From contig NZ_CP108070.1 in assembly GCF_036178845.1 (NCBI RefSeq), positions 1,178,001 through 1,242,000 of the forward strand: a stretch of DNA of 64,000 bases. The letters are read 5' to 3'. The notes beneath the pieces were generated by a model. That model was not told where the DNA came from, did not search any database, and saw only the letters and a list, made by a program, of their open reading frames with translations. Positions 1 through 64,000 of the stretch are shown here, piece after piece. This DNA is from Streptomyces sp. NBC_00271 (GTDB lineage Bacteria; Actinomycetota; Actinomycetes; Streptomycetales; Streptomycetaceae). Every line of letters begins with the position of its first letter. Positions within the stretch are counted from its first letter, which is position 1. The translations under genes were made by a program, and so were the position numbers.

Positions 1-240
1 CAGCATGCTCGGGCCGACGACCTGTGCGGTGGAGAACCGGGGGTCGTCGACGGTGAAGGTCGCGGGGTCCCGCATCACGTTCAGTGCGAGATCACGGCGG
101 GTCACCAGCCAGCCGTCCAGCTCGGGCAGCCAGGAAACAGGCTCGTGGGCACGGAGTCGCGCCAGCCGCGGATGCGGATCCGCGGCGAGTTCGGCGAGCG
201 TGGTCGCGGCACCGAGCGGGAAGGAGCCGACGGCGCTCAT
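1..240 (-). CDS. Cytochrome P450, N-terminal part (runs off the window)
   Basis: The reverse strand from an ATG at 240 reads without a stop to the window edge (80 codons). It begins MSAVGSFPLG and continues with LRAHEPVSWLPELDGWLVTRR and a stretch ending DPATFTVDD. This is the N-terminal A-helix/beta-1 region of bacterial class I P450s: a substrate-pocket 'PVSWLPEL.GWLVTR' strand followed by the 'RDPATFTVDD' B-helix segment. The heme Cys and I-helix lie outside the window, so substrate and activity cannot be judged. It is transcribed divergently from the cobalamin riboswitch, with about 85 bases between its start and the riboswitch core. The family assignment is firm; the subfamily is unknown. 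Confidence 0.85.
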   Translation of the reverse strand, partial: MSAVGSFPLGAATTLAELAADPHPRLARLRAHEPVSWLPELDGWLVTRRDLALNVMRDPATFTVDDPRFSTAQVVGPSML

Positions 241-324
241 CGCAAGCCTTGGCCGGGCACGAGGAATTGGATCACAACCAAGGCTAACAATCGCGCTGAG
301 GCCGCGGCTGACGGGGCGTGACAA

Positions 325-490
325 TTTGCCGAGGCCAGTCAAGGGAATCCGGTGCGAATCCGGAGCTGACGCGCAGCGGTAAGGGTGACAGGCGGGGCAA
401 CACGAAGCCACTGGACGGCGGTCATATGTGACCGGAGTCCGGGAAGGCGCCTCGTCCGGGCGATCCCGAGTCCGAAGACCTGCTGGCGGA
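325..490 (+). promoter_or_regulatory. Cobalamin (AdoCbl) riboswitch
   Basis: The conserved elements of the B12 aptamer appear in order. There is a GCCAGTC...GGGAA..CCGGTG..AATCCGG core at about 334-363, GCTGACGCGCAGCGGTAAGG at 365-384, the GCCACTGG element at 408-415, GGAAGGCG at 442-449, and the closing GAGTCCGAAGACCTGCTGGC at 468-487. In actinobacteria such leaders repress B12 transport, cobalt transport or B12-independent isozyme genes when adenosylcobalamin is present. The next reading frame is a truncated B12/siderophore-type binding lipoprotein, a normal client. Because that gene is broken, the riboswitch may now control the GNAT gene behind it. No separate expression-platform hairpin was resolved. 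Confidence 0.93.
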
Positions 491-539
491 CCGTACGAAC
501 GGGCCCCGCGCCTGGGCCCTCGACGCCAGAGAATGTCCC

Positions 540-730
540 GTGCCCGTTGCGCGCCCAGCCCGCCGCTGTGCCCTGCTCCTTTCCGGAGCCCTGTTGCTGA
601 CCGCTTGTGGTGGCGGCTCGTCCGCCGACGGGAGCAAGTCCCCGAAATCCGCCGGTGCGGTGTCGCTCGACAACTGCGGCCGGAAGATCACGATCGCCTC
701 CGCGCCGAAGGCGACCATCCCGGCCGGAGG
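540..730 (+). pseudogene. Truncated periplasmic-binding lipoprotein (BtuF/FepB-like)
   Basis: From the GTG at 540 the frame encodes a lipoprotein signal: basic MPVARPARR, a hydrophobic stretch, and the lipobox LLTAC with its Cys about residue 23. A Gly/Ser-rich tether follows, and then VSLDNCGRKITIASAPK. That is the usual start of ABC-transporter binding proteins for cobalamin or iron-siderophores (VTVDNCGR.VTF.KAP). The similarity stops after about 62 residues, near base 722. There the sequence switches to the upstream region of a GNAT gene in another frame. Some 270 residues, including all ligand-binding lobes, are missing, so no functional transporter component can be made. The overlying cobalamin riboswitch supports a B12-uptake origin. 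Deletion is the likely cause; assembly error is an alternative. Confidence 0.75.
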
Positions 731-735
731 AGTTC

Positions 736-1290
736 ATGGACGTCGGTACCACCGTCTATCAGGGCGACACGGCGCTCGGCGTCGTCGAGGAGTTCGTGCA
801 TCTGCGGCTGGTGCCGTCGCGCGAGCATTCGCCCGAGCGGGACGAAAAGGTCGCCGCCGAGGTACGGGAGCGGATCGCGGACGAGGTGCGCCGGCCGGGG
901 TTCCTGGCGGTGACGGCCCGCATCGGCAGTCGGCTGTGCGGCTTCGGCACCGCCGTGCGCTCCGCGGATCCCGCCCCGGAACATCCGGTACTGGGGGCGC
1001 GGCGGTCGCAGGAGTGGCTCGCGGGTGCCGTACGGATCACCGATCTCGTGGTGGCGCCCGCGGCGCGCGGCCGTGGCGTCGGCACCGGGATCCTCGACAT
1101 ACTGCTGCTGCCCGCCATGGACGACCGGGCCTGGGCGGTGACCGACCATCAGGACACCACGGCGCTGAACTTCTTCCGCTGCCGGGGCTGGCGCCAGACC
1201 GTGTACCCGCGGCCGGGGGCGCACCCCGCGCAGATCGTCCTACTCGCTCCACGGCACCCGACGCTGTCCGAGATCCCTGTGCTGCCGTAG
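736..1290 (+). CDS. GNAT-family N-acetyltransferase
   Basis: The protein has 184 residues and starts at the ATG at 736, just behind a GGAGGAG ribosome-binding site. Residues about 90-150 hold the GNAT core: a beta4 strand (VRITDLVVAPAARGRGVG) carrying the acetyl-CoA pyrophosphate loop R-G-x-G, then an ILDILLLPAM helix, and then a C-terminal 'D..TALNFFRCRGWR' segment, the usual beta6-alpha4 acceptor of acetyl-CoA. The acetyl acceptor is unknown. It sits where a B12-transporter gene would be expected and may have come under riboswitch control through the deletion that removed that gene. The N-terminus could be slightly shortened by the same event, although the ribosome-binding site argues that this is the native start. 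Confidence 0.8.
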   Translation: MDVGTTVYQGDTALGVVEEFVHLRLVPSREHSPERDEKVAAEVRERIADEVRRPGFLAVTARIGSRLCGFGTAVRSADPAPEHPVLGARRSQEWLAGAVRITDLVVAPAARGRGVGTGILDILLLPAMDDRAWAVTDHQDTTALNFFRCRGWRQTVYPRPGAHPAQIVLLAPRHPTLSEIPVLP

Positions 1291-1387
1291 TACGAACCCG
1301 GCCTGTTGATCAAGACCACCCCTGGGAGGTCAAGGTCACAGCCGCGTCCTCTGCTGCTCACCTGCGTATCTGGCCTAGCATCCGAGC

Positions 1388-3193
1388 ATGACGGTCCTGC
1401 CTGACGACGGGCTCTCGCTGGCCGCCGAGTTCCCTGACGCGACCCATGAGCAGTGGCAACGCCTGGTTGAAGGCGTCCTGCGCAAGTCGGGCAAGGAAGT
1501 CTCGGGCGCGGCAGCGGAAGACGCCCTGTCCACGACGCTTGAGGACGGGCTGCGCGCCCGTCCCCTGTACACCGCGGACGACTCCGCGCCCGATCCCGGC
1601 CTGCCCGGTTTCGCTCCCTTCGTACGGGGCGGACGCCCCGAGGGCAACACCCTCGGCGGCTGGGACGTACGGCAGCAGCACACGGCCGCCGACGGCGCGG
1701 CGGTCCTCGCGGACCTGGAGAACGGCGTCACCTCGCTCTGGCTGGTCGCCGGTGCGGGCGGCATCGCGGTGTCCTCGCTCGGCCGGGTCCTCGACGGCGT
1801 CTATCTCGACCTGGCGCCCGTCGTCCTCGACGCGGGACGTGAAGTCGAGCCCGCCGCACGCGAGTTGCTACGGCTCTACCAGGAGCGCGGGGTCGCCAAG
1901 GAGGCGGCGCGCGGCAACCTGGGAGCCGACCCGCTGGGCCACGAGGCCCGTACGGGAGACAGCGGGTTCGACTTCGCGCCCGTCGCCGCCCTCGCGGGGC
2001 TGTGCGCCGAGGAGTATCCGGGGCTGCGGGCGCTGACCGTGGACGCGCTGCCGTACCACGAGGCCGGTGGCTCGGCGGCGCAGGAGCTGGGCAGTTCGCT
2101 GGCGACCGGCGTCGCCTATCTGCGGGAGCTGACCGAGGCGGGCCTGACCGTGCAACAGGCCGCCGCGCAGTTGGAGTTCCGGTACGCGGCCACCGCCGAC
2201 CAGTTCCTGACCATCGCCAAGTTGCGGGCGGCGCGCCGGCTCTGGGCGCGGGTGAGCGAGGTCTGCGGGGCCCCGGGCGGGCAGGTGCAGCACGCGGTGA
2301 CCTCGCCGGTGATGATGTCCCGCCGCGATCCGTGGGTGAACATGCTGCGCACGACGGTCGCGACGCTGGCCGCCGGCGTGGGCGGCGCCGACGCCGTCAC
2401 CGTGTTGCCCTTCGACCACGCCCTGGGTCTGCCGGACGCGTTCGCCCGGCGGATCGCCCGCAACACCTCGACCATCCTGGTCGAGGAGTCGCATCTGTCC
2501 CGGGTGATCGACCCGGCGGGCGGCTCCTGGTACGTGGAGCGGCTCACGGACGAACTCGCCCACGCGGGCTGGGAGTTCTTCCAGTGGATCGAGCGGGAGG
2601 GTGGCCAGGCGGCGGCCCTGCGCTCCGGGCGGCTCGGCCGGGACCTCGCAGGCACCTGGGAGGCGCGCAGCGCGAAGCTCGCCAAGCGGCGCGAACCCGT
2701 GACCGGGGTCAGCGAGTTCCCGAACCTCGCCGAACGCCTCGTAGAACGTCCTCCCGCCCCCGTACCGCCGTCCGGCGGGCTGCCGCGGGTGCGGCGCGAC
2801 GAGGCGTTCGAGGCGCTGCGGGCCCGCTCCGACGCCCACCTGGCGGCGACCGGTTCCCGGCCGCGGATCTTCCTGGCCGCCCTCGGCCCGGCCGCCGCGC
2901 ACACCGCCCGCCTCACCTTCGCCTCGAACCTGTTCCAGGCGGGTGGCATCGAGCCCGTCACCGAGGGCGCCTTCGAGGACAGCGGTGCCACCGAGGTCTG
3001 CCTGTGCTCCAGCGACACGCTGTACGAGGAGCGGGCCGCGGAGGTCGCCGGGGAGCTGAAGGCGACGGGCGCCGGGCACGTGTTCCTCGCGGGCCGTCCC
3101 GGGCAGTACCCGGATGTCGACGCCTATGTCTTCGCGGGGTGCGACGCCGTCGCCGTGCTCTCCGCCACCCTCGACCGTATGGGAGTGTCCTGA
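1388..3193 (+). CDS. mutA: Methylmalonyl-CoA mutase small (beta) subunit MutA
   Basis: A 601-residue protein forming the structural partner of the MutAB heterodimer, which interconverts succinyl-CoA and (R)-methylmalonyl-CoA. The TIM-barrel half (about residues 30-440) keeps segments such as GGWDVRQQH and [12 protein letters not shown]. The C-terminal flavodoxin-like domain (about 480-601) lacks the DxHxxG cobalamin-binding motif, as expected for the non-catalytic subunit. The stop overlaps the ATG of mutB (TGATG at 3191-3195), so the two are translationally coupled. In streptomycetes the enzyme links succinyl-CoA to methylmalonyl-CoA extender units for polyketides and to propionate metabolism. 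The start at 1388 has a weak ribosome-binding site but matches the usual length. Confidence 0.95.
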
Positions 3194-5376
3194 TGGCAGC
3201 GATGGGAATCCCCGACTTCTCCGGGATCGAGCTGGGGGTCCCGAAGGCCGACGGCGGCAGCGACGAGTGGCGAAGCGCCGTCAAGAAGGCCACGGGCGGG
3301 GCCGATCTCCTGTGGGAGACCCCGGAGGGCATCACGGTCGAGCCGCTGTACACCGGGCAGGACCTGGAGGGCCTGGACTTCCTGGGCACCTACCCGGGCA
3401 TCGCCCCGTATCTCCGGGGCCCCTACCCGACGATGTACGTCAACCAGCCCTGGACGATCCGTCAGTACGCGGGCTTCTCCACGGCCGAGGAGTCCAACGC
3501 CTTCTACCGGCGCAACCTCGCGGCCGGCCAGAAGGGCCTGTCCGTCGCGTTCGACCTGCCCACCCACCGCGGCTACGACAGCGACCACCCGCGCGTGACC
3601 GGTGACGTCGGCATGGCGGGCGTGGCGATCGACTCGATCTACGACATGCGGCAGCTCTTCGACGGCATCCCGCTGGACAAGATGACCGTGTCGATGACCA
3701 TGAACGGTGCGGTACTGCCCGTACTCGCGCTGTACATCGTGGCCGCCGAGGAACAGGGCGTACCGCCCGAGAAGTTGGCCGGGACCATCCAGAACGACAT
3801 CCTCAAGGAGTTCATGGTCCGCAACACCTACATCTATCCGCCGAAGCCGTCGATGCGGATCATCTCCGACATCTTCGCCTTCACCTCCCAGCGGATGCCG
3901 CGCTACAACTCCATCTCCATCTCCGGCTACCACATCCAGGAGGCGGGCGCGACGGCCGACCTGGAGCTGGCGTACACGCTGGCCGACGGGGTGGAGTACA
4001 TCCGGGCGGGACGGGAGGCGGGGATGGACGTGGACGCGTTCGCGCCCCGGCTCTCCTTCTTCTGGGCGATCGGCATGAACTTCTTCATGGAGATCGCCAA
4101 GATGCGGGCGGCGCGGCTGCTCTGGGCCAAGCTGGTCAAGCAGTTCGACCCGCAGAACGCCAAGTCCCTTTCCCTGCGCACCCATTCGCAGACCTCCGGC
4201 TGGTCGCTGACCGCGCAGGACGTGTTCAACAACGTCACGCGTACGTGTGTGGAGGCGATGGCGGCGACGCAGGGGCACACCCAGTCGCTGCACACCAACG
4301 CCCTCGACGAGGCGCTCGCCCTGCCCACCGACTTCTCGGCGCGCATCGCCCGCAACACCCAGCTGCTGATCCAGCAGGAGTCGGGCACGACGCGGGCGAT
4401 CGACCCGTGGGGCGGCAGCGCGTACGTCGAGAAGCTGACGTACGACCTCGCGCGCCGGGCCTGGCAGCACATCGAGGAGGTCGAGGCGGCGGGCGGTATG
4501 GCCAAGGCCATCGACGCGGGCATTCCCAAGCTGCGCATCGAGGAGGCCGCGGCCCGCACCCAGGCCCGGATCGACTCCGGACGCCAGCCGGTCATCGGCG
4601 TGAACAAGTACCGGGTGGAGACCGACGAGCAGATCGACGTCCTCAAGGTCGACAACTCCTCCGTACGCACCCAGCAGATCGAGAAGCTGCGGCGGCTGCG
4701 CGCGGAGCGCGACGAACAGGCGTGCCAGGACGCCCTGCACGCCCTGACCCGGGCCGCCGAAGGCACCGGCAATCTCCTGGAGCTGGCGGTGAACGCGGCC
4801 CGCGCGAAGGCCACGGTCGGCGAGATCTCCGACGCCCTGGAGAAGGTGTACGGGCGGCACGCGAGCCAGATCCGTACGATCTCCGGTGTGTACCGCACCG
4901 AAGCCGGCGAGTCGCCGTCCGTCGAACGCACCCGCACCCTGGTGTCCTCCTTCGAGGAGGCCGAGGGCCGTCGGCCCCGCATCCTGGTCGCCAAGATGGG
5001 CCAGGACGGGCACGACCGCGGCCAGAAGGTGATCGCCACCGCCTTCGCCGACCTCGGCTTCGACGTCGACGTCGGCCCGCTGTTCCAGACCCCGGGCGAG
5101 GTGGCGCGCCAGGCCGTCGAGGCGGACGTGCACATCGTCGGGGTGTCCTCGCTGGCCGCCGGGCACCTCACGCTCGTACCGGCGCTCAGGGAGTCGCTCG
5201 CCGAGGAGGGCCGGGAGGACATCATGGTCGTGGTCGGCGGGGTGATCCCGCCGCAGGACGTGCCCACGCTCCTGGAGATGGGCGCGGCGGCCGTCTTCCC
5301 GCCCGGGACGGTGATCCCGGACGCGGCGTACGACCTGGTGCAGCGGCTGTCCGCCGACCTCGGCCACGACCTCTGA
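3193..5376 (+). CDS. mutB: Methylmalonyl-CoA mutase large (alpha) subunit MutB
   Basis: The catalytic, B12-binding subunit, with 727 residues and the usual length. The N-terminal TIM barrel carries the substrate-contact segments [18 protein letters not shown] and [12 protein letters not shown]. The C-terminal cobalamin domain carries the lower-axial-ligand motif DGHDRG (around residue 605) and the downstream Ser and Gly-Gly loops ([15 protein letters not shown]). It begins inside the mutA stop codon and ends 5 bases before meaB. All catalytic motifs are present, so the mutase should be active when adenosylcobalamin is available. Confidence 0.97.
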
Positions 5377-5381
5377 CCCCC

Positions 5382-6368
5382 ATGGCGATCGAACTCGACA
5401 CCTATGTGAAGGGCGTACTCGACGGAAAGCGGGCGCTGGTGGCGCGCGCCATCACGCTCGTGGAGTCGACGAGGCCCCAACACCGCGTCCTGGCACAGGC
5501 GTTGTTGACCGAGCTGCTTCCGTACAGCGGGAAGGCGCGGCGGATCGGTATCAGCGGCGTACCCGGTGTGGGCAAGTCGACGTTCATCGACGCGTTCGGC
5601 ACGCTGCTCACCTCGCTCGGGTACCGGGTCGCGGTGCTCGCCGTCGATCCGTCGTCGAGTCGGACCGGCGGTTCGATCCTGGGCGACAAGACCCGGATGG
5701 AGCGCCTGGCCGTCGACCCGGCGGCCTTCGTACGGCCCTCCCCCACCGCGGGCACGCTCGGCGGGGTCGCGAAGGCGACCCGGGAGTCGATCGTGGTGAT
5801 GGAGGCCGCGGGCTACGACGTGGTCCTGGTGGAGACGGTCGGCGTCGGCCAGTCCGAGACCGCCGTCGCGAACATGGTCGACTCCTTCCTGCTCCTGACC
5901 CTGGCCCGCACCGGGGACCAGTTGCAGGGCATCAAGAAGGGCGTCCTGGAACTGGCGGACGTCATCGCGGTCAACAAGGCGGACGGACCGCACGAGCGGG
6001 ACGCCCGCGCGGCGGCACGGGAGCTGGCCGGCGCGCTGCGGCTGATGCATCCCGCCGACGCGGCCTGGACCCCGCCGGTCCTGAGTTGCAGTGCCCGTGA
6101 GTCGACCGGTCTGGACACGGTCTGGGAGCGCCTCGAACAGCACCGCACACTCCTGAGCTCCACCGGCCGTCTCGCCGCCAAGCGCCGCGACCAGCAGGTG
6201 GACTGGACGTGGACGATGGTCCGCGACGAACTCCTCGGCCGCCTGCACGCCGACGCGGCCGTACGCGCCCTCGCCCCCGGCCTCGAACAACAGGTGCGGG
6301 ACGGGGAGTTGACGGCCACGCTGGCCGCCGAGCGCATCCTGGGGGTGTTCGGCGGCGAGCGCGGCTGA
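5382..6368 (+). CDS. meaB: MeaB-type GTPase, methylmalonyl-CoA mutase chaperone
   Basis: A 328-residue G3E-family GTPase. The P-loop GVPGVGKST lies at about residues 58-66, the DPSSSRTGGSILGDKTRM switch region follows, and the specificity motif NKAD lies around residue 195. Family members load adenosylcobalamin onto the mutase and protect or reactivate it by gating cofactor exchange. The gene follows mutB by 5 bases and closes the operon. A strong hairpin lies directly behind its stop. Confidence 0.95.
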   Translation: MAIELDTYVKGVLDGKRALVARAITLVESTRPQHRVLAQALLTELLPYSGKARRIGISGVPGVGKSTFIDAFGTLLTSLGYRVAVLAVDPSSSRTGGSILGDKTRMERLAVDPAAFVRPSPTAGTLGGVAKATRESIVVMEAAGYDVVLVETVGVGQSETAVANMVDSFLLLTLARTGDQLQGIKKGVLELADVIAVNKADGPHERDARAAARELAGALRLMHPADAAWTPPVLSCSARESTGLDTVWERLEQHRTLLSSTGRLAAKRRDQQVDWTWTMVRDELLGRLHADAAVRALAPGLEQQVRDGELTATLAAERILGVFGGERG

Positions 6369-6371
6369 ACT

Positions 6372-6412
6372 GCGTACAGGGCGCACCGGATGCTGCGGTG
6401 AGCCCTGTACGC
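6372..6412 (+). terminator. Hairpin terminator after mutA-mutB-meaB
   Basis: An 11-bp perfect inverted repeat (GCGTACAGGGC at 6372-6382, GCCCTGTACGC at 6402-6412) begins 4 bases after the meaB stop. A second CACCG/CGGTG stem nests in the loop. There is no U-tract, as is usual for terminators in high-GC actinomycetes. Confidence 0.75.
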
Positions 6413-6510
6413 GCCCCTGTGTGCCGGGGGAAAATGCGCCATGTCGACGGTCATGTGGCTGAGGTGGCGCGTACTCGGCCGCTCATTTTCGAGAAAGCAG
6501 GTCGGCTGCC

Positions 6511-7233
6511 GTGCTCTTGCGTCTGCCCACGTCCGTTTCCGAAGCACAGGAGTGCATGGCCGAGGGGGCGGTGCCCATAGGCGGGGCGACCCTGATATGG
6601 GCCACCTGGCAGCGGGACGGCTTCCCCGAGCAGGCCATGTCGCTGCGCGACCTGCCGGAAGCCAACACGATCGGCCGCGAGACGCTGGGCGGGGCCGTGA
6701 TACTGAACCGGATCGACGACCGCGTGCCCGAAGCACTGCGCCGGGCGGCGGCCACCGTGGGGACCGGAGCCGTGCGCCGCACGGCCACCGTCGGCGGCAA
6801 CATCGTCGGGAGCACCCTGCGCTGTCTGCTGCCCGCCTCACTCGTGCTGGAAGCGCGCGCGGTGGTCCTGGATCCGGACAGCGTCTACGAGACCGACCTG
6901 ACCGAGGTACTGGCCAAGGGCCACCTGTTGCTCGGCCTCCGCTGGCGCGATCCGATCACCAGCGCGTACCGCAAGCTGCCCGGCGAGGCGGGCGGTCCGC
7001 CACCGCTCGTCGTCGCCGCCGCTCTGCACACCGCCGACACCGGAGGAACGCGGCTGCGCGTCGCCGTCCGCGACGGGTACGACGTGATCACCGAGTGCAC
7101 CGAGTACGACTCCGACTCCGGACAGGTCCTCGACGACCTGCGTCGCACGGCCGTCGGCGCACTGCACGCCACAGCCTGGGAAGCGGTCCACGAGCTGGTC
7201 ACCGACCTCTTGTCCCGTCCCAGCGGTCGTTGA
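6511..7233 (+). CDS. FAD-binding subunit of a molybdopterin dehydrogenase (XdhB/CoxM-like)
   Basis: A 240-residue protein starting at a GTG. The N-terminal half shows the FAD-PCMH fold signatures: IGGATLIWATW (the GGxT motif) near residue 23, and ATVGGNIVGS near residue 92, the TxGGN loop that binds FAD pyrophosphate. The C-terminal half resembles the CO-dehydrogenase flavoprotein C-terminal domain. In xanthine- or CO-dehydrogenase-like enzymes this subunit passes electrons from [2Fe-2S] centres to an acceptor. No Mo-binding large subunit or Fe-S subunit lies nearby, so it is an orphan here. It may act as a stand-alone flavoprotein or pair with subunits elsewhere. Confidence 0.75.
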   Translation: MLLRLPTSVSEAQECMAEGAVPIGGATLIWATWQRDGFPEQAMSLRDLPEANTIGRETLGGAVILNRIDDRVPEALRRAAATVGTGAVRRTATVGGNIVGSTLRCLLPASLVLEARAVVLDPDSVYETDLTEVLAKGHLLLGLRWRDPITSAYRKLPGEAGGPPPLVVAAALHTADTGGTRLRVAVRDGYDVITECTEYDSDSGQVLDDLRRTAVGALHATAWEAVHELVTDLLSRPSGR

Positions 7234-7313
7234 GGGCCCTCCCGAACACCGACAACACGGTCTTGGCGCTGCCGCCGTCGGCCCGAGGTCGCCCGTCGGG
7301 CAGGATGGGCGCC

Positions 7314-7847
7314 ATGACCGAGATCCACACGCCCCGCCTCCTCCTCCGCCGCTGGTCCGACGACGACCTCGTGCCGATGGCCGACATCAATGCCGACCCC
7401 CGGGTCATGCACTGGATCGACGACGGCTCCGTCCGCGACCTGGACCACACGGCAGAGGCCATCGAACAGTGGGAGGAGGAATGGGACGAGGAGGGATTCG
7501 GCCTCTTCGCGGTCGAACTGCTGGCCTCCGGCGAGCTGGCCGGCTTCGTGGGCCTGTCCGTGCCCGAGTTCCTGCCGGAGGTACTGCCCGCCGTCGCCAT
7601 CAGCTGGCGGCTCGGCTCACCGTTCTGGGGTCAGGGGTACGCCTCCGAAGCCGCCCAGGCCACGTTGGAGTTCGCGCTCCAGGACCGTGGCCTCGACCGC
7701 GTCATCAGCATCACCCGAGCGGGGGACGACGCCTCCGAGAACGTCATCCGCAAGCTCGGCATGACGCCGGAGCGCGAGACGACGCACCCGGTGTACGGCT
7801 ATCCGCTGCGCGTTCACGCCATCGATCTCACCGAGTTCCAGGCCTGA
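7314..7847 (+). CDS. GNAT acetyltransferase, RimJ/RimL-like
   Basis: A 177-residue protein beginning MTEIHTPRLLLRRWSDDDL, the hallmark of the Acetyltransf_3 (RimJ/RimL) group. The acetyl-CoA site is in the 'WGQGYASEAAQATLEFA' segment around residues 103-119, and a C-terminal 'ENVIRKLGM' helix follows. These enzymes acetylate N-termini of ribosomal proteins or small-molecule amines; the substrate here is unknown. The gene follows the XdhB-like gene on the same strand after 80 bases and converges with the EamA transporter. Confidence 0.85.
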   Translation: MTEIHTPRLLLRRWSDDDLVPMADINADPRVMHWIDDGSVRDLDHTAEAIEQWEEEWDEEGFGLFAVELLASGELAGFVGLSVPEFLPEVLPAVAISWRLGSPFWGQGYASEAAQATLEFALQDRGLDRVISITRAGDDASENVIRKLGMTPERETTHPVYGYPLRVHAIDLTEFQA

Positions 7848-7875
7848 ACCCCGCCGAGCCGTCGATTCCCGCGGT

Positions 7876-8769
7876 TCACGTCCTGGTACGGTCCGGCGCG
7901 GCCGGCTGCGCGACGAGCACCTGGGTGAGCGGGATCCGGGCCAGCTGGATCGCTCCGTACAGGATCAGGGCGGCCCCGACGGTCTCGGGGATCAGCCACC
8001 AGCCGGTGCGTACCCGCTCCGCGTACAAGGTGACGCCCAGGACGAGGCTGACCAGGGCGTCACCGAGGGTGAGGGCGGGCTGGGAAGCGACGAGGGGGCC
8101 GGACTGGACGGCGTTCTGCAGGAGGAACAGCGCGCACACTCCGGCGGCGGCGAAGGCGTAGGTCTGCCAGGCGAGGAAGAACCCGGTGACGCCGCCCGTC
8201 TCCCAGGCGTGCGTGGCGTCCTTGATCAGGGCCGCGGTGAGGGCGTAGCCGATGGCCGCCGCGGCGCCGAAACAGGCCGCGCGTGCGCGTCCTGCGGGGC
8301 GTCGCAGCGCGACACCGACGGCAGCCACGACGACGCCGACGCAGCACACGATGGCCAGGATCCACCCGCCGGTGGTGGGCCGGTCGATCCCGACCGAGGG
8401 GGCGGCCGCGGCCAGCACGGTACCCAGCCCTACGGCGATGCACACCACGGCGATCCACCCACGCCGGGTCACCCGCCGCCGTAGCACCAGACCGCCGATG
8501 AGCAGCGCGAACGGCAGTTCCAGGACGAAGATCGGCTGTACGACGGACAGCGCTCCGTTGACCAGCGCCAGCGCCTGGAAGCATGCCGCCGCCATGACCG
8601 CGGCCATCCCGCCCAGCCACACCGGCCGGTGCAGCAGCTCGACGAGCAGCCTGGCGTGGAAGCCCTCGGACAACGGCACGTCCTGGGCCGCGCGGCGCTG
8701 AAGGACAGTGGCGGTCGCGTTGCTGACCGCGGCCAGCACCGCGAAGACGACGGAGAACACCAACGCCAC
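7876..8769 (-). CDS. EamA/DMT-family transporter
   Basis: An integral membrane protein of 297 residues if the GTG at 8769 is used. That start is preferred because a GGAGGAG site lies about 10 bases upstream and the hydrophobic N-terminus (VALVFSVVFAVLAAVSN) follows at once; an ATG at 8835 would add 22 hydrophilic residues. About nine or ten membrane segments are visible in two EamA-like halves. The conserved ATVLQRRAA near the first helix is typical of actinobacterial DMT proteins. Substrate unknown. It is convergent with the GNAT gene, with 28 bases between the stops. Confidence 0.8.
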   Translation of the reverse strand: MALVFSVVFAVLAAVSNATATVLQRRAAQDVPLSEGFHARLLVELLHRPVWLGGMAAVMAAACFQALALVNGALSVVQPIFVLELPFALLIGGLVLRRRVTRRGWIAVVCIAVGLGTVLAAAAPSVGIDRPTTGGWILAIVCCVGVVVAAVGVALRRPAGRARAACFGAAAAIGYALTAALIKDATHAWETGGVTGFFLAWQTYAFAAAGVCALFLLQNAVQSGPLVASQPALTLGDALVSLVLGVTLYAERVRTGWWLIPETVGAALILYGAIQLARIPLTQVLVAQPAAPDRTRT

Positions 8770-9019
8770 CGGCTCGCCCCTCCTCCTCTCCCGCTCCTCT
8801 CCCGTTTCCTCCCACGGGCACCAACCGAGGAGCACACGTCACCCCCATGCTCCCGCGCCACCGCGGAGTCCGCTGCTTGGGCAGACATCTCGCTCACGCC
8901 GGTCGGCGACGCTCCGCCGCGGCATGGCCGCCATGCGCCCGACACGGTCAGCCCCCCGGCCGGAAATCACGGGTTGGCCGAGAACGTCTCCGCCTCACGA
9001 GCGGTAGGAACGGTGCCGC

Positions 9020-9344
9020 GTTCCTCGCGGTGGGCACCGCGCCCGCCGAGCGGGTGGTCGGCCGCACCTTCAACGCCGGAACCGGGGGCGAGATCTCCGT
9101 CGGTGACCTGGTCACGCTGATCGGCAAGGTGATGGACACGGTCATCGATGTACGCGAGGACGCGCAGCGCATCCGGCCCGCCAACTCCGAGGTCATGCGG
9201 CTGGTCGCGGACGCGACCCGGCTCGGCGAGGCGACCGGCTGGAGTCCCGGCCACGATCTGGAGCAGGGGCTCGCGCACACCGTGGAGTTCTTCCGCGACC
9301 CGGCCAACCTCGCCCGGTACAAGACCGGCATCTACAACATCTGA
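9020..9344 (+). pseudogene. C-terminal fragment of an NAD-dependent sugar epimerase/dehydratase
   Basis: This frame encodes only the last 100 or so residues of an extended SDR sugar-nucleotide enzyme: ERVVGRTFNAGTGGEISVGDL, then a segment ending in LGEATGWSP, ending FFRDPANLARYKTGIYNI. The Rossmann half with its GxxGxxG and the YxxxK catalytic motif are absent upstream. From 8836 to about 9020 nothing recognisable is present. The fragment lies 34 bases before the nucleotidyltransferase, so the intact gene probably began the nucleotide-sugar operon. Its 5' part is deleted. Confidence 0.7.
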
Positions 9345-9378
9345 CCCCGTCCGGCACGTCCACGAAGGAGGAGCCCCT

Positions 9379-10092
9379 ATGCACGCAGTGATCCTGGCGG
9401 GAGGCAAGGGCGTCCGGCTGCGGCCCTACACCACCGCGCTGCCCAAGCCGCTCGTGCCCATCGGCGACCAGCACGCCATCCTGGAGATCGTGCTGCGCCA
9501 GCTCGCCACCGCGGGCTTCACCCGCTGCACGCTCGCCATCGGCCACCTCGGCGAGATCATCCGCGCCTACGTCGGCGACGGCTCGCAGTGGGGCATGGCC
9601 GTCGACTACGCCACCGAGGAGAGCCCCTTGGGCACCATGGGGCCGCTGCTCACCATGCGCGAGCGCCTGCCCGAGTCGTTCCTCGTGATGAACGGAGACG
9701 TCCTGACCGACCTCGACTACGCCGACGTCCTGAAGCAGCACCGGGACTCGGCGGCCCCGCTGACGATCGCGACCTACGCGCGCAAGGTGCACATAGACTT
9801 CGGCGTGCTGACCACCGACCAGCGCAAGGTCGTCGCGTTCACCGAGAAACCGAGCATGGACTACCGCGTCTCCATGGGCGTCTACGGGCTGTCCAGGTCG
9901 ACCCTCGACGGCTACACGCCCGGGCTGCCGCTGGGCTTCGACGAACTGGTGCTCGATCTGCTCAGGGCACAGAACCCGCCGCACGCGTACGACTTCGACG
10001 GGTACTGGCTCGACATCGGCCGTCCCGACGACTACGACCGGGCCAACGCCGAGTTCACCACCCGCAAGTCGATGCTGCTCAAGGGAGCCTGA
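9379..10092 (+). CDS. NDP-sugar nucleotidyltransferase
   Basis: A 237-residue protein that opens with the nucleotidyltransferase signature ILAGGKGVRLRPYT, followed by LPKPLVPIGD. The metal-binding Asp lies in VMNGDVLTD (around residue 112). FTEKPS and GYWLDIGRPDDYDRAN complete the family pattern. It activates a sugar-1-phosphate with an NTP. The length fits the short mannose-1-phosphate guanylyl / glucose-1-phosphate thymidylyltransferase-like group without a left-handed beta-helix; the exact sugar is not decidable. A GAAGGAGGAG ribosome-binding site precedes it. It is the only clearly intact gene in this small sugar-nucleotide cluster. Confidence 0.85.
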   Translation: MHAVILAGGKGVRLRPYTTALPKPLVPIGDQHAILEIVLRQLATAGFTRCTLAIGHLGEIIRAYVGDGSQWGMAVDYATEESPLGTMGPLLTMRERLPESFLVMNGDVLTDLDYADVLKQHRDSAAPLTIATYARKVHIDFGVLTTDQRKVVAFTEKPSMDYRVSMGVYGLSRSTLDGYTPGLPLGFDELVLDLLRAQNPPHAYDFDGYWLDIGRPDDYDRANAEFTTRKSMLLKGA

Positions 10093-10099
10093 CCACCGC

Positions 10100-10805
10100 A
10101 TGCGCATTCTCGTCCTCGGCTTCACCGGCTATCTGGGCGGTCACGTCGTCGAGCACCTGCGCGCCCTGCCCGGCGCCCGGGTGTTCGGCGGCGGTCGCTC
10201 GCCCGATGCCGAGCTGGACATCGACCTGGCCACCGCCCGTACGGACGGGCTGGCGAAGACCCTGGCGTCGGCGGCGCCCGATGCCGTGATCAACTGCGCG
10301 GGCTCGACCGACGGGGACGCCGTGACCCTCGCGGAGGTCAACTCCCGTGGCCCCGCCGTCCTGTGCGCGGCGCTGCGGGAGGCGGCGCCCTCGGCACGCC
10401 TCGTCCATCTGGGCTCGGCCGCCGAGTACGGCCCCAATCCGACTGGGTGACCTGTCGGCATACCGCGACTTCGTGGACGTACGCGATGTGGCGCGGGCGG
10501 CGGTGCTCGCGGCCACGTCGCCCGGGCCCCTGCCGCACGTCCTCAACATCGGGGGCGGACGTGCCGTCCCGGTGCGCGAGCACGTACGGACACTGGCCCG
10601 CACCGCCGGGTTCCGGGGGCGGATCGAGGAGGACGGCGGCGGTTCGGCGCGCTCGGGGGCCGTGTCGTGGCAGTGCTCCGACATAGCCGCCGCCGGTGAA
10701 AGCCTGGACTGGCGGCCGTCGTACGCCCTGGAGGAGTCGCTGGCCTCGCTCTGGACGGCGGCATCCGTCCGACCGGAAGGCGGCCGGGCGCCTGGCACCG
10801 GCTGA
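10100..10805 (+). pseudogene. NAD(P)-dependent sugar epimerase/reductase with internal deletion
   Basis: The first part (10100-10450) begins MRILVLGFTGYLGGHVVEHL with the GxxGxxG dinucleotide-binding loop and runs through the VINCAGSTDG and HLGSAAEYGPNP segments. The frame then stops. The C-terminal part continues in another frame from about 10446 (DLSAYRDFVDVRDVARA... to a stop at 10805). The catalytic YxxxK region that should lie between is missing, by family length perhaps 80 residues, and the reading frame changes at the join. It starts 8 bases after the nucleotidyltransferase stop, as in an operon. The product would be inactive. Confidence 0.75.
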
Positions 10806-10831
10806 TCACGGCCGCGGCCCGTACGTACGCG

Positions 10832-11401
10832 GTGGTGATCAATCCCGCGAACGGTCCGGGCCCGAGCCCCGATCCGGCGTTCACGGCGGCGGCTGGAGCG
10901 CTGCGGGCGGCCGGCGCCCGCCTGCTCGGCTACGTGGACACCGACTACGGTGCGCGTTCCACGGCCGAGGTCGCGGAAGACGTCGTACGGCACCGGGAGT
11001 GGTATGGGGCCGACGGCTGCTTCCTGGACCGGGTGACCTCGGACCCGGCCGAACTGCCCGCCTGCCGAAGGCTGGTGCGGGCCGTACGCCGGCTGGGCGC
11101 CACGACCGTCGTGCTCAACCCCGGGGTGCACCCGGCGCCGGGGTACGCGCGCGTCGCCGACCTGACGGTGACCTTCGAGGGGCACTGGACGACCTATGTG
11201 TCGGCGTTCAGCAGACCGGCGTGGACCGCCCGGCACCCGCCCGACCGGTTCTGCCATCTCGTCTACGGTGTGCCCGAGGCGCTCGTACCGCTCGCCGTGC
11301 GCACCGCCCGCGAACGCGGCGCGGCGGTCTACGGTCCCGTGACGGGGGAACCTCCCAATCCCTGGGCGCAGTTGACGCCCGCGCTGAGCGAGGCCGACTG
11401 A
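10832..11401 (+). CDS. Spherulation-specific family 4 (spherulin-4-like) protein, probably 5'-truncated
   Basis: This frame encodes VVINPANGPGPSPDP and LLGYVDTDYGARS, with HREWYGADGCFLDRVTSD and VVLNPGVHPAPGY further on. These are successive strands of the TIM-barrel-like spherulin-4 family, related to glycoside hydrolases. In-frame family sequence (GAWHRLITAAARTYA) continues upstream of the GTG at 10832 to about 10787 and then merges into the end of the epimerase remnant. The native N-terminus (usually LLVPLYxHP) seems lost. In streptomycetes this gene commonly travels with NDP-sugar genes and is thought to act on surface polysaccharide. Whether the shortened product folds is doubtful. Confidence 0.65.
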   Translation: MVINPANGPGPSPDPAFTAAAGALRAAGARLLGYVDTDYGARSTAEVAEDVVRHREWYGADGCFLDRVTSDPAELPACRRLVRAVRRLGATTVVLNPGVHPAPGYARVADLTVTFEGHWTTYVSAFSRPAWTARHPPDRFCHLVYGVPEALVPLAVRTARERGAAVYGPVTGEPPNPWAQLTPALSEAD

Positions 11402-11499
11402 GCCCGGGGTCGCCGCGGACGCCGGGAAGGAAGCGCGGGCGTCGACACGTGCCATGCTGGAACCGCTGATCATGGCGGAGAGCGAGGCAGAACCACAGC

Positions 11500-13776
11500 G
11501 TGAGGACAGCGACACGGCCGGGCCGGACGAGGATCTGGGACCGATTCGCGGCATCGGACCCCGGGCTGCTGCGGCTCATGGCCGGGCTGCGGACGGTGGG
11601 GGCCATCGCGCTCACGCTCGCCGTACTGGCGCTGCTCGGGGCCGGCAAGACTCACTTGGTTGCCGGTTCCATCTCGGCCATGGCCGCGACCTTCGCCATC
11701 AAGGAGAAGCAGCAGCGCCAACAGGCGGTCACGCTCGCGCTCGGGCTGGTCGTGGCACTCGCCGCGATGTCGCTGGGGGCGCTGCTCAGCACGCACGTGG
11801 TCGCGGGTGACCTCTTCTTCCTGGCGCTGATCTTCGCCGCCGTGTACAGCCGCCGCTTCGGTGATCGCGGAACGGCGCTGGGTCTCATCGGGTTCCAGGT
11901 CTACTTCGTGTCGCTGTTCGTCAGGGCCGGCGTCCCCGGTCTGCCGGGACTGTGCGGGACCCTGGTCGTCGCGTTCGTGTCCAGCGCGCTGGTGCGTTTC
12001 GTCGTCGTACCGGAGACGCCCGAGCGTGTGCTGCGTCGGTTGCGCGCGGCCTTCCGGGCCCGTCTGGCGCAACTGGTGTCCGCCCAGATCGAGTTGCTGG
12101 ACGCCGGCCCTGACCGGGTGGAGAAGGCTCTGGAGGAGGTCAGGCGGCACACCGCCCGGCTCCACGAGAGCGCGATGATGATCCAGGGACGGCTGGCGGA
12201 GGGGACCAGTGACAGCGCCACCGCCGCGCTCGTGCAGCGGCGTATCGCCGACGCCGAGATCGCCGCCGAGCGGCTCGGGGTGCTCATCCTGACCGCCCGC
12301 AGCGCGGAACGCGCCGACACGCTCACCCTGCATCTGCCGAACGCGCCCGTGCCCGCGGCGAGTGACCGGCTCCGGGCGCAGGTCGACACCACCGCCACCC
12401 TGCGCCGTGATCTCGAGGCGCTGCGCCTGCTCGTCCTGCGTCCGGTCGCCGAGGACCGCGGCACCGGGGTGGCCCATGTGCGCAACCGGCTGCTCGGTTA
12501 CCGCGACGAGGAGAACCTGCCGCGCGCCTCGGCGGCCGTCCAGGATGTCTTCCGCGGCATCGGGGAGACGGGGCGTTCCGTCCTGGGACTGCGGCTCGCC
12601 CTCGACGGGCCGCAGGACGAGTCCGACGACACACCGTCGACGACCCGTTCCCGTGAGGAGTTGGACGCCGAGGACGTCGCCATCGCCAGGGCCGAGGAGG
12701 ACGAGGAGGACGCGCACGACCCCACGGGGTGGAAGCGTCCGACGACCCGTACCGCGGTCCAGGTGTCGGTGGGTTCGGCCCTGGCCATCGTCGGTGGGGA
12801 GTTCCTGTCCAGTCAGCGCTGGTACTGGGCCGTGCTGACCTGCTGGGTGGTCTTCCTGAACACGGCGTCCACCGGAGAGATCCTGGTCAAGGGGTACCGG
12901 CGGCTGCTCGGCACCGTCCTCGGCGTCGTCGCCGGTGCCCTGCTGGCGAGTCTGGTCGGCTCCCACACCTGGACCGCGTTCGGCCTGGTGCTGCTGTTCA
13001 TCTTCGCGATGTTCTTCACCGCGCCGCTGTCGTACGCCCTGATGTCCTTCTTCGTCACGGCGATGCTGGGTCTGCTGTACACGCTGCTCAACACCTACAG
13101 CACCGGGGTGCTCGTCCTTCGTATCGAGGAAACGGCGCTCGGCGCCACCTGTGGTGTCATCGCGGCCGCCCTGGTGCTGCCGGTGAACACGGACCGCCGT
13201 ACCGACGAGCTGCTGGCCACGGTTCTGAAGCGGCTCGGGGAGGTCACCGGTGCGGCGGTCGACCAGCTGAGCGGCGGTCCGGCGATCGAGCTGCTGGACA
13301 AGGCGCGGGATCTCGACACGGCTCTGGACGATCTACGGTCCTCCACGCAGCCGTTGACCCATCCGATCACCCCGCTGCGGGCGCGTCGGCAGACCGCGCG
13401 CTATCTCGTGGCGCTCCTGGAGACGTGCGCGTACCACGCGCGTTCCCTGGCGGCGACGGCCGAGCTGTTGCCTTACAGCAAGACCGTCGCGGCCGATCCC
13501 CGGCTCAAGCGGGCCGGCCGGCGCATCGCGCACAACATCGACGTCCTGGTCGCGCGCGTCGAGGACGACGACACCGAAGGCGTGGCCGAGACCGGCCCCA
13601 GCCTCGCGTCCATGCTGGAGACGGACCGGCCGGGTCTTCCCCGGCACGACCGCGTGACCGACCGGGTCCTGCGGCATCTGCAGCGCCTGGACGAAGGCGT
13701 GATCGGCCTCGCCCGCCCTCTCGGGGTACCGGTGTCGACCCCCGCGAACGCGGCGTCCCGGGGACCCGCCGCCTAG
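11500..13776 (+). CDS. FUSC-family (aromatic-acid-exporter-like) membrane protein
   Basis: A 758-residue protein starting at a GTG. It has two membrane blocks of about five or six helices each (residues about 25-165 and 415-555), separated by a cytoplasmic region and followed by a helical C-terminal domain. This is the architecture of FUSC/ArsA-like exporters such as AaeB and YccS. The linker holds an acidic stretch (RAEEDEEDAHD). Substrate unknown. The TAG stop is part of a CTAG site that has been used as an insertion target, so a MITE abuts the stop codon directly without altering the protein. Confidence 0.8.
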   Translation: MRTATRPGRTRIWDRFAASDPGLLRLMAGLRTVGAIALTLAVLALLGAGKTHLVAGSISAMAATFAIKEKQQRQQAVTLALGLVVALAAMSLGALLSTHVVAGDLFFLALIFAAVYSRRFGDRGTALGLIGFQVYFVSLFVRAGVPGLPGLCGTLVVAFVSSALVRFVVVPETPERVLRRLRAAFRARLAQLVSAQIELLDAGPDRVEKALEEVRRHTARLHESAMMIQGRLAEGTSDSATAALVQRRIADAEIAAERLGVLILTARSAERADTLTLHLPNAPVPAASDRLRAQVDTTATLRRDLEALRLLVLRPVAEDRGTGVAHVRNRLLGYRDEENLPRASAAVQDVFRGIGETGRSVLGLRLALDGPQDESDDTPSTTRSREELDAEDVAIARAEEDEEDAHDPTGWKRPTTRTAVQVSVGSALAIVGGEFLSSQRWYWAVLTCWVVFLNTASTGEILVKGYRRLLGTVLGVVAGALLASLVGSHTWTAFGLVLLFIFAMFFTAPLSYALMSFFVTAMLGLLYTLLNTYSTGVLVLRIEETALGATCGVIAAALVLPVNTDRRTDELLATVLKRLGEVTGAAVDQLSGGPAIELLDKARDLDTALDDLRSSTQPLTHPITPLRARRQTARYLVALLETCAYHARSLAATAELLPYSKTVAADPRLKRAGRRIAHNIDVLVARVEDDDTEGVAETGPSLASMLETDRPGLPRHDRVTDRVLRHLQRLDEGVIGLARPLGVPVSTPANAASRGPAA

Positions 13777-13949
13777 GTCCTGTCGTCAAACTCCCGTCGT
13801 CCGCCCGAAGGGCGGGCCTCGCGGCGTCAGGTGCGTGCTCTCGGCGTGCCGGGCGGAAGTCCTCGTACTGGATGTACTTGGGCTTTCGCCCGGTGCGGCG
13901 AGAGGGCGTGCATGGCGTCGCGAGGCAGACGGGAGTTTGACGACAGGGC
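13777..13949 (+). mobile_element. MITE-like element with 22-bp inverted repeats
   Basis: A 173-bp segment bounded by near-perfect 22-bp inverted repeats: GTCCTGTCGTCAAACTCCCG... at 13777-13798 and its complement at 13928-13949, with one mismatch. It is flanked on both sides by CTAG (13773-13776 and 13950-13953), the target duplication. It is too short for a transposase and therefore non-autonomous. The CTAG target and the end sequence suggest mobilisation by an IS5/IS1647-like transposase. The right CTAG is shared with the next insertion. Confidence 0.8.
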
Positions 13950-13953
13950 CTAG

Positions 13954-15557
13954 CTTGATCTTTAACCCGTGCGGCGGGGGCGTGGGGTGGTTGACTTCTT
14001 CGTTCGCTGGTTCGCCGATGGTGTTTTGCGCGGTGTGTGCACGTCGTGGCGGGGTGTGGGTCGGGTGTTCTTTCGGCCCGGTGGCCGTCCGGGGCCGGGG
14101 CGGGAGTGTTTCGGTGCTTGGGCCGGACAGGCGGCTTGTGGGCGGATGTGCCGAAAGTCGCGGCGGACTCGGGCGGGGGTGAGCCTGTCCGGCGAGGTTG
14201 GTCTCTCCCAGGGCCGACGCAGGTCGGCTGCCAGCGGGCGGGCGAGCCGCAGTTGGGTGTAGGCGGCGAGGATCAGCCAGGTCCACCGGTCCGCCGCCTC
14301 GGGGGTGCGGATCTTCGGGGAGGTCCAGCCGAGGGTCTGCTTGAACAGGCGGAAGGTGTGCTCGATGTCGAAGCGTCGCAGGTATGCCTGCCAGAGACGG
14401 TCGGCGTCCGCCGGTGTGGCATCGGTGCCTGACCACCACAGCCAGACCGGCTTGGGTGTTGCTCCGCTGGGCAGGTGGGCGATGTCCAGGCGGATCACTG
14501 TTCCCTCGACGATCGGGAGGGTGCCGTCGGCGGCTGCCCAGGAGGAGCGGTGGGTCAGCTTGGGGTGGAGCCGGTTCCATGAGCGGGCGGTGGCTTGGCC
14601 GTAGAGGCGTGTGTCGGTGACGGTTTCGGTGTCCGGGGTGCCCCAGGTGTCGGGCTGCCCGAAGACGAACTCGCCTCCGTGCCGGGCCGGCCGGCCCTGG
14701 GTGTGCGGGAGCCTGGGTGGGACAGCCCTGCGTAGGACGCGGTCGGATCGCATCCGGGCCAGCACCTGCACGGGCAGGTCTTTGAGGAGGAAGCCGAGGC
14801 GGGGTGCGTCGTATCCGGCGTCCGCGACGATGAGGATGTCCGGGTCGCCCGTCTGCCACTGCCCCGCGGTGATCAGTCGCTGGAGCAGATCGCGCAGCTG
14901 CCGTGCGGTGACGGTGGCGGTGTCGTCCCCGGGCGTCAGACGCAGTGCGTCCAGCGGTGCGGTCCATGAGCTGCGGCCGGGCTCGAGCGCGCAGACGATC
15001 GAGTAGGGCCAGCCGGGGACGGGGATGTGCTGGTCCTTGCCCCGGCCGTAGGTGTGGCACAGGATCCGCTGTGGTGAGGTGTGGGCGTCGGGGCGTAGCC
15101 AGCAGGTGATGTCGATGGCCAGGACCAGCCGGCCGTCGGCAGCCCGTGGCAGTGGGACTTCGGCCAGTGCCCGCCGCAGCCGGCTGGCATCGATGCGTCC
15201 ACGGGCCAGGGCGGCGTAGAGCCCGCCATGGCCTCGGCGGTGTTCGCCCACCAGCGACAGCTCAGCCAGCGACCTCACCGGTCCGTCGCCGCACAGAACG
15301 GCATCGGCCAGCTCGAACAAGCGTCCGAACGAGCGGTCAGACAGGAGTAGAACTCGCCCCGGAAGCATGACAGTTGCGCCAATGCCTCCGATCGGGCCTC
15401 GTGATGCAGCAGACTCATCCTCACGGCCTTCGTGCTGGACGTGTGTGTTCCTTGGTCGGAGCACATGTTCAGCCGAAGGCCGCTTCCGTGTACGCCGGTT
15501 ACCGAACCGAGTGATCAAGTTCGACGCACCATTCGACGCCGGATGTTAAAGACCAAG
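13954..15557 (-). mobile_element. CTAG-targeting insertion sequence with frameshifted transposase
   Basis: The ends are CTTGATCTTTAAC (13954-13966) and GTTAAAGACCAAG (15545-15557), a 13-bp inverted repeat with one mismatch. Both are flanked by CTAG (13950-13953, 15558-15561). The body holds one DDE transposase on the reverse strand. Insertion occurred at a CTAG next to an existing MITE, giving CTAG-MITE-CTAG-IS-CTAG. Confidence 0.85.
13962..15418 (-). pseudogene. DDE (IS4/IS701-like) transposase, frameshifted near its N-terminus
   Basis: The family start MSLLHHEARSEALAQLSCF begins at 15418 but shifts frame at about 15320, where TARSDA should run into LFELADAVLCGDG; one base appears to be missing. 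The remaining 450 or so residues are intact and carry LVLAIDITCWLRPD, ILIVADAGYD and the FDIEHTFRLFKQTLGWTSPK segment with the third acidic residue. The gene cannot give a full-length product unless ribosomes shift, so the element is probably immobile without help from a sibling copy. A GTG-initiated 518-codon frame (from 15518) covers the body but with an unrelated N-terminus. Confidence 0.75.
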
Positions 15558-15622
15558 CTAGGAAGTGCCGGTGGCCGCGGCCCGGGGAGTGCCGGTGGTC
15601 GCGATGTCGGGGGTCGCGGGGG

Positions 15623-16828
15623 TCACGACTTCAGGAATGCCGCCAGGCCCTCCAGCAGTCGTTCCACGTCGTCCGCGTCGTTGTACGGCGACAGTCCGAG
15701 GCGCAGGCCTCCGGTGTCGCCCAGGCCGAGGTGGCGCGATGCCTCCAGCGCGTAGAACGTTCCCGCGGGCGCGTGCACGCTCCGCGCCGCAAGGAAGCGG
15801 TAGGCGTCATCCGTGTCGCGGTCGTCGAAGGTCAGGAGCAGGGTGGGGGTGCGGTCGGCCGCCCGGGAGCGGACCGTGACGCCCGCGAGTGCGGCCAGGC
15901 CGTTCTCCATCCGGTCCCGCAGCGCTCGCTCGTGCCGCTCGATCGACGCGAACGCGGACCGCAGCCGGGCGCGCCGGTCGTCCGCCGGACCGGTCCCGAG
16001 TCCGGCGAGCAGGTCGACGGCGGCGCGGGTGCCGGCGAGGAGCTCATAGGGCAGCGTCCCGAGCTCGAAACGCTCCGGGACCGCGTCGGAGGAGGGCAGC
16101 AACTTGTCGGGACGCAGCGTCTCCAGCAGGGCCGGAGCGGCGGCGAGGACGCCGTGGTGCGGGCCGAGGAACTTGTACGGCGAGCAGACGAAGAAGTCGG
16201 CGCCGAGCCGTGCGAGGTCCACGAACGTGTGGGCCGTGTAGTGCACGCCGTCGACGTAGAGCAGTGCGTCCGTGCGGTGGACCAGACGGGCGATGTCCGC
16301 GACGTCGGGAAGTGTGCCGATCAGGTTGGAGGCGGCGGTGACGGCGACCAGCCGGGTGCGTTCGGTGAGCAGTTCGCCCACGGCTGAGGGCGGGAGTTCG
16401 CCGGTGGCCGGATCGAAGTCGGCCCATCGCACCCGGGCGCCGGTCCGCTCCGCGGCCTGGACCCAGGGGCGGATGTTGGCGTCGTGGTCGAGACGGCTCA
16501 CCACGATCTCGTCGCCTGGGGCCCAGTCCTTGGCCAGCGCCCGGGAGAAGTCGTACGTGAGTTGGGTGGCGCTGCGGCCGAAGACGACTCCCGAGGGGTC
16601 CCCGCCCAACAGGTCGGCCATGGTTTGCCGGAACTCCCTGACGAGAGCCTCCGCGTTCGCCTCTCCCGTCGTGACGCTCCCGCGGTTCGACAGCGGGCGG
16701 GTGAGCGCGTCGGCGATCGCCGCGCCGACCGGCGCCGGCGTCTGGGTGCCGCCCGGACCGTCGAAATACGCGATGCCGGTCCGCAGGGCGGGGATCTGGG
16801 CGCGCAACGCGCCGACGTCGTAGGTCAC
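15623..16828 (-). CDS. Cysteine desulfurase-like protein (class-V aminotransferase fold)
   Basis: A 401-residue PLP enzyme. The Schiff-base lysine is Lys219 in SPYKFLGPH, and the cofactor-binding Asp is in YVDGVHYTAH (about residue 193). FGRSATQLTYDFSRALA and RLDHDANIRPW match the 'cysteine desulfurase-like' SelA/CsdA subgroup, which lacks a firmly assigned substrate. The active-site Cys loop of NifS/IscS is not evident, which argues against a role in Fe-S assembly. No partner SufE/IscU gene is near. A GAGCCCGAGT stretch precedes the ATG. Confidence 0.85.
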   Translation of the reverse strand: MTYDVGALRAQIPALRTGIAYFDGPGGTQTPAPVGAAIADALTRPLSNRGSVTTGEANAEALVREFRQTMADLLGGDPSGVVFGRSATQLTYDFSRALAKDWAPGDEIVVSRLDHDANIRPWVQAAERTGARVRWADFDPATGELPPSAVGELLTERTRLVAVTAASNLIGTLPDVADIARLVHRTDALLYVDGVHYTAHTFVDLARLGADFFVCSPYKFLGPHHGVLAAAPALLETLRPDKLLPSSDAVPERFELGTLPYELLAGTRAAVDLLAGLGTGPADDRRARLRSAFASIERHERALRDRMENGLAALAGVTVRSRAADRTPTLLLTFDDRDTDDAYRFLAARSVHAPAGTFYALEASRHLGLGDTGGLRLGLSPYNDADDVERLLEGLAAFLKS

Positions 16829-16845
16829 TCGGGCTCCTTGGGCTG

Positions 16846-17005
16846 CTATGTCGTCCGCTCGGGGACGACGACATCAGGCGAGTTGTCCGGGCGGCAGGCT
16901 TCGGTAGTAGCTGCCGACCCGGGCAGGTATGCGGGGTCCAGGGTCTCGCGGTCGGTCCGGGAGACCGGTACCGAGGCCATCTTTCCGAACACCCACACGC
17001 CGGTG
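16846..17005 (-). pseudogene. C-terminal remnant of a PRC-barrel protein
   Basis: Upstream of the aminotransferase the reverse strand encodes DTGVWVFGKMASVPVSRTD followed by a hydrophilic tail. The DTGxWxFGK.xxxP pattern is the central strand of PRC-barrel proteins and closely parallels DTGIWIFGKEVLLPAG in the intact PRC-barrel gene at 23838-24185. No N-terminal half is present; a small membrane-protein gene begins just behind it. The identification rests on one short motif. Confidence 0.4.
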
Positions 17006-17182
17006 TCAGCGCCTACGGCCGCGGGTCGCCCAGCCGCCGCCGACGCCGGAGACGTGCAGGGCGAGCAGGGCCAGCCCGATGAGCATGACGTTGGTCGACG
17101 TGAAGACGTCGTTCGTCGAGAGGTCCGCGGCATTGATCAAGAACGCTATGAACAGCACGATCGCCGCAACGATTCCGAGCAT
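17006..17182 (-). CDS. Small membrane protein, 58 residues
   Basis: MLGIVAAIVLFIAFLINAAD gives the first membrane helix, and a second follows at about residues 32-47 (VMLIGLALLALHVSG). The tail is basic. An AGGAGAG site lies 5 bases before the ATG at 17182. Small two-helix proteins of this sort are common in streptomycetes and have no assigned function. A 10-bp inverted repeat lies directly upstream. Confidence 0.75.
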   Translation of the reverse strand: MLGIVAAIVLFIAFLINAADLSTNDVFTSTNVMLIGLALLALHVSGVGGGWATRGRRR

Positions 17183-17196
17183 GAACTCTCCTCTTC

Positions 17197-17249
17197 CGAA
17201 GTGGTGGTGGAGTCCGAGTGCCCCCGGGAATCCTGTCGACACCACTTCG
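17197..17249. promoter_or_regulatory. Inverted repeat upstream of the small membrane protein
   Basis: CGAAGTGGTG (17197-17206) and CACCACTTCG (17240-17249) form a perfect 10-bp inverted repeat with a 33-base spacer, starting 15 bases upstream of the ATG at 17182. It could be an operator or a leader hairpin; nothing else in 17183-17403 is recognisable. Confidence 0.35.
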
Positions 17250-17403
17250 CGCATCGGTGCGAGTCCGGCCGGCCCGGACGGGGCCGAACCGCGGGTCCTG
17301 CCGTCATCATTGAGCCCACCACCCGGGCCGCAGCTCATCGAAAGCAGACAGCAATGGCACACACCCCGGCCGCATCGACCTGTTCCCCCGTCGGAGCCGC
17401 TGC

Positions 17404-17502
17404 GTGAACGCGGCCCGTGTCCCGGGCCTGGTCCTGCCCCTGGTCTACCTCTGCGGGCTCGTCGCGGTCCTGGTCTGGTACTGGCGGCACCGCGGCGAGT
17501 AG
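17404..17502 (+). CDS. Putative 32-residue single-helix membrane peptide
   Basis: GTG at 17404 opens a short frame whose middle (VLPLVYLCGLVAVLVWYW) is one long hydrophobic helix ending in aromatic residues and a basic RHRGE tail, the layout of small membrane peptides. It lies between a divergent small membrane protein and the convergent anti-sigma gene. No clear ribosome-binding site was found, so it may be chance. Confidence 0.35.
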   Translation: MNAARVPGLVLPLVYLCGLVAVLVWYWRHRGE

Positions 17503-17513
17503 AGCGACCACGG

Positions 17514-18482
17514 TCATCTTCGGGCGAGGTAGCTGCGTACGGTCGTTCCCGACGCGGCGGTGTGGACGCGTACGAGGTCGGACAGGAAGTGGACGAGGAG
17601 CAGGCCCCGACCGCCGAGTTGGTCCGGGCGCACCGGGCGGCGGCCGGCCAGGGGGTCGGTCAGGTGTCCCTCGTCACGCACCTCGCAGACGATCTGCTCG
17701 CTCTCGGCCCAGATCCGCAGCGTCCCCGAACCGCCTCCGTGCACCACGCTGTTGGTCGTCAACTCGGCGACGACGAGGTTCAGATCCTGCAGCCGGGGCG
17801 GCGCCATCCCCCGCTCCCGTGCCTCGCGCAGCGCGAAGTCGCGTGCGGCAGGCAGCAGTCCGGCGACGAAGCGGACCGTGGCCGCTCCCGGCGGAAACGG
17901 CAAGGTCTCGTTGTAGCGCGCGAGGACGCGTTCGGGATCGTAGGCGTGGCTGACGCCCGGCCGCCCGTCGCTGATCACCACGGGGTGCGTGGCGTGTGCG
18001 TCGGCGATCACGTCGTCGGAGAGGGTTCGGGCGTCGTACGGGCACAGGATGGTCGCGTCGCGGCCGTGGAACGCCGCGTTGATGAGGGCTTCGTGCTGGA
18101 CGCAGGCCGGGTACTCGAGCGGCGTACGGCCGTACCAGATCGGCTCCCCGATGATGCGCACAGGGCGTCCGGGGTGGGCGTCGGCGAAGGATCGCAGGAC
18201 GGCGGGGATGATCCGGCCGGGGTTCCGGCCGGCCTGTGTCATGTCGATCCAGCGGACCTCGTGGGCGGCCGGTCCGAGTTCCGCCTTGAGCAGCGCCAGT
18301 CGGGACGGAGGTGCCGCCACCGCCACGGGCAGACCGGTGGCGAGGCCCTCGGACACGAACGGCAGCGTGCCTTGTACGTAGTCCTGCTCGGAGCGGTACA
18401 GGAGCGCGGGGTGCGCGAACGGCTCCGCCCGGTCTCGGACGAGGGGCGACCGCGCTTCGACTTCTCCCTGCTCCATGCCCAC
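17514..18482 (-). CDS. RsbA-like anti-sigma regulatory protein (MEDS sensor + HATPase)
   Basis: A 322-residue protein; ATGs at 18482 and 18476 are both possible starts. The N-terminal half (about 20-180) is a MEDS/DcmR-type sensory domain, with the segments HPALLYRSEQDYVQGTLPFV and GEPIWYGRTPLEYPACVQHE. The C-terminal half is an anti-sigma HATPase of the RsbW type, with the N-box LVVAELTTNSVVHGG, the DEG motif, and GGRGLLLVHFLSD. Such proteins bind and inactivate SigB/SigF-type sigma factors until a signal or phosphatase acts. The divergent neighbour 200 bases away is exactly such a sigma factor, which makes the two a likely regulatory pair. The kinase activity on an anti-anti-sigma factor is inferred from the family. 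Confidence 0.85.
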   Translation of the reverse strand: MGMEQGEVEARSPLVRDRAEPFAHPALLYRSEQDYVQGTLPFVSEGLATGLPVAVAAPPSRLALLKAELGPAAHEVRWIDMTQAGRNPGRIIPAVLRSFADAHPGRPVRIIGEPIWYGRTPLEYPACVQHEALINAAFHGRDATILCPYDARTLSDDVIADAHATHPVVISDGRPGVSHAYDPERVLARYNETLPFPPGAATVRFVAGLLPAARDFALREARERGMAPPRLQDLNLVVAELTTNSVVHGGGSGTLRIWAESEQIVCEVRDEGHLTDPLAGRRPVRPDQLGGRGLLLVHFLSDLVRVHTAASGTTVRSYLARR

Positions 18483-18694
18483 TGGCTCACCTCGGATCCC
18501 ACTGTAGGCGGCGGCGGTTGCCGTCGGTGTGCATCCGGCAGAGGGCTTCGGCGAGAAGTAGTACGGGAGCCACGTCCGGCGGGCCGCGGAACTGAGGCGT
18601 TCCGCGGGTTTCGGAGTTTGGGTGGCATGACTGGCTTGAGACGGGGCAGACGGGCTCTGTCTTCAATTCCTTCGAACGAACTGGGGTGGACCGC

Positions 18695-19576
18695 ATGGCA
18701 GCCGTGACGGCAGCGAAGGCAACCAACACGGCACAGCAGGCAGGGACGGCACAGGAGGAGGTACTCCCCCTGATCGACGAGCCGCTGAAGATCAGCCCGA
18801 AGGACGCGCGCGCGTTGTCGCGTCAGTTCTTCGACCGGCTGGCCGTGCTGGAGGAAGGCACGCACGACTACCAGTACGCGCGCAACACGCTCATAGAGAT
18901 GAACCTCTCCCTCGTGCGGTACGCGGCGGCCCGCTTCCGCAGCCGCAACCAGGACGAGATGGAGGACATCGTCCAGGTCGGCACGATCGGGCTCATCAAG
19001 GCGATCGACCGTTTCGAGCTGACCCGCGAGGTCGAGTTCACCTCCTTCGCGGTTCCGTACATCGTCGGCGAGATCAAGCGTTTCTTCCGCGACACCAGCT
19101 GGGCCGTCCACGTACCCCGCCGCCTTCAGGAGGCGCGGATCGAACTCGCCAAGGCGACGGAGGAACTGCGCACCCGCCTCGGCCGCACCCCGACCACGCG
19201 TGAGCTGGCCGCTCTGATGTCCCTCTCCGAGGAGGAGGTCATCGAGGCGCGCAAGGCCTCGAACGGCTACAACTCCTCGTCCCTCGACGCCGCGCTCACG
19301 GCGGACGACGGCGCGGACGGGGACACCGTTCTCGCGGACTTCATCGGCGAGGACGATCCCTCGCTCGAACTCGTCGACGACTTCCAGTCCCTGGCCCCGC
19401 TGATCGCCGAACTGGACGACCGTCAGCGTCGGATCATCCACATGCGGTTCGTCGAGGAGCGCACCCAGGCCCAGATCGGCGAGGAACTCGGCATCTCGCA
19501 GATGCACGTCTCGCGTCTGATCACCCGCATCATCAAGCGTCTTCGCACCGGGCTGCTCGATCCCGCGGTCGCCTGA
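18695..19576 (+). CDS. RNA polymerase sigma factor, SigB/SigF/SigG subfamily
   Basis: A 293-residue stress-type sigma factor. Region 2 runs from MNLSLVRYAAARF through QDEMEDIVQVGTIGLIKAID and FTSFAVPYIVGEIKRFFRD to the SigB-family motif WAVHVPRRLQE. Region 3 holds LGRTPTTRELA. Region 4 ends in the helix-turn-helix AQIGEELGISQMHVSRLI. The ATG at 18695, with GGGGTGGA 5 bases upstream, is preferred over the GTG at 18686. In streptomycetes this group governs osmotic, oxidative and developmental stress genes and is held by RsbW/RsbA anti-sigma factors. The divergent RsbA-like gene is the obvious candidate. Which of the several streptomycete SigB paralogues this is cannot be decided here. Confidence 0.93.
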   Translation: MAAVTAAKATNTAQQAGTAQEEVLPLIDEPLKISPKDARALSRQFFDRLAVLEEGTHDYQYARNTLIEMNLSLVRYAAARFRSRNQDEMEDIVQVGTIGLIKAIDRFELTREVEFTSFAVPYIVGEIKRFFRDTSWAVHVPRRLQEARIELAKATEELRTRLGRTPTTRELAALMSLSEEEVIEARKASNGYNSSSLDAALTADDGADGDTVLADFIGEDDPSLELVDDFQSLAPLIAELDDRQRRIIHMRFVEERTQAQIGEELGISQMHVSRLITRIIKRLRTGLLDPAVA

Positions 19577-19648
19577 CGCGCCGCGGTCGTCCGACGCACC
19601 CGCCCCGGGCAGCGTACGACCGGGACAGCGTGCGACCGGGGCGCCGCG

Positions 19649-19682
19649 GGACGGTCCCGCCCGACTTCGGGCGGGACCGTCC
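19649..19682. terminator. Bidirectional terminator between the sigma factor and EF-G2 genes
   Basis: A perfect 15-bp inverted repeat (GGACGGTCCCGCCCG at 19649-19663, CGGGCGGGACCGTCC at 19668-19682) with an ACTT loop lies between the convergent sigma-factor and EF-G2 genes, ending 7 bases before the EF-G2 stop. Confidence 0.85.
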
Positions 19683-19688
19683 TGTGCG

Positions 19689-21803
19689 TCACCGGGCCGC
19701 AGTCCCGGTCGACGCCGTGCTCGGTGCCGGGGCATACCCGGCGGGCCGGGCGGTGAAGACTCCCCGGCCCCGGGTCCGGCTGCGCAGCCGGGTCGCATAG
19801 CCGAACAGTTCGACCAGCGGCACGGTCGCCGTGATCACCACAACGCCCGCCCGCGCGACGGAGCCCGAGACCTGCCCGCGTCGCGCCGCCAGGTCACCGA
19901 GGACCCCGCCCACGGCGTCGTCCGGCACGGTGACCGTGACGTCCGCCACCGGTTCCAGGAGAACCATCGCGCAGGCGCGCAGTGCCTCTCGCAGCGCGAA
20001 CCGGCCGGCCGTCCGGAACGCCCGCTCCGAAGAGTCCTTCGGATGGGTCGCTCCATCGGTGAGGACGACACGCACCCCGGTGACCGGGTGCCCGCCGAGC
20101 GGCCCCTCGGCCAGCGCGTCACGGCACCCGGCCTCCAGCGCCCGGACGTACTCCTGTGGCACCCGTCCGCCGACGACGGTCGAGCGGAACTCGAAACGCG
20201 TCGCGCCCCCGCCGTCGCCGTCGCCCTGGACGTCCTCCAGCGGCTCCACGTCGAGCACGACATGGGCGAACTCACCGGCGCCGCCGTCCTGTTTGGCGTG
20301 CCGGTGGACCAGCCCCGACACTCCCCGGACGACCGTCTCCCGGTAGGCCACCCTCGGCCGGCCGACCCGGACGTCCAGACCGTGGGCGAGCCGGATCTTC
20401 TCCACCGCCACCTCCAGATGCAGTTCGCCCATGCCGGACAGGACCAGCTGGCCGGTCTCGGGGTCGGTGCGCACGACCAGCGAGGGATCCTCCTCGACCA
20501 GCCGCGTCAACGCGGACACCAACTGCTCCGCCTCAGCGCTGCCGACGGCCTCGACGGCCACCGAGACGACCGGATCGGCGACGGTCGGCGGTTCGAGAAC
20601 CAACGGAGCCCCGGGGGCGCACAGGGTCGACCCGGCGCGGGCCGACTTCAGACCGACCACCGCGACGATGTCGCCCGCCACCGCCCGCTCCAGAGGGGCG
20701 TGGCGGTCGGCCTGGACCCGCAGGATCCGGCCGATGCGCTCGGTGCGCCCCGTGCCCGAGTCCCACACCGTCTCTCCCTTCCCGATCGTGCCCGAATAGA
20801 CACGCAGATACGTCAGCCGCCCCGTGGCGGTCCCGTTCACCTTGAACACCAGTGCCGCGAAAGGTGCCGCCGGGTCGGCGAACCGCTCCTGTTCCCCACC
20901 GTCTTCCCCACCGTCCCGGGTGCCGCGTACCGCGGGCACGTCGCGCGGCGAAGGCAGGTAGGCCACCACGGCATCGAGCAGTGGCTCGATCCCGCGATTG
21001 CGGTAGGCCGAGCCGCACAGCACCACCACGCCGTCGCCGGAACGGGTCAGGTCGCGCAGTGCGGCGGTCAGGGTCCGCGCGGAGAGCGTCCCTTCCGCGC
21101 AGAACTCCTCGAGCGCGCCGGGGTGGAGTTCCGCCACCGCTTCCTCCAGCTGTCGGCGGCGGCCTTCCGCGGCGTCCCTCAGTGCCTCGGGCACCGGGCC
21201 TTCCTCGACCGTGTCGCGGCCTTCGGGCCAGACCAGTGACCGCATGCGCGGCAGATCCACCACACCGGTGAACCCGGACTCCGATCCGATCGGCAACTGG
21301 ACGACCAGCGGGGCCGGATGCAGCCGCTCCCTGATCGACTCGACCGCGGTGTCGAGGTCGGCACCGGCGCGGTCGAGCTTGTTGACGAAGGCGATCCTCG
21401 GCACGCCGTACCGGTCCGCCTGGCGCCACACCGCCTCGCTCTGCGGCTCGACTCCCGCGACGGCGTCGAAGACCGCCACGGCGCCGTCGAGCACCCGCAG
21501 GGAGCGCGCCACCTCGTCGGAGAAGTCGACGTGGCCCGGGGTGTCGATCAGGTTGATCCGGTGCGCGTCCCAGGTACAGCTCACGGCCGCGGCGAAGATG
21601 GTGATGCCACGATCACGTTCCTGGGGGTCGAAGTCGGTGACGGTGGTGCCGTCATGGACCTCACCCCGCTTGTGGGTGCTCCCGGTGAGGTACAGGATCC
21701 GCTCGGTGAGGGTGGTCTTCCCGGCGTCGACGTGGGCGAGGATGCCCAGGTTGCGGACGGCGGCGAGCGGGGTGTCGAGGTGACGGTGCAGGTCGGTACG
21801 CAC
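19689..21803 (-). CDS. Elongation factor G paralogue (EF-G2)
   Basis: A 704-residue translational GTPase. The GTG at 21803 is chosen because family members begin RTDLHRHLD; longer frames add an unrelated leader. The G motifs are AHVDAGKTT (P-loop, about residues 23-31), DTPGHVD and NKLD. Domains II-V follow, with [13 protein letters not shown] in domain III and the domain IV/V segments [13 protein letters not shown] and [15 protein letters not shown]. It is not fusA, since it stands apart from the str operon and lacks fusA's neighbours. Paralogues of this kind may aid stress translation, ribosome recycling or protection; a TetM-like role is possible but not shown. It converges with the sigma-factor gene. 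Confidence 0.88.
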
Positions 21804-22315
21804 GGCCCATGGCCTTTCGGAATGATCCGGATGGGGCGGCGCGATTTCCCGGACGAAGCGGCCCGCGGTCGTGCCACGGGCCGTGCGGGGACCTCTGGCC
21901 ACGGCACATCCCCATCGGGGCGTACGGAGCCGATCTGCCCGGCGACGGGCGGAGAGAGGTCAGATGTTCGTCACGGACCACCGGTGTCGGCCGCGCAGCC
22001 GGCACCGGGGACCCGGAGACACGAGGATCACCTCGTAGCGCGAAGGGGGAACGACGACAGCGATGCGGTGACGCACGGCCCGGCTCCCCTCACTCGTCAG
22101 GACGCGCGCCGTGATGTTCCGCAGGTGCGGTGAGCGCGCGTTGTGGGGTGAGTGTAGGGAGCGCGCAGCGGGCGGCGCACCGGAATTTCGCTCCTCGCGC
22201 CGCGCCCGGTCCCGGAGTTGACGGCTCCGAGGGGTCCGGGAGTTGACAACTCCGGCAGGTCTCGGAGCCGCAGGTCCCGGTCCGGTCCCGATGTGCGGAT
22301 TCCGGGCAGGTCCGG
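21804..22315. promoter_or_regulatory. Intergenic region upstream of EF-G2 with near-palindromes
   Basis: No gene was found in these 512 bases. Two similar short near-palindromes lie side by side: CCGGAGTTGACGGCTCCG (about 22213-22230) and CCGGGAGTTGACAACTCCGG (22236-22255). They could be operators, a terminator for the hydrolase gene that ends at 22316, or decayed repeats. GTTGACAAC also resembles a -35-type hexamer context. No promoter can be assigned with confidence. Confidence 0.3.
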
Positions 22316-23050
22316 TCAGAGCAGGCCGGAGTCGGCCTGCGAAAGTGCCCGGGCCAGCAGTCCACCGGGCGGCTCCGTGGGCCGCAGCAGTTCGGCGACG
22401 GCCGCCCCCGTGGCGCCGTGCCAGGTTCCGTACCGTCGGAGCATGGCGTGGTCACCGCGCTTGACCAGCAGCACACCCGCGCGGGAGCCGGCCGCCCTGG
22501 CCCGGCGGACGAACGCGATCGACTCCGACGGATCGGTGACGCGGTCGCGGTCACCGTGGAGCGCGATCACCTTCTTGTCCTCGAGGTGGGCCACCGGTTC
22601 GCCCTCCGGACACCAGGGCGCCAGCGCCACCACTCCCCCCACCTGTGTCGCCGCCGCGACGCGCAGGGCTGCCCGGCCGCCCATCGAATGACCCACGAGA
22701 ATCACCGGCACCTCACCGACGAGGCGGGCGAGCTCCGCGAGTGCCCGCTGAACGTCATCGACGGGGTCGGCCCGTGAACCGTTCCAGCCCTGGAGGCGGT
22801 AGCGCACCTGCCCGAGGAAGACCTCGTCGTCCGGCACGGCCGCGGCGACGGCCCGGACCACGGGCCTCATCCGCAGCGCCGCCACGTTCCAGGGTCGTGA
22901 GGGAGCCAGGCTGTCGGCCCGGCCGCCGTGCAGAACGAGCACGGCCGCACGCACCGCGTCCGAGTGACGGACCGGCACCAGGGCGGTGTCCGCCCCGACC
23001 AGTCCACGCGCCGGTGCGCCAGAGGTTCTTGTCCGCGTTCGGCCTCGCAT
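22316..23050 (-). CDS. Alpha/beta-hydrolase (dienelactone-hydrolase-like)
   Basis: A 244-residue alpha/beta-hydrolase from the ATG at 23050; an ATG at 23098 would add 16 residues and cannot be excluded. AVLVLHGGRADS marks the first strand and oxyanion hole. The nucleophile is Ser122 in GHSMGG. HGDRDRVTD provides the acid and GDHAMLRR the catalytic His. Substrate unknown; small esters or lactones are typical. No signal peptide was seen, so it is probably cytoplasmic. Confidence 0.85.
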   Translation of the reverse strand: MRGRTRTRTSGAPARGLVGADTALVPVRHSDAVRAAVLVLHGGRADSLAPSRPWNVAALRMRPVVRAVAAAVPDDEVFLGQVRYRLQGWNGSRADPVDDVQRALAELARLVGEVPVILVGHSMGGRAALRVAAATQVGGVVALAPWCPEGEPVAHLEDKKVIALHGDRDRVTDPSESIAFVRRARAAGSRAGVLLVKRGDHAMLRRYGTWHGATGAAVAELLRPTEPPGGLLARALSQADSGLL

Positions 23051-23199
23051 CACAGCTCTTCCCGTGTTCCGACTCCGCCTGTGGGAGAAGTGTCCCATCG
23101 CGGGTCACATCTCTCGGTGGTGCCGACTGGCGAGAACCCGTCGCACTCCGTCATTCGGGCCACTGCCGGGGCCGCGATCACCCTCGTAGCGTCTCGCTC

Positions 23200-23315
23200 A
23201 TGCTCTTCGTCGCACCCGTGCTCATCGGTGTTCTCTACGCGTTTCTCATGTCCCTGCTCCGGGAACCCGCGAGGCGGCGGTTCAACGCCATCATGGTCGC
23301 CGGGGCCGGGCCCCC
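23200..23315 (+). pseudogene. 5' fragment of a DUF6010-type membrane protein
   Basis: ATG at 23200 starts MLFVAPVLIGVLYAFLMSLL, and REPARRRFNAIMVAGAG follows. This is the N-terminal helix pair of a small actinobacterial membrane-protein family (DUF6010-like). The frame then enters sequence that belongs, on the opposite strand, to an oxidoreductase C-terminus. Most of the gene is missing. The identification is from memory of the family's N-terminal wording. Confidence 0.45.
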
Positions 23316-23700
23316 GAGGCCAGGCCCCCCTGGACGGAACCGGTGGCGCGGTGGTCCCCGCACACATAGTGTCGCGGGCCGACCCGGGCGGTACGGCTGA
23401 GCGGCTGCGGAGGCGGCACGGCCGGCAGCGCGTCGGGCACCGTACGAACGGTCAGCGGCTGCCAGGCGCCGGTGTCGGTGCCGTACGCCTCGGCGAGCGT
23501 TCCGCGCACCTCCGCCTCACGTCCGTCACGGGGCGCGGTGTGGTAGCACGTCGTCACCGTGCGGTACTCGGGCGTCTCCAGCCCGGCAGCAGTGCGGCTG
23601 CCTGGCCGGGCCCGGTCGCCACCACCACCCGCGCGGCCAGTTCGCCCCCTGTGCCCAGGAGGGCGACCGCAGCGCGCGCAGTGCGAGGCGCCGGCGGACC
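23316..23700 (-). pseudogene. C-terminal remnant of an FAD-dependent oxidoreductase
   Basis: The reverse strand reads ARVVVATGPGQAAALLPG in one frame and then LETPEYRTVTTCYHTAP in a second frame, ending with GPRHYVCGDHRATGSVQG followed by GLASGARPRRP. The VVVATxP strand and the final YVCGDxRxTGSVQGAxxSG motif are the FAD-contacting end of protoporphyrinogen-oxidase-like amine oxidases. At least one frameshift (about 23585) and loss of the N-terminal 300 residues make it non-functional. It meets the DUF6010 fragment head-on at about 23315. Confidence 0.6.
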
Positions 23701-23837
23701 TGGGGGTAGGGGTGTTGAACACCTGGAAGCTTCGATCAACGGCTCCGTCGTCGCGGTGATGCCCGGCGCGGTGATGCCCGGCGCGAAAACGCCGGCACTG
23801 CCCCCGAAAGGGGGCAGCACCGGCGGACGGGGCGGTG

Positions 23838-24185
23838 TCAGTGTCCGGACCCGTAGTGTCCGCCGAGCTGATCGCGGTAATGCGGGTCGCCGAGGTGCTT
23901 CTCCTTGTCGAACTCCGGTGCCGACTTGATTTCGTCCTTCGTCCGGGCGACGTGGACGGTCTTGTCCTCGTGGGTGATCGTGGTGATCGTCCCGGCGGGC
24001 AGCAGGACCTCCTTGCCGAAGATCCAGATGCCGGTGTCGACCACGATGTACTGGGATCCGACCTCGTCCGAGTGCTTGTCGACCTTCCCGATGTGTCCAT
24101 CGGTCGCTTCCACCCGGTACCCGGTGAGGTCCGCGTCGGGTGTGTGGCCGCTGGTCGGAGTGTAGGCCCACAGATTCTCGTACAT
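23838..24185 (-). CDS. PRC-barrel domain protein
   Basis: A 115-residue protein. A CTGGAGGA ribosome-binding site 7 bases before the ATG at 24185 fixes the start. It reads MYENLWAYTPTSGH and then LTGYRVEATDGHIGKVD, with DTGIWIFGKEVLLPAG, the two PRC-barrel halves, further on, and ends with a charged, His-rich tail. PRC-barrel proteins of this type in actinobacteria are abundant stress or stationary-phase proteins; the molecular role is unsettled. It is divergent from a PP2C phosphatase gene and lies in a region rich in stress-signalling genes. Confidence 0.85.
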   Translation of the reverse strand: MYENLWAYTPTSGHTPDADLTGYRVEATDGHIGKVDKHSDEVGSQYIVVDTGIWIFGKEVLLPAGTITTITHEDKTVHVARTKDEIKSAPEFDKEKHLGDPHYRDQLGGHYGSGH

Positions 24186-24266
24186 GAAGAAATCCTCCAG
24201 CTCTGTCGCGGTGCGCTTGAAAACACCGGGTGTCCGTTCAGCGCGCGCCGACACTCTTTTCCCCGA

Positions 24267-24314
24267 AGAGAATTCTCAGAGAATTGCGATTTTCAACCAA
24301 CACGGGAATTCTCC
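24267..24314. promoter_or_regulatory. AT-rich repeats between the PRC-barrel and PP2C genes
   Basis: The divergent intergenic region is unusually AT-rich for this genome. It holds AGAGAATT twice (24267-24274 and 24278-24285), the perfect palindrome GAGAATTCTC (24268-24277), and a related GGAATTCTCC at about 24304-24313. This is a likely promoter or operator area for the PRC-barrel gene. Confidence 0.4.
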
Positions 24315-24417
24315 GCGCGGAAAAAGGAAATCGTCCGGCGTCCGGCGGCCCGCCCGGCCCCACCGTGATGCGCACGACCGCCGGAAGGGGGAGCGTGGTG
24401 GGGTAGGGAGGAGTGCT

Positions 24418-25524
24418 ATGGGCACGGCCGACCACCGGCATCGCGGCTGGGAGAGCCAAGGCTGGCTGCGCGGAGCACCACCACCGCGCTGGGTGCGGGT
24501 GCTGCCGCCCGCCCTGCTGGTGGCGGTCTGCACCGCCGAACTCCTGAGTCGGTATCCCTTGGACATCGGCTTCCTGCTGGGCGCCATCCCGTCGCTGGCC
24601 GTGCTCTCCTACGGACCCGTGGCGACGGCCATGTTCGGCGCCGTCGTCATCGTGTTCCTGTACGTACCGCCGCTCCAGCTCAACCATCCGGGCAACACCG
24701 ACCTGCTGACCATCACCTTCGTCGCGATCCTGAGCGTCGCCATCTCCCTGGTGCGCAGTCGGCGCGACGCCCATCTGGTCACGGTGCGCACCGTCGCGGA
24801 GGCCGCCCAGCTCGCCGTGCTGCCACCGCTTCCCGAACGCGTCGGCCCGGTGCGCTGCACGGCGTTCTACCGGGCGGCGCAGCGCGAGACACTGGTGGGT
24901 GGCGACTTCTTCGACGTGCGCGCCGGCCCGTACGGTGTGCGGGCGGTGATGGGCGATGTGCAGGGGCACGGTCTGTCGGCCGTCTCGACCGTCGCCTCCC
25001 TCCTCGGGGCGTTCCGGGAGACCGTGCTCGACCAGGGCGACCTGAAGTCGGCCGCGGCCCGCCTCGATCGCCGGCTCGTCGTGGACTCGGCCCAGACCGC
25101 ACACGCCGAACTGTTCGCGACCGCTCTGCTGCTGGAGTTCTCGCCCGACGCGGACGCGGTGCGTCTGACGTCCTGCGGACACCCGCATCCGTTTCTGCTG
25201 CGCGACGGCAAGGCCGTCGAGCTCGTTCTCGAACCGGGAGCCCCCCTCGGGCTCGGGTTCTTCGACATCTCCCCGCCGCAGATCTGCACCGTCCGGCTGG
25301 AGCGCGGCGACCGGCTGTTCCTCGGCTCCGACGGAGTGTCCGAGAGCCGGGACGAGACGGGCGCCTTCTATCCCCTGGCCGAGCGCCTGACCACGTTGGC
25401 CCAAGTGAGGTCGGCCGACCTCACCGACCGCCTCTGGGAGGACCTCCTACGGTTCTGCACCGCCGTGCGTGACGACGTCACGATGCTGGTCCTCACCCCC
25501 GCCCCCCGGGGCGAGCGGGGGTGA
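24418..25524 (+). CDS. PP2C-family serine/threonine phosphatase with N-terminal membrane domain
   Basis: A 368-residue RsbU-like phosphatase with a GGGAGGAG ribosome-binding site. Three or four membrane helices occupy about residues 25-115. The SpoIIE/PP2C catalytic domain follows. GGDFFDVR and MGDVQGHGLSA carry the metal-binding Asp residues, HAELFATALLLEF and LTSCGHPHPFLLRDG follow, and the last metal ligand is in RDDVTMLVL. In SigB-type systems such phosphatases dephosphorylate an anti-anti-sigma factor and so free the sigma factor. The RsbA-like and sigma genes 5-6 kb upstream make this plausible but unproven here. Confidence 0.88.
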   Translation: MGTADHRHRGWESQGWLRGAPPPRWVRVLPPALLVAVCTAELLSRYPLDIGFLLGAIPSLAVLSYGPVATAMFGAVVIVFLYVPPLQLNHPGNTDLLTITFVAILSVAISLVRSRRDAHLVTVRTVAEAAQLAVLPPLPERVGPVRCTAFYRAAQRETLVGGDFFDVRAGPYGVRAVMGDVQGHGLSAVSTVASLLGAFRETVLDQGDLKSAAARLDRRLVVDSAQTAHAELFATALLLEFSPDADAVRLTSCGHPHPFLLRDGKAVELVLEPGAPLGLGFFDISPPQICTVRLERGDRLFLGSDGVSESRDETGAFYPLAERLTTLAQVRSADLTDRLWEDLLRFCTAVRDDVTMLVLTPAPRGERG

Positions 25525-25533
25525 GGACGGATC

Positions 25534-25559
25534 GCCCGCCCGGACCGCGCGGGGCGGGC
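25534..25559. terminator. GC-rich hairpin between the PP2C and M4 protease genes
   Basis: GCCCGCCC (25534-25541) pairs with GGGCGGGC (25552-25559) between two convergent genes. It is likely a shared terminator. Confidence 0.55.
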
Positions 25560-25588
25560 CGGACGGGCGAGGTCGGCGGGCGGACAGG

Positions 25589-27865
25589 TCAGGGGGTGAG
25601 CTGCCACTGCTGGATGTAGCCGACGTCGATCGAGGCGGTGTCCTGGACCCTCAGCTTCCAGGTGCCGTTGACGGGTTGCGCGGAGGCGTCGACCGTGAAG
25701 GTCTGGTCGACGTTGTCGGCGCTGCCCCCGCTGTGGTTCAGGAGCGAGTAGACGGTGCCGTCGGGGCCCACGAGCGAGACCGTCAGGTCACCGCGGTAGG
25801 TGTGGATGATCTTGACGTAGACCTGGGTGGTGGCCGACGCGTTGCCGGTCCGGCCGGTGACGGTGATGGGTGACTCGACCGCGGCTCCGGCGTCGGGGAT
25901 GTCCACCCGCGTGCTGTTGGCGTAGATGTTCGCCACCCGCCAGGTGAAGCTCACCGAGACGGACGCTCCCGTGCTGTCGGTGACCGTGACGGTCACGGGG
26001 CTGGTCCCGGTGGTGGTGGGAACTCCCGAGATCAGGCCGGTGTCGCTGATCGTCAGACCGTCCGGCAGGCCGGTGGCCGCATAGGTCAGGCTCGCGCCGG
26101 AGTTGGTGGTGTAGGCGCTGGTCTGCAGGGAGACCTGCTGGCCGACGCCACTGGTCTGGTCGTCGATCGGGGCCACGTTGACGCCCAGCGCGATCCGGTC
26201 GCCGACGTGGATCCCGGCCCAGGCGGCGGCGACGGCGAGGTAGGTGTCGCTGTACGCGCCGAAGAGGTCGGCGGCGGCCTGGAGGGTCGCGGTGCGGGCT
26301 CCGGCGTAGTTGGTGCTGGAGGTCATGTAGGTGGTCAGGGCCCGATACCAGATTCGCTGGGCGTTCTCGATGCCGATACCGGTCACGGGTACGCCGTCGT
26401 AGGTCGGGCTGTCGTACGAGACCCCGTTGACGGTCTTGGCACCGCTGCCCTCGGAGAGCAGGTAGAAGAAGTGGTTGGCCGGTCCGGAGGAGTAGTGGAC
26501 GTCGAGGCCGCCCAGCGAGGAGTCCCAGTTGTCGCGGGACGCCCCGTCCTTGGAGGGCTTGTCCATGTACCGCAGCGGGGTGCCGTTGCCGTTGATGTCG
26601 ATCTTCTCGCCGACCAGGTAGTCGGGGACGTCGGCGGACAGGTTGGCGTGGAACTCCACCGCGGCGGCGAAGATGTCCGAGGTCGCCTCGTTGAGGCCAC
26701 CGGACTCACCCGAGTAGGTGAGGCCCGCGGTGGCGGCGGTCACGCCGTGGCTCATCTCGTGGGCGGCCACGTCCAGGGCGGTCAGGGGGTGCGTGTTGCT
26801 CGCGCCGTCCCCGTACGTCATGCAGAAGCAGCTGTCGGACCAGAAGGCGTTGACGTAGCTGTTGCCGTAGTGCGCCCGGCTGTAGGCGGCCACGCCGTCG
26901 TTGCGGATGCCGTTGCGGCCGAAGACGTCCTTGTAGTAGTCCCAGGTGGCCGCGGCGCCGAAGGCGACGTCCACGCCGGCCGTCTGCCGGTTGCTCTGGG
27001 TGCCGTCTCCCCAGACATCGTTGTCATCCGTGAAGAGGGTGCCGGTGCCAGACGTTCCCTGGTTCAGGTCGTAGGTGCGGTGACCCGCGCGGTCGCCGTC
27101 CACCAGCTGGTACGTGGAGCCGGACGGCGTGGTGCTGAGCGGAACCGATCCGCTGTACTGGCCCGTGCCCGTGCCCGTGCCCGTGCGCACCGCCTGGAAG
27201 TCGAACAGGGCCTTGCCCGAGGTGGCGTCGGTGATGACATGGAGCTCGCTCGGCGTGCCGTCGTCCTGGGTGCCGCCGACCACCGACTCCCAGGCCAGCA
27301 CCGGCTCGGCTCCGGCGGCCCAGACGACGAGCCGGGGAGCGCCGTCGACCGCGGGACGCGTGGCGTCGGCCTTCTTCGCGATCGCGAGTGCCTTGTGGGC
27401 GGCGGTGGCGGACGTGACGCGGGCGGTGGTGGTAGGCACCTTGAGGTCGGCCTTGCTCGTCTCGGAAACGGTGGACAGACCGTTCCTGACGTGTACGACG
27501 AGGTCGCCGCCGAGGACCGGCAGTCCGGCGTAGGTGCGCTCGTAGCGGGTGTGTGTGGTGCCGTCGGCGTCCTTCGAGACGTCCTTGACGATCAGCTTCT
27601 CCTTGGAGCCGAGGTCGAGGATCTTCGCGGTGTCGCCGACCGCGGCGGTGGCGCTCTTGAGCAGCGCGGCGTGCGCGGCGGGAGACAGCTTCGCCGGGGC
27701 CGCGGCGGCCCGGGGGGTGGCGACGATCTTCGCGTGGCCGCGTTCACGGGGAGCCGCGGACGCGACGCCGGTGTGGAAACCGGCGGCGAGCAGCGTGCCG
27801 GCGGCGGTGAGCGCCAACGCCGCGGTGTATCTGCGTCGGTGCGAGGTGCGGTGGGGCGGGAGCAA
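25589..27865 (-). CDS. Secreted M4 (thermolysin-type) metalloprotease
   Basis: A 758-residue preproenzyme. The start is taken as TTG at 27865, since GAAGGAGAAG lies just upstream and a classical Sec signal peptide follows (a basic HRTSHRRR, a hydrophobic core, ending ASA-AP). An FTP/PepSY propeptide precedes the catalytic domain. That domain carries the zinc motif HEMSH (about residue 368) and the downstream Glu in NEATSDIF, plus DVHYSSGPANHFFYLL near the active-site His. The C-terminus holds a He_PIG-like Ig domain (ATGLPDGLTISDTGLISGVP) and a proprotein-convertase P domain (HTYRGDLTVSLVGPDGT). The enzyme is secreted, with self-removal of the propeptide. The short frame is preferred to longer non-signal versions beginning upstream. 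Confidence 0.9.
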   Translation of the reverse strand: MLPPHRTSHRRRYTAALALTAAGTLLAAGFHTGVASAAPRERGHAKIVATPRAAAAPAKLSPAAHAALLKSATAAVGDTAKILDLGSKEKLIVKDVSKDADGTTHTRYERTYAGLPVLGGDLVVHVRNGLSTVSETSKADLKVPTTTARVTSATAAHKALAIAKKADATRPAVDGAPRLVVWAAGAEPVLAWESVVGGTQDDGTPSELHVITDATSGKALFDFQAVRTGTGTGTGQYSGSVPLSTTPSGSTYQLVDGDRAGHRTYDLNQGTSGTGTLFTDDNDVWGDGTQSNRQTAGVDVAFGAAATWDYYKDVFGRNGIRNDGVAAYSRAHYGNSYVNAFWSDSCFCMTYGDGASNTHPLTALDVAAHEMSHGVTAATAGLTYSGESGGLNEATSDIFAAAVEFHANLSADVPDYLVGEKIDINGNGTPLRYMDKPSKDGASRDNWDSSLGGLDVHYSSGPANHFFYLLSEGSGAKTVNGVSYDSPTYDGVPVTGIGIENAQRIWYRALTTYMTSSTNYAGARTATLQAAADLFGAYSDTYLAVAAAWAGIHVGDRIALGVNVAPIDDQTSGVGQQVSLQTSAYTTNSGASLTYAATGLPDGLTISDTGLISGVPTTTGTSPVTVTVTDSTGASVSVSFTWRVANIYANSTRVDIPDAGAAVESPITVTGRTGNASATTQVYVKIIHTYRGDLTVSLVGPDGTVYSLLNHSGGSADNVDQTFTVDASAQPVNGTWKLRVQDTASIDVGYIQQWQLTP

Positions 27866-28030
27866 GGGCTTCTCCTTCTGGCGACGATCGGCCCGTGGTC
27901 GAGGCCGAGAGAGCGGGCCGGCAGGGTGTGGCCGACTGGCAAGGCGCTGAGCAGGGAAGGGCGCTGCACGAGGTGACCCACGAGGGGTGTGACGGAACTC
28001 GGCGGCGCGCGACAGGTGGGGGGTGTGAAG

Positions 28031-28093
28031 GAACGGTGAACGTTCAAGAGCAGACTGGCATCGCATGCACAGTTTTGTCATGGAGATGACAAA
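28031..28093. promoter_or_regulatory. Inverted repeats in the M4 protease upstream region
   Basis: In the 407-base gap between the divergent protease and EEP genes, GAACG-GTGAA-CGTTC (28031-28045) and the perfect 8-bp repeat TTTGTCAT-GGAG-ATGACAAA (28074-28093) lie 170-230 bases upstream of the protease start. The second repeat is embedded in AT-rich sequence. Either may be an operator for the protease. Three tandem GGTGGCGTG units follow at 28173-28199. Confidence 0.4.
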
Positions 28094-28272
28094 GCAAAGG
28101 CTGAAAATGGCTATTGCTTGCTGGATGTTCACCCCGGCTCAGGGCGCTTTTCGGCCGGTGCCGGACGGTCCGGGTGGCGTGGGTGGCGTGGGTGGCGTGG
28201 GTTCACGGTTACGGGAAGCTGCTCACGCCGGTTCCCGTGGACCGGACCGATACGGGGGACACTGGCCTGACG

Positions 28273-29190
28273 ATGAATCAGCGGAATCAGCGGAACCAGG
28301 GAACGCGCCGCCGGCCGGTGCGGTTCGCGACGTTCAATGTGCTGCACGGTCGGCCGCTGCCGGACGGAGGGCCTCCCCTCTCCCTCGCCGCGAACCCGGC
28401 CGAAGGACCGCTCGCCCGAGCCGTCCTTTCCCTGGACGCCGATGTCCTGGCGTTGCAGGAACTGGACCGCCTCCAGGAGCGATCGGGCGGCGTCGACCAG
28501 GCGGCGGTCGCAGCCGACGCGGCGGGGCTGAAGCACTGGCGCTACGCGAGCGCGTGCCACGCCCGTTCCACAGCGGACCGGGGGTGGATCCTCGCCCCGG
28601 CCGAGCCGGGGCTACGGGTGTACGGCCCGCAGGACGCCGACTCGGCCACGGACGTCCCCTCGCACGGGATCGCGTTGCTGTCCCGCTTTCCGGTACGGGA
28701 CTGGCGGGCCCGGCGGCTGGCTCCCGCGCCCCTCGGTATGCCCCTGCGGATGGCCGGGCGGCCCGGGCTCACCCTGGTCCGGGACCAGCCGCGCGCCGCG
28801 CTGGCCGCCGTACTGGAGGCACCGGGCGGTCCGTTCACGGCGGTGGCGGTGCACCTGTCGTTCGTACCGGGCTGGAACGTCGCACAGCTGCTCGCCGTCC
28901 GAGACTGGATCGCCGACCTTCCCTCACCTCATGTCCTGCTGGGCGATTTCAATTTGATCGGTGCTCTGCCCAGGGTCGTACTGAACGCTCCCGGGAAGAC
29001 GCGCACCCCACCGTCGCCCCGCGGCTGGTTCGATCTGGCCCGCACCCCGACCTATCCCGCGCATCGCCCGGTCGTGCAGTTCGACCATGTGCTCGCGAAC
29101 GGCGTCGGCGTGGCAGCGGCGAGCGGAGCGCGCACGCCCGCGACGGGGATCTCGGACCATCGCCCGCTCGTGCTGGAACTGTCCCTGTGA
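28273..29190 (+). CDS. Endonuclease/exonuclease/phosphatase (EEP) family protein
   Basis: A 305-residue protein from the ATG at 28273. Catalytic motifs are FATFNVLHGRPLP, LALQELDRLQERS with the metal-binding Glu, SHGIALLSRFPV, HLSFVPGW, LLGDFNL with Asp-Asn, and the terminal ISDHRPLVLEL with the Asp-His pair. The substrate may be nucleic acid, a phosphoinositide or a sphingomyelin-like lipid; there is no signal peptide, so an intracellular role is likelier. The N-terminus has a short NQRNQRNQ repeat. A terminator hairpin lies 63 bases behind the stop. Confidence 0.85.
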   Translation: MNQRNQRNQGTRRRPVRFATFNVLHGRPLPDGGPPLSLAANPAEGPLARAVLSLDADVLALQELDRLQERSGGVDQAAVAADAAGLKHWRYASACHARSTADRGWILAPAEPGLRVYGPQDADSATDVPSHGIALLSRFPVRDWRARRLAPAPLGMPLRMAGRPGLTLVRDQPRAALAAVLEAPGGPFTAVAVHLSFVPGWNVAQLLAVRDWIADLPSPHVLLGDFNLIGALPRVVLNAPGKTRTPPSPRGWFDLARTPTYPAHRPVVQFDHVLANGVGVAAASGARTPATGISDHRPLVLELSL

Positions 29191-29252
29191 CCCCGCCCGT
29201 TCAGCCCGCCGTGCCGAGGGCGGCGCGTGTCATGAGGCCGACGGCCGGGGCC

Positions 29253-29273
29253 GAGCGGGACGGTGTCCCGCTC
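29253..29273 (+). terminator. Hairpin terminator after the EEP gene
   Basis: GAGCGGGAC-GGT-GTCCCGCTC is a perfect 9-bp stem with a 3-base loop. The rest of 29191-29510 shows no gene. Confidence 0.7.
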
Positions 29274-29510
29274 TCGCGGTGGACGGCGGACAGATGCGTC
29301 TGCTCATTTCAGCGAGCATCGGGGCCTTGCCGTTGCGGCACAGGCGGCGCTGGGGCTAGAGCTAGGGCGGAGCGTGATTCATGCTGGTCACGAGAGTTCG
29401 GTCATGTGGTGTGTGCTGGTTCGCCCCGGTTCAGCATGACGGGTCGTCGGCCTTCCCGGTAGGTGGCCACAACGTGACCGCTGACGAGCTTTGATGCGCC
29501 GCAACGCAGG

Positions 29511-29756
29511 TCATGACGGGGCGGCCCACCTGGTGACGGGCAGACCGACCCGCAAGAGGCCTCGGTCTCTTCGGGCGTAGAGGAGCATGGCGAGCACCAG
29601 GGTTACGCCACCAGTGGCTACTGTCAGTGGCCCCATAAGCGTGGGGTGCTCGTGCGTGAGGTACGCCAAGAAAACGAAGAGCAGGCAAAGAACGGTGATC
29701 GTGAGCATCGGGATCGTCTGTGACTGGTCTTGAGGTTCCCGTGGATCACCGCTCAT
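29511..29756 (-). CDS. Small two-helix membrane protein, 81 residues
   Basis: The N-terminus is hydrophilic (MSGDPREPQDQSQ). Two membrane helices follow (MLTITVLCLLFVFLAYL; MGPLTVATGGVTLVLAMLLYA), and then a basic tail. GAGGTGG lies 5 bases before the ATG. It resembles streptomycete small hypothetical membrane proteins. Just upstream is a remnant with EETIREAAEVLERRRAEVVR, whose stop overlaps this ATG; its start has been lost. Function unknown. Confidence 0.6.
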   Translation of the reverse strand: MSGDPREPQDQSQTIPMLTITVLCLLFVFLAYLTHEHPTLMGPLTVATGGVTLVLAMLLYARRDRGLLRVGLPVTRWAAPS

Positions 29757-29849
29757 CGGACCACCTCTGCTCGCCGTCGTTCGAGCACCTCAGCAGCCTC
29801 ACGGATGGTCTCCTCTGCGGCAGTTGGTGATCTTGAGGCTCATGGTTGT

Positions 29850-31535
29850 TCACGAGAAATGGTTCTGGCTCACTTTCCGGTCTCTGTCGCTGATTTGGGG
29901 GTGGTGGCTGGTTGACCAAGGTGACAGGAGAATTCGGCGTCGCAGGAGGTCGAAGTTGGCCCGGCCGTACATCTGTCTCTTCAGCAGTTTGATCCTGGTG
30001 ACGTTGCCCTCGACCGCTCCTGAGGTGAAGCTGGTGGTCAGGGCGGCGAGTACGGCTGCCCGGTCGCGCCGTATGCCGGCGGCCAGGGTACGGAGTTCTC
30101 GTTGTCCGTCGAGGCGGACATCGGCAAGCCAGACGTCGAGCGCCAGGTGCTCGCTGCGGCGTTCGCGCACCATCGAGGCGAGGCGGCGGGCGTACTGCGT
30201 GGTCGTGGCCAAGGAGGGGCTGCGTTCACACAGCTCGTCGAGGCACTTGCGCTCGGTCTCGGTGAGTAGCTCGGGGCGGCGCATGATCCAGTCGGTGACC
30301 CTGCGGACGGTCAGGTGGGGCAGCGGTGCATCGGTCGGGATCGTCCCGGTGCGGTAGGGACGCAGGTGGCGGCGGACGGTGTTGACGTCTCCGCGGTAGC
30401 CCAGCTGCTGGATCTCCCGGGTGAGTGCGGCAGCGTTGGTGCAGCCCTCCATCCAGCGGTGATGCAGGTAGAGGCGGTAGTCGTCGATCATGCTCGGGCG
30501 GTGGGTTGCCGCGACGAGAAGCTGCTCGACATCGGCGGCCCGGGCGAAGCGCAGCACGGTGCCGCGGCTGAGGCGGAGCTCCCGGGCGATGGCTCGCAGG
30601 CTGTCGCCGCGTTCGATGCGTTCGTGGATCTGCTGGTGGCGCTCGCGGGTGCGGGCGATCAGCGGCCGAGGCCGTCCGTGCACGTCCAGCTCGTCCAGGG
30701 CGGAGGGGTGGACGCCTGCGGGTGGACGGATGGCGTCCTGGTTGGGCCGGACGGTGAGGGGTTCGCGCAGGTCGGCGCGGTGTCGTCCGACGACGCGCTC
30801 GACGGCTTCGGCGAGGTTGTGCAGCAGGTGCCAGGCGTCGGCCACTTGCCGGGCCTGTGGTGCACCGGCGTGGGCGCCGTCGCGGAAGGAGCCGGCCCGG
30901 TCGCGGCAGACGACCTTTACCTCAGGGTGTTCGCGAAGCCAGACCGCGAAGGTGTGCGCGGCGCGGTCCGCGAGGACGTCGACGGGACGGCGGGTGTTCA
31001 TGTCGACGAGGACCGTCGCGTAGGTCCGGCCGCGGCGCACGGCGAACTCGTCGACGCCCAGACACGGGACAGATTCCGGCGCCGGGACGGGCAGTGCGCG
31101 AAGGAGCCGGAGCAGGGTGTCCTTGCCGGTGGTGACGGCCAGGCGTCCGCACAGATTGGCTCCCGCACGTCCGCCCAGAAACAAGGCAATGTCCGTGAGC
31201 TGAGTCGTGAGGGCATTCGTGCGGCGGGCATGTCGACGCGTCAGGTCCGGTATCTGCTCGGCAAACGTCCGACGCCCACAGCCGCCGTTAGCACACACGA
31301 GACGACGTGCCCGCAGCTCGAGTCGCACCTGACGGCCGACGACGGGACGGTCCGCCAGACACCGCTGGTAGTAGCAGTGCACACGCGAGGATCTCCATCC
31401 ACATCCCGGACAGACGGCCGACTCCACCGTGGACCGCACAGTAAGCCGGACCTCAGCGTCCCCAAGAACCACTCCATCTACCGCCACCCCAACCCCCGGA
31501 AGAAGAAGGTCGGCGAGGCGAAACACATCCCCCAC
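29850..31535 (-). CDS. ISL3-family transposase
   Basis: A 561-residue transposase with the ISL3 layout. An N-terminal zinc ribbon (CPGCGWRSSRVHCYY; CANGGCGRRTF) is followed by the DDE core with LGVDEFAVRRGRTYATVLVD and VVCRDRAGSFRDG, then QVADAWHLLHNLAEAVE, a mid-chain HTH insertion (SLRAIARELRLSRGTVLRFA), and the final Glu region TSGAVEGNVTRIKLLKRQMYGRA. The last four codons and the TGA stop lie outside the left terminal repeat, in the target duplication and flank. The C-terminus therefore depends on the insertion site. Confidence 0.93.
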   Translation of the reverse strand: MGDVFRLADLLLPGVGVAVDGVVLGDAEVRLTVRSTVESAVCPGCGWRSSRVHCYYQRCLADRPVVGRQVRLELRARRLVCANGGCGRRTFAEQIPDLTRRHARRTNALTTQLTDIALFLGGRAGANLCGRLAVTTGKDTLLRLLRALPVPAPESVPCLGVDEFAVRRGRTYATVLVDMNTRRPVDVLADRAAHTFAVWLREHPEVKVVCRDRAGSFRDGAHAGAPQARQVADAWHLLHNLAEAVERVVGRHRADLREPLTVRPNQDAIRPPAGVHPSALDELDVHGRPRPLIARTRERHQQIHERIERGDSLRAIARELRLSRGTVLRFARAADVEQLLVAATHRPSMIDDYRLYLHHRWMEGCTNAAALTREIQQLGYRGDVNTVRRHLRPYRTGTIPTDAPLPHLTVRRVTDWIMRRPELLTETERKCLDELCERSPSLATTTQYARRLASMVRERRSEHLALDVWLADVRLDGQRELRTLAAGIRRDRAAVLAALTTSFTSGAVEGNVTRIKLLKRQMYGRANFDLLRRRILLSPWSTSHHPQISDRDRKVSQNHFS

Positions 31536-31612
31536 GCCCAGGTGATGCCCACCTGCTCTCGATCGTCACCACCCCCAAATCAGCGACAGAGCCCGGAAAG
31601 TGAGCCAGAACC
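29861..31612 (-). mobile_element. Complete ISL3-family insertion sequence
   Basis: A 1752-bp element. The terminal repeats are 46 bp long (29861-29906 and 31567-31612, beginning GGTTCTGGCTCACTTTCCGG) with a single mismatch. A perfect 8-bp target duplication CGAGAAAT flanks it (29853-29860 and 31613-31620). The intact repeats, duplication and transposase indicate a recent insertion. Confidence 0.95.
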
Positions 31613-31697
31613 CGAGAAATAGCAGCAGCAGTACGGCGGCCTGCGCTCGTGAGGGCGGTGGGCCGTGGCGCTGACATGTGGAGAGCAGTCGGTCTTG

Positions 31698-32705
31698 TCA
31701 GCGAGCCGGTGGGGTGAGGGCGGTGCGGTCGAACGGGCCACCATGTGAGGCGGCGTACGTGACGGCGTCGTTGACGGCATTGAGGCCGAACGACCGGACC
31801 CGTTCGGGGGCGAGGTCCAGGGTGCCCGAGGCGAGGAGCCGGATGATGCCGACGTTCGCTGTACGCGGGTACATCCACTGGCCGAGCACGGTGATCGAGT
31901 TGCGCATGATCCATGGGTACGGGAGCGCGAGGTCGTCGCCCCCGAGCATGCCGACGCCGCCCATGAGAACGACGCGGCCGTACTCGCGCACGGTCATGGC
32001 TGCCGTGCGCGCCGCCGAGCTGGGTGCGCTCGGCGGTAGCAGGTCGATCACCATGTCGATCGGGCCGTCGCCCGCCGCGGACATCGCCGCGCGGTCGCCA
32101 GCCTCGTCCCCGGTTAGCGGGACCGGGCGCACACGCGGACCGAACCGGTCGGTGAGGAGGCCGAGCGCGGCCCGGTTGCGGCCCGGGGCGACCACGCAGC
32201 CCGCCCCCATCGCGATCGCGACCGCGACCGCACTGCTGCCGAGGTTGCCGGTGGCCCCGCTGACGAGCAGCGTCTCACCGGCTGCGAGCCCGCCGGCCAG
32301 CAGCCCGCCGTAAGGGATGACGTGCACGCCGAGCGCGGCCCAGCAGGCCGGGTCCTCCCCCGCGCCGGCGGGCAGCGGGAAGACGCTCTCCGTCGGGACC
32401 CGCATGAGCTCGGCGAACGATCCGTCGTGCAGGTACCGGGCGAGCCGCGCCCCGCCCTCGCCGCGGGAGCTCCAGCCCTGGAGCGTGATGTCGGGCGTCA
32501 AGGCGTCGTCCCGCGAGCGCACCGTGGAGTCGCACCACACCAGGTCGCCAGGGCGCCGCCGGGTGGCGTCCGGGCTCACGTGGACGACCCGTCCCACGCC
32601 GCCGATCCCGGGCACGACGGGCGGGACCAGGGGGTAGTTTCGCTCGCCGCTGAAGACCTCGGCCGCGTACGGGGCCACGCAGGTGGCGAGCACCTCGACC
32701 ACCAC
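31698..32705 (-). pseudogene. Zinc-type alcohol dehydrogenase/quinone oxidoreductase, N-terminally truncated
   Basis: 336 codons of an MDR-superfamily dehydrogenase: an N-terminal catalytic domain beginning at VVEVLATCVAPYAAEVFSGE, then the Rossmann motif VSGATGNLGSSAVAVA, and a C-terminal YGRVVLMGGVG strand. The first 25-30 residues (normally MRAVLxERxGGPEVL...) are missing. The sequence breaks at 32706 and continues as an unrelated gene on the other strand. No ATG/GTG with a ribosome-binding site is evident at the break. The structural zinc loop also seems absent, as in 'zinc-binding dehydrogenase' relatives that lack metal. Confidence 0.7.
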
Positions 32706-35700
32706 CTCTATGGGGTGACGGCGCTGTCGCAGGCTGCCGCCGGTGAGCGGTTGCCGACGCTGGCGGTGGTCCTGGCGTACGTGGAGGCGTGCGGGGGCGA
32801 TCCGGCGGAGTGGGAGGCTCGTTGGAAGCGGGCAGTGGATGAGGCCGCTGCATCGAGTTCGGAGGACGCGGAGAGCGGGGAGCCGCCGTATCGGGGTTTG
32901 GCTCGGTTCGAGCCCGGCGACAGCAGCCGGTTCTTCGGCCGTGACAAGCTCACCTCGGACGTACTGGAGCTGGCAGGTCGGCGACGGTTCGCTGCGGTGT
33001 TCGGGGCGTCCGGCAGCGGCAAGTCCTCACTGCTGCGCGCTGGCCTCATCCCCGCCCTACGGGACACCCAGGACGTCGCACTGCGCCCGGCCGCCATCCG
33101 GATCCTGACCCCGGGCCAGCTCCCAGCACGCACGCACGCCCAGGTGTTTGACACCGGTCCCGGCGCGGATGGTGCTCAGGCGGATGTGTTCGTGATCGTT
33201 GATCAGTTCGAGGAAGTCTTCACCCTCTGCCACGATCCGGCCGAACGCGCCGCTTTTATTGACGTGCTCCTGACCGCGCGACAACCGGACAGCCGGCTGC
33301 GGATACTCCTGGCGGTGCGCGCCGACTTCTACGGCCGCTGCGCCGGACACCCCGGCCTGGCCGAGGCGTTGCGCGACGCCAACCTGCTGGTGGGTCCCAT
33401 GAGTCCGGTGGAACTACGCGAGGCAATCGTCAAACCGACCGCAGCCGAAGGCCTGACCGTGGAACGCGCCTTGACCTCCCGCCTGGTCGAGGAAGTCGCC
33501 AACGCCCCGGGCGGACTGCCGCTGCTCTCGCACGTGCTGCTGGAGACCTGGCGCCGCCGCCGCGGCAAGACAATGACCCTGGCCGGCTACGAGGCGGCAG
33601 GAGGTATGGAGGGCGCGGTCGCCAAGACCGCCGAGGACGCCTACGGCCGGTTCACTGCAGCCCAGGCGGCCGCGGCCCGCCGGCTGCTGCTGCGCCTGGT
33701 CGCCCTCGGTGATGGCGCCCTCGACACCCGTCGCCCCGCCGACCGGGAGGAACTTCAGGCCACCGGCGCTCAGGAGACCGAAACCGAGAACGTTCTGGAG
33801 GCTCTGGCTCAGGCACGGTTGCTCATTCTTGACGGCGACACCGTCGAGCTCGCCCATGAAGCCTTGTTGACCGCCTGGCCGAGGCTGAGTGATTGGATTG
33901 AACAGGAGCGTGAACGTCTGCGCGCACACCGCAAACTCGCCGAAGCCGCCCACGCGTGGGAAGACCTGGGCCGGGACACGGGGGCTCTGTACCGCGGCAC
34001 CCGCCTCGCCACCGCCCAGGAACACTTCGGGTCCGCGCAAGCTGCGGACCTCACCAGGCTGGAACATGCATTCCTCACCGCCGGCATCACCGCACACAAA
34101 CAGGAAGAGCAGGCCGCCGCCCGCACCACGCGGCGCCTGCGCGCCCTCACCGCGTCCCTGGCTGTCCTGCTGGTCCTGGCAGTCATCGCTGGGCTCGTCG
34201 CGTGGCAGCAGAGCCGGCTCAGCAACCAGCAGAAGCACAGCGCCGACTCGGCCCGGCAGGTGGCCCTCTCCCGTCAGCTCGCCGCGCAGTCCTCCGCTCT
34301 CATCGACACCAACTCCGACCTGGCCTCGCTGCTGGCCGTCCAGGCCTACCGGACCAGTGCGACCTCCCAGGCGATAGAGAGCCTTTATGCAGCCGCTGCC
34401 GTCCCTCTCAAGCACAGGCCTACCGGCCAGCGCGGCGCTGTCTCCTCGGTGGCCTTCACCCCGACGGGCGCACCCTTGCCACCGGCAGCACCAGCGACGA
34501 CCAGCTGTGGGACACGCGCACCGGCCGACTGGGCAGAACCTTCAACGGGCAGAGCGAAGCTACGGCGTTGGTGGCGTTCAGCCCCGACGGGCAAACCCTG
34601 ACCACCGCCGGCAACTTCGGACACGGGGTAGACCTGTGGAACGTGACCACTGGACACGCTCGCATGAATCCGCTGGCGTATCCGGAAGCCGCTGACTGGG
34701 AGAGTCAGGGGGCAGCCACAGAGGCGTTCACTGCGGACGGGCGCATCCTGGCGGTGGGAGGCGAGGACGGCACACTGCAACTGTGGGACACACGCACCGG
34801 CCGCCTCCAGAGGACACTGGCCCAAGGCGCCCACGCCGCGGACTCCGAAGCCACCGTACGCGTGACCTCGATCGCCTTCAGCCCAGACGGACGCACCCTC
34901 GCGACAGGCAGCGAGGATGGCACGCTACAACTGTGGGACACGCACACCGGCTGCACCCGGGCCACCCTCGCCGGCGACCCGGCCATCGTGGCCTCGATGG
35001 CGTTCGCCCCGGACGGACACGCCCTGGCGGTGGGAGGCGAGGACGGCACACTGCAACTGTGGGACACACGCACCGGCCGCCTCCAGAGGACACTGGCCCA
35101 AGGCGCCCACGCCACAGACTCCGAAGCCACCGTACGCGTGACCTCGATCGCCTTCAGCCCAGACGGACGCACCCTCGCATCCGGCAGCGAAGACCGCACC
35201 GTGCGGCTGTGGGACACCGGCACAGGCCGCCTCCGAAGAAGCCTGGCCGGCCACGCCCACGGCGTGCGCTCCATAGCGTTCAGCCCGGACGGGCGCACCC
35301 TGGCATCCGGTGATGACGACGGCAGCGTGCGGCTGTGGGACATGACACTCGGCGCGTCCAATTCCGTTCTCGCCGATCCCCGCATGAAGGCGGACTTGAT
35401 GGCCTTCAGCCCGGACGGCAGCACCCTGGCCACCGCGAATTACGGTGGCCATCCCGTGCAGGTATGGGACGTAGCCGCACGACGCCTGCGCACGAGCGTT
35501 GCCGTACCGACCCGGGAAGCAGGCTCGATGGCCTTCAGCCCGGACGCCGGCACCCTGGCCACCGCGAGCATCTCCGGACTCGGGGCGTACCTGTGGGACA
35601 CGCGCACCGGCCGCCTCCGCGTGCGTCTGTGGGACACTGCCAGCGGCCACAGCCGCGCGAGCCTGGCCGGGTACACCGGCGAGGCAGGATCCGTGGCCTT

Positions 35701-36013
35701 CAGCCCGGACAGCCGCGTCCTGGCCATCGGCGCCATAGACGGCACGGTGCGCCTGTGGGACGCCGCCACCGGCAGCGCACTGGCCACGCTCACCGGGCAC
35801 ACGAATACCGTGCTCGCACTGGTATTCAGCTCAGACAGCCACACCCTGCTCACCGCCAGCGCCGACCAGACCGTACGCCTGTGGAACATCCCCCTGCCTC
35901 CCCCCGCCACAGCCATCAGGAGGATCTGCCGGGCTCTCGGCCGTGACCTCACCGCGCCGGAACGCTCAACGTACCTACCGGACCAGGCACCACACGCCAC
36001 ATGCCCGACATGA
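32706..36013 (+). pseudogene. XRE-type nSTAND NTPase with WD40 repeats, 5'-truncated and frameshifted
   Basis: The sequence starts inside an HTH domain (YGVTALSQAAAGERLPTLAV and VLAYVEACGGDPAEWEARW). The STAND NTPase follows, with P-loop FGASGSGKSSLLRAGLIPAL at about 33001-33060 and the Walker-B-like VFVIVDQFEEVFTL. A membrane helix lies near LTASLAVLLVLAVIAGLVAW, and at least nine WD40 repeats (FSPDGRTLA..., LWDTRTG) run to the end. The native start is lost at the 32706 junction. One base is missing at about 34468, between VAFTP and DGRTLATGS, so the propeller is out of frame with the NTPase. A 276-bp unit is duplicated inside the propeller, and one later repeat is shortened. Such proteins act as signal-dependent switches, some in phage defence. 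This copy is probably dead. Confidence 0.8.
34748..35185 (+). repeat. 276-bp direct duplication within the WD40 region
   Basis: About 160 bases starting at 34748 recur at 35024 with only a few mismatches (GCGGAC against ACAGAC near the middle). The period of 276 bases equals 92 codons, or two WD40 blades. It indicates recent unequal exchange or gene conversion inside the propeller. Confidence 0.85.
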
Positions 36014-36713
36014 AACCCGGGCCAGTCCATCCAAGTCGGTGACGGCACGAGGCCGGTTCCGTCCCCAGTGCTTGAAATCGCCGACACGGTAGCGGAGTTC
36101 GGCGCCACGCATGCCGCCCGCAACTGGGCGGCATCCTGACGCCGTCGGGCGGGCCCCGGGCGCTACGTGCGGCTCGGAGTCTTTCGCTGCTCGGGGTCAG
36201 CGGCATGGCGTGCGTGTAGGCCCTGGGACCTTGGACTGCTCCCCCTTCGGGCTATGTGGCGGCCGGTTGGGGTTCTGTGAGGCGGTCCAGCCGCCTGTAG
36301 AGCGCCCGTACGAGGCGGGCGCGGTTCTGGGCGCAGCGGGCGTTCTGGGCGTGCGTCCTGGAGTCTCAGGAGGGGGCACCCTGCCGTTGACGACACGAAT
36401 AGTGCTCGGGCTTGTCTTCTGCATTTCGGAGGCTGGCCGGCTGACCGCAGCTGTGGCAAGGCGGGATCGGCTGGCCGGAGGCGTCGATCGCGGCCAGGAC
36501 GGCAGCACCTGTAGCGGTGTGTCCCGTCTCGATTGATCTGGTTCGGAGCCAGGGCTGGGACCTGTGGGGACCAGGTCACTTGAGATGGTGAGCTCCCTCG
36601 AATCTCATGTGATCTGGTCTGCCGCCCGCAGATGGTGTCCGTCGTCTCAATCGTTGTGGTTCGCCAGCGGTGTTTCGAAGTGACTGCAAGACTGCATGTC
36701 GAGCCAGGTCTGG
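36014..36713. other. 700-base gap with no convincing gene
   Basis: The only coding-like signal is on the reverse strand (about 36580 to 36364): SIETGHTATGAAVLAAIDAS, then QPIPPCHSCGQPASLRNAED. The latter has a CxxC zinc-knuckle-like pair. It has no usable start codon and may be the end of a lost gene. Nothing else is recognisable. Confidence 0.3.
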
Positions 36714-37652
36714 CTACCCGCCCGCGAAACGTGCTGCCAGGTCCATGGCCTCCTGGGTGAGTCTGATGTGCAGGCCGGCGTCGTCCTGGGTGGCGACCTG
36801 GGTAAAGCTGCCCTCGTGCCACCAGAACACCGAGGGGCTCAGCGCGCCCGGTGACTGCTCGAAGCCCATGGCGGCGAACCGGGCCATGGCGTGCAGCGAG
36901 GAGGCCACGCTCCTGTCGCGGACGACGTGGAAGGCGAGTTGGTGCCGGTGGGGCAGCGTGACCAGGATTCCGTCCGGCGCCGGTGCGTCCTTGGTGTAGC
37001 GGAGTACGACCTCGTCCAGGACCAGGGCGAGGCTCGCGATGAAGTACGAGCCGCCCATCAGCACGTCGAAGTGGGAGCCGTCCTTGTCCCTGACCACCTT
37101 GTGCTTGTCAACGCGGACGGCTCGTAGGTTCTGGAACGCACGGTCCCGAAGGGCTGTGATGTCACCCAGATCGGAGAGGGAGTCCGCGGTCAGCATGTCG
37201 ACGGTTTCCGGGAGGTCGAGCGCCAGCACCTCCAACAGCCCCGGGACCGATGGGGGACCGTACCCGAAAGCCTTCAGGAGCGCGGGGTCGCTGGGAATGA
37301 AGCGGGGGTAGAGCTGGGCCAGGAGCTGTTCGTGCGGCAGGGCCTTGAGAGCCTGAGGTCCATCCATCGATCGGATGACCCGGTCGACATGTTCGTCTAC
37401 GAGCGCCCGCCAGCATCGGGGGCCGCGGCTGTCGTGGTGGCACACGGCCGCGAGATTGGAGAGGCCGAAGCGCCAACCCGAGTCCGTGGTCACGCGGCCC
37501 GGTTCGACCGTTACCTCGATGCCGCGCTCCGCGAATGCCTCGCGGACGAAGGTACGCAACCGGGCAGCCTCCGCCTCGGACAGGAACGTGAACTCCCCGT
37601 CGCGCGGCAGGTCCACCCCATCACGACGCTCTCCGCGCCGAAATATCCCCAC
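36714..37652 (-). CDS. Conserved hypothetical protein (DUF1444-like?)
   Basis: A 312-residue soluble protein beginning MGIFRRGERRDGVDLPRDGE. The C-terminal half holds a hydrophobic-strand pattern: FDVLMGGSYFIASLALVLDE followed by ILVTLPHRHQLAFHVVRD. This recalls DUF1444/YtpQ proteins, but I could not confirm the family. No membrane segment or signal peptide. GC3 and length support a real gene. No operon partners: insertion-rich DNA lies on both sides. Function unknown. Confidence 0.55.
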   Translation of the reverse strand: MGIFRRGERRDGVDLPRDGEFTFLSEAEAARLRTFVREAFAERGIEVTVEPGRVTTDSGWRFGLSNLAAVCHHDSRGPRCWRALVDEHVDRVIRSMDGPQALKALPHEQLLAQLYPRFIPSDPALLKAFGYGPPSVPGLLEVLALDLPETVDMLTADSLSDLGDITALRDRAFQNLRAVRVDKHKVVRDKDGSHFDVLMGGSYFIASLALVLDEVVLRYTKDAPAPDGILVTLPHRHQLAFHVVRDRSVASSLHAMARFAAMGFEQSPGALSPSVFWWHEGSFTQVATQDDAGLHIRLTQEAMDLAARFAGG

Positions 37653-37888
37653 CAGGTCCCCAATCGCTCGAAGATGCGGATCATAGCCGCGACCGGCCCA
37701 GGCGCCTTCTTCAGGTGTGCACGCCCCGGTAGGGGGCGTGGACGCCGACGGCTCCTCGATATCCCTTCCTGGTGGCCTGCTCCCACGCCAGGAGCCAGAT
37801 CACCTGAGGCGATTAGCGGAACGGACCAGATCATCCGATATTCCGGCCAGACCGACCGCGACGGGACGGGACACGTTGAGCCGAAGCT

Positions 37889-37984
37889 CAGGAGTTGTCA
37901 CTAACGGGGGTCGAGCGAGCTGGCAATAGGGATCGGTCGAAGCATCCTGGTTGTCACAGGCGAGGCACCCGACTTGTCACAGAC
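37889..37984 (+). repeat. TTGTCAC motif cluster left of the IS630 element
   Basis: TTGTCAC occurs at 37895-37901, 37951-37957 and 37974-37980 in otherwise gene-free DNA (37653-38022). The same heptamer, in both orientations, fills the gap at 39746-39940, on the far side of the IS630 element and TmrB-like gene. Spaced short motifs of this kind resemble transposase-binding sites at IS21-type ends. No IS21 genes are present, so this may be a remnant. Confidence 0.4.
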
Positions 37985-38022
37985 GCTCATTTCCGCCTGT
38001 CCCCGCGGCCCGCACCACGCTA

Positions 38023-39176
38023 GTGTCCTGCGCCAGTAGTTGATCGTTAGAAGTTGCGTGACTTCTACTGCTGGTGCGTCAGCTCCTCGTCGGGGCCCGA
38101 AGCTGGAACCGTTGCTGCTGTCTGATGACGAGCGGGCGGTGTTGGAGCGGTGGACGCGTCGGGCTACATCGGCCCAGGCGCTGGCCCTGCGCGCGCGGAT
38201 CGTGCTGGCGTGCGCGGGCCCGGAGGTGCCGCCGATCGTCGCGGTCGCCCGGGAACTGCGGGTGACCGCGGACACCGTCCGCAAGTGGCGCCGACGCTTC
38301 CTCGCCGAGCGGCTGGACGGGCTGGCGGACGAGCCCCGGCCGGGCCGGCCGCCCACCATCAGCGTCGATCAGGTGGAAGCGGTGGTGGTCACCACGCTGG
38401 AACAGCTCCCGAAGAACGCCACCCACTGGTCGCGGACATCGATGGCGCAGCACAGTGGTCTGTCGAAGTCGACCGTGGGCCGGATCTGGCGGCAGTTCCA
38501 GCTCAAGCCGCATCTGGCGGACACCTTCAAGCTGTCGACGGACCCGTTGTTCGTGGAGAAGGTCTACGACGTCGTGGGCTTGTACTTCAACCCGCCCGAG
38601 GGTGCGGTGGTGCTGTCGGTGGACGAGAAGTCGCAGATCCAGGCACTGGACCGGTCCCAGCCGGTGCTGCCGATAATGCCGGGCATGCCCGAGCGGCGTA
38701 CGCACGACTATGTGCGCAACGGCCTGACCACGTTGTTCGCCGCGTTCGATGTCGCCACGGGTGAAGTCATCACTGCCCTGCACCGCCGGCACCGGGCCGT
38801 GGAGTTCAAGAAGTTCCTGATCCGGATCGACAAGGAGGTGCCCGCGCACTTGCAGGTCCACCTGATCGTGGACAATTACGGCACCCACAAGACACCCGCG
38901 ATCAAGGCTTGGCTGGCCAAACACCCGCGGTTCGAGCTGCACTTCACCCCGACCGGCTCGTCCTGGATCAACCAGGTCGAGCGGTGGTTCGGCTACCTCG
39001 CCCACCAGATGATCCGCCGCGGCGCACACAAAAACATCCAGGCCCTGGAAGCCGACATCCGGGCATGGGTCAAGGACTGGAACGAAGCCCCCAAGCCGTT
39101 CGTCTGGACCAAGACGGCCGAAGAAATCCTCGACTCCCTCGCCCGCTTCTGCCGACGGATCTCTGGCGCAGGACAC
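38023..39176 (+). mobile_element. Complete IS630-family insertion sequence
   Basis: A 1154-bp element with perfect 14-bp ends GTGTCCTGCGCCAG / CTGGCGCAGGACAC. TA flanks it on both sides (38021-38022 and 39177-39178), the duplicated TA target of IS630/Tc1 transposition. Inserted 13 bases upstream of the TmrB-like start. Confidence 0.93.
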
Positions 39177-39179
39177 TAG
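38058..39179 (+). CDS. IS630-family transposase
   Basis: A 373-residue Tc1/mariner-like transposase. The N-terminal HTH region holds VARELRVTADTVRKWRRRFL and the paired LSKSTVGRIWRQF. The DDE catalytic residues are in VVLSVDEKSQIQALDRSQPV, HLIVDNYGTHKTP and TGSSWINQVERWFGYLAHQ. GTG at 38058 is the likely start; an in-frame TTG at 38040 is also possible. The TAG stop is made by the final bases of the element plus the duplicated TA and one flanking G. Confidence 0.92.
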   Translation: MTSTAGASAPRRGPKLEPLLLSDDERAVLERWTRRATSAQALALRARIVLACAGPEVPPIVAVARELRVTADTVRKWRRRFLAERLDGLADEPRPGRPPTISVDQVEAVVVTTLEQLPKNATHWSRTSMAQHSGLSKSTVGRIWRQFQLKPHLADTFKLSTDPLFVEKVYDVVGLYFNPPEGAVVLSVDEKSQIQALDRSQPVLPIMPGMPERRTHDYVRNGLTTLFAAFDVATGEVITALHRRHRAVEFKKFLIRIDKEVPAHLQVHLIVDNYGTHKTPAIKAWLAKHPRFELHFTPTGSSWINQVERWFGYLAHQMIRRGAHKNIQALEADIRAWVKDWNEAPKPFVWTKTAEEILDSLARFCRRISGAGH

Positions 39180-39189
39180 CGTCAAGTCC

Positions 39190-39714
39190 ATGATCGTATG
39201 GCTCAACGGCACCCACGGCGCAGGCAAGACGACGACCAGTGCGCTCGTGCAGCAGCTGATCCCGGATTCACGGGTGTTCGACGCCGAGAAGGTCGGCGAG
39301 ACACTCATGGACATCACGCCAGGGCTGCCCGCGACGGACAACTTCCAGCACTGGCCGCCGTGGCGGCCCCTCGTGGTCGAGACCGCCCGACGCGTCCTCG
39401 ACTACACCGGCGGCACCCTGGTGATGCCCATGACGGTCCTGGTCGAGCAGTACTGGCGCGAGATCAGCTCGGGCCTTGCCCAGCACGCCATTCCAGTCCG
39501 GCACTTCGTCCTCCATGCCGACCAGGACGCCCTCCGCGGGCGCATCGCGGGCGACACCGTTCTTGGCCCCAACTCCCCGTTCCGTCTCCAATACCTTGAG
39601 CCCTACGCCGAGGCGGCCCGCACGTGGCTGCACGCCGAGGCCGAGGTCGTGGACACCACGCACCGCACACCCGCCCAGGCCGCCCAGCAGATCGCAGAGG
39701 CCGTCAAGAGTTGA
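39190..39714 (+). CDS. TmrB-like P-loop kinase/ATPase
   Basis: A 174-residue protein that begins MIVWLNGTHGAGKTTTSALV with a Walker A motif. VFDAEKVGETLMDITPGLP, FQHWPPWRPLVVETARRVL and GGTLVMPMTVLVEQYW follow in the same order as in Bacillus TmrB, the tunicamycin-resistance ATP-binding protein, although the C-terminus is shorter. The activity may be a small-molecule kinase; resistance is only suggested by homology. The IS630 element lies 13 bases upstream, so the native promoter and ribosome-binding site are probably displaced. Expression would need readthrough from the transposase. Confidence 0.75.
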   Translation: MIVWLNGTHGAGKTTTSALVQQLIPDSRVFDAEKVGETLMDITPGLPATDNFQHWPPWRPLVVETARRVLDYTGGTLVMPMTVLVEQYWREISSGLAQHAIPVRHFVLHADQDALRGRIAGDTVLGPNSPFRLQYLEPYAEAARTWLHAEAEVVDTTHRTPAQAAQQIAEAVKS

Positions 39715-39745
39715 GAGAACGACCTTCCGGCGTCAAACCTCGCAG

Positions 39746-39940
39746 ATGACAACAAGCCTGCCTATGTGACAACTTTCGCGCCTCGGCTCAAGCGGTGTGC
39801 CGAGGCACGATAGTTGGCACCATCGGCGGCCACTGACCTGCGGCCCTGGCGCGACGAGGCTCGATAGTTGTCAGCAGGTCAGCACGCTACTTGTCACCAG
39901 CAACGCGGAAAGCATCGTAGTTGTCACCGGCTCCGGTGGC
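39746..39940. repeat. Hairpin and TTGTCAC/GTGACAA repeat region
   Basis: In the gap 39715-40037, GTGACAACTTTCGCGCCTCGGC (about 39766-39787) and GCCGAGGCACGATAGTTGGCAC (about 39799-39820) form a long imperfect hairpin. Further copies of AGTTGTCA/CTTGTCACC lie at about 39875, 39890 and 39919. The left arm and loop (39751-39799) recur at 41216-41264. Confidence 0.55.
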
Positions 39941-40037
39941 CCGTCGGCCAGCTGAGCTGCACGGCGCTGTGGGGCGCCAGTTGGCCACTTTGCGCATCAC
40001 GATTGGCCGGAGGGCAGCGTTCTGTCCGCGTTTCACG

Positions 40038-41168
40038 TCACGCGGCGGACAGACGCCATGCCCCGGCCGAGCGCACCTGATAGTAGCCGCGGCCCGGCCA
40101 CTGGAACGTGTGCTCCCCGGCGCTTCCCTCGGCCACCGTCACCCGGTAGGCGAGCCGGTCGTCCAGAGCCTCCAACTGGATCACGCTCGGTCCCTCGTAC
40201 CGCAGAACACCCGGACCCGGCTCCCCCCGGTAGTGCACGACATCGGACCCGGTGCCGTTGATCTCGCCGTGGAAGCGGGGGACTTCTCGCAGTGGTGCCG
40301 GGGTCGCCGTCCACGCCTCCCGGCCGCCAGCGGCAAATACCCGGAAGGCGACTGCCTTCTTCGCCTCCGGCAGCGGAATCCTGGCGATGACAGGGGTACC
40401 GTCGCCTGACAGCCGGTAAAGCAGTGAGGAGCGCCCCTTCTTGTCCTCGAAACGCAGGTTGACCCGTGCCCGCTCATTCGTCGAGAAGACCATGAGGGCC
40501 GGCCGATACGACGGCATTGCCAGCTGATGCGTCTGCGCGCCGCTGCTTCCCTTCCCGCTGACCTGCGGCTGAGGGGCGCTCACCGGCGTCGTCTTCGGGA
40601 ACTTGGCCGTACGCGGCTGTGCGCCAGGGAGCCTGCTGACCGCCTCCGGCCGCGGAGCGATCGGGCTCGGGTTCTCCGCCAGGCGCACCGCATCCGCTGC
40701 GCACACGGCGATGTCGCGGGCGATACCCCCGGGAGGCGCCCACCTGACCTGCCGGACGGCCCGCCCGTGCCGGGCGTCGAAAAAGCACAGCGGCATGCGC
40801 TCGGGCAGCGGCCCGTCGGTGAGCAGGGCGTCCAGACAGGCCAGCGCGTGCCTGCCCTCGTCCAGTGCGCGTAGGACGTCGAGTGCGTCCGCCCAGGTCT
40901 GGCCGCCGACGAAGTCCCGCTTCGCCTGCTCGTACGCGTCGAGGGCACGCGACAGCTCGGCGCGCATCGCATCTGTGGCACCGGGCTGGCCGGGGCTGAA
41001 GGAATGGGCGTTCAGGGCCTCACCGAAAGCAGTGATCTTGGCCTCGATCTCAGCAAGCGCCGACTCGTCGCGTGCGCGCCATGGCCACAATCGGCGGAGC
41101 CCCCCGCCCACTCCTCTACGCATGGCCGCCATCATGCCGTACGACCCGGCAGGCACCGGCTCACTCAC
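40038..41168 (-). CDS. Conserved hypothetical protein with coiled-coil and beta-rich C-terminus
   Basis: 376 residues; starts at MSEP (41168) or at internal ATGs near MMAAMRRG. Residues about 33-95 form a helical, probably coiled-coil stretch (IEAKITAFGEALNAH; LSRALDAYEQAKRDF). The middle is Pro/Ser-rich, and the end is a beta-rich domain (GTGSDVVHYRGEPGPGVLRY; EHTFQWPGRGYYQVRS). The last domain recalls small beta-sandwich modules of streptomycete stress and tellurium-resistance-associated proteins, a weak resemblance. No signal peptide. Flanked on both sides by copies of the 49-bp repeat. Confidence 0.5.
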   Translation of the reverse strand: MSEPVPAGSYGMMAAMRRGVGGGLRRLWPWRARDESALAEIEAKITAFGEALNAHSFSPGQPGATDAMRAELSRALDAYEQAKRDFVGGQTWADALDVLRALDEGRHALACLDALLTDGPLPERMPLCFFDARHGRAVRQVRWAPPGGIARDIAVCAADAVRLAENPSPIAPRPEAVSRLPGAQPRTAKFPKTTPVSAPQPQVSGKGSSGAQTHQLAMPSYRPALMVFSTNERARVNLRFEDKKGRSSLLYRLSGDGTPVIARIPLPEAKKAVAFRVFAAGGREAWTATPAPLREVPRFHGEINGTGSDVVHYRGEPGPGVLRYEGPSVIQLEALDDRLAYRVTVAEGSAGEHTFQWPGRGYYQVRSAGAWRLSAA

Positions 41169-41215
41169 AGGCGCCCCCAGCGGGCAGCTCTGCGCGCCCG
41201 TGCGATCGTGGTGAA

Positions 41216-41264
41216 AACAAGCCTGCCTTTGTGACCACTATCGTGCTTCGGCTCAAGCGGTCTG
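41216..41264. repeat. Second copy of the 49-bp repeat
   Basis: AACAAGCCTGCCTTTGTGAC... to AAGCGGTCTG matches 39751-39799 with about seven mismatches. The two copies bracket the 40038-41168 gene. The rest of 41169-41481 shows a hairpin, GCTGGTGCG-GTCC-CGCACCAGC (41403-41424), probably a terminator for the serine hydrolase gene. Confidence 0.6.
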
Positions 41265-41481
41265 TGACTGAGCATCTGATTTGGCGAGTTGAGCACGGGA
41301 CGGGCAGGGTGATGTTGGTTTCGGCATTTCCCCGGTGCCCGAGGCGTCCCCGCAATGTGCTGTCGCTATGGGTGACGTGCAGGTCGTCGATGTTCCGGCA
41401 GGGCTGGTGCGGTCCCGCACCAGCCAGCTGGACAATTCTTGTGCCGCCGTACGCGCTGCCCGGACGGGCCACCACCGGCTC

Positions 41482-42678
41482 TCACGGGGTTCCGCCGCCG
41501 CGAGAAGAGCACAGCGCATGGTCCACGAGAGCTGTGACGTCCCCGATCTGCCGCACGGCAGTTCCCTCATCGCCAGGTCGGCTATGCAAGGAGACAGTGA
41601 CGGCGCTCCGCCCGTCCGAAGTCGTGGCAGGCCATACCAAGTAGCCGAATCCATCGCCACTGTGCCCCCAGTACCCGCCGCCACAGGACAATGGCGTCCA
41701 GTCCAGTCCGAGCCCGTCGCGCGTGCCCGGCGGGGCGCCGTGGTCGGCAGGCACTTCGACCGTGCGCTGCATCTCAGCCAGCTGGGCAGGGGCCAGAATC
41801 TCACCTCGCACCAGCGCCCTGAAGAACTTGTTGGTGTCTGCTGTCGTGCTGATCATGGCTCCGTCGGCGTCGCCGTCGAAGGGCAGATACGCGATCGTGG
41901 TATCAGTCATGGCGCCGCCCGGCTCGAACTGCTGGTAATCACGGGCATGGGGACCCGGCAGGAACCGCCAGTTGCCGGGTACGACAGTGTGTGTGAGCCG
42001 TAACGGACGCAGAATCCTGTCTCGAACCTCGTGCTCCCAGGAATGGCCCGTGGCCGCCTTGATCACCATCCCGATGAGGACGTAGTTGGTGTTCAGGTAC
42101 TCCCAGTCGCTGCCAGGCATAAAGGACGGCGGGTGCTGCATCGCGAAAGCAACGCGCTGCTCGGAGGTGTAGGTGGTCCAGCGATTCTTGCGATACCCGG
42201 CCCCACTGAGATCTGGGACGACGTCACCGATGTAGTCGGGCAGCCCGCTGGTGTGCTGAAGCAGTTGGCGCAGGGTGACCCGGCGCCCGTCATTCCCGTG
42301 GCCTCGCACCACGCCCGGCAGCCACTGGTCAACCGTGTCGTCCAGCGACAGTCGGCCTTCACCTACCGGCTGCAGCAGAACGGTCGCGACGAACGTCTTC
42401 GTAGTACTGCCGATCCTCACATACCCGTTCTGAGGCACCGGCTCTGTAGTGCCGAGATCGCCGACCCCGCTGCGAGCGGTCCGCACTCCCCGACGCGTCT
42501 CCAGCCTGACCGATACACCCGTCACTCCGTCGTCACGCAACGCGTCGGCATCCCGCTGCAGCTGGGACAAGGGGGCAGAGGCCGTCGCTCCGGCCTCCGC
42601 TGGGACGAGTACTGCCAGAAGGGCAACAGCGAGGACGGTCGCTGTCCGACGACTGATCCGACTCTGCGTAATCGACAT
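41482..42678 (-). CDS. Serine hydrolase, class C beta-lactamase/D-Ala-D-Ala carboxypeptidase family (S12)
   Basis: A 398-residue secreted protein: basic N-terminus, hydrophobic ATVLAVALLAVLVPAEAG, and cleavage near ATA-SA. The catalytic SxxK is STTK (residues 91-94). The YxN motif is YLN in EYLNTNYVLIG, and the KTG equivalent is HSG in YWGHSGDGFGYLV. This matches penicillin-binding-protein-like alkaline D-peptidases or esterases of streptomycetes. It may act on cell-wall peptides or on esters; true beta-lactamase activity is unlikely to be its main role. HxG in place of KTG is typical of this subgroup. Confidence 0.9.
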   Translation of the reverse strand: MSITQSRISRRTATVLAVALLAVLVPAEAGATASAPLSQLQRDADALRDDGVTGVSVRLETRRGVRTARSGVGDLGTTEPVPQNGYVRIGSTTKTFVATVLLQPVGEGRLSLDDTVDQWLPGVVRGHGNDGRRVTLRQLLQHTSGLPDYIGDVVPDLSGAGYRKNRWTTYTSEQRVAFAMQHPPSFMPGSDWEYLNTNYVLIGMVIKAATGHSWEHEVRDRILRPLRLTHTVVPGNWRFLPGPHARDYQQFEPGGAMTDTTIAYLPFDGDADGAMISTTADTNKFFRALVRGEILAPAQLAEMQRTVEVPADHGAPPGTRDGLGLDWTPLSCGGGYWGHSGDGFGYLVWPATTSDGRSAVTVSLHSRPGDEGTAVRQIGDVTALVDHALCSSRGGGTP

Positions 42679-42921
42679 GACCCAACGCTAGGAACGGCAC
42701 ACCCGGCGAACCATCCGGCCAGCCAGAGGCCTCATGGTCGGGTTCACCCCAGCCCACTTCCTGGTGACCGCCAGACCGAGGCCTGTGCGGACTGGTCACG
42801 GCGAACGCGAAACTCACTAGCCAGACGAAGTATTCTCACCAGCCGCCAACTCGTGTGCTCACTCGCCGAATGAAGCGCCCCGACCACACGGTCTTCGGTG
42901 GTGGCCACACTTTTCCTCTAT

Positions 42922-43017
42922 TCAGTAATCCAGGTCGAGGTAATCAATGTCGTTGAGGGTGACGTCCGAGAGTCCCGTAGCGCGGCTTCCGCTGTCCTGA
43001 AAATAGACGTCTTTAAC
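42922..43017 (-). pseudogene. Possible C-terminal stub of a gene cut by the IS5 element
   Basis: The reverse strand ends VVKDVYFQDSGSRATGLSD and then LNDIDYLDLDY before a stop at 42922. Composition and the acidic end look protein-like, but upstream the sequence enters the IS5 remnant. No family is recognised. The rest of 42679-43049 shows no gene. Confidence 0.25.
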
Positions 43018-43049
43018 AACGGCTGACACAAAGAGGTGGATCGGTCCTG

Positions 43050-43660
43050 ATGGCCGTGTCCGGGGCGGGAGTTGGGCGTTCCGATGTGGGAACGTCGCCG
43101 TGGATCGTGTCGGATGAGCTGTGGGACCGTCTGGAGCCGTTGCTGCCGCAGCGCGAGCGCAGGTTCCGGTATCCGGGTCGCAAGGCATTGCCGGACCGCG
43201 AGGTGTTGTGCGGGATCCTGTACGTCCTGCACACCGGGATCCAATGGGAGTACCTGCCGCAGGAGTTGGGCTTCGGCTCGGGCATGACGTGCTGGCGCCG
43301 GTTGCGGGACTGGAACGAGGCCGGAGTCTGGCAGCGGCTGCACGAGGTCCTGCTGGCCGAGTTGAACGCGGCCTCGCGCCTGGACTGGTCTCGCTGCGTG
43401 GCCGACTCCTCCCACGTCAGGGCGTTAAAAGGGGGCAGCACACGGGGCCGTCGCCGGTCGACCGGGGCCGGCCCGGCTCGAAACACCATCTGATCACCGA
43501 CGGGCACGGCACCCCGCTCGCGATCCTGCTGACAGGCGGCAACCGCAACGACGTCACCCAGCTGCTTCCCCTGCTCGACGCGATCCCATCGGTCCGCGGC
43601 CGGGTTGGCCGTCCCCGCCGCAAGCCTGACTCGCTCTTCGCCGACCGCGGCTATGACACC
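43050..43660 (+). pseudogene. IS5-family (IS427-type) transposase, two-frame and 3'-truncated
   Basis: The first frame (43050-43493) reads WIVSDELWDRLEPLLPQRER, GILYVLHTGIQWEYLPQEL and VADSSHVRALKGG, the usual N-terminal DUF4096 and first Asp. The continuation (GPSPVDRGRPGSKHHLITDG, GGNRNDVTQLLPLLDAIP, LFADRGYD) is in the -1 frame after a TTAAAAGGGGG run at about 43424-43434. Such runs are programmed -1 frameshift sites in this IS group. Family similarity ends at about 43655, before the conserved WVVERxFAWLxxxRRL block with the final Glu, so the element is a 3'-truncated remnant. Confidence 0.8.
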
Positions 43661-43838
43661 GGCCTGGACTGGGTCCTGGACGCCGTGGCCGCCAAACTCA
43701 CCCGGCCGCCGACGTGACGCTCAGCTCTTGCCAAATGTGAGCGAGGTCGGGGTCGCGCAGATCGACCGTTGGTGAGCGACCCGGCGACGTGCAAAGCCGC
43801 TGCTTTGATGTGCGGCTCAAAACCGTCACGGACATCTA

Positions 43839-43888
43839 CGGCCTTGGGGACTAGCGGAACAGCCAGTAACGCTAAGCACTTGATCTTG
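43839..43888 (+). repeat. Left terminal inverted repeat of the Tn3-family transposon
   Basis: Fifty bases matching the complement of 52342-52391 with two mismatches, bounded outside by ATCTA. The inner part ends CTAAGCACTTGATCTTG. Confidence 0.93.
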
Positions 43889-43898
43889 CTACGTTCGC

Positions 43899-44250
43899 CT
43901 ACAACTCAAACGTCAGCTGCCCGCCGGTTTCGAGCGCGGTATGCCGGGTCTGGGCCCGGGTACGGGCGTGGTGGTTACGGTCGTAGTGCAGGTGGCAGCC
44001 CTGGCATGGCTTTGAGGTTGGCCGGGTGACAGTTCTCCGGCGTGTGGTCGAGGTGCGCGCTCTCGTCGTCAGGATGACCCGCGAACCGGTGCCGTACACG
44101 GGCTGTCCGTGCCGGTTGGGACACCGGCCGGGGTGACTGCCGCGTCCGCACTCGCCTTCACACTCGCACCGCCAGCCGGCGCGTTCGTTGATGGCGTTGG
44201 AGATGTCCGGCCAGTCGGCGGGACAACGCTCGCGGTCCTAGGGACGGATC
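43899..44250 (-). pseudogene. HNH-endonuclease-like gene remnant inside the transposon
   Basis: The reverse strand encodes PADWPDISNAINERAGWRCE and CGRGSHPGRCPNRHGQP, with CQGCHLHYDRNHHARTR and TALETGGQLTFEL after a gap. These fit small zinc-binding HNH proteins. The core AHLDHTPENCHPANLKAM that should join the two parts lies in another frame, bounded by two compensating frameshifts. No start codon is found, as a TAG lies just upstream. The HNH catalytic loop is therefore scrambled. Confidence 0.55.
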
Positions 44251-44261
44251 GGCACGTGGGG

Positions 44262-44933
44262 TCACCGTTCCGCAGCGTCGAGCTGGTGGGGGACGGCGGA
44301 GGCGCGCAGGTCTTGGAGGTCGGGGATGTGGTTGTAGAGGGTGCCCGGGGAGATGCCCAGCATTTTGGCGATCGAGGTGATGGAGCGGCCGGGGTCGGGC
44401 AGCAGGTCGCGGGCGGCGCGGATGACTTCCTCGGTAGCGACGGTGGGGCGCCCGCCGACCCGGCCGCGGGCGCGGGCGGCGGCCAGGCCCTCGCGGGTGC
44501 CCTGGACGATGAGTTCGCGGATGAACTCCGCCAGAGCGGCGAAGACGTGGAAGACGAGTCGGCCGCCGGGGGTGGTGGTGTCGAGGTTCTCGTGCAGCGA
44601 GGTGAAGCCGATCCCGCGCGTCCGGAGTTCGGCGACCATGTTGATGAGGTCCTGGAGGCTGCGGCCGTAGCGGTCGAGCGACGGGACGACGAGGGTGTCG
44701 CCAGCGTCGAGGAAGGCGTGGCACGCCTTCAATTCCGGGCGGAGGGCGTTCTTGCCGGACTTCTTGTCCGAGAAGATCTTCCGGCATCCGGCGGTGGTGA
44801 GGGCGTCGATCTGCCGGTCGAGCTTCTGTCCGCCGCTGGACACCCGCGCGTACCCGATCTTGATCTCGGTGCAGACAAGCGGTTCGGCAACGAGGAGTTC
44901 GGGGTGGCCGGACGGCTCCGGAGTGTCACTCAT
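44262..44933 (-). CDS. tnpR: Serine recombinase/resolvase (TnpR) of the transposon
   Basis: 223 residues. The catalytic domain begins KIGYARVSSGGQKLDRQ with the nucleophilic Ser (about residue 32 or 33). VVPSLDRYGRSLQDLINMV carries the active-site Arg residues. The long E helix GGRLVFHVFAALAEFIRELI follows. The C-terminal Hin-type HTH reads SITSIAKMLGISPGTLYNHI. Tn3-family resolvases break down cointegrates at a res site, probably in the 277-base gap upstream (44934-45210). Confidence 0.92.
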   Translation of the reverse strand: MSDTPEPSGHPELLVAEPLVCTEIKIGYARVSSGGQKLDRQIDALTTAGCRKIFSDKKSGKNALRPELKACHAFLDAGDTLVVPSLDRYGRSLQDLINMVAELRTRGIGFTSLHENLDTTTPGGRLVFHVFAALAEFIRELIVQGTREGLAAARARGRVGGRPTVATEEVIRAARDLLPDPGRSITSIAKMLGISPGTLYNHIPDLQDLRASAVPHQLDAAER

Positions 44934-45120
44934 GACCCCGGATCATGTCAGAAAACGGTGGTCGAGGGTTCTTGAATGACCCAGGTTTTTGAAGGGTTTT
45001 TTGAAGGGGCTGCGGGGTGTGCGGACCCCCGCACGGTGATCTTCAGAAAACGTTCGTTTTTTGAAGGCGAGGCTCGTCGACCCGCATCGTCTTCTTTGTT
45101 GGATGGGAGTGTCGCAGTAG
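44934..45120. promoter_or_regulatory. Candidate res site/promoter region of the resolvase
   Basis: This AT-richer stretch next to tnpR has TCAGAAAACG twice (about 44949 and 45045), three TTTTGAA or TTCTTGAA runs with AGG following (about 44968-45068), and GGACCCCCGCAC. Repeated 10-12-bp motifs beside a resolvase gene are typical of res subsites. The exact subsites were not resolved. Confidence 0.4.
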
Positions 45121-45210
45121 GGGCGGTTGGTGCGATGCCGGGCCCTCATCAGCACCCCGGGCGAGACTCTGACGGCACGGTCGGCGGCAGCCCGGCGGGG
45201 ACGCAAGGGG

Positions 45211-45693
45211 TCATCCCGGTTTCTGATCGATCTCGGCGAGTCGCGCCTCCACCTGGTCTCCCAATTCGATCAGCAGGTCCATCTGCGCAGGGGTCACGTG
45301 GTCGATCAGCACATTGCGCACGTCAGCCAGGTGGAGCGGGGCGGCTGCCTCAACGAGGGTGCGGCCCTGTTCGGTGATGACCACGACGGCCCCTCGCTGG
45401 TCGGTCGCGCATCGCTCGCGGCGGATGAGGTTGCGGTTCTGCATGCGGGTCAGATGCTGCGACAGACGGCTCTTCTCCCATTGCAGCGCATCTCCGAGTG
45501 CGAACGACCGCAGGCGTCCCTCGGGCGCCTCAGACAGGTGCGCCAGCACCTGGTAGTCGGCGGTGGACAGCCCGCTGTGGGTGCGCAGCTGCCGCTCGAT
45601 GTATTCGGACAGGCCGGCCTGCATCTTCATGAGGCTGCGCCAAGCCCGCTGTTCACGCTCGTCCAGCCATCGCGGTTCGTCCATGAAGCCCAT
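45211..45693 (-). CDS. MarR-family transcriptional regulator
   Basis: 160 residues from ATG 45693; an in-frame ATG at 45684 behind GGATGGG would give 157. The winged-helix core reads GLSTADYQVLAHLSEAPEGR, then FALGDALQWEKSRLSQHLTR and RNLIRRERCATDQRGAVVVI, the wing with its conserved Asp-Arg. The C-terminal helices form the dimer arm. No cysteine sits at the OhrR/HypR sensing position near the N-terminus; Cys96-97 beside the wing could be redox-active. Two palindromes lie in the shared upstream region, so it most likely represses itself and the divergent reductase cassette. Confidence 0.9.
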   Translation of the reverse strand: MGFMDEPRWLDEREQRAWRSLMKMQAGLSEYIERQLRTHSGLSTADYQVLAHLSEAPEGRLRSFALGDALQWEKSRLSQHLTRMQNRNLIRRERCATDQRGAVVVITEQGRTLVEAAAPLHLADVRNVLIDHVTPAQMDLLIELGDQVEARLAEIDQKPG

Positions 45694-45704
45694 CCTACCG
45701 CTTT

Positions 45705-45755
45705 GGTTGACATGTTAACCAGTCCGTCGTACGGTTTGGTTAACACCTCAACCAA
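45705..45755. promoter_or_regulatory. Paired MarR operators in the divergent promoter region
   Basis: GGTTGACATGTTAACC (45705-45720) and TTGGTTAACACCTCAACCAA (45736-45755) share the half-site TTGGTTRAC and are each near-palindromic. They lie 12 bases upstream of the MarR start and 115 bases upstream of the COG2085 gene. Position and symmetry fit MarR operators. Confidence 0.75.
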
Positions 45756-45869
45756 ATGGACTTGCGGAGGTCGGAGCCGCCTACAGAAACGCGGCGACGA
45801 CAGGCCGGGCGGCGAAGCCGCTCCGCCGCCTCGACAGCCCTCAGTAACCGACTGGAACTGGAAACACTC

Positions 45870-46481
45870 ATGTCTGCAGACACCCGCTACGCCATCGTGG
45901 GCACCGGAAACATCGGTTCGGCGCTGGCGCGTCTCTTCGCCCGGGCCGGAGTCGAGGTCAGCATCGCCAACACCCGCGGACCGGGCTCGATCAGCGAACT
46001 CGCCGCCTCCTGGGGTTCCACGGTCCGGGCCGTGACGCTCACCGAGGCACTGGCGAGCGACGTCATCTTCATGGCCATCCCGTTCGGCGCAGTCGAGACG
46101 TTCGGCAACGCCCTGCCCGACTGGAACGGGAAGATCGTCGTCGACACCACCAACGCGCACTACGCGCCCAACGCGGGCGACATCCTCAAGGGTCGGCTCT
46201 CCTCGCAGTACGCGGCCGAGGTCCTGCCCGGCGCCCAGATCGTGAAGGGCTTCAACCACCTTCCCGCCCAGACGCTCGCCGCCGAAGTGCCCTCCGGCCA
46301 GGGCAAGCGCGTGGTCTTCGTCTCCAGCGACTCCGGGGAGGCCAGCTCCCAGATCGCCGAGTTCGCCCGCACGCTCGGCCTGTCGCCGGTGGAACTCGGC
46401 AGGATCGACGAAGGCGGACGCCTCATCGAGGTTCCCGGCGCACTGGTGCTCAGGAACTTCACCGAACAGCCCCTCACCTGA
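45870..46481 (+). CDS. NADP/F420-dependent oxidoreductase-like protein (COG2085)
   Basis: A 203-residue Rossmann protein. YAIVGTGNIGSALARLFARA is the dinucleotide-binding loop. FMAIPFGAVETFG, VVDTTNAHY, VKGFNHLPA and VFVSSDSGEASSQIAEFA match the F420H2:NADP reductase-like family that often serves quinone or flavin chemistry. It heads the rightward operon controlled by MarR. The electron donor (NADPH or F420H2) cannot be fixed from the sequence. Confidence 0.85.
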   Translation: MSADTRYAIVGTGNIGSALARLFARAGVEVSIANTRGPGSISELAASWGSTVRAVTLTEALASDVIFMAIPFGAVETFGNALPDWNGKIVVDTTNAHYAPNAGDILKGRLSSQYAAEVLPGAQIVKGFNHLPAQTLAAEVPSGQGKRVVFVSSDSGEASSQIAEFARTLGLSPVELGRIDEGGRLIEVPGALVLRNFTEQPLT

Positions 46482-46745
46482 TCGGCCGCGTTCCGCCTTC
46501 CACAGGCGGTGCGGCCGGCGCCGACGAGCCGTCCCGCCTCAGCGTCTGCCGTCACCGGCCGCACCGCGGCGGCCGGCGCCCGGCCCGCGGCCGGGTTGCC
46601 GCGCAGCAGCGCTCTCCATCGATGAGACCGCACTTCAGCAACGCTCACGCGTGAGCAGCAAAACCCGCCGGCACACCCATCCTCCACGGATGCCGGTCCC
46701 TCACAGCTCGGGCGGTCCGAATCACTCTCCAGAAAGGCATGACCC

Positions 46746-47117
46746 GTGTTTGTCTTCGCCGCCGTACTGAGCGTTCTGCTCGCCGTTGTCGGGCTGGCCG
46801 CCGGACTACCGAAAGCCCTGCTCAAGGGCAGCATTCCAGCCCAGTTGCAGTCTCCCGGAGGCTTCAGCGCCCCGCTGGTCCGGTTCATCGGGCTGGCCGA
46901 GCTGGCCGCAGCCGCAGGGCTCATCGCCGGTCTCTTCTGGCAGCCCATCGGCGTTGCCGCCGCCCTGGGATTCGCAGTCCTGCTCGTCGGAGCCGTCGGC
47001 TTCCACGCCAAGTCCGGCGACTACGCCAACCCCGAGACCCGCGGCAACGCGATGGCACCCATCATCCTCACCGTCATCGCGATCGCTGCCGCCGCCACGC
47101 TCGTCCTCGCCTCCTGA
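46746..47117 (+). CDS. DoxX-family membrane protein
   Basis: 123 residues beginning at a GTG with AGAAAGG upstream. Four membrane helices; the LVRFIGLAELAAAAGLIAGL segment with a charged Glu in the second helix is typical of DoxX/DoxD-like proteins. Related proteins support quinone-linked detoxification or thiosulfate oxidation at the membrane. The 264 bases before it show no gene. Confidence 0.8.
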   Translation: MFVFAAVLSVLLAVVGLAAGLPKALLKGSIPAQLQSPGGFSAPLVRFIGLAELAAAAGLIAGLFWQPIGVAAALGFAVLLVGAVGFHAKSGDYANPETRGNAMAPIILTVIAIAAAATLVLAS

Positions 47118-47255
47118 CCAGCGCCTGAATCCGAGGCGCCACAGCTCACCTTCCGCCCGGCAAACCCGGCCGGGTGATCGCGAGACCGCCCTCGCTACGC
47201 GGACCGTCACCGATCATCCGCCTTCCCGACCACTGCTACACCTGAGGAACATCCC

Positions 47256-47909
47256 ATGACCACTCTTCTGCACCTCGATTCCTCGCTGTTTTCCGGCGAC
47301 GCCTCCTCCTCCCGCGCCGTGACCGCCGCCTTCCGCCGGACCTGGCAGGAGCACCACCCCGAGGGCACGGTCATCTACCGTGACCTCGCCACGAACCCCG
47401 TACCGCACCTCACCGCCGACGCCCACACCGCCGGCCAGACCGACCCGGCCACGCACACCCCCGCCCAGGCCGCCGCCCTCGCCCACCGGCTGACGCTGAT
47501 CGACGAGCTGGAGAACGCCGACGCCATACTGATCGGCGCTCCGATGTACAACTACTCGATTCCCTCGACCCTCAAGGCGTGGCTCGACAACATCGTCCTC
47601 GTCGGCCGCACCGCCGGCGTGGAAAGCTCCAGGCTCAAGGGCACCTCCGTCACCGTCGTCGCCAGCCGCGGCGGCTCCTACGCCCCGGGCACGCCCCGCG
47701 AGGGCTACGAATACGTGCAGAACTACCTCACGGCCGTTCTGGCCGACGCGCTCGCCCTGGACGTGAACTTCATCGTCCCGGAGCTCACGATGGCCGTACA
47801 CAATCCGGCGATGTCCCAGCTGATCCCCCTCTTCGAAGCCTCCCGCCAGCAGGCACTGGATGACGCAGCCTCCACGGCCAAGGCGATAGCCCACCGCATC
47901 GCCGCCTAG
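47256..47909 (+). CDS. azoR: FMN-dependent NADH:quinone oxidoreductase / azoreductase
   Basis: 217 residues of the flavodoxin-like AzoR family: LLHLDSSLFSGDASSSRAVT for FMN phosphate, APMYNYSIPSTLKAWLDNIV (the PMYNF.IPS.LK motif), and TVVASRGGSYAPGTPREG at the other FMN contact. These enzymes reduce quinones and azo compounds by two electrons and are often induced with MarR-type repressors by electrophiles, which fits the locus. A perfect 14-bp hairpin follows the gene. Confidence 0.9.
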   Translation: MTTLLHLDSSLFSGDASSSRAVTAAFRRTWQEHHPEGTVIYRDLATNPVPHLTADAHTAGQTDPATHTPAQAAALAHRLTLIDELENADAILIGAPMYNYSIPSTLKAWLDNIVLVGRTAGVESSRLKGTSVTVVASRGGSYAPGTPREGYEYVQNYLTAVLADALALDVNFIVPELTMAVHNPAMSQLIPLFEASRQQALDDAASTAKAIAHRIAA

Positions 47910-47926
47910 AAACAGCGCCCTCCGGA

Positions 47927-47958
47927 CGGCGGCCGTGAAGCACGCTTCACGGCCGCCG
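47927..47958 (+). terminator. Hairpin terminator after azoR
   Basis: CGGCGGCCGTGAAG (47927-47940), CACG loop, CTTCACGGCCGCCG (47945-47958): a perfect 14-bp stem. It marks the end of the azoR transcript; the luciferase-like fragment begins immediately beyond it. Confidence 0.85.
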
Positions 47959-47962
47959 TGGG

Positions 47963-48280
47963 CGAACTCCAGCGGGGACAGGCGGCTGGCTGCCCTCGAA
48001 GGAATTTCTCGCCCCGGAGGAGCTGGACGACGCGAACCGGCGAATCGACGAGGCGGCCGGCGCTGCCGGGCGGGACCCGAGCCGGACCAACCGGGTCTAC
48101 AACCTGGTCGGTGACCGTTCGACTACGCAGCGGGTCGACCTGCTGACGAGCTGGTCGGTCGAGCACGGCATGAACGGCTACATCTTCAGCGGCCCGGTCG
48201 ACGAGTCCGCGCTGCGCCCCATCATCGAGAAGGTCGCGCCCGCCGTGCGCGAGGCAGTCGCAAAGGAGCATCGACGATGA
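47963..48280 (+). pseudogene. C-terminal fragment of an LLM-class flavin oxidoreductase
   Basis: An open frame without a start reads GGWLPSKEFLAPEELDDANR, then EAAGAAGRDPSRTNRVYNLV, and later EHGMNGYIFSGPVDESALRP. This is the last 100 or so residues of luciferase-like monooxygenases. The FMN-binding barrel is absent. Its TGA overlaps the ATG of the hemerythrin gene (ATGA at 48277-48280). The two were probably an operon before the transposon captured only this 3' part. Confidence 0.7.
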
Positions 48281-48795
48281 CACAGCCGCAGGCGGGAACT
48301 GTCGCCGGCCGCCAGATGGTGCAGCAGCTGCTGATGGCGCATGCGCCGCTGCGCAGCGACGTCGCCGCCCTGCGCAAGGGGCTTGAGGTGCTCGATGCGG
48401 CGACCACACGCGCAGAGGACATCGAGGAGCTGCTCGGCGGTCTGACTGTCGCGGACCTCACCTGGCAGCTCAAGGTGGGCTGCCAGCATTTCTGCGCCCA
48501 CCTGGACGCCCACCACACGATCGAGGACGCTCGGATGCTGCCGGTCATGCAGCACCGGTTCCCCGAGCTCACCGATCAGATCGGGCGGCTCCGGCGCGAG
48601 CATGAGGAGGTCAAACAGATGATCGTGAGCATCCGCGCCGACGCGCGGCAGCTGAACCCCAAGGACGAGCGCTCCGTCCACGTGGTGCTGGAACAGATCG
48701 TCGCGCTTGCCGACCACCTCCAGGCCCATCTCGACTTCGAGGAGCGCACCCTCTTCCCGTACTTCCTGCGGATGGACCACGACTGGCACGCCTGA
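48277..48795 (+). CDS. Hemerythrin-domain protein
   Basis: 172 residues, with the HHE pattern on an all-helical fold: LLMAHAPLRSDVAALRKGLE, then FCAHLDAHHTIEDARMLPVM, HEEVKQMIVSI and HLQAHLDFEERTLFPYF. The His and Glu residues are spaced to hold a di-iron centre. Such proteins bind O2, NO or iron and often serve oxidative or nitrosative stress. Start overlaps the stop of the luciferase-like fragment, with AAGGAG upstream. Confidence 0.88.
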   Translation: MTQPQAGTVAGRQMVQQLLMAHAPLRSDVAALRKGLEVLDAATTRAEDIEELLGGLTVADLTWQLKVGCQHFCAHLDAHHTIEDARMLPVMQHRFPELTDQIGRLRREHEEVKQMIVSIRADARQLNPKDERSVHVVLEQIVALADHLQAHLDFEERTLFPYFLRMDHDWHA

Positions 48796-48913
48796 GCTGT
48801 TCTGGCCGGGAGGGTGAGTTTGGAGCCGCGGACGGCCGTGCCGCCGCGCCATGGAGGCTTTGAAGCTGGACGCTGAGCTTGACTCTGACACGAAAATTGA
48901 GGCTTCGTGGAGG

Positions 48914-49036
48914 TCAGGTCGCCTCGATGGGTTCGAAGCGGATGGCCATCGGCGCGTCCCTGCGGTCGGCGGCGAACCGCTCGTTGGCCTCCCGCAGGTG
49001 CTCCCTAATCTCGTCGTGCGAGTCCGTCACGGTCAT
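48914..49036 (-). CDS. Small protein, 40 residues, between the cargo and tnpA
   Basis: MTVTDSHDEIREHLREANER, ending RFEPIEAT. GAAGGGGG lies about 8 bases before the ATG at 49036. High GC3 and a charged helical composition suggest a real small gene. It follows tnpA on the same strand, 85 bases behind its stop. Function unknown; it could be a transposon-encoded accessory peptide. Confidence 0.5.
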   Translation of the reverse strand: MTVTDSHDEIREHLREANERFAADRRDAPMAIRFEPIEAT

Positions 49037-49121
49037 ACCGGCGCCCCCTTCTCACTGCCCCGCCGGTCGGCGGTGGTCTTCTCGAAGTACAACGACCCGC
49101 CCCGGACGGCGGATGCGGCGC

Positions 49122-52100
49122 TCACTCCTCCTGGCCGTCGTCGTCATCGTCGAGGTCGATGGCATCCGGGTAGCGCAGGGGCCGCAGCCCCTTCACCGGC
49201 TGGGAGGCGGTGAAGTTGTACCGGCCCAGGACGTTCAGATTCTTGTGCTTGAGCGGGGAGAGCCGGGCGACGTCCTCGTCGCGGATCTCGTGGCCCTCCG
49301 CGCGGAGCTGGGCGACGGCGGCGTCGATGTAGCGCGTCGTCCACAGGACCACGGCGTTCAGCACGAGCCCCAGCGCCCCGAGCTGGTCCTCCATCCCGTC
49401 CCGGTACGCCTGGTGGATGGTGCCCTTCTTGCCGTGGCAGATGTCGCGGGCGAGCTTGTGGCGGGATTCCTGGACGGTGAGCTGTTTGTGCATCTGGCGG
49501 CGGTAGGTGTCGTCGACCGGGTCGACGACGGCGAGCAGGTGCAGGGTTTTGGCGATGCGCCCGTACTCGGCGAACGCCTGCCCCAGCGGGGCGGGATGCC
49601 CCTCTCTGCCGAACATCCTCAGCAGGTCGTAGGCGCGGACCTGGTTGGTGACCAGGGAGCCGGCGACCCGCAGCATGTCCGGCCAGTGCGTGATCACCTT
49701 CTTCACGTTCACCTTGTTCCGCGCGATCGCCTCCAGCGGCCCGTACCCGCCGGCCGTCTCGGCGCCGGGCATCTGGGCCTTCCAGAACCTCTGGTCTTGA
49801 AGGTCCTTGAAGCGCGGGGAGAAGCGGTAGCCGAGCAGCTTGAAGATGCCGAAGACCATGTCGGAGTAGGAGGCGTTGTCGGTGGCGACCATCTCCGGCT
49901 TCACTCCGCCGTCCAGGTTCAACAAGGCGTCCAGGATGAACAGGGAGTCACGCGGGGTGCCGGGCACCACCATCTGCCCGATGCCGATGACCTGGTCGTT
50001 GATGGCGTTCAACCATGTGATGCCGGTCTTCTTCGCGAAGTACTTGGGTGAGGGGGCCGCGTTGATGGTGCGGACGGGGACGACGAACCGCAGGCCGTCG
50101 ACGGAGGCCAGCAGCCCCTTTCCCCAGTGCTCGACGATGGGCACCTGGGCCTGGGCGGCAATCAGGGCCGCGTTCGCCGCGGCGATGGTGTCGGCGCGCA
50201 GATAGTACTGGTCGACGTGGACCAGCCGGGAGCGGGTCAGAGCCTCGTGGTTGGGGTTGATGACCGGAGTCATCCCGATGTTGCACGCCTCGCTCACCAG
50301 CAGGGCGACGACCGAGGTGGTCAGGTCCTTCATCCGGGTTCTGCCGTCGCCCAGATGCACGAAAGCGTCCAGGAACCCGGTCCATGAGTACACCTCGAAC
50401 AACAGGTCCGGCAGGTCGATCTTCGGAAGCATCTTCTCGACACGCTCGCGCAGCCACTTCAGCGACTTCGGCTCACCCAGCGCATGGAGCTTCTCCACGT
50501 TCAGCTTCGCCCGGCCGTTTGGCTGCACCTCGATACTGATCTTCGCGTCGGAGCCCGCCTCCTGAAGGCGCTCGGCCATCTGCTTCCACGTCGCGTCCAG
50601 CACGGCGACCAGTTCCCGAAGGTGCTGTTCGGCGTCCTCGGCCAGGCTCAGGCCCGCCAGGACGTCCTCACGCACCGCCTCCCACCCCTTGCCCTGAAGC
50701 AGCCGGGCTCGCGGGTCGGACCAGCGGTGCGAGGGCGAGGCGAAGATGTCGCGGCGCCTCAGCGCGCCGAACAGCTGCTCCAGCACACACACCACGTACG
50801 CATCACGGTCCACCGCCCCCTGCGGCAGCTCCGCGTTCGCGTACACGGCCTTGCGCCAGTGCGCCGGCACCAGCTTGTCGTCGACCTCGCGCGGCAGCAG
50901 CGGCTTCTCGCCCACCTTCCGCCGGGAGAGAGCCGGGAGCCGCTGCACCCCAGTGAGGATCCGTCTGCCGGCGGGCGCCGCGTCCAGCGCCTTCGACTCA
51001 CCCAGCAGCGACAGGAACGGCCTGACGGTGTTGTAGCGCAGCGCCAGCGCCCCACGCAGCGCGGTCTCCGCCGTGCCGTCGTCCTCCGGCACCAGGCTCA
51101 CCACCGTGGCCGCCGCGCTGGAGAGCGCGGCCCGGGGCGCGACCTCTTCCAAGGCCCGCCACAGCGCGGCCACGTCGACATCGCAGCCGCTCCCCTCGAT
51201 GAGCTCCAGCTCCTCGGTGATCACCTTCGAGACCCGGGCGGTGATCCGTGCCGCCTTCTCCAACTGCGGAAGCGTGGACAGGCGCTGCTTGTCCGTGGAC
51301 CGCCTCGCGGAGCTGATCAGCCGGGTGGCCATCAGGATCTCGAAAAGGTCCAGCGCGTCGTCGATCGCCTTCGCCTCCAAGTGGCGCATCACCGCGGTGA
51401 GCATCGCCGTGCGCCTGGGCTCCGGGGTCCGCTCCAGCTTCGGCGCCTTGGTGCCCAGCCCGTACCGGGCCAGCGCGGACAGCCGGTTCGGCGGAACCTG
51501 CTCCAGCCTGAGACGGCCCAGCTGGAAGGCGGCGATGTCCTCGACCCGCTGCAACGCGGCCTTCATCGCGGTGCCGGTGGTCCGCGTCGGCGGTCGGCGC
51601 ATCCGCTCCAGCTCCGAATGCCGTTTGCCCTCCGGCGTCTTCAGCGTGGCAACCAGGTCGCCGGGCAGAGCCGGGTCCGCCCGCCGGGCCGCCCTGGCGA
51701 CCGTGGCGTGCAGCCGCTTGTCCGCGACGCCGCGGACCTCGGCGACCTGCCGGGCCAGCACGCTCACTCCTGGCAGCAGCACCCGGTTGCGGCGCAGCCA
51801 GCCCACCGCGTGATCGAACAAAGCCTTCGGCCCCTCCGCGTGCGCCGTCCACGCCCGGCCGTGCAGGAAGGCCCGGAACTTCCGGCCCTGGTCGTGGTCC
51901 TCATACTGGTGATAGCCGTACGCGTCACGTATCTCCCACGCGTGCTCGTACGGCGTCGGCCTGCGCTCGGTATACCGCTTGATCTGGGAGACATCCCCGA
52001 TCCCCAGCTGCTCGGCCAGATGCTCGACGACCGGCCACGGCACCGCGAGGGGGTCCTCCAGGAACAGCCCGATGTACCGCACCGTGCACATCTGAAGCGC

Positions 52101-52274
52101 GAAGCCGAGACGGTTGTGGTCGCCGCGCCGCTTCGCGATCAGCTTCAGGTCCTCGTCATCAAGGAAGAAGAACCGCTCCAGCTCGGGCTTCGTCGGCTCC
52201 TCGGCGAACTTCCCATACGCCTCAGCCTGCTCATCAGTCAGAAATTCCACCGGCATGCGGCGGACCGTAGCCAT
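49122..52274 (-). CDS. tnpA: Tn3-family transposase TnpA
   Basis: A 1050-residue transposase, close to the family's usual 950-1050. Start at ATG 52274; an in-frame ATG at 52256 (MPVEFLTDEQ) also fits. The N-terminal DUF4158 (ERFFFLDDEDLKLIAKRRGD; FALQMCTVRYIGLFL) binds the ends. The C-terminal DDE core includes YYLRADTIAAANAALIAAQA, KPEMVATDNASYSDMVFGIF, YRFSPRFKDLQDQRFW and HKLARDICHGKKGTIHQAYR with its conserved acidic and basic residues. An acidic DLDDDDDGQEE tail ends it. It has no internal stop and should be active. Confidence 0.95.
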   Translation of the reverse strand: MATVRRMPVEFLTDEQAEAYGKFAEEPTKPELERFFFLDDEDLKLIAKRRGDHNRLGFALQMCTVRYIGLFLEDPLAVPWPVVEHLAEQLGIGDVSQIKRYTERRPTPYEHAWEIRDAYGYHQYEDHDQGRKFRAFLHGRAWTAHAEGPKALFDHAVGWLRRNRVLLPGVSVLARQVAEVRGVADKRLHATVARAARRADPALPGDLVATLKTPEGKRHSELERMRRPPTRTTGTAMKAALQRVEDIAAFQLGRLRLEQVPPNRLSALARYGLGTKAPKLERTPEPRRTAMLTAVMRHLEAKAIDDALDLFEILMATRLISSARRSTDKQRLSTLPQLEKAARITARVSKVITEELELIEGSGCDVDVAALWRALEEVAPRAALSSAAATVVSLVPEDDGTAETALRGALALRYNTVRPFLSLLGESKALDAAPAGRRILTGVQRLPALSRRKVGEKPLLPREVDDKLVPAHWRKAVYANAELPQGAVDRDAYVVCVLEQLFGALRRRDIFASPSHRWSDPRARLLQGKGWEAVREDVLAGLSLAEDAEQHLRELVAVLDATWKQMAERLQEAGSDAKISIEVQPNGRAKLNVEKLHALGEPKSLKWLRERVEKMLPKIDLPDLLFEVYSWTGFLDAFVHLGDGRTRMKDLTTSVVALLVSEACNIGMTPVINPNHEALTRSRLVHVDQYYLRADTIAAANAALIAAQAQVPIVEHWGKGLLASVDGLRFVVPVRTINAAPSPKYFAKKTGITWLNAINDQVIGIGQMVVPGTPRDSLFILDALLNLDGGVKPEMVATDNASYSDMVFGIFKLLGYRFSPRFKDLQDQRFWKAQMPGAETAGGYGPLEAIARNKVNVKKVITHWPDMLRVAGSLVTNQVRAYDLLRMFGREGHPAPLGQAFAEYGRIAKTLHLLAVVDPVDDTYRRQMHKQLTVQESRHKLARDICHGKKGTIHQAYRDGMEDQLGALGLVLNAVVLWTTRYIDAAVAQLRAEGHEIRDEDVARLSPLKHKNLNVLGRYNFTASQPVKGLRPLRYPDAIDLDDDDDGQEE

Positions 52275-52341
52275 CCCCCACCAGCGATCAGGGACCTTCC
52301 GCCGAACCCCCGCACGGCACCGATCACCTGTGCTAGAAGCC

Positions 52342-52391
52342 CAAGATCAAGTGCTTAGCGTTACTGGCTGTTCCGCTGGTTCCCAAGGCCG
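52342..52391 (-). repeat. Right terminal inverted repeat of the Tn3-family transposon
   Basis: Complement of the left repeat; it reads CGGCCTTGGGAACCAGCGG from the outside. It lies 67 bases upstream of the tnpA start and is followed by the second ATCTA. Confidence 0.93.
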
Positions 52392-52444
52392 ATCTACGCG
52401 ACGCATCGCCTCAGTTCAGAGTCCAACCGCACACATCGAGAGTC

Positions 52445-53580
52445 GGTATAGGCGACTTCTCCCCCAAGGACTGTGACGACCACCTCGCCCGCCGGCTCAC
52501 CCGCGACGGCGAACCGCTTATCAGCGAGGAGATCCGCCAGTTCATCACCGGCCGCTCCCACGGCCTGCCGCTCTACCTCGACCTGTCGGTGATGCGGTTC
52601 CTCGATCGCCGCACCGGCCGCAACCCCGCCCCGGCCGACTTCGACCACGACTTCCCCGCCCTGATCGCCCGCACCCTCTAGGACCTCACCGCGCCCGGGC
52701 GGCACGTACTGCGCTCTGTGTCCTTGCTCGACGCCTTCGACCTGCCGCTCGCCGCACAAGCCGCCAGGCCTGACCCTCGAGGCGCCGGCACTGCGCCTGA
52801 TCGAACGCCCTTTCGTCCGGCAGGACCTCTTCGGCCTGTGGCCCTACTACCTGCATGGGCTGATCCCCTCCGCCTTCCGGGACGCCGACGATCACGCCGA
52901 CGACCGCTGGTCTCCGCGTGACTGGCATCAGGCCGCCCAGCGGACCCGCACCGCGCTGGGCCAGCAGTGGGCCGCCGGCAACAGCCGCGACCGCCGGCTC
53001 CTCGTGGGCTGCCTGCGCCAGGGCCTCGCCATCGCCCGGGACTACAACCTCGACCTCGACTGGCTCACCGACGCCGCTTGGACCTACGTCGGCGATTCCG
53101 TCTGGGAGCCGGTCACCCCACCCGCCCCCGGTGCCCCGGCGCCCGGCACGCCCGCCGGCGCCCTCGTGGAACTCCTCAGCACCCTCACCCGCCGCCAGTA
53201 CGAGCACCGCGCTCGCACCGTCAGCCGACTCACCGCCGTCCTCGACGCCGACCTGCTGCCCGCCGACCTGCAGGAGATGGTGCTCTACTACGGGGCCAAG
53301 GCCCTGCGCGACACCGGCCGAGCCGCCCAGTCCCGCCGCGACTACCAGCAGGTTGCCGACCAGGGCGGCCGCCTCGCCCCCGCAGCCCGCCGCAGCATGG
53401 CCCACGCCGCACGCCTGGCCGGCGACTTCCCCACCGCCCTCGCCGCCGCTCAGAATCTCGGCTGGGAAGGCCGCCACCAACGCGTGATGGGCGACCTGTA
53501 CTGGCTCCAAGGCCAACCCGCACGCGCCGCCGCGGCCTACCTCGCCGGACGCACCGAAGCCGAACAGCACGGCAAGGCCG
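52445..53580 (+). pseudogene. STAND-NTPase/TPR-type protein remnant
   Basis: Right of the transposon the forward strand encodes SEEIRQFITGRSHGLPLYLD and RTGRNPAPADFDHDFPALIA, then a TAG stop (52678-52680), then DLTAPGRHVLRSVSLLDAFD, a frameshift near 52772, and RPFVRQDLFGLWPYYLHGLI in a new frame. TPR-like helices follow (YGAKALRDTGRAAQSRRDYQ; AARLAGDFPTALAAAQNLGW). The order (winged helix of a STAND NTPase, then TPRs) fits AfsR/SARP-like or defence-type STAND proteins. The N-terminal NTPase is missing, and the coding end fades at about 53580. Confidence 0.6.
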
Positions 53581-53647
53581 GCGCGCGCGGCGATCCGCTG
53601 GGCCCGGTGCCCCATCACGGCGGCGCGGGGGCCCTGTCCGGAGCGCT

Positions 53648-53880
53648 TCACCAAGAGAGCGGCGCGCAACAGGGAGTTCCGCTCAGCACGGTGAACCCGG
53701 CCTGCCGCGCCCGCGCGCATGTCTCCCCCAGCAACCGGCTCTTGCCGATGCCGGGTTCCCCGGCGATGTCGACGGCCGTCGGCGCCACGGGCTGGTCCAG
53801 ACCGTTGATACGCATCTCGCGTGGGTCTCGGTCAGGCCCGACAACGAGACGCTCAAGGACGGCGGGGGCGGTGCGGGTGG
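53648..53880 (-). pseudogene. LuxR/AAA-type regulator, N-terminal ATPase remnant
   Basis: The reverse strand reads AAVLERLVVGPDRDP-like sequence and then INGLDQPVAPTAVDIAGEPG followed by IGKSRLLGETCARARQAGF, a Walker A motif in the setting of large LuxR (LAL) regulators, before a stop at 53648. Only about 75 residues remain. Confidence 0.5.
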
Positions 53881-53887
53881 CGGCGGC

Positions 53888-55303
53888 TCAACGGCCCGTC
53901 CGGATCAGGCCCGTCAGGTAGCGCCAGAGCGACGAGCGGCGCTGGACGGCCTGGTCCGCCTCCACCGTCCCGGACACGTCTTGGGTGTCGGAGGTATCGG
54001 AGGTGTCGGACTCCGGGCCCGCGGCGCGTACCTGCCCTTCCGGCGCCAACGGGGCGACCGGCGAGGCGAGTTCGTAGCGTACGGGCAGCGATCGCAGGCC
54101 GCGCATGAACGGGGAGGAGCGCCAGGGCAGTTGGTCCACCGGGAGCGCGAGTTCCAGGTGGGAGAAGCGCTCGAACAAGCGGCTCACCCCCGCCGCCGCG
54201 ACCGTGGACGCCAGCTCGCGTGCCGGGCACTGACGTCGGCCCGCGCCCCACGCGAGGTGCGCCCGGCTGCTGATCGCCGTGCTGGCCACCGCGTGGTCGG
54301 CGAAGACGGGATCGGCGTGCGCGGCGGCGGAGGACACCCAGACCGGATCGCCCTCGCGGATCGTGTAGTTGCCGAGCGGAGTGTCCTTGGCCGCGAATCT
54401 CGGTACGAAGTTCACCAGCGGCGGTTTGCGCATGACGACCCGGTTCATGGTCTCCCTGACCATCCCGGCGGACAGACTCGCCCGTGCGCTGCCCTCCCCC
54501 GCGATGACCTCGACCACGGTGTTGGAGATCAGGATGCCGACGTGGTCGGACGTCATGCCGAGCAGCATGAACAGCTCACGGGCGAGCGCGTCGAGGGAGA
54601 GGTCGGGGTAAGCGGCCAGCAGGTAGGAGGGGAAGTCGTCGCCCGGCCGCGTCCGCTTGGCCGCCGCCAGCTCCACCAGGGTCTCCAGCAGGCGTTCCAG
54701 GGCGGGTTCCGCGTCCGGCCCCGCGTCGAGGACCCGCCACATGTCCATCAGCGCGTCGTCGCCCTGCGAGCCGGGGAAACCGAGCAGATGGCTTGCCACC
54801 ATCAGCGGCAGCGGTCGCGCGAACTGCGCGGACAGGTCGGCCACGCCCGTGCCGCCGCCCTGTCCCAACAGGGTGATCAGCTCGTCGGCATGGGCGGTGA
54901 CGGCCGCTTTCAGCCGCTTGGTCTGCGGATGGCGCGGATCCTGGAAGGGCTTGAGCGCCGCGTCCCACGCCGTCCGCAGCGGCTGGTAGCCGGGACCGCC
55001 CTGGATCAGCACATGGTTCACCTCCAGGGAGGGTCCCAGCGGCCAGTCGGCGGGAACCCTGCCCTCCGACCGGGCCCGCCAGTTCTCCAGCCCCTTGGGC
55101 CACGCGTCGTCGTCCTGGAGGACCTGAAGCGACTCGCGGTACCCCAGCACCAACCACGCCGGTACGCCCAGCAGATCGACCGGCGCGACCGGGCCGTGCC
55201 GTTGCCTCAGCCGCTCGTAGACGAGTGCGGGGCGCGTCTCGTAGTCCCGGGTCAGCAGCGGCTGCGCGGTGATCGCCTCCAACCGCGTGTCGTCCACTTC
55301 CAT
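53888..55303 (-). CDS. Cytochrome P450, CYP157-like, lacking the ExxR motif
   Basis: 471 residues from the ATG at 55303; ATGs at 55318 and 55363 are alternatives. LLTRDYETRPALVYERLRQ and GVPAWLVLGYRESLQVLQDD are typical of the CYP157 group. The heme loop is WGAGRRQCPA, with the Cys ligand but the usual Phe replaced by Trp. At the K helix the motif reads ETMN, not ExxR. The I helix (LFMLLGMTSDHVGILIS) lacks AGxxT. CYP157s normally sit in conservon operons with a sensor, roadblock, DUF742 and GTPase gene. None is here, so it is an orphan. The C-terminal tail carries repeated SDTSDTSDTQD. Catalytic competence is uncertain. Confidence 0.88.
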   Translation of the reverse strand: MEVDDTRLEAITAQPLLTRDYETRPALVYERLRQRHGPVAPVDLLGVPAWLVLGYRESLQVLQDDDAWPKGLENWRARSEGRVPADWPLGPSLEVNHVLIQGGPGYQPLRTAWDAALKPFQDPRHPQTKRLKAAVTAHADELITLLGQGGGTGVADLSAQFARPLPLMVASHLLGFPGSQGDDALMDMWRVLDAGPDAEPALERLLETLVELAAAKRTRPGDDFPSYLLAAYPDLSLDALARELFMLLGMTSDHVGILISNTVVEVIAGEGSARASLSAGMVRETMNRVVMRKPPLVNFVPRFAAKDTPLGNYTIREGDPVWVSSAAAHADPVFADHAVASTAISSRAHLAWGAGRRQCPARELASTVAAAGVSRLFERFSHLELALPVDQLPWRSSPFMRGLRSLPVRYELASPVAPLAPEGQVRAAGPESDTSDTSDTQDVSGTVEADQAVQRRSSLWRYLTGLIRTGR

Positions 55304-55461
55304 GGATCCGCCGTCCCCCATGTGGGATTCCACCGTTCGCAGCCCTTCGACGCTCCCCGCCACCGGTTCGTAGCCCTTCAGTGGCTACGGACCGGTGCCA
55401 GACCCTACCCCAGGCCGCACGAACGGGCCGCCGCGGGGCGCCCGTTGGCTCAGGCAGTGGT

Positions 55462-56742
55462 TCAGGCCGTGACCTGCGCTGGTTTGCCCGGAGTGCGCAG
55501 GACCGGGTCGGTGCGCAGACGCAGGAAGGCGAGACCGAGGGCGACGGCCTGCAGCGCGGCGCACACCGCGATGACGTAGTCGAGGGCCCACGGTGAGGTG
55601 AGGGCGACCACGATGCCCGCGAGCGGGAAGGGCAGCAGCAGAAGCAGGATGGTCAGGGAGAGGGTGCTGCCGAAGACCGCGGCCGGGATGAGCAGGGAGC
55701 GCAGCGTGCGCAGGACGACGGTCAGGCCGCCGTCGCCCGCCATGAACAGCGCCATGAGGACGACGTACGCGGTGTACGTGGGCGCGTGGGCCAGGGCGAG
55801 ACAGGCCGCTGACGCGACGGTGGAGCACACCACGCCGACTCCCCACAGGCCCAGCCGGTTGAGCGCGAAACGGCAGACGGTGACCGTCAGGAGTGTGGAG
55901 GCCGCGGCTGCCGACCAGAGGGTGCCGACGGCCGCCGGGGACAGACCGAAGCGCTCGACGACGATGATCGGGCTGGCGGACTGGAGCAGTCCGAGCGCGA
56001 GGTTGGAGACGGTCAGGCCGCCCACCAGCCAGCCGAGCGCGGGCAGCGAACGCAGCGTCCGCCAGCCCGTCTTGAGGCCCGCTCCCCGCTGTGTGGTGCC
56101 GGGCTGGGAGCCGCGCAGGGGGGTCGGCGGGGTCTGCAGGGCGAGGGCCGCCGCCAGGCACGACAGCACGCTCAGAACGGCGAGCATATGGGTCGGCCCC
56201 GCCAGCAGCAGGACGCCGCCGAGCGCGGGTCCGGTGAGCGTCGCCGTCTGGTCGATGCCGATCAGGACGGCCTGAACCTTGTGTGCCTGGGTGTCCGCGC
56301 GGCGGCTCACGATCGCGCCCACGGCTTCGTTGGCGATGAAGCTGAACTGCGTCAGGGTGCCCGTCGCGGCGGCCAGCGCCATCACGACGAGTGTCTGCGC
56401 CGTCCCCTGTTTCAGCATCGTCAGCGCGACGCTCCCGCCGGCCACGAGGACCGCGCGCGCCGAGGAGGCGAGGAAGAACACGATGGCGGCTCCACGCCGG
56501 TCGACCAGGTCACCGGCGAGGCCGAAGGCCGCCACCCGCGGTATCCATTCCAGCGCGAAGGCCAGTCCGGTCAGCGAGGCGGATTCGGTCGTGGCCAGCA
56601 CCAGGAGGGGCATGGCGTACGTCGACATGGAGAAGGCGAGTGCGTCGAAGGCCCGCGGTGCGTAGACCCGGCGGAGCAGGCTGCCGGGAGGTACGGCGGC
56701 ATGCCGACCGGCCGGTCGGCCCTCGTACAGTTGAATGGTCAC
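55462..56742 (-). CDS. MFS transporter
   Basis: 426 residues with about 12 hydrophobic segments. The loop GLAGDLVDRRGAAIVFF holds the MFS cytoplasmic motif A between helices 2 and 3. The fold resembles the enterobactin-exporter/macrolide-efflux (EntS/MefA) group of drug and metabolite exporters. It is transcribed with the P450, which lies 160 bases downstream. Substrate unknown. Confidence 0.82.
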   Translation of the reverse strand: MTIQLYEGRPAGRHAAVPPGSLLRRVYAPRAFDALAFSMSTYAMPLLVLATTESASLTGLAFALEWIPRVAAFGLAGDLVDRRGAAIVFFLASSARAVLVAGGSVALTMLKQGTAQTLVVMALAAATGTLTQFSFIANEAVGAIVSRRADTQAHKVQAVLIGIDQTATLTGPALGGVLLLAGPTHMLAVLSVLSCLAAALALQTPPTPLRGSQPGTTQRGAGLKTGWRTLRSLPALGWLVGGLTVSNLALGLLQSASPIIVVERFGLSPAAVGTLWSAAAASTLLTVTVCRFALNRLGLWGVGVVCSTVASAACLALAHAPTYTAYVVLMALFMAGDGGLTVVLRTLRSLLIPAAVFGSTLSLTILLLLLPFPLAGIVVALTSPWALDYVIAVCAALQAVALGLAFLRLRTDPVLRTPGKPAQVTA

Positions 56743-57425
56743 GGAGTTTGGGGGGCTTTCACTCAGCTGTGATGGGGAACGCCCGGCGGGCTCGAAGGAC
56801 CCTCAGGCGGGCAGGTGCACGACATTCATCGAGCCGGAGAGCCACCCGCCGTCCACGGCGTGACGCCCCGGCGGCGGTCCGTTCGAAACCGGCGGCACCT
56901 ACGGGGTGGTGCGGACCGCCTCGCCACCGGGACCGGTGGAGAGAGGACTGCTCGTCCATGCCATGACGCGATGTCGGGTCACACGAACTCCGCTCGGAAC
57001 GAGGGCAAGTCGGGAAACGGGCATGCGGGATGAATCGACACGACCGAGACCGGGGAAGGGCATCGACACAGGCCTTGTTTAGGCATCAACATCTGTGCAG
57101 CCACAAGGTAGCCGAAACTTTCGGATCACCCGAAAGCGTAATCAGCCAAAGTCACCGACCTGCGACTGAATATGACATCAGCAACAGCAGGGCCGTGCAA
57201 GAGGTGCGCCGGATCCCGCCGGACCGTCGCACGGGACGGCGCGCGGAACGGACCCGTCGGTCCGTGGGATCCGTGGCGTCAAGTGGGGGACGCCCGGGTC
57301 CGTGTTCGTGGCTCGCACGGTGAAATCGCGTATGCCGGTTTGCGGTGTCCACCTCCTGGCCACACGGTGAAGAAGGGCATGTCGCCGCGCTCCACTCGTC
57401 GGCGGCCTCGAGGAAGGCGACTGTG
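56743..57425. promoter_or_regulatory. Gene-free region upstream of csbD with an inverted repeat
   Basis: Nothing convincing is encoded here. CTTTCGG-ATCAC-CCGAAAG (57118-57136) is a perfect 7-bp inverted repeat in AT-richer DNA, followed by TAATCAG and TGAATATGACATC. It could be an operator or promoter. No clear GGGTAC-type stress promoter was found before csbD. Confidence 0.3.
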
Positions 57426-57602
57426 ATGATGAAGGGCAATGCCAGAACGAAGCAGCTCAGGGGCAAGATGAGGGAGACCCTTGGCAAGGCCCTGGGCAAC
57501 AAGTCCATGCAGAGGGCGGGCCGCGGCGAACAGCTGCGCGGAAAGGCCCAGGAGATGACCGAAAGGGCCGCGGGCCAGATCCGCCACCGGACCAAGCACT
57601 GA
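57426..57602 (+). CDS. CsbD-family stress protein
   Basis: 58 residues beginning MMKGNARTKQLRGKMRETLG; GTG 57423 and ATG 57429 are neighbouring start options. The repeated LRGKMRETLGKALG / LRGKAQEMTERAAG segments define the CsbD family, small highly charged helical proteins of the general stress response, in Bacillus under SigB. GAGGAAGG lies about 7 bases upstream. Three copies of a 21-bp GC-rich unit follow the stop. Confidence 0.85.
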   Translation: MMKGNARTKQLRGKMRETLGKALGNKSMQRAGRGEQLRGKAQEMTERAAGQIRHRTKH

Positions 57603-57631
57603 GGACGACGGCCCGGGCGTCCCGGACACGG

Positions 57632-57691
57632 TCGGCGCCCCGGGCAGGGCCTTCGGCGCCCCGGGCAGGGCCTTCGGCGCCCCGGGGCGCC
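57632..57691 (+). repeat. Tandem 21-bp GC-rich repeat after csbD
   Basis: TCGGCGCCCCGGGCAGGGCC-T is present at 57632-57652 and 57653-57673, with a third partial copy running into CGGGGCGCC. The units can fold into stems and may act as a terminator. Confidence 0.6.
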
Positions 57692-57861
57692 GTCCTCGGC
57701 GTCGTCCCTCCGGGCTGATGTGACGGTGCCGGGATCGATGCCGACGAGGCCCCTTCGTCTCGGTGGCATGCGTGACCACGCCACCGAGGAGGGTCCGCGC
57801 GACACGCCGGAAGCTCCGCCCGGGCCGGGCCGGAACACCGCAACGGAGGGCGCGCAGGACC

Positions 57862-58230
57862 ATGACTCTTCAGCATCCCGCCGACCGCGGCGGTGCCGGA
57901 CGCGGCAGGTTCGAACGATTCGCGGAGTCGGTGTCGACGGTGACCAGTTCACCGGTCTTCTTCGTCTTCTGTCTCGCGCTGGTCTCCTTCACTGTCGCCG
58001 TGCACATCGCCGGAATCGCGACGGAGTGGCTCCTGCTCGCCGGAGACTCCATGACGGCGGTGACGCTGCTGCTCCTCGCGCTGCTCAAGAATTCGGAACT
58101 CCGGGCCGAGCGAGCGATCCAGCGCAAGTTGGACGCCATCGCCGCCGCTCTGCTCGAAGCGCAGGAAGGTGAACCCGGAAGGGCGTACGAGAACCTCAGG
58201 AACGTGATCCGGATGGAGGAGGAGATCTGA
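57862..58230 (+). CDS. Low-affinity iron permease family protein (Fet4-like)
   Basis: 122 residues from the ATG at 57862. FERFAESVSTVTSSPVFFVF leads into two membrane helices (FFVFCLALVSFTVAVHI; LAGDSMTAVTLLLLALL). The C-terminus is a helical LDAIAAALLEAQ segment. This is the short bacterial version of the low-affinity iron permease family; metal transport by so small a protein is not established. Confidence 0.75.
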   Translation: MTLQHPADRGGAGRGRFERFAESVSTVTSSPVFFVFCLALVSFTVAVHIAGIATEWLLLAGDSMTAVTLLLLALLKNSELRAERAIQRKLDAIAAALLEAQEGEPGRAYENLRNVIRMEEEI

Positions 58231-58264
58231 GGGTCCGAGGGGGCGACTCGTTCCCCGGGCGGGT

Positions 58265-58699
58265 CTACGCGTGCGTCAGCCGAAGCCGTAGATCGATCTC
58301 CTGGTCGCCGGAGGCGGACCCGGACACCTGGACGCCGAAGGCGGACGTGAGGGTCTGCCGCAGCCGGTCCACCGCCACGGGACCGCCTTGGAGTTCCACG
58401 GCGACGGAACCGTCCAGGGAAAGGTCGGACGGCAGCGCGGCGTCGCGCACGTCCCGCCCGACGAGGAAGGCTCCGGTCCAGGTGTCGGACCGCGCGGTGC
58501 TGTCGTGCCGTGGCATGTCGTCACCGCTCTCCTCGGCGAAGCGTGTACCCAGGACGCGCAACACGGTGTCCGCGTCCGCGACGGAGCAGGCGTCCAGGAC
58601 GACCTGCACCAGCTCAGGGGAAGAGGCCGACCGATCGGCCGGGTCGGGGGATGACGAGGTGTTGTGCGCGGTGTCGGTGTGGTGCGCCGTGCTGTTCAT
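58265..58699 (-). CDS. Hypothetical protein, 144 residues
   Basis: The N-terminus is low-complexity and His/Thr/Ser-rich (MNSTAHHTDTAHNTSSS). A compact domain follows (LVQVVLDACSVADADTVLRV; DVRDAALPSDLSLDGSVAVE; LTSAFGVQVSGSASGDQEID) with no membrane segment. GAGAGGACACC precedes the ATG. It lies 75 bases behind the F420-type oxidoreductase on the same strand, so the two probably form an operon. No family recognised. Confidence 0.6.
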   Translation of the reverse strand: MNSTAHHTDTAHNTSSSPDPADRSASSPELVQVVLDACSVADADTVLRVLGTRFAEESGDDMPRHDSTARSDTWTGAFLVGRDVRDAALPSDLSLDGSVAVELQGGPVAVDRLRQTLTSAFGVQVSGSASGDQEIDLRLRLTHA

Positions 58700-58774
58700 G
58701 GTGTCCTCTCACGTCTCCTGGTCGGGCGCGGCGCCGACGGAGCGGAGCCGAACCGTGTGCGGGTCGCGTTGTCG

Positions 58775-59740
58775 TCAGAGTTCGCGCAGGGCGGGCAGCA
58801 GTGTCTTCTCGGCCCAGGCGATGAACGGGAGTTGCTGGTCGCCACCCACCTGCACCAGGGCGACCTCGGTGAAGCCCGCCTCCACGTAGGACCGGACCGC
58901 CTCCATGAAGGTGTCGACGTCGTCGCCGCACGGGATGGCTCCCGCGGTGTCCTCCGGGGTGACGTACCGGGTGGCGCCCTCGAAGCCCGAGGGGCCCGGC
59001 AGTTCGGCGTTGACGGGCCAGCCGCCGAGGGCCCAGCGGAACTGTTCGTGCGCGCGGGCCACCGCGGCCTCCCGGTCCGGGTCGTAGCAGACGGGCAGCT
59101 GGCCGACGCGAGGTTTGCCCCGGCCGCCACTTCGGTCGAAGGCCTCGATGAGTTCCGGCTCGGGCTCGGTGGCGATGACGAGGTCCGCGAGTCGGCCGGC
59201 CAGGGAACAGGACCGCTTGCCGGATACGGCCACCCCGATCGGAGGCGGTTCGTCCGGCAGGTCCCACAGCCGGGCGTTCGCCACCTCGAAGTGCGTGCCC
59301 CGGTGACGCACGTCGCCGCCCCCGAAGAGCTCGCGGATGATCTCCACGGCTTCTTCGAGCATCTCCAGACGGATCTGCGGGGAGGGCCAACCGCCGCCCA
59401 CCACATGCTCGTTGAGATTCTCGCCTGAGCCGAGCCCGAGCCGGAACCGGCCCTCCGAGAGCAGTTGCAGCGTCGCCGCCTTCTGCGCGACGACGGCGGG
59501 GTGATAGCGGGTCGTCGGGCAGGTCACGTACGTCATGAGCGGTATCCGCGCCGTCGCCTGGGCGGCGGCGCCGAGCACGCTCCACGCGTAGGGGGCGTGC
59601 CCCTGCGACTCCAGCCAGGGGAAGTAGTGATCGGACGTGACGGAGAAGTCGAAACCGGCCCGCTCCGCCTCGACCACGTGTTCTACGAGGTCGCGGGGGC
59701 CGGCCTGCTCGGTCATCATCGTGTAGCCGATTTGCACCAT
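58775..59740 (-). CDS. LLM-class F420-dependent oxidoreductase
   Basis: 321 residues from ATG 59740, where GCGGAGG is close by; the adjacent GTG at 59737 may be the true initiator, and an ATG at 59764 would add eight residues. MVQIGYTMMTEQAGPRDLV, SDHYFPWLESQGHAPYAWSV, the conserved TYVTCPTTRYHPAVVAQKAA, and RLGLGSGENLNEHV identify the TIGR03557-like, FGD-related branch. These TIM-barrel enzymes bind F420. The substrate is unknown. Confidence 0.85.
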   Translation of the reverse strand: MVQIGYTMMTEQAGPRDLVEHVVEAERAGFDFSVTSDHYFPWLESQGHAPYAWSVLGAAAQATARIPLMTYVTCPTTRYHPAVVAQKAATLQLLSEGRFRLGLGSGENLNEHVVGGGWPSPQIRLEMLEEAVEIIRELFGGGDVRHRGTHFEVANARLWDLPDEPPPIGVAVSGKRSCSLAGRLADLVIATEPEPELIEAFDRSGGRGKPRVGQLPVCYDPDREAAVARAHEQFRWALGGWPVNAELPGPSGFEGATRYVTPEDTAGAIPCGDDVDTFMEAVRSYVEAGFTEVALVQVGGDQQLPFIAWAEKTLLPALREL

Positions 59741-59887
59741 ATCCTCCGCATTACCCGTAGCCATGATCCGAAACATCCGACCGCTGCCGCAGGTGGGGAG
59801 TCGGTGCCGGCCGGAGGGGGCGCCGCCTCACCGGCGCCGAGTTCCCCCACGCCACGGAGGTCACGGCCCTCTGGGGAGCAGGCCGGG

Positions 59888-60814
59888 TCAGGCCGAGTCG
59901 CGGACGAGCACCCGTCCCGGGGACCGGGTGATGCCGCCCGTGTCGAGCCCGAGGGCGGCGCGTGCGGCCAGTCGCCCGTGGGCTTCGGCGTCGATGTGGA
60001 CGGTGGTGAGTGCGGGGGTGATCAGGGCGCCGTACTCGGTGTCGTCGAAGCCGACCACGGCGATGTCGTCGGGCACGGTGAGACCGAGGTCGTGCAGGGC
60101 GGTCAGGGTCCGCAGGGCGACGTCGTCGTCGAAGGCCGCGACGGCCGTCACCGACTCGTGCGCCGCGCGGAACGCCTCAACGGCCACGGTACCGGCCGCT
60201 CTTGGCCTCGGCACCACGAAGGGGGTGATCGCCGGCAGTCCCAGCACGTCCGCGGTCTCATGGACGAAGCGCAGACGCACCTCGGTCAGCGGCGAGTCAC
60301 TGTCCGGCAGCGCCATGGCGATGTCCGTGTGGCCGCGCTCGGCGAGGTAGCGGATCTGCAGGGCCGCATGCCCGGCGAAGCCGTTCTTCCAGTCCTCGGC
60401 GTCGGGCTCGTGGCCGCTCAGATAGGCCTCGGCGAACCGGAGCACGGCGCGCGGGGTGATCGTGTCGAGGACCTGCTGCGTCGAGTGCGGCGCGCCATGA
60501 CCGTGCCGGACGAGCAGCACATGGTCGTGCGCGGCGAGTTCGTCGTCGAGGCCCCGGATGTAACTGCGCGAGTAGTTGCCCTCCAGCCCCCAGTCGATGT
60601 CGAGGACGACGATGCGGGAGGAACCCTCGCGCAGCGCCCGCGCGATGCCGTGCGGCACGTAGCCGAGATCGCGGGCGGCCTGCCGTACGCGCTCCTGGGT
60701 GGCCGGCGAGATCGTCTGGTTCGGATCGTCGTTGAGCACGAAACTCACGGTCGCCCGCGAGACGCCGCTCGCCGCGGCGACGTCGTTCAACGTCACCCGC
60801 CCCGAACCAGCCAT
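59888..60814 (-). CDS. LacI-family transcriptional regulator
   Basis: 308 residues; ATGs at 60817 and 60814 are both possible. The N-terminal HTH reads VTLNDVAAASGVSRATVS, and the hinge helix lies near RALREGSSRIVV. The periplasmic-binding-protein-like ligand domain ends with AVVGFDDTEYGALITPALTT. The four CTAGATCG palindromes at 60964-61013 and 62735-62788 lie at the promoters of the neighbouring one-carbon genes and are the natural binding sites. The effector is unknown; a methoxylated or methylated substrate is a guess from context. Confidence 0.92.
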   Translation of the reverse strand: MAGSGRVTLNDVAAASGVSRATVSFVLNDDPNQTISPATQERVRQAARDLGYVPHGIARALREGSSRIVVLDIDWGLEGNYSRSYIRGLDDELAAHDHVLLVRHGHGAPHSTQQVLDTITPRAVLRFAEAYLSGHEPDAEDWKNGFAGHAALQIRYLAERGHTDIAMALPDSDSPLTEVRLRFVHETADVLGLPAITPFVVPRPRAAGTVAVEAFRAAHESVTAVAAFDDDVALRTLTALHDLGLTVPDDIAVVGFDDTEYGALITPALTTVHIDAEAHGRLAARAALGLDTGGITRSPGRVLVRDSA

Positions 60815-60963
60815 CACCGCACTCCCGGTCGTCGTACCGCGCCGCCATCGACGCCGGCGTCGACTCCTGCCCTGCAGCGCAGCCTAATCCAGCCGGACCA
60901 CGTTCGTTCCGAAAGATCATTGCACGACTCTCGCCAACGCCGGATTCGCTCTGTTACGGTCCC

Positions 60964-61013
60964 GCTAGATCGATTTAGCGGACACGTCTGCCCACAAAAC
61001 TAGAACGATCTAG
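60964..61013. promoter_or_regulatory. Operator pair in the lacI-gcvT-like intergenic region
   Basis: GCTAGATCGATTTAGC (60964-60979) and CTAGAACGATCTAG (61000-61013) are two near-palindromes with centres 35 bases apart. TACGGT at 60955-60960 fits a TAnnnT -10 element just before the first. A repressor there would block transcription towards the GcvT-like gene. Confidence 0.8.
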
Positions 61014-61081
61014 CGCAGAGCTGCGGCACTACCGGTTCGATGGGGCGAGTCGCCCGGGCAGACGGTGATGAGAGGAGCCGT

Positions 61082-62416
61082 ATGGCATCCCCCAGTCTTC
61101 AGGACGGCATCGACCGGGCCGGTTCGCCCGTCAAGCTGCTGTGGAAGCCGAACGGGGCGCCCTGGACCCCCGAGGTCGTCGCGCGCGAGTACGCCGGCTG
61201 GCGCGAGGAACAGGCCGCGTGGCACGAGGGCGTCGCGCTTCTCAACCTCTCGCACCACATGTACGACATGTTCATCGAGGGACCCGACGCCACCCGTCTG
61301 CTCGCGGACCTGGGTGCGAACAACTTCGAGAACTTCGCCGTGGGTCAGGCCAAGCAGTACATACCCGTGACCCGGGACGGGAACATCGTCACGGACGGCA
61401 TCCTGTCCCGCGACGCGGAGAACACGTACACCCTCAGCGGCATCCCCACCGCCCAGCACTGGGTGCGGTACCACGGGGAGCAGGGCGGCTACGACGTCAC
61501 CTACGTCACCGACCCGTCGTCGGCGTTCCGCAAGAGCGGTGACCCGAAGCTGTTCCGCTACCAGATCCAGGGACCGCTGGCGAGCGAGCTCGTGGAGCGC
61601 GCGTTCGGGGGCCCGCTGCCGCCGACCAAGTTCTTCCACTCCTCCCCCGTCACCCTGGACGGAAGGGACTTCCGCGCCCTGCGCCACGGCATGGCGGGGC
61701 AGGCCGGTTACGAGTTCATCGGCGCGTGGGAGCACGCCGAGGCGGTGCGGGAGGCACTGCTACGGGCGGGTGAGCCCTTCGGGCTGGTCCAGGTGGGCGC
61801 GCTCGCGTACGCCACACCCAGCGTGGAGAGCGGCTGGGTGCCGTCGCCGGTACCCGGGATCTACAGCGACCCGGAGCTGCTCGCGTACCGCAGGCACATC
61901 GCCCTGTACGGCATCGAGGGCCAACGACCCCTGGGCGGCAGCTTCTTCTCGGAGAACATCGAGGACTACTACTGCTCCCCGTACGAACTCGGCTACGGCA
62001 AGATGATCTCGTTCAACCACGACTTCATCGGCCGCGACGCCCTGCGCAAGGCCAAGGACGAGGTCCTGCGCAAGAAGGTCACGCTGGTCTTCGACGCCGA
62101 CGACGTGCGCAAGGCCCTCGGAGACGACCCCGGATTCGTGCTCAGCTACTCCCGGCACCGGGTGGAGTCGCGCTCCGGGCTCGTCGGCATCACCTGCCAG
62201 AGCGCGAGCATCGATCCGGTGGGCACCGTCCTGTCGCTGACCCTGATCGACCAGCGGTACGCCGAGCCGGGCACCGAGGTGTCGGTGGTGTGGGGCGAGC
62301 ACCCCGGACCGGGGACGGCCCCAAACGCGGACCTCGGATTCCCCCGCATCCGCGCTACGGTCCAGCCCGCGCCCTTCAACCAGCACGCACGGACGCTGTA
62401 CCGGCGCGACGCCTGA
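61082..62416 (+). CDS. GcvT-family aminomethyltransferase/O-demethylase (LigM/DmdA-like)
   Basis: 444 residues with GAGAGGAG before the ATG. The GcvT fold is clear: WHEGVALLNLSHHMYDMFIE, PDATRLLADLGANNFENFAV, GQAKQYIPVTRDGNIVTDGI, GMAGQAGYEFIGAWEHAEAV, ELGYGKMISFNHDFIGRDAL and the C-terminal barrel. The other glycine-cleavage proteins are absent. The longer length, unlike the 370-residue GcvT, and the folate-linked neighbours fit the THF-dependent demethylases LigM (methoxy-aromatics) or DmdA (DMSP). The methyl donor cannot be assigned. Confidence 0.82.
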   Translation: MASPSLQDGIDRAGSPVKLLWKPNGAPWTPEVVAREYAGWREEQAAWHEGVALLNLSHHMYDMFIEGPDATRLLADLGANNFENFAVGQAKQYIPVTRDGNIVTDGILSRDAENTYTLSGIPTAQHWVRYHGEQGGYDVTYVTDPSSAFRKSGDPKLFRYQIQGPLASELVERAFGGPLPPTKFFHSSPVTLDGRDFRALRHGMAGQAGYEFIGAWEHAEAVREALLRAGEPFGLVQVGALAYATPSVESGWVPSPVPGIYSDPELLAYRRHIALYGIEGQRPLGGSFFSENIEDYYCSPYELGYGKMISFNHDFIGRDALRKAKDEVLRKKVTLVFDADDVRKALGDDPGFVLSYSRHRVESRSGLVGITCQSASIDPVGTVLSLTLIDQRYAEPGTEVSVVWGEHPGPGTAPNADLGFPRIRATVQPAPFNQHARTLYRRDA

Positions 62417-62540
62417 CGTCAGCGGCGTCGACACCGGGCCGAGTTGCGGGACCGGGTGGCCCCGTCGGCGGTCGCCTCCGCGATCCGGAGGGCGCTTCGG
62501 CTTCGGAACACGCGGGCGCTTCGGCGCACGACGGCGGCAT

Positions 62541-62722
62541 GAGCAGCACCATGGCGGTGCGGGCGCGGGCGCGCTCGGCGAGATGGCCGATCTGCGGGGC
62601 CATGTGCACGGTGAACCCGTCGGTCACGCTGCCGCCGCTGCCGTCGAGTTCACGGCCCGTCAAGTACGACGATCCGGGACGAGCCCACGCGCAGCGCCCA
62701 CGCGATGCCGCTCGTCGCATGC
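62541..62722 (-). pseudogene. Remnant of a second lacI-like regulator
   Basis: The reverse strand keeps SGIAWALRVGSSRIVVLD, matching HGIARALREGSSRIVVLD of the intact LacI. In another frame it keeps DGFTVHMAPQIGHLAERARA, matching NGFAGHAALQIRYLAERGHT. Both are in the same order, with the intervening part deleted. It sits directly upstream of the second operator pair, in the same orientation that the intact lacI has to the first pair. The rest of 62417-62734 shows no gene. Confidence 0.65.
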
Positions 62723-62734
62723 TCCCGCCCTATT

Positions 62735-62788
62735 GCTAGATCGATTTAGCAGACACCTGTTACGCTTCGTCACTAGATCGATCTAGTG
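62735..62788. promoter_or_regulatory. Operator pair upstream of the MetF-like gene
   Basis: GCTAGATCGATTTAGC (62735-62750), identical to the first site of the other pair, and the perfect palindrome CACTAGATCGATCTAGTG (62771-62788). Centres are 37 bases apart. TACGCT (62761-62766), a TAnnnT -10 element, lies between them. The MetF-like start is 132 bases downstream. Confidence 0.82.
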
Positions 62789-62919
62789 TACGTATGGGCG
62801 TGATCCACCGCCTGAAACGGGGGGTGACTCCCCCTGCGGCACTGTCGCGCACCCCCACCCGCGCCCTCCCGGAGAACGCAACGCATGCGGCACGGAGAAC
62901 GATGTGAACAAGGAGCACC

Positions 62920-63789
62920 ATGGATTCCGTCTCCACGGCGTCGGCGTCGGCCGTCGCCCCTTTGCTGGATGACTTCTCCCTCGAGATGACGGGCAAGGAC
63001 GTCCCGAAGCTCGAGGAGGCCCGCGGCACCATCCCCCGGGGCACGCGGATCAATGTGACCTTCCTCGGCAATGAGGACCTCGCCATGCGACTGGCCGCCG
63101 CGCGGGCGGTCAAACGGCTGGGCTTCGTCCCCGTACCGCACATATCGGCCCGCCGGCTGCCCTCGCGGGCGGCGCTGGAGGAGTTCCTCGCCGCGCTGGA
63201 GGCGAACGGCCTCGCCGACAACGTCTTCGTCGTGGGCGGCGACCCCGTCGAGCCGCACGGCCCCTATGACGACGCGCTGGCCCTGATCCGGTCCGGACTG
63301 TTGCAGAAGCACGGCGTGCGGCACGTCGGTGTGAGCGGCTACCCCGAGGGGCACCCCGCGATCGCGGATCCGGTGCTCTGGTCGGCGATGGAGCACAAGA
63401 GCGCCGCCCTTGAGGAGCACGGGCTGCCCGGTGCCGTCATCACCCAGTTCGGTTTCGACGTCGACGCCGTCCTGGCCTGGGTCGAGGCGGTACGGGCCCG
63501 GGGCATCGGCCTGCCCGTCCGGATCGGTGTGCCCGGACCCGCCGGGATCAGACGGCTGATGACCTACGCGGCTCGCTTCGGCGTCGGCACGAGTACGTCC
63601 ATCGCCAAGAAGTACGGCTTCTCGCTCACCAACCTCATGGGCACAGCCGGGCCCGACCGTTTCATCAGGGCCCTGGCCAACGGCTACGACGCACGCCGGC
63701 ACGGCGAACTCAAGCTGCACTTCTACACATTCGGCGGCCTGAAGACCACCTCCGAGTGGGTCGCCGACTTCCGCGACAAGGAGAACTGA
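62920..63789 (+). CDS. Methylenetetrahydrofolate reductase-like protein (MetF family)
   Basis: 289 residues behind AAGGAGCACC. The TIM-barrel family pattern is present: LEMTGKDVPKLEEARGTIPR, RLGFVPVPHISARRLPS, NVFVVGGDPVEPHGPYDDAL, VGVSGYPEGHPAI, VITQFGFDVDAVLAWV, RIGVPGPAGIRRLMTYAARF, and ELKLHFYTFGGLKTT. The PEGHP and QFGFD segments are the usual FAD and folate contacts. Beside a methyltransferase, it likely runs in the oxidative direction, converting methyl-THF to methylene-THF, as proposed for O-demethylation loci. It is probably not the housekeeping MetF. Confidence 0.85.
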   Translation: MDSVSTASASAVAPLLDDFSLEMTGKDVPKLEEARGTIPRGTRINVTFLGNEDLAMRLAAARAVKRLGFVPVPHISARRLPSRAALEEFLAALEANGLADNVFVVGGDPVEPHGPYDDALALIRSGLLQKHGVRHVGVSGYPEGHPAIADPVLWSAMEHKSAALEEHGLPGAVITQFGFDVDAVLAWVEAVRARGIGLPVRIGVPGPAGIRRLMTYAARFGVGTSTSIAKKYGFSLTNLMGTAGPDRFIRALANGYDARRHGELKLHFYTFGGLKTTSEWVADFRDKEN

Positions 63790-63790
63790 C

Positions 63791-64000
63791 GTGACGCTCA
63801 CCCAGGACGCGCCCGCGCGCACGCCGGCGCGCAAGCCCGCCCCGCACCACGCCTCGCTGATCGTCAAGGGCAAGGACCGCACCGGCATCGTCGCCGCCGT
63901 CGGCGCGGTGCTCAGCAGTCACGACGCGAACATCGTCTCCCTCGACCAGTACTCCGACAATCCGCAGGGCGGCGCGTTCTTCCAGCGCACGGTCTTCAGC
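63791..64000 (+). CDS. purU: Formyltetrahydrofolate deformylase PurU, N-terminal part (runs off the window)
   Basis: GTG at 63791, one base after the MetF-like stop, opens a frame through the window end. After a short leader it reads ASLIVKGKDRTGIVAAVGAV and SSHDANIVSLDQYSDNPQGG, ending FFQRTVFS. This is the ACT-like N-terminal domain of PurU, which hydrolyses 10-formyl-THF to formate and THF. The catalytic formyltransferase-like domain lies beyond the window. Coupled to metF, it would regenerate THF for the demethylase. Confidence 0.88.
   Translation, partial: MTLTQDAPARTPARKPAPHHASLIVKGKDRTGIVAAVGAVLSSHDANIVSLDQYSDNPQGGAFFQRTVFS

Follow-up and report, generated by a model that had tools for sequence, protein, structure and literature searches.

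The 64,000-nt stretch of Streptomyces sp. NBC_00271 analysed here (the window) contains a genuine Tn3-family unit transposon of Streptomyces, confirmed to possess every part needed for moving. We consider it somewhat probable that the element carries a self-regulated reductive detoxification module as passenger. The transposon machinery is ordinary; the cargo is the new part, and its probable role is protection against toxic compounds that are aromatic or quinone-like. The Tn3-family element occupies positions 43839-52391, between two ATCTA copies, and has the following framework:

43834..43838, no strand: target-site duplication ATCTA, left copy
43839..43888, plus strand: left terminal inverted repeat (38-bp Tn3-type repeat at 43839-43876 plus 12 bp)
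43966..44171, minus strand: remnant resembling mycobacteriophage HNH endonuclease genes (76.7% over 206 bp of query)
44262..44933, minus strand: tnpR, serine recombinase/resolvase of 223 aa (PF00239)
44934..45067, no strand: putative res with conserved half-sites at 44948, 44996 and 45042-45066 (TTCAGAAAACGTTCGTTTTTTGAA)
49122..52274, minus strand: tnpA, Tn3-family DDE transposase of 1050 aa
52342..52391, minus strand: right terminal inverted repeat
52392..52396, no strand: target-site duplication ATCTA, right copy

The arms of the element comprise 50 nt each and are 96% complementary. The earlier note gave these 50 bp as the ends; they are present, but the Tn3 end proper is the 38-bp repeat within them, and this 38-mer is found again in other copies and in sister elements. 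Identity of ATCTA on both sides would arise by chance in about 1 of 1000 cases, counted as a single 5-bp identity. TnpA matches PF01526 across the entire profile and also PF13700, and reaches 840 bits against the NCBIfam model transpos_Tn3 (cut-off 500). Its alignment to the Tn4430 transposase spans residues 29-1036 (E 3.6e-96), and the portion of the alignment shown has D, D and E columns common to both proteins, which we take to be the catalytic residues. The element thus combines a transposase of about 1000 aa of the DDE type, inverted repeats of about 38 bp and a 5-bp target duplication, as expected of the Tn3 family, and the earlier description of it as intact holds.

Comparison reveals two other copies with both ends, 98–99% identical, in a linear plasmid of S. 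mirabilis and in genome G454, flanked by the duplications CTTTT and GGTCA, respectively; all three both-ended copies therefore possess a 5-bp duplication, each a different one. Three more copies retain one end at other insertion sites, giving six distinct junctions (the window, L016, L044, L017, L046 and L056). By this comparison the element is shown to be mobile, because near-identical copies with 38-bp ends occupy different sites in different replicons with different 5-bp duplications, and its MarR-linked redox cassette travels with it as a unit, as had been proposed. Both both-ended copies outside the window are damaged: L016 lacks 236 bp, and L044 carries an insertion and has a seemingly broken tnpA reading frame. 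In comparisons of which one took in 22 loci, sister elements encode TnpA proteins 90–91% identical and have ends of like type with different cargo, such as the TetR/MFS cargo of L051, which has AGATC at both flanks. When the joined flanks (242 nt) were searched as an empty target site against 150 genomes, no listed match spanned the join; 40 of the 150 gave some match, and the own genome matched the two flanks apart.

The earlier note had set beforehand the question of whether the cargo exists as fixed genes without the ends. Among the 392 genomes surveyed for the genus, just 4, own genome counted, contain the inner region of the element, so this is not a fixed chromosomal locus. With the 8 best first-look candidates scored per genome, the COG2085-type gene of the cargo was found at E <= 1e-80 in 5 of the 392 genus genomes, in four of them (own counted) inside this element; in the class sample of 394 genomes, 2, own counted, have it at E <= 1e-70. 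On these counts we reject a cargo of fixed species genes.

The passenger region contains the following features:

45057..47959, no strand: four-gene cargo module of 2.9 kb, common to Actinacidiphila L057
45211..45693, minus strand: MarR-family regulator of 160 aa, AbsC/SCO3205 type
45702..45722, no strand: candidate operator 1 (TTTGGTTGACATGTTAACCAG)
45735..45756, no strand: candidate operator 2 (TTTGGTTAACACCTCAACCAAA)
45870..46481, plus strand: COG2085-type NAD(P)-binding protein of 203 aa (PF03807)
46746..47117, plus strand: DoxX-like membrane protein of 123 aa, GTG start (PF13564)
47256..47909, plus strand: FMN-dependent NADH-azoreductase/quinone reductase-like flavodoxin-fold protein (AzoR) of 217 aa
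47926..47959, no strand: hairpin after azoR, a self-complementary match, placed as the right module edge by comparison
48002..48280, plus strand: remnant of the C-terminal part of a luciferase-like (LLM) protein, with its stop codon TGA overlapping the hemerythrin ATG
48277..48795, plus strand: hemerythrin HHE protein of 172 aa

All genes named in the earlier note are present, and the MarR_2, F420_oxidored, DoxX_2, Flavodoxin_2 and Hemerythrin domains all exceed Pfam cut-offs; the coherent cargo, however, consists of four genes and the hairpin, encoding MarR, the COG2085-type protein, DoxX and AzoR. The COG2085-type protein had been called an NADP/F420 reductase. Its domain stands, but against the F420-reductase NpdG model TIGR01915 it scores 33.4 bits, far under the cut-off of 149.8, and an equivalog-level assignment as F420-dependent NADP reductase is dropped, since 'F420' is here only the name of the Pfam family. 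Its best solved relative is the uncharacterised 4huj, with the F420:NADP oxidoreductase 5n2i far weaker. AzoR is closest among solved structures to the azoreductase 7awv and an NADH:quinone oxidoreductase. Resident relatives of the azoreductase are common in genomes; that of the host adjoins an HxlR gene. The three forward genes are separated by 264 and 138 nt, so a single operon is not certain. A promoter scan found no sigma-70-like promoters (0.4 expected), and a terminator scan found 4 terminators against 3.0 expected, the hairpin not being in its output. PADLOC, run on five cargo proteins, gave weak partial matches for two, and a phage defence role was dropped for this reason.

The tail of the passenger region, composed of the luciferase-like remnant and the hemerythrin, is looser and lies outside the module edge at 47959. 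The 92-aa remnant has no Pfam match alone; its luciferase-like identity follows from its match to a G143 protein with Bac_luciferase and Hemerythrin domains (456 aa from GTG, cut by the contig start), found with either tail gene as query. Both tail genes had been counted among the parts of the cassette, and while their identities were borne out, their place as integral parts was not: the remnant is broken and varies between copies, and both lie beyond the edge. The hemerythrin is truncated in L016 and shows a dN/dS of 1.33 over 120 codons in L017; it has no solved relative at E <= 0.001, and a tally of 21 of 61 genomes, own counted, includes distant relatives (26–39% identity). The tail genes may be hitch-hikers or a secondary addition.

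The left edge of the cargo module appears to fall in the outermost subsite of the putative res. Ser32 of TnpR corresponds in alignment to the RVS-motif serine of its best solved relative, a DNA-invertase (presumably Gin), which ranks ahead of the gamma-delta and Tn3 resolvases. In Tn3 elements with other cargo, homology that reaches so far stops at 45066-45072, as it does on the tnpR side in 8 of 29 other-element matches, among the matches listed. The half-site comparison, with nine own-genome loci omitted, holds 25 rows but about 15 distinct sequences, as G454, G271, G304 and G033 recur in it and two pairs of rows are near-identical. From the other direction, homology to the Actinacidiphila L057 module begins at 45057, within the outermost putative subsite. 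We hypothesize that TnpR resolves cointegrates at res just upstream of tnpR, and that the transposon may have gained the MarR-COG2085-DoxX-AzoR module by recombination at or near the outermost subsite. Because L057 has the four-gene module without tnpR, the module may travel by other means too.

The closest solved relatives of the MarR protein are SCO3205 and AbsC of S. coelicolor (3zpl, 3zmd; PMC3737563, excerpt), with OhrR far weaker. Its Trp18 and His121 align with Trp18 and His120 of AbsC, described in the same excerpt as the salicylate-pocket pair, and by relatedness and this pair the protein appears to belong to the SCO3205/AbsC subfamily. SCO3205 is likewise described as having two operators within a divergent intergenic region, as with the two candidates here (PMC3737563, excerpt); in contrast, both regulators are resident in S. 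coelicolor, the neighbour sco3204 is dioxygenase-like, and the strict SCO3205 operator consensus TTnAAnnnTCAA is matched by neither candidate dyad. A relaxed form of this published consensus, TTnA-n4-TnAA, occurs three times in the window (0.5 expected), twice at the candidate operators. When the bases of the intergenic region were shuffled 1000 times, 92 shuffles equalled or surpassed the best single dyad, and a longer pattern derived from the sites themselves has one exact match elsewhere in the genome. Candidate operator 2 has the same sequence in all 11 aligned loci, which are not independent, since eight (window counted) are near-identical copies and L055 has the right junction of L016. 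At L079, a resident pair of LigB-dioxygenase and MarR genes, there are likewise two relaxed sites, against 0.05 expected in 7 kb, and two of the four resident MarR paralogues, including the AbsC-like L077, have no such site in the 200 bp upstream. The retained Trp/His pair and the dyads in the relaxed SCO3205 frame favour control by an aromatic ligand rather than redox sensing through cysteine.

Thiol-redox sensing by this protein is weakened. A MarR sensor of the OhrR or HypR kind running hypochlorite, quinone and azo defence, with the hemerythrin and luciferase-like gene included, seems quite improbable: the azoreductase-type and hemerythrin domains are real, and under Bacillus quinone stress MarR-/DUF24-type repressors control azoreductases (PMC6798810, excerpt), but all 7 aligned proteins, four resident paralogues among them, have the single cysteine of the MarR protein, similarity to OhrR is weak, and the luciferase part is a remnant that the module edge precedes. 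In Bacillus and Staphylococcus, MhqR and YodB/QsrR are described as such repressors over azoreductases and ring-cleavage dioxygenases (PMC6798810, excerpt). They resemble the present system in linking a MarR-type repressor to an azoreductase-type gene; the excerpt, however, names no transposon and no COG2085 gene, and the different MhqR operator, TATCTCGAA-aTCGAaATA, has 0 matches in the window at up to 3 mismatches. It is also unlikely that the module serves aromatic-compound or antibiotic-precursor metabolism with MarR as a catabolic switch like the SCO3204/SCO3205 pair. Such a role would suit the LigB-type ring-opening dioxygenase gene next to resident paralogue L079 and the gene annotated VOC that adjoins DoxX in plasmid relics, though Pfam detects no domain in the latter; against it, Pfam placed none of the scanned element proteins in a family for ring cleavage or transport, and detoxification suits the reductases and DoxX at least equally well.

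That the cargo genes are chance passengers of a promiscuous Tn3 backbone, functionally unrelated and mostly neutral, we regard as rather unlikely. The quite different cargo of sister elements, the broken or variable tail genes and several decayed copies (L045, L046, L056 and L058) would agree with it. Set against this, the four genes and dyads are kept together in L057 at about 89% identity, three of the four module genes occur together in the 90%-identical plasmid relics, and NBC_01549 has the COG2085-DoxX-AzoR trio in a different order at about 69–83% protein identity. In addition, purifying selection seems to act on marR, with dN/dS of 0.09, 0.10 and 0.15 against the diverged L018, L057 and L058; values for the other genes against these loci are not uniformly low (COG2085 0.21–0.56, doxX 0.24–0.60, azoR 0.45). 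The estimates covered 13 loci, using one best tblastn stretch per gene with stop-containing codons excluded.

For the self-regulated detoxification module, we propose that the divergent genes are both repressed by an AbsC/SCO3205-type MarR dimer bound at the two dyads between them, and that an aromatic ligand (a quinone, a phenol or an acid resembling salicylate) occupying the Trp18/His121 pocket would free the dimer from DNA. The derepressed genes would then reduce quinone or other aromatic electrophiles: AzoR, using NAD(P)H and FMN, may act on quinones, azo or nitro compounds, the COG2085 protein may be an NAD(P)H-linked reductase, and DoxX may act at the membrane. Under this scheme the transposon would add an inducible copy of the reductive function alongside the resident azoreductase, and a role in electrophile or azo-compound defence may follow.

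Mer transposons such as Tn21 and Tn501 are resolvable Tn3 units with a regulator-controlled detoxification cassette, as here; they carry MerR and mercury reductase, and the present element MarR and predicted quinone/azo-type reductases. Tn4556 of Streptomyces fradiae, as described in an excerpt of PMC6403206, is similar in its 38-bp terminal repeats, its 5-bp duplications, and its tnpA and resolvase gene at opposite ends with passengers between. It differs in length (6625 bp), in a resolvase with the phage-integrase motif PF00589 instead of serine PF00239, and in its passengers, a methyltransferase and an isoprenyl diphosphate transferase. The claim that no Tn3 element with such cargo had been described agrees with our search of titles and abstract starts in open-licence literature, with few subscription journals, where neither such an element nor such a cargo was found among the papers listed.

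More tentatively, the element could represent a mer-like transposon class for organic electrophiles, with an aromatic-induced quinone/azo-reductive module loaded at the res crossover subsite and spread among Streptomyces chromosomes and linear plasmids; we offer this as a possibility that we doubt. With such loading, res would serve this Tn3 group as a general port for exchanging cargo, and the sharp cargo edge at res would give a testable picture of cargo change in such elements. The module would also provide a compact, self-contained pair of MarR and operator for which the class of ligand is predicted. If so, soil Streptomyces would swap inducible resistance to aromatic toxins by means of the transposon class that spreads mercury and antibiotic resistance elsewhere.

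The window, part of contig 1 in a genome of 12.28 Mb, contains an intact Tn3-family transposon with redox cargo (43839–52391), as the earlier note had proposed: the ends, an ATCTA on both flanks, TnpA, TnpR and the cargo genes are all present. Its terminal arms are 96% complementary:

43839–43888, left terminal arm, 50 nt
52342–52391, right terminal arm, 50 nt

A search of the same genome with the left end matched these two arms and no other sequence, so the window copy looks like the sole one in this genome. Between the arms are encoded TnpR, MarR, a COG2085-type PF03807 protein, DoxX, an azoreductase-type flavodoxin-fold protein (AzoR), a 92-aa luciferase-like (LLM) remnant, a hemerythrin and TnpA. 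TnpA (1050 aa) aligns over residues 29–1036 with the Tn4430 transposase (E 3.6e-96). TnpR aligns with a DNA-invertase, which we take to be Gin, and with the gamma-delta and Tn3 recombinases, sharing a serine column that presumably holds the recombinase serine. The layout of the element has a precedent in Tn4556, as outlined in PMC6403206. A degenerate remnant resembling mycobacteriophage HNH endonuclease genes lies at the left end of the transposon (43966–44171). Immediately left of the transposon is an IS4/IS5-type transposase gene (window 43050–43717; PF13340 at 43050–43493), which by eye continues in another frame at 43121–43717.

Comparison of copies shows the element to be mobile. End-like sequences are present in 11 of 199 relatives (this genome included). 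Both ends, with a different duplication each, are preserved in three copies, and the junctions seen number six in all. In a megablast search with the entire element, 114 of 72,556 plasmid records matched (103 from Streptomyces), one of which covers at least 80% of the element: a linear plasmid of S. mirabilis NBC_01248 (L016; 98% identity, both ends, duplication CTTTT) missing 236 bp around the hemerythrin 3′ end. The third two-ended copy (L044, genome G454; duplication GGTCA) has an insertion of ~1.7 kb between tnpA and the right end and a tnpA reading frame apparently broken near residues 63–75, damage thus being present in both other two-ended copies. Some match to the element occurs in 389 of 392 genomes of the genus, most matches listed being the azoreductase or tnpR region alone; among the matches listed, the inner region (3.9–4.6 kb at 99–100%) is found in four genomes, including this one. 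The copy in genome G271 (L045) lacks both ends, and the left end is present on plasmid NZ_CP109471 (L017; match ends at 48613) and in genome G304 (L046; match ends at 48178). At L046 the left end adjoins a segment of another Tn3 transposase gene (11886–12211), so one Tn3 may have inserted into another there.

When genome contigs were scanned with the PF03807 protein as query, 242 pattern matches yielded eight loci: S. diastatochromogenes, MBT65, SBT349, Actinacidiphila (L057), two in NBC_01549, and a further two that are more distant or partial. The S. diastatochromogenes copy is not independent, because its right junction is identical to that of S. mirabilis; the MBT65 copy keeps the right end and a shortened tnpA without the left end, and the SBT349 copy is a relic with tnpR split. 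With the best eight candidates per genome scored, the PF03807 protein was found in 5/392 genomes of the genus at E ≤ 1e-80 and in 2/394 genomes of a class-wide sample at E ≤ 1e-70 (this genome and G454). Four of those five (this genome, G271, G304, G454) have the gene inside the element; the fifth, G448, has two copies (70–71%) outside it. A resident azoreductase relative in this genome (L078 3149–4278, C1 ~6.13 Mb; DNA 79% identical) and an HxlR-family regulator are encoded divergently, which we take to be reminiscent of YodB-azoR1.

Sister elements have a common backbone and different cargo. L050 and L051 encode TnpA 90–91% identical and have both ends; L051 has AGATC at each flank and TetR and MFS genes as cargo, and L050, whose two flanks differ from each other, carries a SpoIIE-type gene. 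A third element, L047 (tnpR 91%, tnpA 70% identical), has a DsbA-like gene between the two. The cargo of the window element is itself modular. Among the matches listed, 29 other-element matches to the tnpR region end at 45066–45072 (8) or earlier (21), and when 25 rows (about 15 distinct sequences) are aligned, the conserved half-sites upstream of tnpR end at 45066–45072. L057 matches 45057–47959 at 88.7% without tnpR, from the right half of the outermost subsite through MarR, the PF03807 protein, DoxX and AzoR to the hairpin. In three plasmid records (NBC_01527, NBC_01230, NBC_00055) the match, at 90.3%, spans 44503 to about 47235; two of them have a split tnpR and, after DoxX, a gene annotated VOC where AzoR would stand. 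The join between tnpR with its putative res and the MarR module is therefore, on this comparison, older than the recent spread, and the resolvase may have made it. The tnpR gene is split at the same place (~residues 96–101) in relics from different hosts (L018 7994–8433, L058 5945–6330, L054 6994–7433), a shared position that suggests descent from one disabled copy.

A single protein of genome G143 (Bac_luciferase plus Hemerythrin) matches the LLM remnant with one of its parts and the hemerythrin with another:

L096 32–1402, LLM-hemerythrin ORF, 456 aa counted from a GTG, truncated by the start of the contig

The pair may therefore have descended from an LLM-hemerythrin gene pair or fusion whose first part is now broken.

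The best solved relatives of MarR are 3zmd (2.9e-27) and 3zpl (5.3e-26), the latter presumably SCO3205, with OhrR and the multidrug operon repressor far behind. 3ZMD is AbsC, whose salicylate pocket is described as involving Trp18/His120 (PMC3737563). These residues align with Trp18/His121 of the window MarR, a pair invariant in 7/7 aligned proteins. The single cysteine is also invariant in all seven and so is, by this alignment, a subfamily trait and no special evidence for redox sensing.

SCO3205 is described as having two operators between divergent genes, with the consensus TTnAAnnnTCAA (PMC3737563). Two dyads, 33 bp apart, are candidate operators in the MarR–PF03807 gap. The relaxed frame TTnA-n4-TnAA occurs at three places in 64 kb (0.5 expected), two of them in this gap; three places were reached in 1/100 shuffles. 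Across the 12.28-Mb genome, a longer operator pattern allowing up to one mismatch gave eight rows. The two candidate sites, each read on both strands, account for four of these; of the four others, one (7420312) is an exact match and another lies immediately before a MarR paralogue at 5807063. The backwards pattern, used as a control, gave one row. Dyad 2 is invariant in 11/11 loci, and dyad 1 varies at two columns in the diverged rows. Counting against the candidate operators, the best single dyad was equalled in 92/1000 shuffles.

A resident divergent pair of a LigB-type dioxygenase and MarR (L079 2130–3585), like SCO3204/SCO3205, has two operator-frame sites, if translation is assumed to start about 30 codons into the longest frame. 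The MarR paralogue at L075 3558–4894 (C1 ~5.807 Mb), by eye beside riboflavin-type genes, has one operator-like site 26 bp upstream. The frame is absent from the 200 bp upstream in L076 and AbsC-like L077.

AzoR has as its nearest solved proteins the azoreductase 7awv and the FMN-dependent NADH:quinone oxidoreductase 9l10. The PF03807 protein, previously called an NADP/F420 reductase, is nearest to an uncharacterised protein and to STEAP oxidoreductases, and profile comparison does not support F420 use. Against three diverged copies (L018, L057, L058), dN/dS is 0.09–0.15 for marR and 0.21–0.60 for the other module genes; for hemerythrin it is 1.33 in one decayed copy and 0–0.62 in four others. 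In Bacillus, the MarR-type MhqR and DUF24 repressors are described as controlling azoreductases and dioxygenases against quinones (PMC6798810). The likeness to these systems is one of function rather than membership, because the MhqR operator was not found in the 64-kb window. From the solved relatives of AzoR and this Bacillus analogy, we infer that reductive handling of aromatic or quinone electrophiles would be the most likely function of the cargo, a reading to which we give about as much credence as doubt.
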